From Flavobacteriales bacterium (GTDB taxonomy: Bacteria > Bacteroidota > Bacteroidia > CAIKAF01): a stretch of 32,846 nucleotides of DNA. A program made the position numbers and the translations under genes. The first letter of the stretch is position 1; every line of letters starts with the position of its first letter. The DNA is taken from positions 1 to 32,846 of the forward strand of contig JAOABX010000025.1 of assembly GCA_026418175.1 (NCBI GenBank). The letters are read 5' to 3'. Below the pieces are notes generated by a model. It was not told where the DNA came from. It was given only the letters and a program-made list of their open reading frames with translations, and did no database searches. Below, in pieces: positions 1-32,846 of this stretch.

Positions 1-428
1 CAAATATTTTCTTTGCTTTTTTCTAAATTCAAAAAAAACACTTTAAAATAGTTGATACTCTGTCCTATTCTAGTATTTACAACTCTTTCGCATTCTTTAT
101 ATGAATTAAAAGTTGTAAATAATAATTCTTTTTCTGAAAGGCTAAAAAAAACTCTATTGTATTTTTCATACTGAATATTTGATGAATAAAGTAATGGAAT
201 TTTTAGAATATTAAAAATATATTTACTTATTTTTTGAGTGATAGAATTAAGTAATTCAGGAGATTTTTCAATTTCGCTGATTTGTTTTTTTAGTTCCCAA
301 TTAATAACTTGGGCAATGGATGGGAAAAATTCATCAGTAATTTCAACAAACTTGAATTCTTCACGATTTAATAAAAGTAAGAATGATTTTGAGCTTGCCC
401 GCGATAGTATTTCCTTGATATAATTCAT
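1..428 (-). CDS. Unknown AT-rich gene, 3' part outside window
   Basis: I do not recognise this gene. Reading the complement from the ATG at 428-426, the frame stays open to the window edge, giving about 142 residues without a stop; the protein begins MNYIKEILSRASSKSFLLLL. It is Lys, Ile, Phe and Asn rich, with no signal peptide or convincing membrane segment. Two single Cys-containing stretches are visible but no recognised catalytic motif. Codon use is strongly AT-biased compared with the nqr or ribosomal genes, which suggests accessory DNA. It lies 51 nt downstream of the small ORF at 480-722 in the same orientation, with a terminator-like hairpin in the gap. It could therefore be the second gene of an operon whose first product is a small peptide. 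A maturation or immunity role is only an inference from that layout. The opposite-strand ORF inside it (238-423) looks like a shadow. Confidence 0.6.
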   Translation of the reverse strand, partial: MNYIKEILSRASSKSFLLLLNREEFKFVEITDEFFPSIAQVINWELKKQISEIEKSPELLNSITQKISKYIFNILKIPLLYSSNIQYEKYNRVFFSLSEKELLFTTFNSYKECERVVNTRIGQSINYFKVFFLNLEKSKENI

Positions 429-440
429 AATAAAAAATAG

Positions 441-470
441 AAAAAAGGAGCAGCGTATACACGCTACTCC
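441..470 (-). terminator. Terminator-like hairpin between the small ORF and the next gene
   Basis: On the minus strand the gap between the two left-end genes holds GGAGTAGCGT-GTAT-ACGCTGCTCC, a 10-bp stem with one G-T wobble and a 4-nt loop, followed directly by TTTTTTC. This is the form of an intrinsic terminator. Because the next gene begins only 13 nt after the T-run, it may work as a partial terminator that lowers expression of the downstream gene relative to the small ORF. The fold is seen in the sequence; the attenuation role is inferred. Confidence 0.6.
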
Positions 471-479
471 CTCTAACTT

Positions 480-722
480 TTAATCTTCCAGACCAATAGC
501 AAATTCACAATCTCCTGCAACTAATTTAAATCCTGAAGGGGATTCATCAGGATCTGCTTTTTGAATTTGTACAGTTGGTATATCAGGAAAGCAACAATGA
601 ACAGTAGTGCCATCGCATGGGCGGCCACTGCCAGTTCCGGTTGAGCCCAATGCACCATTGTACCTTTCTACAAGAAATTCAAGGTCTGATTTTTTCATTC
701 TCATGATTTCTGTAAGTGCCAT
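480..722 (-). CDS. Small Cys/Gly/Thr-rich protein, possible peptide precursor
   Basis: An 80-residue ORF with no family I can name. The N-terminal third is charged and helical in character (MRMKKSDLEFLVERYNGAL). It is followed by a Gly/Ser/Thr run (GSTGTGSG, about residues 26-33), then a Cys-containing segment with C36, C43 and C44, and an acidic C-terminus with C72. A helical, leader-like start followed by a small-residue, Cys/Thr-rich segment is the general layout of ribosomally made, modified peptide precursors (RiPPs), but no GG cleavage site or known leader motif is clear. ATG codons at residues 7 and 9 are alternative starts. It is first in a minus-strand unit with the truncated gene at 1-428, with a terminator-like hairpin between them. 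It could equally be an ordinary small Cys protein. Confidence 0.5.
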   Translation of the reverse strand: MALTEIMRMKKSDLEFLVERYNGALGSTGTGSGRPCDGTTVHCCFPDIPTVQIQKADPDESPSGFKLVAGDCEFAIGLED

Positions 723-848
723 AATTTTAAAATTTAAGGTTATGCTTACTCTTTTTTTAGGATTTTCAGCGTCCTCCCTTTTTATTATTTATAATGCTCA
801 ATATTTAACGTAATTTTTTCATTTATATTGTAATTGTATATGTATTGG

Positions 849-984
849 CACTAACGTATTGGGTATTGGCGAAGAAGGGGCATTTGAAAAACGTCAGCTT
901 GGATTATGCACCAAAGCTTAATAGAATTACAAATGTTGAGGCTTGTACTTCTGCCCCTTTTTTGCCAATACCTTGTTAGCGGCT
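849..984 (-). repeat. attC-like long imperfect hairpin
   Basis: Immediately downstream of the TSUP gene (minus strand) is a long imperfect inverted repeat. It opens with AGCCGCTAAC (984-975) and closes with GTTAGTG (855-849). The arms pair in blocks: CTAAC with GTTAG, GGTATTGGC (972-964) with GCCAATACC (870-862), and GGGGCA with TGCCCC (882-877). Further in are CATTTG with CAAATG, and an apical AGCTTTGG/CCAAGCT that leaves one T bulged. Terminal YAAC and GTTR boxes, paired inner boxes, a bulged base near the tip and a length of about 135 bp resemble integron attC recombination sites. The outer boxes do not fit the RYYYAAC/GTTRRRY consensus exactly, so attC identity is an inference. It may also act as a transcription terminator. 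Confidence 0.55.
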
Positions 985-2087
985 GTTTTTTATTCGTCAA
1001 ACTCAAATTTTGTTAGTTTTTTGTCTTTATAACAGTAAAATTCATAACTGCGTTTTGACGCTACTTTAAACACTTTTTCTAATAGAATTTTGTCATACTG
1101 TGGCAATAGTTCGTTGTACTTTGCTTTTAACTTGTCAGGAAGATCGCTTGTATTTATTGGTCGTTCAATTTCCAAGCCGTCATCGATGGCAAATTCTAAA
1201 ACAAAATTACTGTTCCGCCAACGCATTGTTCTTTCGTCATATTGATTTGTCGAGAAAGATATGTTGTCTTGGGTTATGATGTTTTGAGTTGTTCCTACCA
1301 ACAAAAATATACCTGAAACAACCATTGCTCCATAACCAATTTTACGAAATAAAAATTCACTGATATGAGGTAAAATAAATTTTACTGTATAAGAAGAAAT
1401 GATAGAAGCGATTGCAATTGTCAAACCAAGCCACAAAGCACTAGATGAATATAATTCCAAAATTAGATAAATGATTAGTTTGATTGAATGTAAAAAAATT
1501 TCGTTGGCTGCCCTTGTCGCTACTATCTCTTCTTTTGTCAATCCATATCGTAAATAAAATCGGTTAAATAAAAGTCCAATTGCACCCGTGATGCCCGAAA
1601 TAAACCCTGCAAAAAATCCGACTATTGCTAATACAAATTTTGGATAAGGTTTTTCTTCTTGTGTTTGTTGTTTCCTGTTTCTAAAAAGTTCTGGAAGATT
1701 AGCCAATAAAAACAATCCGACAATAAGTTGTAAATACAATGGATTGACATATTTTATCAACCAAGCTCCTAGCAAGACTGCTGGGATTGAAAAGGGAACG
1801 AACCAAAAAAATATTTTCCAACAAATGTTCTTTTTGAAAACAATAATTCTTGATGCCGAACTTGTAAATGTTCCAATAGTCAAAGAAAAAGAAACTACAG
1901 AAGTTGGCAGAAGCCAATTGAGTAAAGGCACTAAAATTAAACTTGCTCCGCCTCCACAAATAGCACTAATCCAAAACGCTATGACTGTCGCTAAAAAAAG
2001 TAGTCCTATTTTAAATGCCATATATTAAGTGATGATTTTGTTTTGTCTCTCGGTGTTTTTACGAATGTCGGTTAAAATAGCCGCTAA
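855..2087 (-). mobile_element. Candidate integron-type gene cassette carrying a TSUP gene
   Basis: The minus-strand unit begins at TTAGCGGCT, just after the G of GTTAGCGGCT (2088-2079), and contains one gene (2021-990). It ends with an attC-like hairpin whose first box is the exact inverse AGCCGCTAAC (984-975) and whose last box is GTTAG (855-851). In integron cassettes the first bases of the cassette are complementary to the inverse core of its own attC, because the two meet in the circular form; here the match extends 10 bp. One gene, short flanks and the site at the 3' end also fit. No integrase gene is in the window, and no second attC is evident beside 2088, so the assignment rests on architecture alone. 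Confidence 0.5.
990..2021 (-). CDS. TSUP (TauE/SafE) family membrane permease with C-terminal extension
   Basis: A 343-residue predicted inner-membrane protein. Residues 1-250 have the TSUP (TauE/SafE, sulfite/sulfonate exporter-like) pattern: the first hydrophobic helix leads into CGGGASLILVPLL (about 22-34), and the second half repeats the theme with GFFAGFISGITGAIG (about 135-149). About eight membrane segments can be drawn. Members export or import small sulfur- or carbon-containing anions; the substrate cannot be predicted here. Residues 251-343 form a hydrophilic tail with no membrane segment, which is unusual because most family members are 240-270 residues long and end at the last helix. 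The gene stands alone between cassette-like boundaries and is followed directly by the attC-like hairpin, so it may have been acquired horizontally. Confidence 0.8.
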   Translation of the reverse strand: MAFKIGLLFLATVIAFWISAICGGGASLILVPLLNWLLPTSVVSFSLTIGTFTSSASRIIVFKKNICWKIFFWFVPFSIPAVLLGAWLIKYVNPLYLQLIVGLFLLANLPELFRNRKQQTQEEKPYPKFVLAIVGFFAGFISGITGAIGLLFNRFYLRYGLTKEEIVATRAANEIFLHSIKLIIYLILELYSSSALWLGLTIAIASIISSYTVKFILPHISEFLFRKIGYGAMVVSGIFLLVGTTQNIITQDNISFSTNQYDERTMRWRNSNFVLEFAIDDGLEIERPINTSDLPDKLKAKYNELLPQYDKILLEKVFKVASKRSYEFYCYKDKKLTKFEFDE

Positions 2088-2243
2088 CTTGATTATAAGT
2101 CTGAAAAAATCATCCTTTTGCATCCAATAGTGGAAAATAGGTCTGATTTTTTTTCTCCTTGTCTCGATCTTCAATTTTATGAAATTTATGAGAAATCATC
2201 AAATATTTTTGTTCATTAGTATAGCGATGTTGTATAGTGCATT

Positions 2244-2431
2244 TTGGGGCGGCGGGTGAAGTGGTAGCTGGCGGTGGCGGGTGGGTGGTTGGTTTATTGC
2301 GTTGGGAGTGCCGCGTGGGCGGCGGAGGCTGACGAAGGAAGACCCCGCACGCCCCGCAGCCTGCCGTAAGGCAGGCGAGGCACACCCACCCGCATCCGCC
2401 ACTACAAACGAAACACGCCTTAGCCCCCCAA
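2244..2431. repeat. GC-rich self-complementary non-coding element
   Basis: This stretch is strikingly GC-rich in an AT-rich surrounding. It can fold on itself: TTGGGG (2244-2249) with CCCCAA (2426-2431), GCGGGTGGGTG (2277-2287) with CACCCACCCGC (2383-2393), and TGCC (2309-2312) with GGCA (2379-2382). Inside is a perfect hairpin, GCCTGCC-GTAA-GGCAGGC (2359-2376), whose loop is a GNRA-type tetraloop if transcribed. ORFs are open on both strands across it, but their Pro/Arg/Gly/Ala-rich translations look like composition artefacts. Likely explanations are an interspersed intergenic repeat or a structured RNA. The rest of the gap, 2089-2243 and 2432-2535, shows nothing I can assign. Confidence 0.55.
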
Positions 2432-2535
2432 TAATAAATTGTATGGAAAAGGCAACAGGAATTTGTGGAGAAAGGGTTCTAAAAAAATGATATGAATAAA
2501 AACATGAATGATGATGTGGTGCTTTGATGGGTATG

Positions 2536-2577
2536 TAACTTTGATTACATGCACTAAATAAGATTTAGTTACTTTTG
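2536..2577 (+). promoter_or_regulatory. Two Bacteroidota -7 promoter boxes upstream of pruA
   Basis: TAACTTTG (2536-2543) and TACTTTTG (2570-2577) both match the Bacteroidota -7 consensus TAnnTTTG. The second sits 21 nt before the chosen ATG at 2599 and includes the TTG at 2575, which argues that this TTG is promoter, not a start codon. No good -33 TTTG box is seen at standard spacing. Confidence 0.45.
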
Positions 2578-2598
2578 CCTGCAGTAAATTATCAATTT

Positions 2599-4230
2599 AT
2601 GTCGCTAGGAATATTTAATACCCCTACTCCGGTGAATGAACCGGTAAAAAGTTATGCTCCCGGAACTGCTGAAAGGGCGGCACTAAAAGCGCAAATAGCT
2701 GCCTATAAATCGCAGCAGAGGGATATCCCTATGTACATAGGTGGCCAGGAAGTGCGTACCGGGAATATGGTTTCTATTTATCCTCCGCATGAATTATCGC
2801 ATAGGTTGGGGGTGTTTCATCAAGGCGACGCAACCCATGTAAAGCAAGCCATTGATGCAGCCTTGAAAGCCAGAGAAGCATGGGCCGATTTGCCCTGGGA
2901 ACAACGGGCATCTATTTTTTTGAAGGCTGCTGAATTAATAGCAGGGCCTTATCGTGCCAAGATGAATGCCGCTACGATGCTCGGCCAATCGAAAAACGTT
3001 TTTCAGGCAGAGATTGATAGTGCTTGCGAATTGATTGATTTTTTGCGTTTCAACGTAAAGTTTATGCAGGAAATTTATGAACAGCAACCCATATCTTCCC
3101 CCGGAATTTGGAATCGTTTGGAACAACGTCCGTTAGAAGGGTTTGTATTTGCACTTACTCCGTTTAACTTTACAGCCATTGGCGGAAATTTACCGACAGC
3201 TCCGGCCATGATGGGGAATGTAGTAGTATGGAAACCGGCCAATACTCAAATCTATTCGGCCAGTGTGTTTATGGAAGTATTGAAAGAGGCCGGCTTGCCG
3301 GATGGGGTGATTAATCTGGTATATGTGAGTGGCCCCACTGCCGGAGAGGTGATTTTTAATCATCCGGATTTTGCAGGAATTCATTTCACCGGTTCAACTT
3401 CTACCTTTCAACAGATTTGGAAAACCATTGGTAATAATATTCACTTGTATCGTTCTTATCCACGCATAGTAGGAGAGACCGGAGGAAAAGATTTTGTATT
3501 TGCTCATCCTTCTGCTGATGTGAAAGCGTTGACAGTGGCGCTATCCCGCGGAGCATTTGAATATCAAGGGCAAAAATGTTCCGCAGCATCCAGAGCGTAT
3601 ATACCTGAAAGTATTTGGCCGGAGGTGAAAAAATATCTTCTGGAAGATTTGGCCTCGTTTAAAATGGGAGTGGTGGATGATTTTAGTAATTTTATTAATG
3701 CGGTGATTGACGAAAAGGCATTTGATAAAATAGCAGCTTACATTGATGCGGCAAAAAATAACCCGGATGTGGAAATTATTGCTGGTGGAAATTATGATAA
3801 AACCAAAGGGTATTTTATTGAGCCAACTGTAATACGTACTCAAGACCCGGGGTATGTTACCATGTGTGAAGAGATTTTTGGCCCGGTGTTAACCATTTAT
3901 GTGTACAAGGATGAAGAATTAGATAACATGTTGGAAATAGCCGATAAAACATCGGTGTATGCATTAACGGGGGCCATCTTTGCACAAGATCGGTATGCCA
4001 TTCATCACATGGTAAATAAACTGCGCAATGCAGCCGGTAACTTTTACATTAACGATAAGCCCACGGGGGCTGTGGTAGGCCAGCAACCCTTTGGAGGTGC
4101 GAGGGCATCGGGTACCAACGATAAAGCAGGTTCGATGATTAATTTATTGCGTTGGGTATCGCCCCGGGCAATTAAAGAAACCTTTGTGCCGCCGATAGAT
4201 TATCGGTATCCGTTTATGCAGGAACCGTAA
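2599..4230 (+). CDS. pruA: L-glutamate gamma-semialdehyde (1-pyrroline-5-carboxylate) dehydrogenase
   Basis: This enzyme oxidises glutamate-5-semialdehyde/P5C to glutamate with NAD+, the last step of proline (and arginine/ornithine) catabolism, in the cytoplasm. With the ATG at 2599 it is 543 residues, close to the usual length of the eukaryote-like P5C dehydrogenase group of the aldehyde dehydrogenase superfamily. Visible motifs are ALTPFNFTAIGGNLPTAPA (about 185-203), the nucleotide-binding FTGST (263-267), the general base in GETGGK (E293), and the catalytic cysteine in GQKCSAASR (C327). An in-frame TTG at 2575 would add eight residues but overlaps a promoter box, so I prefer 2599. No proline dehydrogenase gene is adjacent; the next gene is an unrelated division protein. 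Confidence 0.95.
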   Translation: MSLGIFNTPTPVNEPVKSYAPGTAERAALKAQIAAYKSQQRDIPMYIGGQEVRTGNMVSIYPPHELSHRLGVFHQGDATHVKQAIDAALKAREAWADLPWEQRASIFLKAAELIAGPYRAKMNAATMLGQSKNVFQAEIDSACELIDFLRFNVKFMQEIYEQQPISSPGIWNRLEQRPLEGFVFALTPFNFTAIGGNLPTAPAMMGNVVVWKPANTQIYSASVFMEVLKEAGLPDGVINLVYVSGPTAGEVIFNHPDFAGIHFTGSTSTFQQIWKTIGNNIHLYRSYPRIVGETGGKDFVFAHPSADVKALTVALSRGAFEYQGQKCSAASRAYIPESIWPEVKKYLLEDLASFKMGVVDDFSNFINAVIDEKAFDKIAAYIDAAKNNPDVEIIAGGNYDKTKGYFIEPTVIRTQDPGYVTMCEEIFGPVLTIYVYKDEELDNMLEIADKTSVYALTGAIFAQDRYAIHHMVNKLRNAAGNFYINDKPTGAVVGQQPFGGARASGTNDKAGSMINLLRWVSPRAIKETFVPPIDYRYPFMQEP

Positions 4231-4305
4231 TGGATTAACAGTTGTTAGTTGAAAGCTTACTACAGCTTTTGGCAATTCATGCTGCAAGGCATAGTATATT
4301 TGAAT

Positions 4306-4653
4306 ATGAAGCACGAAGAATTAGACGAAGAATCGTTGGATGAAATTCGCAGTTCACGTATATGGCTGCGTCTAATCCGAAATAAATATTTACTTGTTAC
4401 CGCTTTTTTTATTGTATGGATGGCTTTTTTTGATAATAACAACTGGATGTATCTGGAACGATTAACCAGCGAAGCCAATCAGAAGAAAGCTGACCGGGCA
4501 TGGTACAAACGAGAAATTGAACAGGTAAAAAAAGAATATCAGGAATTAACATCCAGCATACAAGCCATGGAAAAATATGGACGTGAAAAATATTTTATGA
4601 AACGTGCTGATGAAGATGTGTATGTATTTTTTGAAGGAGAAGTAACTCCTTAA
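4306..4653 (+). CDS. FtsB/DivIC-family septum formation initiator
   Basis: A 115-residue bitopic membrane protein. A charged cytoplasmic N-terminus is followed by one membrane helix (about residues 28-43), a periplasmic coiled coil (about 50-90, with EIEQVKKEYQELTSSIQAMEK) and the short family signature YGREKYFMKRADEDVYVF. FtsB/DivIC proteins pair with FtsL and help activate septal wall synthesis in the divisome. The ATG at 4306 gives the standard topology; in-frame upstream codons (TTG 4249, ATG 4279) would add a tail ahead of the charged segment and look less likely. It lies 75 nt downstream of pruA on the same strand, and its stop codon overlaps by four bases the end of the convergent lipoprotein gene. 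Confidence 0.85.
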   Translation: MKHEELDEESLDEIRSSRIWLRLIRNKYLLVTAFFIVWMAFFDNNNWMYLERLTSEANQKKADRAWYKREIEQVKKEYQELTSSIQAMEKYGREKYFMKRADEDVYVFFEGEVTP

Positions 4654-5459
4654 TCGTTAACATTGATAAAAATAAAATTACTTCCCTCCCGTTTCCATAC
4701 GGCTGAAATTACCTGAATGTTTGCAGTATTCCAGTGTGGGGGTTTAAAAATGCCATATCGTTTTTTAAATGAAGTAGCAGCAGAAATGCCGCTGTTTGCA
4801 ATTAAATCTCCAAAGGCTGAGGTGGAAGTAGTAGCACGTAAAACATAATTGTGGCGAAACGATGGGTCAGTAATGCCAGCTTGAGGCAGGTTGATGTTAT
4901 TTTCAAGAATATAAGCAGCGGCATAGTACTCTCCAATAGCTCCGCCAAAAAATTTTGCATAAAGTGTAATAATAACACTATCCCCCTGAACATTAAAATC
5001 GGTGCTGGAATTGGCAATGGGGGCAATGGCGTATGATTCATCCACTGCTTGATTAATATGGTTCAATGTTAGCAAATTTGATTGCAGTCCGGCAGCAATA
5101 TCCGGGTATCCGGTTTGGTTATAATTAGATGCAATGTTAACGGCTTCGCCACAAAACAAAGTATCAGTTGAAGTAGGGTGAACCACCATGGGGATGACCT
5201 TGGAAGCATTTGCTGCCATAGCATTGTTGAACAATGGTATTCCAAAGGTACCGCAGGTAGAGTTTTGTGAATTATTAAATAAAACCAGTAAAACTTTTTT
5301 CTCATTTTCCGGATAGGCGCATGAGCCATCATTTTTCTCTGCTAAGGGGTCGAAGTTAAAAGCGTTGGGATCGGTACAACCTTTTTTACTGTCGTTGCAA
5401 GATGAAAAAAGCAGGATAAGAATAAAATTGAATATATAGAATAATTGTCTTGAGTTCAT
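4650..5459 (-). CDS. Omp28-like lipoprotein
   Basis: A 269-residue predicted lipoprotein: a hydrophobic signal (ILILLFSS) ends at lipobox cysteine C21, followed by CNDSKKG. Residues 27-50 carry the Cys- and Asp-rich motif that starts GCTDPNAFNF and ends DGSCAYP, a short element common in Bacteroidota exported proteins. The remainder resembles Omp28-related surface proteins: a putative thiol segment (STCGTFGIPLF), then β-rich sequence ending in VISAVWKREG. Function is not established for this group; outer-membrane or surface location is inferred from the lipobox. It is the last gene of a minus-strand operon, 1 nt after the flippase-like gene and downstream of the T9SS plug gene. Its end overlaps the convergent ftsB-like gene by four bases. 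Confidence 0.7.
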   Translation of the reverse strand: MNSRQLFYIFNFILILLFSSCNDSKKGCTDPNAFNFDPLAEKNDGSCAYPENEKKVLLVLFNNSQNSTCGTFGIPLFNNAMAANASKVIPMVVHPTSTDTLFCGEAVNIASNYNQTGYPDIAAGLQSNLLTLNHINQAVDESYAIAPIANSSTDFNVQGDSVIITLYAKFFGGAIGEYYAAAYILENNINLPQAGITDPSFRHNYVLRATTSTSAFGDLIANSGISAATSFKKRYGIFKPPHWNTANIQVISAVWKREGSNFIFINVND

Positions 5460-5460
5460 A

Positions 5461-6684
5461 TTATTTAATAAGTTTAATTTTTTTCTCAGATTGGCTTTGA
5501 AAATCTAAAACAATTATTAAAATCATTAAAATCCATTGACCCATAGCTGCACCGATTAATCCACCGATTACTCCTTTTATTTTTACAAGGTAACTGCATG
5601 CCAAAGCAACCGAAGCAGCCGCAATAAATGTTACAATGGCGATATTGATATATTTATTTTTATTAATGAGTTTTAATGCATAGGGGGTGTATATAAAGGT
5701 TGGAAAAATGTAAAAAATACCAGCTAAAATAAAACTTAATGATAGTTCTATAGAATAGATGTACCGGCATGCAACGTAAATTGAATAAATAATTGCTGGT
5801 GTAAGCGTAACACCCAGAAGTGTTATGCTGAGCTGCAACTTTTTATCAATTTTAATTCGTGACTTATAGTAATTTTTAAAAAATGGAATCAGTAATAAAT
5901 TAGGCACAGAAACTACGAATATTAAAAAGTTCATGAAAATTTGATATTCAGCTTTTACGATATTGCTAAATGAGATGTAAACAAACACACGGTCAGCAAT
6001 ATAAAGTAATAAAGTAGCAAACCCCATGATAAAATAGGAATAGGCTTGAATAAAAAAGTTTAGATTGATATATCTAACGTTTATTTTGTATTTGATTTCA
6101 CGAAAGCTAAAAATTAATACAAAAGCTCTGAAAAACTCACCCAGGCCCATGCACAATATGACCCATTCATAACTCATAAAGTTTTTTTGATAAATACTTA
6201 TAATTAACGAGAAGCCAACAGTAAATCCAATCAATTCAGCTATAATTGCATGGGTATATTTTTCTTTGTATTCAATCAATGGTTCATAACTTTCGTAGGT
6301 ACATTTTCCGGTAAGCATCAGTAATATTCCTATTTTCATTAAGAAAGAAAAAGGAGAAATTAGAATAAAAAACGAAAATGGAACCCACAATAAAGTGCGG
6401 CTATGAATATTTTCAAGCCAGGATTCACTGATTTTATCGGGCATCAGGTCAAATTTTTTTAATAAATGTTTTTTTGTACCCCATCCTAAAATGTGTGCAA
6501 TTAAGTTTACAATTAATAATGTATCCACGCATTCTCCCCATGTTCCTTTATTCATTAATTCAAAAATTACAAAAGGCCAAGCCATGGAAAAAAAATATGG
6601 AAGGGCTGTGCGTAGTGTGCCTATTGAAACAAGGATAATTCGCTTCTGAGTATTTTTAAATATTTGGGCTTGCGAATTCATCAT
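5461..6684 (-). CDS. Flippase-like polytopic membrane protein
   Basis: About 407 residues with roughly 12 hydrophobic segments spread along the whole length and short loops. This resembles the polysaccharide transporter/flippase (Wzx/MATE, MOP superfamily) fold, though I see no diagnostic motif. It is rich in Ile, Phe and Tyr, as AT-rich membrane protein genes often are. If it is a flippase it would move a lipid-linked glycan across the inner membrane, but no glycosyltransferase genes are nearby. The start is uncertain: ATG codons at 6684 and 6681 are available, while a TTG at 6693 would overlap the TGA of the plug gene. Tight spacing on both sides (5-6 nt and 1 nt) puts it in one operon with the T9SS plug and the Omp28-like lipoprotein. 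Confidence 0.7.
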   Translation of the reverse strand: MMNSQAQIFKNTQKRIILVSIGTLRTALPYFFSMAWPFVIFELMNKGTWGECVDTLLIVNLIAHILGWGTKKHLLKKFDLMPDKISESWLENIHSRTLLWVPFSFFILISPFSFLMKIGILLMLTGKCTYESYEPLIEYKEKYTHAIIAELIGFTVGFSLIISIYQKNFMSYEWVILCMGLGEFFRAFVLIFSFREIKYKINVRYINLNFFIQAYSYFIMGFATLLLYIADRVFVYISFSNIVKAEYQIFMNFLIFVVSVPNLLLIPFFKNYYKSRIKIDKKLQLSITLLGVTLTPAIIYSIYVACRYIYSIELSLSFILAGIFYIFPTFIYTPYALKLINKNKYINIAIVTFIAAASVALACSYLVKIKGVIGGLIGAAMGQWILMILIIVLDFQSQSEKKIKLIK

Positions 6685-6689
6685 AATTT

Positions 6690-7982
6690 TCAACGGTCTT
6701 TTAAAGAATTAATATGAGCTACTCCATACAATTTGTGCGTTTGGTCTCCCGGCTGACGAACATATACTAATATTGTATAATCATTTTCGGTTTCGGCAAA
6801 ATCACCTTCTGTGAGTGATGTGATGCTTTCTCCGGTTTTTTTATTTTTTACTACATACATATAATTATAATATCCTTGTTTCAGCTGGGTAACTAATTCG
6901 TAGGTTCTATATTTTTCATTGTATTGTAATTTATACTGATCTAAAAGTAAACCGAATGTAAATCCTCCGGTTAGGTAAACCTCTCCTTCATCAAAAGGAA
7001 ATTCAGCCGGTAAACTAAAATATACATATGCATAATCCGGATCAATATTGGTTCCGTATGTATCTTGGTTGTAAATTACAAATCGTCCATTTATATCCGG
7101 CAGCATCTGATAGTTCCTAAAGGTACGAATAATGTCTGGGCGCAATAATATATGGTATTTTCCTTGGTCAATTAAAACTTTGTTAATGGGTTCAATAATC
7201 AGCATCAGTGTTTTTAAATCCAAAAACCGATATTGATTGCCTGCCGGAAAGGCAGTTTCAGCATTGGCATAATTATAAATGTATTTACCCGGACTTATAA
7301 ATTGAGGAGGAATATCATGTTTAACATTATCCCAGCGATTATTTTGCATGATTACCACTTGCAAATCATTGTAAGCATCCTGGATAGTAAGTCCGCCGGT
7401 ATTTAATGTAAAATATACTTCCTGATGCGTATTTCTTATTTGTACATCACTGGCATAACGTACCTTGGCATCTATTCCTACCCGCTGTTCAACTACCATG
7501 AAACGACGGGTAAATATGGTTTCATCAGGATGATCGGTTTTAAAAACACGTATGATGTAATTACCGGGAATGGTAGGTTGCATGTTTTCATTCGGAAAGT
7601 AAAACCAATAGTGGGTGTAGGGTTGTGTGGTGTTTGTACTAAACTTATAATCAAAGATCTCATAGTTTTCAAAGCCATTCATGTATTGTAAAAAAACTAA
7701 ATCAGAAGGTGTCCAGTCATAGTTACAATGAATTACTTGGTAGCTATATCGTTCAGTTCCCTGGTGCAGGTCATCAAACCCAATGCGAAGCCTTTGGCCG
7801 GAATTTAATTCGATAATGGGCATGGTTTGTACGGCTCCTTCTCGGTAAATTACCGGAAAACGAATATGGGGAACGTACACATAATCAGGCCTGATTGGAG
7901 CTTGGGATACCAACGACATTGAAATTAAATAACTTAAAATGAAGCAACTTGCCTGTATGATATTTATGTTTTTTGAATTCAT
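6690..7982 (-). CDS. Type IX secretion system plug protein (DUF5103 family)
   Basis: A 430-residue exported protein with a signal peptide ending near residue 27 (LVSQ-APIRP). It matches the family formerly called DUF5103, now T9SS plug protein. The family signatures are visible: VIHCNYDWTPSDL, then MNGFENYEIFDYKFSTNT, then YTHYWFYFPNEN and IPGNYIIRVF. In Flavobacterium the Plug protein closes the periplasmic end of the giant SprA translocon when no PorV-bound cargo is engaged. This fits a genome that encodes several T9SS cargo proteins in the same window. It is the first gene of a three-gene minus-strand operon and is divergent from nqrA, with about 110 bp of shared promoter region between the two starts (7983-8093). 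Confidence 0.85.
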   Translation of the reverse strand: MNSKNINIIQASCFILSYLISMSLVSQAPIRPDYVYVPHIRFPVIYREGAVQTMPIIELNSGQRLRIGFDDLHQGTERYSYQVIHCNYDWTPSDLVFLQYMNGFENYEIFDYKFSTNTTQPYTHYWFYFPNENMQPTIPGNYIIRVFKTDHPDETIFTRRFMVVEQRVGIDAKVRYASDVQIRNTHQEVYFTLNTGGLTIQDAYNDLQVVIMQNNRWDNVKHDIPPQFISPGKYIYNYANAETAFPAGNQYRFLDLKTLMLIIEPINKVLIDQGKYHILLRPDIIRTFRNYQMLPDINGRFVIYNQDTYGTNIDPDYAYVYFSLPAEFPFDEGEVYLTGGFTFGLLLDQYKLQYNEKYRTYELVTQLKQGYYNYMYVVKNKKTGESITSLTEGDFAETENDYTILVYVRQPGDQTHKLYGVAHINSLKDR

Positions 7983-8093
7983 TTGAAAATACGAGTAATT
8001 GAACTAAGATGAAAAAAAATTGTTTTTTTGAGTAATGAATTGCTAAAAATTATCAAATTTGCCACCGTTTCCTCCACAAAGTACGAAAATCTG

Positions 8094-9470
8094 ATGGGAA
8101 AGAACATTAAAATTAAAAAAGGCCTGGATATCCGGTTGGATGGAGAAGCCGAAAAAATACTGGTAAATGCAGAAATGCCAGAAACCGTGGCAATACGCCC
8201 GGAAGATTTTGTGGCTATGAAGCCTAAAGTGTTAGTAAATACCGGCGATGAAGTAAAAGCCGGAACCCCACTGATGTACGATAAAAACAATCCACAAGTA
8301 ATGATTTGTGCTCCGGTAAGTGGAGAAATTGTGGAAGTAAAACGTGGGGCAAAACGGGTACTGGAAGAAATACGAATACTAGCAGATAAAGAAATTTCAT
8401 ATCTTCCGTTTCATGTTGGTAATCCGGAAAATCTTACCAGAGAACAATTAATAGATTTATTGTGTAAAAGTGGTGCCTGGAACTTTATTCGTCAACGCCC
8501 GTACAGTGCGGTAGCTAATCCGGAAAAAGCTCCCAAAGCTATTTTTGTGTCTGCTTTTGATTCGTCGCCTTTGGCACCCGATGCTGATTTTGTGGTGCAG
8601 GGAAATGAAAAATATTTTGAAGCAGGCCTTGCAGCATTGAAAAAGCTTTGTCCTGTAGTACATTTAAATGTTCATAAGGATAGGGTCAAATCTCCGCTTT
8701 TTTTACAGGCTAAAGGGGTAGAAATAAATACATTTTCCGGGCCTCATCCCTCAGGTAATATAGGTGTACAGATTCATCATATTGATCCAATCAATAAAGG
8801 AGAAATTGTTTGGTACTCCACCCCGCAAGATTTAGTGATTATAGGCCGTTTGTTGTTGGAAGGACGTTATGACACACACCGAATAGTGGCAGTTACCGGT
8901 TCGCAGGTAAAGAAACGCCGTTATGTTCGGACCATTCAGGGGGCAAACATCAAATCCATTATAGGAACAGATAATGTAGAAGGGACTGATAATCGATATA
9001 TCAGTGGTAATGTACTCACCGGTACCAAAATTCCGGCCGACGGGTTCCTTGGGTTTTATGATACACAGATTACTGTTATTCCTGAAGGGCATGAACCGGA
9101 GTTTTTTGGATGGTTGGCTCCCGGCTTCAATAAATTCAGCAACTCCAGAACATTCTTTACCTGGGCTATGCCGGGTAAACGTTTTAAGTTGAATACCAAC
9201 ATGCATGGGGAAGAAAGAGCCTTTGTAGTAACCGGAGAATACGAAAAAGTATTCCCTATGGACATTTATCCAGTTCAATTACTGAAAGCAATTATTACAA
9301 ACGATATTGAAGCTCAGGAAAACCTGGGCATTTATGAAGTTGCTCCGGAAGACTTTGCCTTGTGCGAATTTGTATGCACCTCTAAGATTAATTCGCAGGA
9401 GATTGTGCGCAAAGGGCTGGAAGCACTGTATTTAGAAGAAATTGAATCTCAAAAAGAAGTACATCACTAA
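8094..9470 (+). CDS. nqrA: Na+-translocating NADH:quinone reductase subunit A
   Basis: The peripheral cytoplasmic subunit A of the sodium-pumping NADH:quinone oxidoreductase, involved in ubiquinone/menaquinone interaction. The ATG at 8094 gives 458 residues starting MGKNIKIKKGLDIRLDGEAE, the typical NqrA start; an upstream in-frame extension to 8028 reads as untranslated leader. Characteristic segments include KPKVLVNTGDEVKAGTPLMYDK and APVSGEIVEVKRGAKRV (barrel-sandwich-like N-terminal part), and FTWAMPGKRFKLNTNMHGEERAF with its following SLBB-like region. It is first in the nqrABCDEF operon. A near-match -7 box CAAATTTG (8054-8061) lies 32 nt upstream, with TTTG at 8027-8030 as a poor -33 candidate. 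Confidence 0.96.
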   Translation: MGKNIKIKKGLDIRLDGEAEKILVNAEMPETVAIRPEDFVAMKPKVLVNTGDEVKAGTPLMYDKNNPQVMICAPVSGEIVEVKRGAKRVLEEIRILADKEISYLPFHVGNPENLTREQLIDLLCKSGAWNFIRQRPYSAVANPEKAPKAIFVSAFDSSPLAPDADFVVQGNEKYFEAGLAALKKLCPVVHLNVHKDRVKSPLFLQAKGVEINTFSGPHPSGNIGVQIHHIDPINKGEIVWYSTPQDLVIIGRLLLEGRYDTHRIVAVTGSQVKKRRYVRTIQGANIKSIIGTDNVEGTDNRYISGNVLTGTKIPADGFLGFYDTQITVIPEGHEPEFFGWLAPGFNKFSNSRTFFTWAMPGKRFKLNTNMHGEERAFVVTGEYEKVFPMDIYPVQLLKAIITNDIEAQENLGIYEVAPEDFALCEFVCTSKINSQEIVRKGLEALYLEEIESQKEVHH

Positions 9471-9488
9471 AATTTGCATTCTTCAAGT

Positions 9489-10682
9489 ATGAAGCCATTG
9501 AGAAATATGATGGAGAAGCTGGAACCACATTTTAAAGAAGGTGGAAAGCTTCATAAATTCTGGCCGGTTTACGACGGTTTTGCAACCTTTTTGTTTGTGC
9601 CTGGGCATACTACTCAAAAAGGGGCACACATTCGCGATGGAATTGATTTAAAACGTACCATGATTACTGTGGTACTTGCCATGATACCGGCATTGTTATT
9701 TGGTATATACAATGTTGGATATCAGCATTTCCAAGCCATAGGCCAACTTGATTCTGTTTCTACCGGTGATATTATCACCTATGGTTTAATGAAGGTATTG
9801 CCGCTGATTATTGTTTCATATGCGGTGGGTCTCGGTGTTGAATTTGGGTTTAGTATTGCCAAAAGCCATTCAATTAATGAAGGTTTTTTGGTAAGTGGTT
9901 TGTTGATTCCGCTTACCTGTCCACCAGATATGCCGCTATGGATGGTAGCTATTGCAACGGTATTTGCAGTTGTGATTGGAAAAGAAGTATTTGGTGGAAC
10001 CGGTATGAATGTATTAAATGTGGCTCTCACCGCCCGTGCATTTTTATTCTTTGCATATCCGGCATACATATCCGGAGATAAAGTATGGATCAGTTTGGGA
10101 GGGGAAAATGCCGTAGATGGATTTACGGGTGCAACAGCATTGGCCCAATTTACCAGCCAAGGGCCTAATATTACTAATCCGGTAGGCCAGCCCATGGGAT
10201 TCATGGAAGGATTTATAGGATTAGTTCCTGGCTCCATTGGCGAAACCTCTACGTTGGCCATTTTAATCGGGGCACTGATATTAGGTCTTTCTGGCATTGG
10301 TAGCTTGAGAATTATGGTTTCTGTATTTGCCGGAGGATATATTATGGCCACATTGCTTAATCTATTGTCATCTTCATTCCCGGATAATCCATATTTAACA
10401 GTACCTGCGCATTTGCATTTAGTGTTTGGTGGTTTTGCCTTTGGTGCGGTGTTTATGGCTACTGACCCTGTAACGGCTGCTCAAACAGCTATCGGAAAAG
10501 TAATTTATGGTTTCCTAATAGGTGCATTTACTATAATTATTCGAGTGCTCAATCCGGCTTATCCGGAAGGAATGATGCTAAGTATATTATTTATGAATGT
10601 GGCTGCGCCGCTAATAGATTATTATGTGGTTCAAGCCAATATCAAGAGAAGATTAAAACGTGTAACCGTTAAAGCAGCCTAA
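9489..10682 (+). CDS. nqrB: Na+-translocating NADH:quinone reductase subunit B
   Basis: The membrane core subunit of Na+-NQR, carrying covalently bound FMN, riboflavin and the sodium path. It is 397 residues from the ATG at 9489, reading MKPLRNMMEKLEPHF, the usual start; a TTG at 9474 is less likely. About ten membrane helices follow a 55-residue cytoplasmic N-terminus. The flavin attachment motif DGFTGATALAQ places the FMN-linked threonine at T216. The family motif GKEVFGGTGMNVLNVALTARAF is intact around 164-185. The gene is 18 nt downstream of nqrA and 3 nt upstream of nqrC. It partners NqrC and NqrD/E in the membrane. Confidence 0.96.
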   Translation: MKPLRNMMEKLEPHFKEGGKLHKFWPVYDGFATFLFVPGHTTQKGAHIRDGIDLKRTMITVVLAMIPALLFGIYNVGYQHFQAIGQLDSVSTGDIITYGLMKVLPLIIVSYAVGLGVEFGFSIAKSHSINEGFLVSGLLIPLTCPPDMPLWMVAIATVFAVVIGKEVFGGTGMNVLNVALTARAFLFFAYPAYISGDKVWISLGGENAVDGFTGATALAQFTSQGPNITNPVGQPMGFMEGFIGLVPGSIGETSTLAILIGALILGLSGIGSLRIMVSVFAGGYIMATLLNLLSSSFPDNPYLTVPAHLHLVFGGFAFGAVFMATDPVTAAQTAIGKVIYGFLIGAFTIIIRVLNPAYPEGMMLSILFMNVAAPLIDYYVVQANIKRRLKRVTVKAA

Positions 10683-10685
10683 GTC

Positions 10686-11477
10686 ATGAACAGAGAAAGT
10701 AATGCATACATCATACTCTTTTCAGCAGTAATGGTAATTGTAGTGGGTGTTAGCCTGGCCCTGATTGCTCAGGTTACTAAGCCTAATTTTATTAAAAATC
10801 AGCGCTTGGAAAAAATGCAGAACATTTTGTCTTCTGTAAATATTCAAGTATCTCCCTCCGAAGCAGAAGCAGCTTATGAAAAATATATTACCGGTAGCGT
10901 AGTGTACAAAATGGATGGAACATTGGTAGAAGGGGTGGATGCTTTTGAACAGGTAGATCTTGCAAAAGAACTAAAGAAACCTGATAGCCAGCAATATTTT
11001 CCATTATATGAATGTACCAAAGAAGATGGAAAGTACTTCATTATTCCGATGCGTGGAAAAGGTCTTTGGGATGCTATTTGGGGATATGTGGCCATTAAAG
11101 AAGATGCCGTAACAGTAGCTGGTGCTGTATTTGACCACAAAGGCGAAACCCCCGGATTAGGTGCAGAAATTGCCAAAACGCCATTTCAGGAACAATTCCC
11201 GAGCAAGAAAATTGTTGATGCTACCGGCACATTTACAGGTATTGAGGTAGCTAAAGCAGGTAAACATCCGGCCGGCTATGAACACGGGGTAGATGGAATA
11301 TCAGGAGGAACTATTACCAGCAATGGAGTAAATGATATGCTTATGAAATATCTTAAAGCATTTAGAAATTATATTGAAAAAAATAATGTTTTACAGCCGG
11401 TTATTCAGGAACCGGTGATAGAAGAGTTAGCTGTTGATAGCTTAGCAACTGACTCTACAACCGTTATTGCAGAATAA
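10686..11477 (+). CDS. nqrC: Na+-translocating NADH:quinone reductase subunit C
   Basis: The subunit with one N-terminal membrane helix (about residues 8-30) and a periplasmic flavin domain; it passes electrons between NqrD/E and NqrB. It is 263 residues. The FMN-binding domain shows GLWDAIWGYVAI, DHKGETPGLGAEI and the covalent flavin motif DGISGGTITSNG, with T209 as the attachment residue; the SGGT here replaces the commoner SGAT but keeps the threonine. The C-terminal ~35 residues (from about 228) are an acidic, Val/Glu/Thr-rich tail outside the conserved domain. It starts 3 nt after nqrB and ends 34 nt before nqrD, the widest gap inside the operon. Confidence 0.95.
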   Translation: MNRESNAYIILFSAVMVIVVGVSLALIAQVTKPNFIKNQRLEKMQNILSSVNIQVSPSEAEAAYEKYITGSVVYKMDGTLVEGVDAFEQVDLAKELKKPDSQQYFPLYECTKEDGKYFIIPMRGKGLWDAIWGYVAIKEDAVTVAGAVFDHKGETPGLGAEIAKTPFQEQFPSKKIVDATGTFTGIEVAKAGKHPAGYEHGVDGISGGTITSNGVNDMLMKYLKAFRNYIEKNNVLQPVIQEPVIEELAVDSLATDSTTVIAE

Positions 11478-11511
11478 TTGATATTGTTAATTATTAATAA
11501 ACCATAACGCC

Positions 11512-12189
11512 ATGAGTACTGAAACCACTACGGCTAAAGTGGCAAAAAAGGAAAAAGAAGCTCTTTTTTCTGCCAAAAGAATGAAACTTATTACAGATCC
11601 TTTGAATGACAACAACCCTGTAACAGTGCAGGTATTGGGTATTTGTTCAGCCTTGGCAATTACAGTTCAGGTAAAACCATCGCTATTTATGTTTGGTGGG
11701 GTATTGTTTGTTGTAACGCTGGGGAATGTAATTGTATCATTAATTCGTAATTTAATTCCTTCCAGAGTGCGTATAATTGCACAGTTGGTAATTGTTGCTG
11801 CCCTGGTAATTATAGTGGATTTATTGTTGAAGGCATATGCCTACGATATGAGTAAGCAACTTTCAGTATTTGTGGGGTTAATCATTACCAATTGTATTGT
11901 AATGGGGCGTTTGGAAGCATTTGCTATGGGTAATAAATGGTGGCCATCTTTGCTTGATGGCGTTGGTAATGCATTGGGGTATGGTATTCTCCTTGTATTG
12001 GTAGCTTCAGTCCGCGAAATATTTGGCAGTGGCACTTGGTTAGGTTTTCAAGTGATTCCACAGGCAGTTTACGACATGGGGTATGTAAACAATGGATTGA
12101 TGATTCTTCCTCCTATGGCCCTGATAGTGGTAGGTTTGATTATTTGGATACAGCGGGCTAAAAATACTAAACTCATTGAAGCAAATTAA
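11512..12189 (+). CDS. nqrD: Na+-translocating NADH:quinone reductase subunit D
   Basis: An integral membrane subunit that, with NqrE, forms the inverted pair holding the intramembrane iron centre and helps route electrons and sodium. It is 225 residues with six hydrophobic helices after a charged 35-residue N-terminus. Recognisable stretches are QVLGICSALAITVQVKPS (one conserved Cys, C44) and FVGLIITNCIVMGRLEAFAMGN (second conserved Cys), placing the two iron-ligand cysteines where the family has them. It is related to RnfE/RsxE. The N-terminal Thr/Lys-rich stretch (STETTTAKVAKKEKEALF) is longer than in many proteobacterial NqrD proteins. Confidence 0.95.
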   Translation: MSTETTTAKVAKKEKEALFSAKRMKLITDPLNDNNPVTVQVLGICSALAITVQVKPSLFMFGGVLFVVTLGNVIVSLIRNLIPSRVRIIAQLVIVAALVIIVDLLLKAYAYDMSKQLSVFVGLIITNCIVMGRLEAFAMGNKWWPSLLDGVGNALGYGILLVLVASVREIFGSGTWLGFQVIPQAVYDMGYVNNGLMILPPMALIVVGLIIWIQRAKNTKLIEAN

Positions 12190-12203
12190 TAATTGAAGAG
12201 TCT

Positions 12204-12818
12204 ATGGAACTAGTAAATATATTTGTAAAGTCAATCTTTGTTGAGAACATGATATTTGCCTACTTCTTGGGCATGTGTTCTTATTTGGCTGTATCAAAAA
12301 AAGTAAAAACAGCACTTGGATTGGGCATGGCTGTTATCTTCGTATTGGGATTTACCGTACCTATTAATTATATTTTAGAAAATTATCTACTAAAAGAAGG
12401 TGCATTGAAGTGGTTGAGTCCTGAATTTGCTTCGGTTGACCTTAGCTTTCTCAGTTTCCTCATGTTTATTGCAGTGGTAGCTGCTTTTGTGCAATTAGTA
12501 GAAATGGCGGTTGAGAAGTTTTCGCCCTCGTTGTATGCTTCGTTGGGAATATTTTTACCACTAATTGCAGTAAATTGTTCAATCTTGGGAGGAGCTTTAT
12601 TTATGCAGCAACGTGACTATCCTACCTTGGCTCATGCCACTGTTTTTGGTTTAGGTTCCGGAGTGGGTTGGATGTTTGCTATAGTTTTTATTGCCGCTAT
12701 TCGCGAAAAGATTCGTTATTCGCATATTCCTGCTCCTTTGAGAGGGTTAGGCATTGCCTTTATCCTTACTGGATTAATGGGGATTGCATTTATGAGTTTT
12801 ATGGGTATTAAACTTTAA
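12204..12818 (+). CDS. nqrE: Na+-translocating NADH:quinone reductase subunit E
   Basis: A 204-residue membrane subunit with six helices, paired with NqrD in opposite topology around the iron centre. The family motif [28 protein letters not shown] near the N-terminus contains the first ligand cysteine, and [23 protein letters not shown] contains the second. It is homologous to RnfA/RsxA, but the presence of nqrA, nqrB and nqrF in the same operon makes it NqrE. It starts 14 nt after nqrD and ends 11 nt before nqrF. Confidence 0.95.
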
Positions 12819-12829
12819 CTGAATATATC

Positions 12830-14143
12830 ATGATTTTTTTAGAAATCAGTGCATTACAAATCGGAGTTGCCGTAGCAGTTTTTCTATTCGTAATTCTTTT
12901 ATTGGTAGCATTGCTGCTATTTGCCAAAGCTAAATTAACCCAGTCGGGCCCTGTAAAAATTACAATCAACGGAGAAAAGACCATCGAAGTAAAAGCAGGA
13001 AGTACACTTTTAGCAACCTTAAGTAACGAAAAAATATTTCTCCCTTCTGCTTGCGGTGGAGGTGGTACCTGTGCCATGTGTCGTTGCCAGGTATTAGAAG
13101 GCGGTGGCGAAATTCTTCAAACAGAGGTTGGATATTTTTCTCGAAAGGAAATAGCTGATAAATGGCGCTTGGGATGTCAGGTAAAAGTACGCAATGACAT
13201 GAGTATTCGTATTCCGGAAGAAATTTTTGGTATAAAAAAATGGGAATGCGAAGTGGTATCAAATTATAATGTGGCTACTTACATTAAAGAATTTGTAGTT
13301 AAATTACCTGAAGGTGAAACCTTGAATTTCCAATCAGGTGGGTATATTCAGATTGATGTACCACCGATAGAAGTGGATTTTAAAACTATTGACATATCAC
13401 CAGCTCCCGATGATCCTGCCGGTAAAGATAAATTTAAAGAAGACTGGGATAAGTATAATCTTTGGGACTTAAAAATGGTGAGCAAGGAGCCGGTGTTCCG
13501 TGCGTATTCTATGGCCAATCACCCTGCAGAAGGGAACATCATCATGTTAAACATTCGTATTGCTACACCTCCATGGGATCGAGCTAACAATCGGTGGATG
13601 AATGTAAATCCGGGAATTTGCTCTTCGTATGTATTTTCTCGCAAACCCGGAGACAAGGTAACCATATCAGGACCTTACGGTGAATTCTTTATTAAAAATA
13701 CTGATAAGGAAATGGTATACATTGGCGGTGGGGCTGGCATGGCACCACTTCGTTCACATATCTTCCATTTATTTCATACGCTGAAAACCAATCGTAAGGT
13801 TTCTTACTGGTATGGGGGGCGTTCAAAACGTGAACTCTTTTACATTGATCATTTTCGGAAAATTGAAAAAGAATTCCCCAATTTTAAATTTTATGTAGTT
13901 TTATCAGAACCGCTACCGGAAGACAACTGGAAAGAAAAAAAATCATTAGATGATGATGGCGATGGATTTGTAGGTTTTGTGCATCAGGCGTTCATTGATC
14001 ATTACCTGAGTAAACATCCTGATCCGGAAGAAATTGAATTTTATTTCTGTGGCCCACCCATGATGAATAAAGCGGTTGTAAAAATGTGTGAAGACTGGGG
14101 AGTACCAAAAGAACATGTATCATTTGACGACTTTGGAGGATAA
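12830..14143 (+). CDS. nqrF: Na+-translocating NADH:quinone reductase subunit F
   Basis: The electron entry subunit, which oxidises NADH and passes electrons through FAD and a 2Fe-2S cluster. It is 437 residues: one N-terminal membrane helix (about 8-32), then a plant-type ferredoxin domain with ligands C75, C81, C84 (in [10 protein letters not shown]) and C116, then a ferredoxin-reductase module. That module shows the FAD motif [10 protein letters not shown], the NAD-binding [12 protein letters not shown] and [13 protein letters not shown], and ends FDDFGG as is usual. It is the last gene of the nqr operon; a strong intrinsic terminator begins 8 nt after the stop codon. Confidence 0.97.
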
Positions 14144-14150
14144 TAATTTT

Positions 14151-14175
14151 AACCCGGCTACTGCCGGGTTTTTTA
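14151..14175 (+). terminator. Intrinsic terminator of the nqr operon
   Basis: AACCCGGC-TACT-GCCGGGTT is a perfect 8-bp stem with a 4-nt loop, followed by TTTTATTTT. It lies 8 nt after the nqrF stop and 59 nt before pabB. Confidence 0.9.
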
Positions 14176-14233
14176 TTTTCGATTTTTTTCTTTTGCTTTC
14201 CCGTAAGGTATTTTTCCATTCATTTGTAATCCA

Positions 14234-15427
14234 ATGAAAACGCCTTTTTTCCACTGGATAAATCCTGATCCGCAAGCCGGATGGAATAAGGCGTACCAAT
14301 TAAGGTATCATTCAATTGCCGCATTTAATGCAGAACAGGTTTATGATGATCAAAACACAACCTATAATCCTGCAGCAATCAATGAGTTTATTCTGAGAAA
14401 CAGAGGAAAGTGGATTTTCTTTTTTATTGCTTATGATTTTTCCTATCGTTATTTACCTGTTCATCCTGCTAAAAGTTTGTTTCAAGTTCCTTCTGTGATA
14501 ATAATTGCTACGGATGATGTTGTGGTGAATGATCAGAATTTAATTAAAAAGAAACAAAACAAATCACCCAATGAAATTCAGTTGCCACAATCACTGGTGG
14601 ATGAACATACCTATTTGAAAATATTTGAATCGCTGAAAAAACATATTCAACAAGGTGATATTTATGAAATAAATTATTGTATTCCGTTTTTGGCAAAGGC
14701 TGAATTAGCCGATACTTATCACTTATGGCAGTACCTGATTACGTACCAGCCCATGCCATTTAGTATTTATTTTACATATGGCAACCTGCATATTATGAGT
14801 GCCAGCCCCGAACGTTTTTTTACCATTCATAATTCTCACATCGTTTCTCAACCGATGAAAGGAACGTTACGGAGAAAGAATCCAATAGATATTGAAAAGG
14901 AACAGCTAATACTGAAAAATAATCCAAAAGAACAAAGTGAAAATGTAATGATTGTTGATTTGGTAAGAAATGACCTTTCCCGCATTGCTACGAAGGGTAG
15001 TGTTAATGTAGATGAATTGTTTGGCGTATATACTTTCCCTAAGGTTCATCAAATGATTTCAACCATCCGGGCAACCATAAAGCCCGAAACTTCATTTACC
15101 GCAATTATGGAAGCTTTATTCCCCATGGGATCAATGACAGGGGCTCCGAAGATACGGGCCATGCAATTGATTAGTGAGTATGAGCCTGCTTCCAGAGGAG
15201 CATTTTCTGGAACTTTGGGATATATTGATCCTCAAGGAAACATGGATTGCAGTGTGTTAATTCGATCAATTTTTTATCACTCCGCAGAAAAAAAGCTTAC
15301 TTTCAGTGCCGGTAGTGCCATTACTTCGCAAGCTTCCGGACCTGAAGAATATAATGAATGCATGCTTAAAGCTTCTGCTATTTTTAAGGTATTAAAATCC
15401 TATCCACATGCATCCGCTGGAATCTAA
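14234..15427 (+). CDS. pabB: Aminodeoxychorismate synthase component I (chorismate-binding enzyme)
   Basis: A 397-residue chorismate-utilising enzyme. PabB converts chorismate (with ammonia from PabA) to 4-amino-4-deoxychorismate for folate synthesis. Motifs in the catalytic domain are GDIYEINYCIPF, SASPERFF, the lysine-bearing QPMKGTLRR (K209, typical of PabB; anthranilate synthase has Ala there), IVDLVRNDLSR, FPMGSMTGAPKIRAM and AGSAITSQASGPEEYNE. The N-terminal 120 residues are divergent. The Lys supports PabB rather than TrpE or isochorismate synthase. No pabA or pabC is adjacent. Its last 20 bases overlap tilS, suggesting translational coupling. A near-match -7 box (TTCATTTG, 14218-14225) sits just upstream of the ATG. 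Confidence 0.88.
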   Translation: MKTPFFHWINPDPQAGWNKAYQLRYHSIAAFNAEQVYDDQNTTYNPAAINEFILRNRGKWIFFFIAYDFSYRYLPVHPAKSLFQVPSVIIIATDDVVVNDQNLIKKKQNKSPNEIQLPQSLVDEHTYLKIFESLKKHIQQGDIYEINYCIPFLAKAELADTYHLWQYLITYQPMPFSIYFTYGNLHIMSASPERFFTIHNSHIVSQPMKGTLRRKNPIDIEKEQLILKNNPKEQSENVMIVDLVRNDLSRIATKGSVNVDELFGVYTFPKVHQMISTIRATIKPETSFTAIMEALFPMGSMTGAPKIRAMQLISEYEPASRGAFSGTLGYIDPQGNMDCSVLIRSIFYHSAEKKLTFSAGSAITSQASGPEEYNECMLKASAIFKVLKSYPHASAGI

Positions 15428-16742
15428 ATTTAAACTTCACTGGGAAAGTGAGTTTTACATGGCCAATCAATCGCGAATTTTGGTGGCGGTGAGTGGTGGA
15501 GCAGATTCTGTTGCATTGGCTGTGTTACTTCATCGGCTTGGTATTTATACCGAATGGGCACATGTAAATTATGGGCTGCGTGGGGAAGAAAGCAATGCAG
15601 AAGAAGCCTTTGTAAAATCGCTGGCAGATCGTTGGAACATCCGGTTACATATTCGCAGGGCTGAATGGGGATCCTCTGTAAAAAGTGGCGTGCAAGAGCA
15701 AGCACGAAATCTTCGCTATACCTGGTTTGAAGAATTGATGCAGCGTCATGCGCTTGATTATACGGCTACAGCTCATCAAGCTAACGATAGCATTGAAACT
15801 TTTTTTCTTAACTTAATCCGCGGTGCAGGTTTGGATGGGCTTACCGGAATTCCCTCCCGGCATGGAAAAATTATTCGTCCCTTGCAATTTGCTTTTCGCA
15901 AGGAAATTGAAAATTTCTTACAACAGGAAGGAATTCCTTTTTGTACAGATAGTTCTAATCTATCAGATGATTATACCCGTAATTTTATCAGAAATCAAAT
16001 TATTCCATTGTTTCATCAGCTAAATCCCTCGTTTGATGAAGTAATGATACGTAACATGGACAACCTGCGGGCAGCTCAGGCGGTGTACAGGCAGGGTATT
16101 TTGCGCTTGAAAACAGAATTGGTTCATTTTGAACCAACCTTACCCGGTTATAAAATTTCCATGTTAGAATTGGCAGGGCGAAATGTCAATGAGCAAATCA
16201 TGTATGAATTAATACGTGAATTTGATTTTAACCCCTCTCAGGCTGCTGATATGTTGGATGCCATTGGTGGACAAAGCGGGCTTCGTTTTGATTCGCCAAC
16301 CCATCGCTGTGTTACTTCTCGTGGATTTTTTTTCATTCAGCCGTATCCTAAAAATGAAGAAGGAGAAGCTTGGCTCATTGAATCGCCAGAAAAGGGAAGC
16401 CATGGAAATTTTTCATGGAATTACTGTTCGCCCCAGACGATAGTTTTTGATAAAAAAAATTATACAGCATTTTTTCATCCAGAAAAATTGACTTTTCCTT
16501 TGCTGGTAAGGCCCTGGCACCCGGGCGATAAAATTCAACCGTTGGGAATGAAAGGGAAAAAGAAAATCAGTGATTTGGCAACCGATAAAAAATATAGCCT
16601 GCTTGAAAAAGAAAAAATTTGGGTAGTTGAATCTGGGGGAGAAATTATTTGGGTCCCCGGACTTTGTATCGCTGATCGGGTAAAAGTAATACCGGGAATT
16701 TCCAAATGTTTTAGCATCAGCTATCATGTGGAAAATAAATAA
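15408..16742 (+). CDS. tilS: tRNA(Ile)-lysidine synthase
   Basis: This enzyme attaches lysine to C34 of the CAU anticodon of tRNA-Ile, allowing it to read AUA; it is essential in most bacteria. It is 444 residues. The ATP-binding PP-loop SGGADS is at residues 29-34, followed by WAHVNYGLRGEES, the TATAHQANDSIETFFLNLIRG segment, GLTGIPSRHGKIIRPL and the tRNA-recognition motif DSSNLSDDYTRNFIRN. The C-terminal domain (about 355-440) shows FPLLVRPWHPGDKIQPLGMKGKKKISD, the TilS C-terminal module. The ATG at 15408 overlaps the end of pabB by 20 nt; an internal ATG at residue 18 is a possible shorter start that still keeps the PP-loop. Confidence 0.94.
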   Translation: MHPLESKFKLHWESEFYMANQSRILVAVSGGADSVALAVLLHRLGIYTEWAHVNYGLRGEESNAEEAFVKSLADRWNIRLHIRRAEWGSSVKSGVQEQARNLRYTWFEELMQRHALDYTATAHQANDSIETFFLNLIRGAGLDGLTGIPSRHGKIIRPLQFAFRKEIENFLQQEGIPFCTDSSNLSDDYTRNFIRNQIIPLFHQLNPSFDEVMIRNMDNLRAAQAVYRQGILRLKTELVHFEPTLPGYKISMLELAGRNVNEQIMYELIREFDFNPSQAADMLDAIGGQSGLRFDSPTHRCVTSRGFFFIQPYPKNEEGEAWLIESPEKGSHGNFSWNYCSPQTIVFDKKNYTAFFHPEKLTFPLLVRPWHPGDKIQPLGMKGKKKISDLATDKKYSLLEKEKIWVVESGGEIIWVPGLCIADRVKVIPGISKCFSISYHVENK

Positions 16743-16775
16743 GCTTAATTCATCATTCAAATGATTTTAGAATAG

Positions 16776-16783
16776 TATCTTTG
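16776..16783 (+). promoter_or_regulatory. Bacteroidota -7 box upstream of the LemA gene
   Basis: TATCTTTG matches TAnnTTTG and lies 21 nt before the ATG at 16805. The TTG inside it is in frame with the gene but is better read as promoter. No clear -33 box was seen. Confidence 0.5.
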
Positions 16784-16804
16784 TTAACTAACCAAATCAA
16801 ACTT

Positions 16805-17389
16805 ATGAAACCAATATTTCGCTTCTTTCCCCTGTTGGCATTGCCATTATTTTTTTCGTCTTGCGGGTATAACAGATTGGTACAAAAAGACGAAGCCTGT
16901 GTGGCCCAATGGGCTCAGGTTGAAAATGTCTATCAGCGTCGCAGCGATCTCATCCCCAATATTGTGGCAACAGTTAAAGGAGAAGCAAACTTTGAACAGG
17001 AGACACTTACTAAAGTTATTGAAGCCCGTGCCTCGGCTACACAGGTAAAAATAGATCCCAGTAATATGACGGAAGAAGATTTGAAACGATTTGATGAAGC
17101 TCAAAATACGCTGGGAGGTGCATTGAGCCGATTACTTATGGTTTCGGAGAATTATCCCAACCTACAAGCAAATCAGGCATTTCGAGATTTACGGGTGGAG
17201 CTTGAAGGAAGCGAAAACCGAATTGCCGTGGAGCGTAAAAAATTTATAGAAGCAGTTCAGGATTACAATACTTTTCGAAGGAAGTTCCCTTATAATATAA
17301 CAGCTAGCCTGTTTGGATTTGAAAAAAGACCTACGTTTGAAGCTCGACCTGGGTCAGAAGAGGTGCCTCAGGTTGATTTTAGTAAATAG
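16805..17389 (+). CDS. LemA family lipoprotein
   Basis: A 194-residue protein whose signal sequence ends in a lipobox (PLFFSSC, C20), so it is probably a lipid-anchored envelope protein. The rest is the helical LemA domain: WAQVENVYQRRSDLIPNIVATVKG, then FEQETLTKVIEARASATQ, then ALSRLLMVSENYPNLQANQAF, and AVQDYNTFRRKFPYN near the end. LemA proteins occur throughout bacteria; their biochemical role is not settled. In many Bacteroidota the next genes encode TPM-domain proteins, but here the neighbours are tilS and the rplM operon, so it appears to be a single-gene unit with its own -7 box. Confidence 0.9.
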   Translation: MKPIFRFFPLLALPLFFSSCGYNRLVQKDEACVAQWAQVENVYQRRSDLIPNIVATVKGEANFEQETLTKVIEARASATQVKIDPSNMTEEDLKRFDEAQNTLGGALSRLLMVSENYPNLQANQAFRDLRVELEGSENRIAVERKKFIEAVQDYNTFRRKFPYNITASLFGFEKRPTFEARPGSEEVPQVDFSK

Positions 17390-17478
17390 TTTTTTTCAAG
17401 GCTTTCTGCTAATCTATTAGCATAGTGCAATAAATTTATCCATTCACATGGAATTCTTAACAGAATTTTGTTGATAGG

Positions 17479-17510
17479 TTTGTTGCATTTAAAAAATGTT
17501 GTTATCTTCG
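17479..17510 (+). promoter_or_regulatory. Promoter of the rplM-rpsI operon
   Basis: A -33 box TTTG (17479-17482) and a -7 box TATCTTCG (17503-17510) are separated by 20 nt, close to Bacteroidota σ factor spacing; the -7 box has one mismatch to TAnnTTTG. The expected transcript starts near 17517 and has a short leader before the GTG at 17550. A small hairpin CCGT-TTTT-ACGG (17515-17526) lies at its very 5' end. Confidence 0.6.
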
Positions 17511-17549
17511 CAGCCCGTTTTTACGGATTTTAAACAAAATCATAGAATT

Positions 17550-18005
17550 GTGGATACACTGAGCTACAAAACCGTATTTGTGAACAGCAAAACCGCTGAA
17601 AAGAAGTGGGTATTAGTGGATGCCGAGAATCAGCCACTAGGTAGAGTTGCCTCTCGTGTGGCTATCTTACTGAGAGGGAAACACAAACCTGCCTACACTC
17701 CTCATGTTGACTGTGGAGATAATGTAATAGTAATCAATGCTGATAAAGTGCGGCTTACCGGAAATAAATGGGAAGAAAAAACGTACCGTGTGTACAGCGG
17801 TTATCCCGGTGGTCAGAAAGAATTAAAAGTAAAGCATATGCTTTACAAAAAACCCTATTACTTAGTTGAAGAGGCAGTACGCGGTATGTTGCCCAAAAAT
17901 CGTTTGGGACGCCATCTGTTCAGAAATCTGAAAGTTTATGCAGGTGCTGAACATCCACATACAGCTCAAAAACCTACGGTAATTAATCTTAATGATATTA
18001 AATAA
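17550..18005 (+). CDS. rplM: 50S ribosomal protein L13
   Basis: A component of the large ribosomal subunit that binds 23S rRNA early in assembly. I place the start at GTG 17550, giving 151 residues that begin (M)DTLSYKTVFVNS, the usual Bacteroidota L13 N-terminus. The ORF is open back to 17496, but that extension crosses the promoter. Conserved stretches are KKWVLVDAENQPLGRVASRVA, GKHKPAYTPHVDCGDNVIVINA, YSGYPGGQK, AVRGMLPKNRLGR and LKVYAGAEHPHTAQKP. It is followed 5 nt later by rpsI, the universal L13-S9 pair. Confidence 0.96.
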   Translation: MDTLSYKTVFVNSKTAEKKWVLVDAENQPLGRVASRVAILLRGKHKPAYTPHVDCGDNVIVINADKVRLTGNKWEEKTYRVYSGYPGGQKELKVKHMLYKKPYYLVEEAVRGMLPKNRLGRHLFRNLKVYAGAEHPHTAQKPTVINLNDIK

Positions 18006-18010
18006 AACGC

Positions 18011-18400
18011 ATGGAAGTAATTAATACCTCCGGTAGAAGAAAAACCTCTGTAGCCAGAGTTTATCTTAAAAAAGGTAGCGGAAATATTATTGTAAATAAC
18101 CGCGATTATAAAACCTATTTCCCTTCTGAGTTGTTGCAGTTTAAAATAACTCAACCTTTTGCGGTAACAAACTCCAATCATGGAGATTATGATATCAAGG
18201 TAAATGTAGAAGGCGGTGGTTTTAATGGACAAGCTGAAGCAATTCGTTTGGCCATTGCCAAAGCTCTAGTAGAAATGAACGGTGAGGTTAAATCAGAATT
18301 GCGTGCTCATGGCTTGATTACACGTGACCCCCGCATGGTGGAAAGAAAGAAATTCGGTCAGAAAAAAGCACGGAAGAGATTCCAGTTTAGTAAACGTTAA
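18011..18400 (+). CDS. rpsI: 30S ribosomal protein S9
   Basis: A small-subunit protein of 129 residues whose C-terminal tail reaches the P-site tRNA. The N-terminal NTSGRRKTSVARVYLKKGSG and the GGGFNGQAEAIRLAIAKALVE segment are typical. The tail DPRMVERKKFGQKKARKRFQFSKR keeps the invariant final Lys-Arg. It sits 5 nt after rplM and 33 nt before rpsB, so the three genes are probably cotranscribed. Confidence 0.97.
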   Translation: MEVINTSGRRKTSVARVYLKKGSGNIIVNNRDYKTYFPSELLQFKITQPFAVTNSNHGDYDIKVNVEGGGFNGQAEAIRLAIAKALVEMNGEVKSELRAHGLITRDPRMVERKKFGQKKARKRFQFSKR

Positions 18401-18433
18401 TATTTTAAGTATAATCATAGAGCGTTAGTATTT

Positions 18434-19180
18434 ATGCCTAGAACAACTGTAGAAGAGTTATTGAAAGCGGGGGTTCACTTCGGACACCTGAAAAGAAAGT
18501 GGAATCCGCAAATGGCTCCGTATATTTTCATGGAAAAGAACGGCATTCACATCATTGATCTGAATAAGACGCTGGTGAAACTGGATGAAGCGGCTGCCAT
18601 GATGAAGCAAATGGCAAAATCCGGCAAAAAAATTCTTTTCGTTGGTACAAAAAAACAAGCGAAAGATATTATTGCTGAAAAAGCAGCCCGTGTAAATATG
18701 CCTTATGTTACAGAACGCTGGCCAGGTGGTATGCTTACCAACTTTGTAACCATCCGTAAGTCAGTGAAAAAAATGAGTACGTTGGATAACCTCTTGAAAG
18801 ACGCTAATGCCAATGCATTGAATAAAAAAGAGCGTTTGGTTATTAGTCGTCAACGTGCAAAGCTGGAAAAAGATTTTGGCAGTATTGCTGATTTGAATCG
18901 CCTTCCTGCTGCTTTGTTTATTGTAGACATAAAGCGTGAGCATATTGCTGTAGCAGAAGCTAAGCGGTTGAATATTCCTACATTTGGTATCGTAGATACT
19001 AATTCAAATCCAAACGAAGTAGATTATCCCATCCCAGCTAATGACGATGCCGCAGAAGCAGTTTCACTAATCATGGATGTAGTTTGTGGCGCCATAGCTG
19101 AGGGACTTAAAGAGCGTAAAGAAGAAAAACCAGCTGAAAAAACAGAGACAGTAGCAGAAGAAAAAGCTGCAGAAGAATAA
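18434..19180 (+). CDS. rpsB: 30S ribosomal protein S2
   Basis: A small-subunit protein of 248 residues. Family motifs are LLKAGVHFGHLKRKWNPQMAPYIF at the N-terminus, GKKILFVGTKKQAKDII, YVTERWPGGMLTNFVTI and the C-terminal FGIVDTNSNPNEVDYPIPANDDA. The last ~25 residues are a Glu/Lys/Ala-rich tail, common in Bacteroidota S2. It follows rpsI, and a strong intrinsic terminator comes 15 nt after the stop, so it is separated from tsf, with which rpsB is often cotranscribed. Confidence 0.97.
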   Translation: MPRTTVEELLKAGVHFGHLKRKWNPQMAPYIFMEKNGIHIIDLNKTLVKLDEAAAMMKQMAKSGKKILFVGTKKQAKDIIAEKAARVNMPYVTERWPGGMLTNFVTIRKSVKKMSTLDNLLKDANANALNKKERLVISRQRAKLEKDFGSIADLNRLPAALFIVDIKREHIAVAEAKRLNIPTFGIVDTNSNPNEVDYPIPANDDAAEAVSLIMDVVCGAIAEGLKERKEEKPAEKTETVAEEKAAEE

Positions 19181-19195
19181 ATGAAGAAATCATAA

Positions 19196-19232
19196 AATCA
19201 GCCTGCGATGTTATCACAGGCTGATTTTTTTT
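19196..19232 (+). terminator. Intrinsic terminator after rpsB
   Basis: AATCAGCCTG (19196-19205) pairs perfectly with CAGGCTGATT (19217-19226) across an 11-nt loop and is followed by a T-run. It lies between rpsB and tsf. Confidence 0.88.
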
Positions 19233-19274
19233 GCAGAAATTTGTCTTTATAAACCATTTTAAAACATTTCAAAC

Positions 19275-20120
19275 GTGGAAAATACCGTATCAATTACAGC
19301 AGCAGATGTAAATAAGCTCCGCCAGATAACAGGAGCCGGAATGATGGATTGCAAAAAAGCCCTAACCGAAGCCGGTGGCGATTTTGATAAAGCCATTGAA
19401 ATCCTTCGTAAAAAAGGCCAAAAAGTGGCTGCAAATCGTAGCGATCGTAGCGCTAACGAAGGCTATGTGTTAGGACTTACTACTCCTGATCATAAAGCAG
19501 GTGTACTGGTAGCATTAAATTGTGAAACGGATTTTGTGGCTAAGAATGCTGATTTTATAAGTTTTGCTACTAAAATTGCAAATGTTGCACTGAAAACCAT
19601 GCCGGCTAATGTAGATGCATTATTGGCTGAAAAATTGGAAGATGGCCGTACCATTGCTGATCATATTACTGATATGATTGGAAAAATAGGAGAAAAAATT
19701 GAAATAGGGTTTGTGGGTGAAGTGAAGGGGGAATATGTATATGCTTACAACCATCCTGGAAATCGTGTAGGAACGATCGTAGCTTTGAACAAAAATATTG
19801 AAAAAAGTGAAGAAGTAGCTAAAGATGTAGCCATGCAAGTTGCAGCTATGGCTCCTGTAGCTTTGGATAAGGCCGATGTTTCGCAGGAAATTATTGATAA
19901 GGAAATTGAGATTGCCATGGAGCAATTACGCCAGGAAGGAAAACCTGAAGATAAGTTGGAGATGATTGCCAAAGGTAAATTGGAGAAATTCTTCAAGGAA
20001 AGCACTTTGCTGAATCAAGAATTCATTAAAGATAATAAATTGACCGTTGCTCAATACATGAAGCAAGTAGACAATGACCTTACAGCCATTGCCTTCCAGC
20101 GATATGCGTTAGGTCAGTAA
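19275..20120 (+). CDS. tsf: Elongation factor Ts
   Basis: EF-Ts is the guanine nucleotide exchange factor for EF-Tu. It is 281 residues from GTG 19275. The N-terminal UBA-like domain reads ITAADVNKLRQITGAGMMDCKKAL, with the key TGAGMMDCK motif, followed by GGDFDKAIEILRKKGQKVAA. The core has VLVALNCETDFVAKN (the TDFV motif that contacts EF-Tu) and the dimerisation region through MEQLRQEGKPEDKLEMIAKGKLEKF. A terminator separates it from rpsB and another lies just downstream, so it is a single-gene unit. GTG as start is supported by the absence of an earlier in-frame start in a T-rich leader. Confidence 0.96.
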   Translation: MENTVSITAADVNKLRQITGAGMMDCKKALTEAGGDFDKAIEILRKKGQKVAANRSDRSANEGYVLGLTTPDHKAGVLVALNCETDFVAKNADFISFATKIANVALKTMPANVDALLAEKLEDGRTIADHITDMIGKIGEKIEIGFVGEVKGEYVYAYNHPGNRVGTIVALNKNIEKSEEVAKDVAMQVAAMAPVALDKADVSQEIIDKEIEIAMEQLRQEGKPEDKLEMIAKGKLEKFFKESTLLNQEFIKDNKLTVAQYMKQVDNDLTAIAFQRYALGQ

Positions 20121-20130
20121 AAATTAAAAA

Positions 20131-20158
20131 GAGGCTTCATTAGAAGCCTCTTTTTTTT
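20131..20158 (+). terminator. Intrinsic terminator after tsf
   Basis: GAGGCTTC-ATTA-GAAGCCTC is a perfect 8-bp stem with a 4-nt loop, preceded by AAAAA and followed by TTTTTTTT. It begins 10 nt after the tsf stop. Confidence 0.93.
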
Positions 20159-20160
20159 GA

Positions 20161-20168
20161 TACATTTG
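20161..20168 (+). promoter_or_regulatory. Bacteroidota -7 box upstream of pyrH
   Basis: TACATTTG is an exact TAnnTTTG match placed right after the tsf terminator T-run and 28 nt before the pyrH ATG. It supports separate transcription of pyrH. Confidence 0.5.
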
Positions 20169-20196
20169 TTTATACAATAAAAAAATATTCTCAACT

Positions 20197-20904
20197 ATGA
20201 AATATAATCGGGTACTCCTAAAGCTAAGTGGAGAATCGCTGATGGGCAGTAAACAATTTGGCATTGATCCTGCCATGCTAAATCATTATGCTAAAGAAAT
20301 CAAGCAAGTAGTAGAAAAAGGAGTACAATTGGCCGTAGTTATCGGTGGTGGAAATATTTTTCGTGGCATTAATGCTACAGAAGGCGGGCTAGACCGTGTA
20401 CAGGGCGATTACATGGGGATGCTGGCTACTGTAATGAATGGCATGGCACTACAAAGTGCTTTAGAAAATATGGGAGTACAAACCCGATTACTCACGGCAA
20501 TTGAAATGAAAGAAATTGGAGAACCTTTTATTCGCCGACGGGCTATTCGGCATTTAGAAAAAGGTCGAGTGGTAATTTTTGGTGCCGGTACTGGTAATCC
20601 ATATTTTACTACAGATACGGCAGCCTCTTTGCGAGCCATTGAAATTGAAGCTGAAGTAGTATTAAAAGGCACCCGCGTAGATGGAATTTATACGGCTGAC
20701 CCGGAAAAAGATAAATCAGCCCAGAAGTATGAAACCTTATCGTTTGATGAAGTATATAGCAAAGGGCTAAATGTAATGGACATGACTGCCTTTACCCTTT
20801 GCAATGAAAACAAGCTTCCTATTATAGTTTTTGATATAAATACGCCTGGCAATTTACTCAGGTTAATTGAAGGAGAAAAGGTAGGTACATTGGTGGAGTT
20901 CTAA
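20197..20904 (+). CDS. pyrH: UMP kinase
   Basis: PyrH phosphorylates UMP to UDP in pyrimidine nucleotide synthesis. It is 235 residues of the amino-acid-kinase fold. Visible motifs are [13 protein letters not shown] at the N-terminus, [59 protein letters not shown] and [13 protein letters not shown], ending with the GTLVEF tail. In many bacteria frr (ribosome recycling factor) follows; here a weak terminator and a secreted protein gene follow instead. Confidence 0.96.
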
Positions 20905-20918
20905 TTTTTATTTAACAC

Positions 20919-20938
20919 AGCTTCGTAAGCTACTTTTT
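20919..20938 (+). terminator. Weak candidate terminator after pyrH
   Basis: AGCTT-CGT-AAGCT followed by ACTTTTT, 14 nt after the pyrH stop. The 5-bp stem is short, so the call is tentative. Confidence 0.35.
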
Positions 20939-20979
20939 AACTTATATCTCATTACTTAATTCTTCATTAAAAATCTAAT

Positions 20980-21010
20980 GTTAAGTTTTACTGGTAATTA
21001 AAAACTTAAC
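20980..21010. repeat. Perfect 10-bp inverted repeat upstream of a secreted protein gene
   Basis: GTTAAGTTTT (20980-20989) and AAAACTTAAC (21001-21010) are exact inverse copies separated by 11 nt, about 80 nt before the ATG at 21093. It could be an operator or a hairpin in the leader; it lacks a T-run for plus-strand termination. Confidence 0.4.
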
Positions 21011-21092
21011 AATGTGTTTACATACACACCAAAATCAAGGTGTAGATTTGGTTATATTTTTATTATTAAAAATCAATAATTTGTTTGAGTGT

Positions 21093-23729
21093 ATGAAAAT
21101 ATCATATACAAATTTTCTCTTCTGTTTTTTAATAGTGTTTTATAATCATCTTTATTCACAAACAACACTTAATCGAGGGGATTTACTAATACTAGGGGTT
21201 AATGCAAATAGAAATGGATGTGATGGAGCAACAGAAGGTAGAGATGAAATCAGTTTTGTATGTTTTAAAGATATTACTTCAGGCACAACGATTGATTTTA
21301 CTGACAATGGCTATGAACGTTGTAATCCCAATCAATGGGGAGACACAGAAGGCACAATACGTGCAACAAGAACGGGTGGTACAATTACCGCAGGAACAGT
21401 GATTACTTTTCGTTTTGATGGTAATGGGCATACAGAACATATGGGAGTTAGCCCAGATGCAAACTGGAGTTTTTCTTCTTTAAATGGTGGAGGGAATTTT
21501 TTTAATTTAAATAATGGCGGAGATCAAGTGTATATGATGCAAGGAGGAACTTGGACTAATCCAGGAGGTTCACACGATGCTACATACACACCAACATCAG
21601 CAATTTTATTTGGTTTTTCAACCAATGGGACTTGGACGGCTAGTTGTTCTACAAATCCTACGCAACATTCCAATAAGTTTCCTGGTATGGATTGTTTTTT
21701 TTCCAATCCAACTTCTTCTACAGATTTTAGTAAATATTGCGGGCCTGTAACTGCAGCTTCTCAACGTGAATGGATTGATCGAGTAAACAATTCTTCAAAT
21801 TGGTGTTCATATTCTAGTTGTACTAATTATTCAACTAGTGGCTATGATTTTGCTGGAGGATATAGCATTGTAATAAATCCTGGTGGTTTTAGTAATGGAG
21901 TATGGGTTGGGGATGCTTCTACTGATTGGTTTAATTGTGAAAACTGGCAGAATAAATTAATCCCTGATGCTACCACCAATGTAACCATTGATCAATCCGC
22001 TTCTAATAACTGCATAATTGGAGGAACAGGATCTGCCGTTTGTAATCACTTAAATTTATCATCTAATTCCGGAACCAATCGCAATCTAACTATTCAAAAC
22101 ACAGCAACTCTTACCGCAGGGGGTAATATTACAATAAATAAATCGGCAGGTTCTGGAAATTTAGTACTTGATTTATTAAATTCAGCACAACTCACTTGTC
22201 AAAACATGACCATTCAAGGCACAGCTACAACCAGTGAAAATGGTATATTACGCATTGAATCGAGCAATGCTGTGGCTACCATCAATGGAAATTTAACAAT
22301 CAATGCAGGGGGAAACCTTGACATGAGCGATGGTTCCTTCGGTACTCCAGAAGGAAATTTATATCTACATGGCAATTGGGTAAACAACGAACCGGAAACT
22401 TCCTTTAAACAAGGAGAATCTACGGTACGTTTTGTGGGCAGTGCTAATCAAACTATTGATGTAGGTGGCGCTTCTCCTGAACGTTTTTGGAATTTAATTG
22501 TGAATAAAACAGGCGGCAAAATTATTTTAAATGACCCGATAGAGGTGGGAGGTAGTTCTGCTGATGCATTGGCTAATCGCAATGGGGTATTAACATTAAC
22601 CAATCGAAATGTTGAAACCGGAACTAATTATCTATATGTTACTAATGCTGCTTTAGGCGGCATCAGCGGCGGGTCTTCATCTTCGTTTATTGATGGAAAT
22701 TTACGTCGCCATACAAATACAGTCAACTTGTATGATTTTCCGGTAGGAGAAGGGACACGCTATATGCGTGCTGGCATAAGAACAACGAATTCCTCAGAAA
22801 ATATCATCGAAATAAATGCGAATAATACAGGTTATGGCACTTACACTCCTTTAGAACCCCTTCCTTTAGGATTGGTAGATGTAAGCACAAACCGCTGGTG
22901 GGATATTACCAAAATTTCAGGAACCACTCCTGTTAATGTTCGATTATATTGGATGGCATTAGCTGATGATGGAATAGTTGATGCTACCAAATTGGTAGTG
23001 GCACATTGGAGTAACAGAGATCATTCAGGTTCAATTTCTACAACGCAATGGTGGAACCGCGGCAGAAATGCTTCGAACAGTACAGGAACCATTGCTAATG
23101 GATATGTTGAGTCATCTGAAACTGTTGCAAATTACAGCCCATTTACCTTTGGCACCATCGACCCAATCAATCCATTACCGGTAGAATTGATTTCATTTAC
23201 CGGAACCTGTGATAAAGGTATTAAAACCTTACGTTGGACTACTGCTTCCGAAACTAACAATGCATTCTTTTCTATACAGCGTTCTGAAAACGGTATTGAT
23301 TACACAGAAATAGTTCGCATTCCTGGAGCCGGAAATTCAAATACCCTTCAAACCTATCAATACCAAGATATCAGCCAAACATCCAATTCTTATTATTACA
23401 AACTCATCCAAACGGATTACAATGGCCAAACGGAATCTTTTGAACCCATTTTTGTATCCTGCGATCAAATATCAGAAAATACAAATCAGGCAGAACTTTG
23501 GTCTGTTTATCAGAACCAAGTATTTATTCGTACACAGTTTGCTCAAGAGGTACAATTACTGGTACAATTGACGGATATATCTGGTCGTGTCTTACTCATT
23601 CAACAACAGCGGGTCAATCAAGGCATGGGCCTACTAACCTTGGATGTTCAATCATTAAAATCAGGTGTATATCTCATAACCTTGCTAGATGGGAATTGGA
23701 TAAAAACATTGCGTTTTGTCATACCCTAA
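21093..23729 (+). CDS. Large secreted protein with T9SS-type C-terminal domain
   Basis: Starting at ATG 21093 it is 878 residues with a classical signal peptide (MKISYTNFLFCFLIVF, ending near HLYSQ); the ORF is open to 21012 but that extension precedes the signal. Residues about 24-260 form a Cys-containing, Gly/Asn/Thr-rich β-domain (FVCFKDITSGTTIDFTDNGYE) that resembles lamin-tail-like modules of Bacteroidota exoproteins. Around 265 begins VWVGDASTDWFNCENW, a frequent extracellular repeat start, followed by right-handed β-helix-like sequence. From about 694, LPVELISFTGTC and LRWTTASETNNAFFSIQRS mark the stalk module common in T9SS cargo. The last ~75 residues (DISGRVLLI ... LKSGVYLITL) are a type A-like sorting domain. 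Substrate or enzymatic function is not recognised. Confidence 0.8.
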   Translation: MKISYTNFLFCFLIVFYNHLYSQTTLNRGDLLILGVNANRNGCDGATEGRDEISFVCFKDITSGTTIDFTDNGYERCNPNQWGDTEGTIRATRTGGTITAGTVITFRFDGNGHTEHMGVSPDANWSFSSLNGGGNFFNLNNGGDQVYMMQGGTWTNPGGSHDATYTPTSAILFGFSTNGTWTASCSTNPTQHSNKFPGMDCFFSNPTSSTDFSKYCGPVTAASQREWIDRVNNSSNWCSYSSCTNYSTSGYDFAGGYSIVINPGGFSNGVWVGDASTDWFNCENWQNKLIPDATTNVTIDQSASNNCIIGGTGSAVCNHLNLSSNSGTNRNLTIQNTATLTAGGNITINKSAGSGNLVLDLLNSAQLTCQNMTIQGTATTSENGILRIESSNAVATINGNLTINAGGNLDMSDGSFGTPEGNLYLHGNWVNNEPETSFKQGESTVRFVGSANQTIDVGGASPERFWNLIVNKTGGKIILNDPIEVGGSSADALANRNGVLTLTNRNVETGTNYLYVTNAALGGISGGSSSSFIDGNLRRHTNTVNLYDFPVGEGTRYMRAGIRTTNSSENIIEINANNTGYGTYTPLEPLPLGLVDVSTNRWWDITKISGTTPVNVRLYWMALADDGIVDATKLVVAHWSNRDHSGSISTTQWWNRGRNASNSTGTIANGYVESSETVANYSPFTFGTIDPINPLPVELISFTGTCDKGIKTLRWTTASETNNAFFSIQRSENGIDYTEIVRIPGAGNSNTLQTYQYQDISQTSNSYYYKLIQTDYNGQTESFEPIFVSCDQISENTNQAELWSVYQNQVFIRTQFAQEVQLLVQLTDISGRVLLIQQQRVNQGMGLLTLDVQSLKSGVYLITLLDGNWIKTLRFVIP

Positions 23730-23920
23730 GGAATTATATTTATTGGTAAGGTAATTGATTGATTGAATCGAACCATTTTTTCAACCTCCAAAATATTTCA
23801 ATTTATTTTTAGTATATCAAAAAAGTAGAAACTTATTAACTGGATTTCGCGTTAAGGATATAAACTTTGTTATTAAACAATTTTTTTTTAAATTAGAATA
23901 ATTTTAAAACCCTTTGCGCT

Positions 23921-24205
23921 ATGAATCCAACAATAGAACTAGTACCCAAAGAAGCCATCAGCCGTTACAAATTTGTAATTAACGATGTGCTACAAACCGC
24001 AGAGGAGCGGAAACTTCGACAAGCGCTTTTGGAAAAAGCCATGATTCTTGGAAATGGTTACAAAGGGAAAGTGAAAATTATTTTTGAAACCCAAGAAGGT
24101 ACCAAAGCGGTGGAAACTACGGTTTGGCAAACCGGTCAAGAGAATATTATGCTCAAAGGTGGAGTGAATATTCCCATTCGTTGCATTCGGGAAGTACAAA
24201 TCTGA
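23921..24205 (+). CDS. Conserved small protein of unknown function
   Basis: A 94-residue soluble protein without signal peptide. The sequence is well formed: LVPKEAISRYKFVINDVL, then EERKLRQALLEKAMILGNGYKGKVKIIFET, then VETTVWQTGQENIMLKGGVNIPIRCIREVQI. The helix followed by three or four β-strands, ending in a strand that reads like a ligand- or nucleic-acid-binding β-sheet, suggests a compact fold. I believe similar proteins are widespread in Bacteroidota, but I cannot name a family or function. It is 22 nt upstream of the VOC-fold gene on the same strand, so they may be cotranscribed. The 190 nt before it are AT-rich, with no confident promoter. Confidence 0.75.
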   Translation: MNPTIELVPKEAISRYKFVINDVLQTAEERKLRQALLEKAMILGNGYKGKVKIIFETQEGTKAVETTVWQTGQENIMLKGGVNIPIRCIREVQI

Positions 24206-24227
24206 GGGATTTGTTTTTCTTTGCAAC

Positions 24228-24608
24228 ATGATTTTACATCATGTGGGGTATGTGGTACATGATATCACAACCTATGCAAACGTATTGAAGTTATCTTCAC
24301 CTTTAATGCATGTAAATGATCCGGTGCAACAAGCATTTATTGCATTGTATGATCAGCCGGGCAAAGCATACATTGAATTAGTACAACCTCAAAACGAATC
24401 ATCACCCACCTGGAATTTTTTAATTAAAAAAGGTGAAGGCATTCATCATGCTTGTTATGAATGTTCGGAAGAGCAAATGTGGGAGTATGTTAAAGTACAA
24501 CGAATGATAAAAGTCATGGGTCCGGTTCCGGCTGTGTTGTTTGGCGGAAGAACGGTGTATTTTTTTGTTTCCAGAAAGATGAAAATTATAGAATTTTTAT
24601 TGCTCTGA
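24228..24608 (+). CDS. VOC (glyoxalase/epimerase-like) superfamily protein
   Basis: A 126-residue single-domain protein with the βαβββ signature of the vicinal oxygen chelate superfamily. It begins ILHHVGYVVHDI, has AYIELVQPQN in the middle and GIHHACYECS after it, and ends VYFFVSRKMKIIEFLLL. The His near residue 5, the middle Glu, the His around 73 and the final Glu are candidate metal ligands, as in methylmalonyl-CoA epimerase and glyoxalase I. The general class is clear; the substrate is not. Single-domain members usually dimerise. It follows the conserved small protein by 22 nt, which suggests a shared transcript. Confidence 0.8.
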   Translation: MILHHVGYVVHDITTYANVLKLSSPLMHVNDPVQQAFIALYDQPGKAYIELVQPQNESSPTWNFLIKKGEGIHHACYECSEEQMWEYVKVQRMIKVMGPVPAVLFGGRTVYFFVSRKMKIIEFLLL

Positions 24609-24652
24609 TCAACCACTTTATATTCGTAGGTTGTAATTCAAAGCTCAATTAT

Positions 24653-27121
24653 TTACTGTTTTACAAATTTTAGTGTTTGATTACCAATTTTTACAAAATA
24701 TATTCCACTTGTATAATTTGTTACTTCTATCCAATGTTTTTGCTTTGGTGAAGGTATCGATTGAATTAGCTGTCCGGCAATTGAATATATTTCTAAGGGT
24801 GCTTCTACAGATGATTCAATAATAATGTAATCAAAAGTAGGATTGGGATAAAGCATTATATTATTTATGTTTTCTTCCACAGATGGAATCCCTAATCCAG
24901 GCTCATTGAAATAAGTACAAACACCGGTAACTTTTATATTGTCAATATAAATATTATTCCCCCCATTGTTTTGTACTTCAAATCTGATTTTAAAATTGCT
25001 TGTACCATCATATGCAGAAAGATTAAGATTAAAACAACCTGGAGTATTGTCCGTGAAACACCAGTCACTACTGCTGGAGGGAACAAAATTTGAATTCAAA
25101 ATAGCATTGGTTGCAAAAGTACCTGTACCGTTTTCTCCTGCTCGCAACAAATAATTCCAGGAATTTCCGCCATCGGATGATACAGATACCCACAACGAAT
25201 CACGGATGGTGGTAACTCTTCTGCGGTGAGCATGTTCAAATGAAAGTTCTACAGATGTAAAATTACTCAAATCAATAACCGGACTAATGAGGGCATCAAC
25301 GACCCCTACATTGCCTTGATTGTTGAAAATATTTACCCCGGCTGCTTGATTACCGGGAGTATTGCCTGAAACAGAGAAAATATTCCATGTATTTTGGTTA
25401 TCAGGATTTACTACTTCCCAACCAAGAGTTGCCAATGACCCATTTTCAAAATTTTCGGTGTAAATAGTAGTTACCGATGTATTATTGATATCAATGTAAC
25501 CATTCATAACATGGGTATCGCTTCCAAAACTATTATAGGCTATGAGGGTTACATCGTAGTTGCCTAAGTTGTTATATGTTACAATTGGATTATTAGCTGT
25601 TGAAGTAGAGGGGGTTCCACCGGGGAAATACCAACGAATGGAGTCGGTTTGTCCAACGGTATAATTTGTAAAACTCACCGAAATTCCCGGACATCCACTT
25701 ACGGTAGATGCTCCAAATCCGGCAACCGGTGGAGTATTGGGATTGCATACATACGATTGAACTTTTAATAATGCTTTATAAGCATTTAATCTTCCATTGC
25801 TGGTAGTAATGCCTTGCATGGAGGGGATGGAATCCACTCCGGTAAGTAAGTAGTTTTTCATTTGTAATGCTATGGCAGATGGATTTTGCTTATAGTCGCT
25901 GATGAGTTGAGAACATGCACCACTATACATAAGTGCTATTACACCGGCTACATGAGGCGTAGCCATGGATGTTCCAGTAAGGTTGTTGTATCCGCTATTA
26001 TTTACTGTATTGAAGATTTGCGTGCCGGGAGCACCGATATCAATATTTACCGCACCATATCCTGCGCCGTTATTTCTTGTGTCAGTACGAGTAGTGTTGG
26101 TAACTCCAATCAGAAAATTACTAGGACAAGTAGTAGGAATATCGCCTTGGGTATCAACATTAATATTAAGATTAGGCCCGGCACCTGCACTTAAAATCCC
26201 TACAGCCCCCAAGGTGTCATAAAATGCACACCAAATTGGAAAGTTTGACGCATCGCCATAATCTACTCCAAAGGATGAATTGGTAGCCACTACAAAAGCG
26301 CCTTTGGCTCCGTTTGTTTGGTTATAATGTTTTCGCATTTTAGCAGCATAAGCATATGCTGCTACCACCGTGGCTTCATTTCCGCTGGAGCCGGCAATGG
26401 GAAGAATTTTTACATTCCAGTTTACACCGGCTACCCCAATATTGTTATTACCCCTGGCTCCAATGATTCCGGACACATGCGTCCCATGTTGATCAGAAGG
26501 GATAGTTCCATTATTATTATAAGCATTCCATCCATTAATATCGTCAATATATCCGTTATTGTCGTCGTCCACACCGTTTCCGGGGATTTCGTTGTAATTT
26601 CTGAAAATATTAGCCTGAAGGTCCGGATGATTAATTTGACAGCCACCGTCAATTACAGCTACAACGATGGTATCGCCCAAGGCTGTTAATCCACCGGTAG
26701 TAATATTCCATGCCTCCACGGCATCAATATCTGCATCTACTGTGCCACCACTTTGGCCTGTATTGTTCAAGCTCCATTGATCGCTAAATGAAGCATCATT
26801 GGGGGTAGCCCGCAGACTCACTACATGGTTTCGCTGGGCAATGGCAACATGTGGCGTGGAACTTAAGTAACGAATAAATTCATCGGTTGAAACCAATGGA
26901 TTGACCATTCTTACCAACCAAATATTATATTCTTTCGATAGGCATTGAACCCAATCTATTGGTCCTGTATGAGAAGCAATTTGTGCAGAAACATCCGAGA
27001 TTTTGGATTGCCGATGGAGCCAAACAATGGCTTCATGTTCAATATATACTTCTAGTTGGGAATGTATAAGTTTAGTATTCAACAAAATGCTTACAATTAG
27101 AAATAATATTTTTTTCATCAT
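24653..27121 (-). CDS. Secreted subtilisin-family (S8) serine protease with T9SS sorting domain
   Basis: An 822-residue exported protease. Signal peptide about 1-21 (MMKKILFLIVSILL ... IHSQ). The S8 catalytic domain spans about 120-455, with D158 (VVAVIDGG), H212 (QHGTHVSG) and S385 (GTSMATPHVAG); a Ca-site-like acidic loop, VDDDNNGYIDDINGWN, lies between D and H. The usual SAGN oxyanion segment reads SAGAGPN (311-317). It is followed by a PKD-type domain (about 465-545, IRWYFPGGTPSTSTANNP), a MAM/jelly-roll-like domain (about 550-735, ending NIYIDNIKVTG) and a type A sorting domain (from about 750: IMLYPNPTFDYIIIES ... TSGIYFVKIG). It is probably released or surface-attached by T9SS. Confidence 0.92.
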   Translation of the reverse strand: MMKKILFLIVSILLNTKLIHSQLEVYIEHEAIVWLHRQSKISDVSAQIASHTGPIDWVQCLSKEYNIWLVRMVNPLVSTDEFIRYLSSTPHVAIAQRNHVVSLRATPNDASFSDQWSLNNTGQSGGTVDADIDAVEAWNITTGGLTALGDTIVVAVIDGGCQINHPDLQANIFRNYNEIPGNGVDDDNNGYIDDINGWNAYNNNGTIPSDQHGTHVSGIIGARGNNNIGVAGVNWNVKILPIAGSSGNEATVVAAYAYAAKMRKHYNQTNGAKGAFVVATNSSFGVDYGDASNFPIWCAFYDTLGAVGILSAGAGPNLNINVDTQGDIPTTCPSNFLIGVTNTTRTDTRNNGAGYGAVNIDIGAPGTQIFNTVNNSGYNNLTGTSMATPHVAGVIALMYSGACSQLISDYKQNPSAIALQMKNYLLTGVDSIPSMQGITTSNGRLNAYKALLKVQSYVCNPNTPPVAGFGASTVSGCPGISVSFTNYTVGQTDSIRWYFPGGTPSTSTANNPIVTYNNLGNYDVTLIAYNSFGSDTHVMNGYIDINNTSVTTIYTENFENGSLATLGWEVVNPDNQNTWNIFSVSGNTPGNQAAGVNIFNNQGNVGVVDALISPVIDLSNFTSVELSFEHAHRRRVTTIRDSLWVSVSSDGGNSWNYLLRAGENGTGTFATNAILNSNFVPSSSSDWCFTDNTPGCFNLNLSAYDGTSNFKIRFEVQNNGGNNIYIDNIKVTGVCTYFNEPGLGIPSVEENINNIMLYPNPTFDYIIIESSVEAPLEIYSIAGQLIQSIPSPKQKHWIEVTNYTSGIYFVKIGNQTLKFVKQ

Positions 27122-27458
27122 ATATGCGAAGAAATTAAACTAAAGATAGTAATAATCCTTTTAAAACCCTATTTAAACGATATAATATCAACAAAGCCTT
27201 ATAATCAATAAAGCCTTATGAATGATAAATGTTTAAATATCGAAGAAAAATCCATTAATGATAGAATATCAAAAAAACGGAAAGATAATGTATAAACTAT
27301 TGATAGATAGGAGATTCATTTTATTAGCTTATTAGCGGTTGAACCAAACAAAAAACATTATAGTTTTAATCTAAAAACAAATCTTAGAATGAAGATTTTT
27401 TAGTATTAAAAAGAGATTTAACAAAAATTTGCACAGTTTTTGATAATGTTTGGGGCGC
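27122..27458. other. AT-rich divergent intergenic region
   Basis: This gap of about 335 bp between the divergent protease and mvaD genes contains no supported gene. It is very AT-rich. A 10-bp direct repeat AAAGCCTTAT occurs at 27193-27202 and 27210-27219. TTTG at 27449-27452, just before the mvaD ATG, is a partial -7 box. It presumably holds both divergent promoters. Confidence 0.5.
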
Positions 27459-28544
27459 ATGAATTTACAAACTATTGAACCAGTTTTGAGTTTTAAAAAC
27501 TCACAGGTGCCGACCGGCGTTGTGGGCTGGGAAAGTCCGTCCAATATTGCTTTGGTTAAATATTGGGGTAAAAGAGATGTTCAAATTCCCTGTAATCCAT
27601 CTATAAGCTTCACTCTCAGCAAATCAGTATCCAGAACAAAGGTTTCTTATCGGCCTGCAGAGAGTGGTAATTATGAAATTGAATTTTATTTGGATGGGGT
27701 TAGGACTGAAAAGTTTGAAGAAAAGATCCATACATTTTTTCGCACCATCCGTCCGCTATGTCCTTTTATTGACCAATTACGCTTTCGGATTGATTCTTCC
27801 AATACCTTTCCGCATTCAGCAGGAATTGCTTCTTCTGCTTCCGGAATGAGTGCTCTGGCGTTATGTATCGCAGATATTGAGCGGAAACATTTGGATAGTT
27901 TATTATCAGAAAAAGCATTTTTTCAAAAAGCATCCCTCTTAGCCCGTTTGGGATCAGGCAGTGCCTGTCGCTCGGTATATGGTGGATTGGTAATTTGGGG
28001 AGAAGTGGAAGGTATGCCTCAAACTTCCAATGAATATGGAGTAAAATTGGATGAGCCGATTCATGAAGTTTTTAAATCATACAAAGATTCAATTCTTATT
28101 GTGGATGCAGCGGAGAAGAAAGTGTCTAGCCGTGCAGGCCATGGCCTGATGAAGACTAATCCGTTCTCTGCTGAACGTTTTGCCCAAGCAGGTAGAAATA
28201 TTCAAGCCCTCATTGCAGCAATTCGTACCGGCGATTTGGATATGTTCATTAAACTAACTGAATTAGAGGCGCTTACCTTGCATGCTATGATGATGACCAG
28301 CGATCCTTATTTTTTGTTAATGCGCCCCAACACGTTGAGTATCATTGAAAAAATTTTTGATTTTAGACAACAAACCGGCTTGCCAGTATGTTTTACTTTG
28401 GATGCAGGTCCCAATGTGCATTTGTTGTATCCACAGCGTCATGAGCAGGAAATAAAATCTTTTATTGCGAATGATTTAGCTGTACATTTGCACAATGGGT
28501 TTTACATAGACGATCAAGTAGGAACAGGCCCAAACGAGATTTAA
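27459..28544 (+). CDS. mvaD: Diphosphomevalonate decarboxylase
   Basis: The enzyme decarboxylates mevalonate 5-diphosphate to isopentenyl diphosphate with ATP, the last step of the classical mevalonate pathway. It is 361 residues from ATG 27459; an upstream TTG (27450) adds only three residues. GHMP-superfamily motifs are clear: ESPSNIALVKYWGKRD (about 25-40), NPSISFTLS, the phosphate loop PHSAGIASSASGMSALAL (about 118-135), ARLGSGSACRSVYGG (162-176) and FTLDAGPNVHLL with the catalytic Asp D315. The SASG/GSACRS signatures distinguish it from the kinases. It starts a two-gene operon with the mevalonate kinase 12 nt downstream. Confidence 0.95.
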   Translation: MNLQTIEPVLSFKNSQVPTGVVGWESPSNIALVKYWGKRDVQIPCNPSISFTLSKSVSRTKVSYRPAESGNYEIEFYLDGVRTEKFEEKIHTFFRTIRPLCPFIDQLRFRIDSSNTFPHSAGIASSASGMSALALCIADIERKHLDSLLSEKAFFQKASLLARLGSGSACRSVYGGLVIWGEVEGMPQTSNEYGVKLDEPIHEVFKSYKDSILIVDAAEKKVSSRAGHGLMKTNPFSAERFAQAGRNIQALIAAIRTGDLDMFIKLTELEALTLHAMMMTSDPYFLLMRPNTLSIIEKIFDFRQQTGLPVCFTLDAGPNVHLLYPQRHEQEIKSFIANDLAVHLHNGFYIDDQVGTGPNEI

Positions 28545-28556
28545 ATACCAAGAAAT

Positions 28557-29507
28557 ATGACCCAGGTAGAAAAAAAATTCAACTCCAAAATTTTGCTCTT
28601 CGGTGAGTATAGTATTATTCATAATTCGATGGGGTTGAGCATTCCGTATGAGGCTTTTGAAGGGAAATTAACATTTACTCCCGAAAAACTTCAGGGCGAA
28701 GATGTGCAGAAATCGAATGAAAGCCTTCGCCGGTATGCTTCATACTTACGTGAACTTATGGAGGCAGGTAAATTAAAATTTACATGCGATATTGACCGTT
28801 TTGAAGAGGATATAACCAATGGAATTGTTTTTGACAGCACCATTCCGCAAGGATACGGCGTAGGAAGTTCAGGGGCTTTGGTAGCAGCTATCTATGATCG
28901 CTATGCGTTGGATAAAATTCCAAACGACAAAAAAATATCCGGCCAGTTTATAGTTCGGTTGAAAGAGATTTTTTCTCAAATGGAAAGCTACTTCCATGGC
29001 AAAAGCTCGGGTATGGACCCGCTGATTTGTTATATGAATCACCCCATGCTGATTCAAAGCAAGGATGATATTGATCCGGTGGGCATTCCTACGCCCAATG
29101 AAGTTGGAAAAGGTGCAATTTTCTTAATTAATACCGGAGAGGTTGGAGAGACCCAGCCATTAGTAAACTTGTTTTTGGATAAGTGCAAGGAAGAAGGCTT
29201 TGTTCAGGTAATTAAAAATGAATTGATTCCATTTAACAATAACTGTATAAAGGCTTTTCTTAAAGGAGAAGTGAAAGAATTATTCTCCAACCTGAAAGAT
29301 TTATCCGGATTTCTGCTAAGCAATTTATCGCCTATGATTCCTCGACGTTTTAGAAGTATTTGGAAGCGTGGTTTGGAAACTGAAGCGTATTATTTGAAAT
29401 TGTGTGGATCAGGAGGAGGAGGTTATATTTTAGGTTTTACCGAAGATTTTGAACGCGCCAAAGAAGAATTAAAAGGGCATGAGTTGAAGGTGATTCATCG
29501 ATTCTAA
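28557..29507 (+). CDS. mvk: Mevalonate kinase-type GHMP kinase
   Basis: A 316-residue cytoplasmic GHMP kinase. Motif 1 is SKILLFGEYSII near the N-terminus, motif 2 is IPQGYGVGSSGALVAAIYD, and motif 3 is YYLKLCGSGGGGYILGF; HGKSSGMDPLICY carries the region of the catalytic Asp. Together with the adjacent mvaD this supports mevalonate kinase (mevalonate to mevalonate-5-phosphate). Phosphomevalonate kinase is the alternative, because no other kinase gene of the pathway is in the window. The start ATG at 28557 gives the normal short N-terminus. A good terminator follows the stop codon by about 20 nt. Confidence 0.85.
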   Translation: MTQVEKKFNSKILLFGEYSIIHNSMGLSIPYEAFEGKLTFTPEKLQGEDVQKSNESLRRYASYLRELMEAGKLKFTCDIDRFEEDITNGIVFDSTIPQGYGVGSSGALVAAIYDRYALDKIPNDKKISGQFIVRLKEIFSQMESYFHGKSSGMDPLICYMNHPMLIQSKDDIDPVGIPTPNEVGKGAIFLINTGEVGETQPLVNLFLDKCKEEGFVQVIKNELIPFNNNCIKAFLKGEVKELFSNLKDLSGFLLSNLSPMIPRRFRSIWKRGLETEAYYLKLCGSGGGGYILGFTEDFERAKEELKGHELKVIHRF

Positions 29508-29528
29508 ATGCTAATAAAACTTGCTTTT

Positions 29529-29559
29529 AAACGGGTGAAAGTCTTTCATCCGTTTTTTT
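29529..29559 (+). terminator. Intrinsic terminator after the mevalonate genes
   Basis: AACGGGTGAA-AGTCT-TTCATCCGTT (29530-29554) forms a 10-bp stem with one G-T pair and is followed by five more Ts. It closes the mvaD-mvk operon. Confidence 0.85.
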
Positions 29560-29567
29560 ATTCTATG

Positions 29568-29575
29568 TACCTTTG
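29568..29575 (+). promoter_or_regulatory. Bacteroidota -7 box upstream of yqeY
   Basis: TACCTTTG is an exact TAnnTTTG match just after the terminator and 14 nt before the ATG at 29590. No -33 box is obvious. Confidence 0.5.
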
Positions 29576-29589
29576 TAAAAAATAAAGTC

Positions 29590-30042
29590 ATGAGCCTGGA
29601 AGTAAGAATTAATGAGGATATAAAAAAGGCGATGTTGGCCAAAGATACAGCTCGTTTAAATGCACTGCGAGCCGTGAAGTCAGCCATATTACTGGCTAAA
29701 ACCGAAAAAGGTGGAAATGATGCTCTGAGTGCAGAAGCAGAAATTCAGTTGCTTCAGCGGTTGGTTAAACAACGCCGTGATTCGTATGATATCTATATTC
29801 AGCAGAACAGGGAAGATTTGGCAGCAGATGAAAAAATTCAAATCGATGTAATATCTGAGTATTTACCGGCTCAGTTAAGCGATGAGCAACTAGAAGAAAA
29901 ACTGAAAGCAATCATCGCTCAGGTTGGAGCGGTAGGTCCGCAAGATATGGGTAAAGTAATGGGTGTTGCTACTAAAGCTCTGGCCGGCCAAGCCGAAGGC
30001 AAGCGTATTTCTGAAACTGTTAAAAAATTACTGGCTTCATAA
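29590..30042 (+). CDS. yqeY: GatB/YqeY domain protein
   Basis: A 150-residue cytoplasmic protein. The family shares the tail domain of GatB, the amidotransferase subunit that corrects Glu-tRNA(Gln) and Asp-tRNA(Asn), and is thought to bind tRNA, though free YqeY has no settled role. Visible signatures are INEDIKKAMLAKDTARLNALRAVKSAI, LLQRLVKQRRDSYDIY, DVISEYLPAQLSDEQLEE and GPQDMGKVMGVATKALAGQAEGKRISETVKKLL, the last being the GatB-tail core. Its TAA stop overlaps the ATG of the next gene (TAATG), indicating translational coupling. Confidence 0.92.
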   Translation: MSLEVRINEDIKKAMLAKDTARLNALRAVKSAILLAKTEKGGNDALSAEAEIQLLQRLVKQRRDSYDIYIQQNREDLAADEKIQIDVISEYLPAQLSDEQLEEKLKAIIAQVGAVGPQDMGKVMGVATKALAGQAEGKRISETVKKLLAS

Positions 30043-30557
30043 TGGAAGAGCCCATTGTGAATAAAGTAGCTCAAAGCGGTTTGATTACGCTGGATTTAGA
30101 GGAGTTTAAACCTGCTACGGAGGAGGTTGTTGGGTTAGATCTGGCTGATTTTCTCTTTCAACGTTTGATATTGAAAGAAAAAGATTTTAGGGAACAGGTA
30201 AAAAATACATCGTGGGAAACGTACACTGGAAAATGTGTAGCCTTATTTTGTTCTGAAGATGCTATTATTCCATTGTGGGCTTACATGCTCATAACAACAA
30301 CTTTAAATCCATTTGCCAACCGGATTGAAGTTATGCATCCTGATGCTCTTCGTCACTTGATTTGGAAAGAAAATGTGGAATCAGGTATTAAAAAGATGAA
30401 TTTACTTGATCAGCGAGTAGTGATAAAAGGTTGTGGTGATGAGCTAATTCCAGCATCTATCTTTGTTACTGCTACAAGCCTGCTTGTTCCTCAGGTTAAA
30501 AGTTTGATGTATGGCGAGCCTTGTTCCACCGTTCCTGTTTTTAAAAAAGGTACTTGA
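30042..30557 (+). CDS. DUF2480 family protein
   Basis: A 171-residue soluble protein that matches DUF2480, a family of unknown function found mostly in Bacteroidota. Recognisable segments are SGLITLDLEEF at the start, VVGLDLADFLFQRLILKEKDFREQVKNTSWETYTGKCVALFCSEDAIIPLWAYML, and KGCGDELIPASIFVTATSLLVPQVKSLMYGEPCSTVPVFKK at the end. No signal peptide or membrane segment. It overlaps yqeY by one base and is followed 1 nt later by the heme lipoprotein gene. The conserved Cys and Asp/Glu near GCGDE and EPCS could bind metal, but that is speculation. Confidence 0.85.
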   Translation: MEEPIVNKVAQSGLITLDLEEFKPATEEVVGLDLADFLFQRLILKEKDFREQVKNTSWETYTGKCVALFCSEDAIIPLWAYMLITTTLNPFANRIEVMHPDALRHLIWKENVESGIKKMNLLDQRVVIKGCGDELIPASIFVTATSLLVPQVKSLMYGEPCSTVPVFKKGT

Positions 30558-30558
30558 A

Positions 30559-31161
30559 ATGTTCTCATATAGAAAAGTGCTTTTTTATTTTTCGCTAATG
30601 TTTAAACTTATTTATATAAGTCTTTATCTTTCTTGTGGTAAAAACTCTCCTTCCATTGTATCAATAGTACCTGATTCATTATATGTACAACGTGGAGATA
30701 GTATTGCTGTTGCTACCTTTGATACACTAAGCAAAACACTGGAATATGTTATAAAGAATTCAGGCCCTGACAGTGCAGTGAGATATTGTAATGTACATGC
30801 CTATCCAATTACAGCCCAATATGCCACTAAGCATATTCATGTGAGGAGAACTTCTTTGAAATTTCGTAATCCTGCCAATGAGCCGGATGTAATGGAATAC
30901 TTAATCCTTAATGAATTTAAAACACAGCAGCAGGCAGGATTAGAATTAAAGCCAGTTATCCGAAAAGATAATAAAGGAATTGTTCATTATTTTAAACCCA
31001 TATTGATTCAAGGAATGTGCATAACATGCCATGGAGATCCGGCATCCGATATTCCTGGGTCAGTAATTAATCAACTTTCCGTGTTGTATCCCAAAGATCA
31101 GGCAACAGGTTATCACATCGGTGATTTGAGAGGAATATGGCACATTCAATTTATTCCTTGA
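30559..31161 (+). CDS. DUF3365 (Tll0287-like) c-type heme lipoprotein
   Basis: From ATG 30559 it is 200 residues; the ORF is open further upstream inside the DUF2480 gene, but the signal sequence begins at MFSYRKVLFYFSLMF. A possible lipobox ends at C26 (SLYLSC). The remainder matches the DUF3365/Tll0287-like fold: YCNVHAYPITAQYA, then RRTSLKFRNPANEPDVMEYLIL, then GIVHYFKPILIQGMCITCHGDP with a single heme-attachment site C154-x-x-C157-H158, and ending DLRGIWHIQF. Related domains serve as small c-heme sensors or electron carriers; here it is probably periplasmic and lipid-anchored. It is translationally close to DUF2480. Its stop codon abuts the stop of the convergent gene with no gap. Confidence 0.85.
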   Translation: MFSYRKVLFYFSLMFKLIYISLYLSCGKNSPSIVSIVPDSLYVQRGDSIAVATFDTLSKTLEYVIKNSGPDSAVRYCNVHAYPITAQYATKHIHVRRTSLKFRNPANEPDVMEYLILNEFKTQQQAGLELKPVIRKDNKGIVHYFKPILIQGMCITCHGDPASDIPGSVINQLSVLYPKDQATGYHIGDLRGIWHIQFIP

Positions 31162-32208
31162 TTATTGCTTGATTAGGGTAGAAGTTACTTTGTCACCATT
31201 TTTTAATTGTAGCTCTATTAGATAGTTCCCCTTAGAAAGTTCAGAAATATTCATGCAATTGCCTTGTGATTGAGATAGTTGAGCAACAATTTTACCATCC
31301 AATTCATATATAACTACTTTTAAAACATCTCGATTCAGATTGATGTAATGCAGAGCAGGGTTGGGATAAAATAATATCGGTTGACTCTCATTTATAGTCT
31401 CATTCCCGGTTGTTGGTGTTCCAAATCCAATCAGTACCAGGTTATTCGCTGTGCCCGAATTTGGAATTCCTAAGGTATCCTGTAATACATTGTAAAAAAT
31501 ATCAGCAGGGTTACTTAGCCCGGAAGCAACAATGGTTGGGTTTGTTAAGTTTGATGAATATCTTATTACGGATTGGTTGCTCCAGGCAGAAATATAGAAA
31601 TTTCCATTTCCATCTCTGGTAATACCATCTAAATTATTGTAAGGCGTATTTACCAGTGTGGTTACACTGGAATCATTCAGGTTTAATTCCATGATCGAAG
31701 CACCAGTGCCCCAGGTAACAAAAATGCATCGTTGGTTGGTGCCATCATATATAATTCCGTTGGGTTTTCTAGGAACCTTGGTAATCATACCATATTGCAG
31801 TGTATTTACATTTAATGCATAAATTGCTGAATCGCTAAAATCAGTAATGTACAAAATGCTGTCGCCATCGCTAGTAATTCCATTTAGAAATTGCCCTCCT
31901 AAATTTAAATCAAATACTTGTGATCCATCATTTAGGTTATATCCACGAATTTTTCCTCCTCCATAACAGCAGTATAAGGTATTTCCTAATATTTCAATTC
32001 CATATGGACCGCTGTTCATGCCACTGCAAAATACAGAAAGGCTTCCGTTAGAATATCTGGCCACCACGGTTCCATTGTTTTTATTCCCAACCAGCCAGCG
32101 ATTGTTGGAATAATCATATTCACAGCTCTCCGGACCGCTGTATGTCTGAGATAAACATATCAGATTAGAAGCAATTCCCAATATTATAATTAATATTTTG
32201 ATTTTCAT
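31162..32208 (-). CDS. Secreted β-propeller (SMP-30/NHL-like) protein with T9SS sorting domain
   Basis: With ATG 32208 the protein is 348 residues and begins with a signal peptide (MKIKILIIILGIASNLICLSQ); an extension to 32361 would precede the signal and overlap the divergent gene's start region. Residues about 25-265 contain repeated blades of the type PESCEYDYSNNRWLVGN, GPYGIEILGNTLYCCYGGG, NGITSDGDSILYITDF and LDGITRDGNGNFYISAW, as in NHL or SMP-30/gluconolactonase-like propellers. The C-terminal ~75 residues are a type A-like sorting domain (ILFYPNPALHYINL ... LSKGNYLIEL). It probably binds ligands outside the cell; no catalytic residues are evident. It is divergent from the gene at 32336, with 127 bp between the starts. 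Confidence 0.85.
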   Translation of the reverse strand: MKIKILIIILGIASNLICLSQTYSGPESCEYDYSNNRWLVGNKNNGTVVARYSNGSLSVFCSGMNSGPYGIEILGNTLYCCYGGGKIRGYNLNDGSQVFDLNLGGQFLNGITSDGDSILYITDFSDSAIYALNVNTLQYGMITKVPRKPNGIIYDGTNQRCIFVTWGTGASIMELNLNDSSVTTLVNTPYNNLDGITRDGNGNFYISAWSNQSVIRYSSNLTNPTIVASGLSNPADIFYNVLQDTLGIPNSGTANNLVLIGFGTPTTGNETINESQPILFYPNPALHYINLNRDVLKVVIYELDGKIVAQLSQSQGNCMNISELSKGNYLIELQLKNGDKVTSTLIKQ

Positions 32209-32335
32209 GATGTTTGATGGTTTATTTTCCCGAATATAGAAAAATAAGTTTTGATGCAACTTGATTTCTAACTTTTTCATCTTTAACATTGTTAAAAAAA
32301 AATTAATTATTTTTGAATATATTAACCCTTGTGAA

Positions 32336-32846
32336 ATGAAAAAAAATTTTACTCTAAACATTTCGTTTTTTCTTTTACAAATTTTTATTATTTATTATAA
32401 TAGTTTTAGTCAACCAGCCCCTGGTTGTCCGAATGTAAATGCAGGTCCGGATGTGAATTTAGCTTGTGGTGGATGTACAAACCTCACCGCCACTCCTTTT
32501 CATGTGGGAACAACCACTACATATAATGTAACCTCAATTCCATATGCTCCTCCTTATCCATTCAATGCGGGAACTCCCATATTTGTTGGGCAGGATGATA
32601 TTTGGAGCAATGTAATTTGGCTTCCCTTTAGCTTTTGTTTTTTTGGAAATGAATATACACAGATTGTAGTAGGAGCAAACGGATTGATTTCTTTTAACAC
32701 TGCATATGCAGGGGCATTTTGTCCATGGAGTTATACGGCTTCTGTACCCAATCCTGCATTGCCTTTAAACTCAATTTTTGGGGCTTATCATGATATTGAT
32801 CCATCAGTATGCGGTAATATTCGGTATGCTATTTTAGGTGCTGCGC
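32336..32846 (+). CDS. Large secreted protein, N-terminal part (runs off window)
   Basis: An open frame of 170 codons from ATG 32336 to the window end. It starts with a signal peptide (MKKNFTLNISFFLLQIFIIY, ending near SFSQ). The mature start reads PGCPNVNAGPDVNLACGGCT, then LTATPFHVGTTTTYNVTSIPY, then DDIWSNVIWLPFSFCFFGNEYTQIVVGANGLISF and FGAYHDIDPS. This pattern is the N-terminal region of large Bacteroidota adhesin-like or gliding-associated proteins, many of which end in a T9SS type B domain. The C-terminus is outside the window, so the sorting type is unknown. Two close Cys pairs near the N-terminus could form disulfides. Confidence 0.75.
   Translation, partial: MKKNFTLNISFFLLQIFIIYYNSFSQPAPGCPNVNAGPDVNLACGGCTNLTATPFHVGTTTTYNVTSIPYAPPYPFNAGTPIFVGQDDIWSNVIWLPFSFCFFGNEYTQIVVGANGLISFNTAYAGAFCPWSYTASVPNPALPLNSIFGAYHDIDPSVCGNIRYAILGAA

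Follow-up and report, generated by a model that had tools for sequence, protein, structure and literature searches.

The closest described counterpart of the element that we report here is the Flavo-1 RNA (RF01705; Weinberg et al. 2010, PMC2864571), with which it shares both occurrence in Bacteroidota and many dispersed copies. Rfam has listed Flavo-1 since 2010, as a small RNA gene; the listing in PMC2864571 gives it as a probable RNA without an assigned function, the listing in PMC9029176 likewise carries no function, and none is given in the open-access literature that we found. According to the account in PMC9723704, F. psychrophilum has Flavo-1 matches in both sense and antisense orientation, many of them outside transcribed regions. 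REP/BIME sequences with RAYT (TnpA_REP) are, like our element, short imperfect palindromes that lie between genes in both orientations, favour one strand and consist of non-autonomous copies. REPs, however, are described as 20–40 nt long (PMC3733652), as compared to ~150 nt here, and our element has no GT[AG]G foot and occurs in some copy-rich genomes that lack a Y1 gene. MITEs of DNA transposons resemble it in being small, non-coding, dispersed and bounded by a terminal inverted repeat, but we found no related full transposon, and here a structure with fixed mismatches is kept by covariation.

In the window, by which we mean the whole 32,846-nt stretch of DNA analysed, the element occupies positions 2246–2433 on the + strand, as delimited by the covariance model R1 described below. 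The initial annotation, which placed it almost exactly (2244–2431), described a GC-rich, nested self-complementary block with an internal perfect hairpin closed by a GTAA loop, and all three features are present. The G+C content of the block is 68%, as compared to ~33% in the left flank and ~45% in the right flank, in the region where a gene starts. The block folds as a single long, imperfect hairpin with an energy of −110.5 kcal/mol (z −5.6), a value reached by none of 200 dinucleotide-preserving shuffles (mean −84.9, sd 4.6 kcal/mol); its inverted arms, 2269–2287 and 2383–2401, are 19 nt long and 89% complementary, and the perfect hairpin GCCTGCC-GTAA-GGCAGGC lies at 2359–2376. The 16-base core of this hairpin has a single exact occurrence in its own genome (G000), which leaves the idea of a separate repeat unsupported. 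Open reading frames had been noted on both strands: a 91-aa ORF does cross the block on the − strand (2110–2385), but no + strand ORF of at least 80 aa does, so that for the + strand the statement holds at most for shorter frames. We rejected a protein-coding role, reading the − strand ORF as a side effect of the GC-rich palindrome. The initial annotation set the block at a junction between accessory and core genes, a placement that we examined through its two neighbours. The left neighbour is a TauE/SafE-like gene (990–2021, − strand); to the right, ~165 bp from the block, the + strand carries an aldehyde dehydrogenase gene that starts near 2599.

BLASTN of the block against its own genome detected no second copy. 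The copy count by BLASTN that had been proposed thus returns a single copy, with the dispersed family being invisible to BLAST there, and shows that such counts can overlook structured repeats altogether. A scan of the window against Rfam at gathering thresholds, also proposed, by itself reports nothing on the block; its sole report is a DUF805b RNA (RF02914) at 743–779 on the − strand (37.9 bits, cut-off 35.6), which precedes a − strand ORF (480–722) without a Pfam match. In a distant BLASTN search of 60 relatives, G001, a species of the same genus, matched at 73%, and other genera yielded short matches to the core. This core, GGAGGCTGACGAAGGAAG in the window and mostly GGAGGCTGAGGAACGAAG elsewhere, recurs many times over in G012, G013 and G007, each time in the middle of a GC-rich hairpin, and an exact scan of ~85,000 genomes with a 20-base form of the core returned 29 stretches, all in four records labelled Bacteroidetes, Bacteroidia or Flavobacteriales. 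The core-aligned copies are 140–144 nt long and have scant stem sequence in common. A pattern search with the 5′ arm gave about as many matches as its reversed control. We also set aside a phage origin, two core patterns having no match in viral contigs, although this search used exact patterns only and is therefore weak evidence.

We built R1 from eight copies (five NIVA, one CAJXKB and two from G007), leaving out the window and taking the structure from a constrained fold of one of the eight. In the window the block is its sole match, spanning the full length of the model (1–150 of 150; 43.2 bits, E 1.4e-8). In G000 as a whole R1 detects four diverged copies, C27:20104–20250, C12:44695–44846, C8:49960–50109 and the window copy itself (C17:2246–2433), which rules out a single-copy curiosity. 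R1 matches at E ≤ 0.01 occur in 13 of 40 related genomes. Seven genomes (G001, G007 and G011–G015) each hold at least 57–72 copies, these counts being lower bounds because 77 candidates per genome were scored; G002 has eight matches at E ≤ 0.01 plus one weaker, copies are also present in G055, which belongs to another family of the class, and the whole-genome search of G003 gave no match. The block is, in short, a diverged and enlarged copy of a dispersed family of ~150-nt elements in Bacteroidota, and the interspersed repeat family that the initial annotation had suggested does exist.

The layout of the element is fixed: a 5-bp terminal stem with a bulge on the 3′ side leads into short helices split by 1×1 and 3×3 purine-rich loops and, further in, into a long inner stem whose sequence is free and an apical core that is conserved. 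In the window copy the + strand is the better-folding one. On it, folds place the terminal stem at 2246–2250 (GGGGC) and 2423–2427 (GCCCC) and the 3′-side bulge, TTA, at 2420–2422; elsewhere the bulge comprises 3–4 unpaired bases in many copies and a small hairpin in some. The conserved 5′ arm GGCGGGTGAAGTGGTAGC (2251–2268) pairs with the conserved 3′ arm CTACAAACGAAACACGCC (2402–2419), both being delimited by alignment (for the 5′ arm, with the G001 copies) and by the fit to R1. The inverted repeat described above forms the variable inner stem, with its 5′ half at 2269–2287 and its 3′ half at 2383–2401. Between these halves lie an inner 5′ part that, as judged by the fold, is enlarged beyond that of standard copies (2288–2323), the apical core (2324–2341), recognised by its recurrence in relatives, and the perfect GTAA hairpin, an extra feature missing from the aligned G001 copy. 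The R1 match ends in an unpaired 3′ tail, CCAATA (2428–2433), where most copies have CCCAAA or similar. Without this tail the window element measures 182 nt, as compared to 140–144 nt in the related copies collected first. Length is near fixed at 141–162 nt in 40 copies, a range exceeded by the window copy (188 nt with its tail) and by the copy in G001:C94 (167 nt without tail). A hammerhead-like reading of CTGANGA..GAA in the core was rejected by inspection, since G001:C94 and L045 break the motif, and an intrinsic terminator was rejected because no T run follows the 3′ end.

The short helices, the 1×1 purine mismatch and the 3×3 purine-rich internal loops (GAA) of the 5′ arm reproduce the layout of Flavo-1. 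Compared by eye with the RF01705 consensus, the two families have a common outer plan, consisting of a short helix, a 1×1 purine mismatch, 2 bp, a GAA × GRA 3×3 loop, 2 bp, a second 3×3 loop and a free hairpin. A short Flavo-1 copy in G004 (L083) bears the loop TGAGGAACGA of the present family’s core, and both models find L077 (RF01705 65.6, R1 43.0 bits) and L081 (61.0 and 30.1 bits, respectively), in each case on one and the same strand and with RF01705 above its cut-off. These double matches link the families by shared descent, without linking the window copy directly. The Flavo-1 matches listed are mostly 50–150 nt long, as compared to 141–162 nt with a conserved apical core in the present family. 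The window copy has no match to RF01705 at the gathering threshold (cut-off 42 bits), a search of G000 at E ≤ 10 gave four weak matches, none of them at the block, and the R1-type copies L039, L042 and L205 score 25.0–27.7 bits over their whole length against the same cut-off. Since the layout is the same but an RF01705 match is missing, we call the window copy Flavo-1-like, and not a Flavo-1 member by Rfam’s rule.

Analysis of covariance among the copies revealed extensive compensatory change. In 47 R1 matches, none of which was used to build the model (one, L237, is the orthologue of a model-building copy), all 50 model pairs have changed on both sides at least once. Pairing cells amount to 87.4%, as compared to 53.2% when the 3′ letters are shuffled (none of 500 shuffles was as high) and 30.5–44.5% when partners are slid, and the covariation score is 0.742 as compared to 0.173 and at most 0.131, respectively; as the alignment was fitted to R1, the pair counts lean towards structure, and the slid controls use the same 47-match alignment. 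In all 18 copies examined, the core-bearing strand gives a better fold than its complement, with RNA and DNA parameters alike. Of the structured RNA proposed by the initial annotation, the single-stranded structure of the + strand, kept by covariation, therefore stands; its working form may be RNA or DNA. A single copy without compensatory change in relatives had been named as the outcome that would speak against the annotation; with four copies recovered by structure search and compensatory change throughout, its interpretation is supported overall.

Even at orthologous sites, the stems change in sequence yet continue to pair. Between G012 (40 loci) and G013 (39 loci) we counted the 23 pairs that have at least 150 flank bases aligned per side. 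Over their 1185 base pairs, 24 double changes keep pairing as compared to 2 that break it, and one-sided changes preserve pairing in 29 cases and lose it in 28; unpaired positions differ at 106 of 1099, and paired positions change about half as often. The elements are ~94% identical between the species, as compared to ~87% for the flanks (by-eye average over the 23 rows). One pair, L306/L356, alone contributes 10 of the 24 kept double changes: its inner stem is rewritten on both arms, with the outer arms and the core unchanged. A similar picture is seen at the window locus. The G001 homologue of the aldehyde dehydrogenase gene (78% identity over window positions 2533–2999) has a standard-length copy ~100 bp upstream, in the same direction as the gene, and this copy nearly matches the window copy in its outer arms, differs from it in the inner stem and departs from it in part of the core. 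Further left of the element the window and G001 have no clear similarity, so that the two copies may have arrived independently; MAFFT misaligned the elements themselves.

Block rewriting of this kind is compatible with template switching or with conversion between copies, and template switching is described as capable of producing such changes in one step (PMC8794818). The hairpin itself could be functionless, its palindromes having been kept and rewritten by mutation (template switching, quasipalindrome correction) after a past spread. The replacement of whole inner stems at fixed sites, as in L306/L356 and in the window and G001 copies at the same gene, fits such an origin. Correction should, however, close mismatches, yet the 3×3 loops, the 1×1 mismatch and the 3′ bulge persist, which argues against pure palindrome correction; the near-fixed length and the higher identity of the elements relative to their flanks also speak against it, and we consider a functionless hairpin improbable. 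Whatever the mechanism, different yet self-complementary stems at the same site in sister species constitute a natural test of palindrome rewriting.

The main rival to an action at the DNA level is a multi-copy structured RNA, in effect a long Flavo-1 RNA, the transcribed copies of which would fold and bind a protein, serving as an sRNA, a sponge or a UTR element. The covariation of all 50 pairs, the 24 double changes kept as compared to 2 broken at the 23 orthologous loci with the slower change of paired positions there, the favouring of one strand, the conserved purine-rich internal loops and apical core, and the filing of Flavo-1 as a small RNA gene are all in favour of RNA. The genomic context points the other way. 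The TAnnTTTG box, which we take to be the promoter box, is found within 80 nt upstream of one copy out of 40, the other 39 lacking it, and near-identical copies have no upstream sequence in common that could be a promoter. The direction relative to genes is not preferred either: as judged by a simple ORF finder used without annotation, 41 copies divide into 12 divergent, 10 convergent and 5 and 5 codirectional cases, plus 9 that overlap a short ORF and for which orientation was not counted, which makes the placement intergenic (32 of 41 between ORFs). Finally, the F. psychrophilum matches of Flavo-1 itself, as reported, are both sense and antisense and in many cases outside transcribed regions (PMC9723704). 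We therefore regard a structured RNA as possible but doubtful.

Other aspects of the context were surveyed as well. The median distance to a gene boundary is 35.5 nt from the 3′ end of the element, as compared to 106.5 nt from its 5′ end (Wilcoxon p 0.0008). A weak GGA[AG] motif lies 7–17 nt upstream (≤20 nt) of 19 of 38 G013 copies, as compared to 5–10 of 38 in other upstream windows. No recurrent neighbouring gene family was found in 39 loci; nine locus pairs have a common match, which we read as other repeats, translations of the element and two paralogous gene pairs.

The suggestion of a mobile-DNA remnant is borne out by signs of past dispersal. Unrelated flanks surround the five near-identical NIVA copies, type-A copies in G012 are up to 98.6% identical at different sites, and one of four type-A copies in G013 has a G012 orthologue among those compared. 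One locus pair was compared between G007 and G015 for an empty site or a target duplication; the element is present in both species, and neither was found. Searches of carrier genomes for Y1 and RVT_1 identified no mobilising enzyme: the Y1 transposase (PF01797) has no match in G000, G001, G002, G011 and G014, and RVT_1 is absent among the carriers G001, G007, G010, G011, G014 and G015. G001, G011 and G014 thus have neither, yet each holds at least 57 copies, and for this reason we rejected a retro-element despite the common 5′ cut of L196 and L204.

Atypical structures are reported to adjoin RAYT genes of the Bacteroidetes subclass 2.6 (PMC6006769), and a REP element driven by a RAYT of this subclass could be related to them. 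Elements of the present family do lie beside Y1 genes in G013 (L126) and G007 (L215), as do Flavo-1 matches in G029 and G059. Because both kinds of element are intergenic, the four adjacencies may be due to chance, and by a rough estimate the association (L126, L215, L117/L128 and L127) is not significant. The three genomes with at least 57 copies and no Y1 match speak against RAYT involvement, as do seven RAYT-like loci (L222, L223, L224, L229, L230, L231 and L232), put in or near subclass 2.6 by motif, that have no R1 or Flavo-1 match, and the missing GT[AG]G foot: no such tetranucleotide is conserved at the 5′ foot in the 5′ flanks of 40 copies. A RAYT-driven element is accordingly very unlikely. 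The Y1-adjacent elements, all within a few hundred bases, are located at 2021–2123 in L117, 2091–2191 in L127, 2371–2520 in L126 and 775–923 in L215, and in G029 the only Flavo-1 match of the genome adjoins its only Y1 match. When Y1 loci were scanned with a stringent structure descriptor written by hand, only the known L128 Flavo-1 copy was returned, plus chance matches in AT-rich or coding sequence.

The element, then, is dispersed and combines a conserved single-strand shape with one favoured strand, near-fixed length and rewritten stems. We infer that it works at the level of DNA and, at roughly even confidence, favour a large hairpin of the REP/MITE type that spread in the past and is read by a protein in trans. 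R1, built without the window, finds the block, three more copies in G000 and at least 57–72 in each of seven relatives; every pair covaries and the core strand is consistently the better folder; the copies are intergenic, with no preferred gene direction, a promoter box upstream of one in 40 and no recurrent neighbour; near-identical NIVA and type-A copies occupy different sites; the homologous gene in G001 has a standard-length upstream copy with a different inner stem; and Flavo-1 matches in F. psychrophilum lie either way, with many reported outside transcribed regions (PMC9723704). Against the DNA-level reading, the long retention of structure at 23 orthologous pairs exceeds what is expected of a selfish relic, the one G007/G015 comparison and the enzyme searches gave neither an empty site or target duplication nor a mobilising enzyme, and the copies show no significant strand preference when referred to GC skew (25 of 39, p = 0.11).

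Working at the DNA level, one strand (+ here) would fold in its single-stranded state; DNA, too, supports stable tandem GGA-type loops. A trans-acting enzyme or DNA-binding protein would read the mismatched loops, the apical core and the overall length, not the letters of the stem, and its past action would have distributed copies across intergenic DNA. Judging by the genomes examined, neither Y1 (RAYT/IS200) transposases nor reverse transcriptases would be required. The inner stem has probably been rewritten as a block by local template switching or by conversion between copies, and the four diverged copies in G000 may be either relics or resident protein-binding hairpins.

More speculatively, the family may belong to a phylum-wide class of fixed-length ~150-nt hairpins, with Flavo-1 as the short form, that lies outside the RAYT/REP system and is read by its shape by a dedicated Bacteroidota protein. 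What is recognised would be the tandem purine loops, the apical core and the length, with the stem sequence ignored. If so, inner stems would be swapped as blocks by template switching or inter-copy conversion, so that tens to perhaps hundreds of loci could stay structurally identical while their letters diverge, and the copies would be resident and selected at each site instead of being mere relics. With tens of copies per genome, conservation at orthologous sites and a 50-bp structure that covaries throughout, the longer family makes a statistically strong target for finding the reader protein and for deciding between RNA and DNA.

Several individual copies have features of their own. In G007:C6 two copies (43896–44044 and 47864–48012) lie 4 kb apart and are identical at 144 of 149 positions; the second is complete in G015, where a contig ends within the first. 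The NIVA copies L196 and L204 lack their 5′ part and share an internal starting point (GTTTTTG...), as though copying had halted at one place. Next to type-A copies in G012 and G013 (L038, L041, L044, L050 and L052) lie clusters of other short palindromic or tandem repeats, namely GACGCAAGATGTTGCGTC, GAGACGGGAGGCATCCCGTC and CATTCACCATTCATC, and the copies L199 and L210 adjoin another palindrome, CCCTAAGCGACTTTGAGTCGCTAAGGG in its L199 form.
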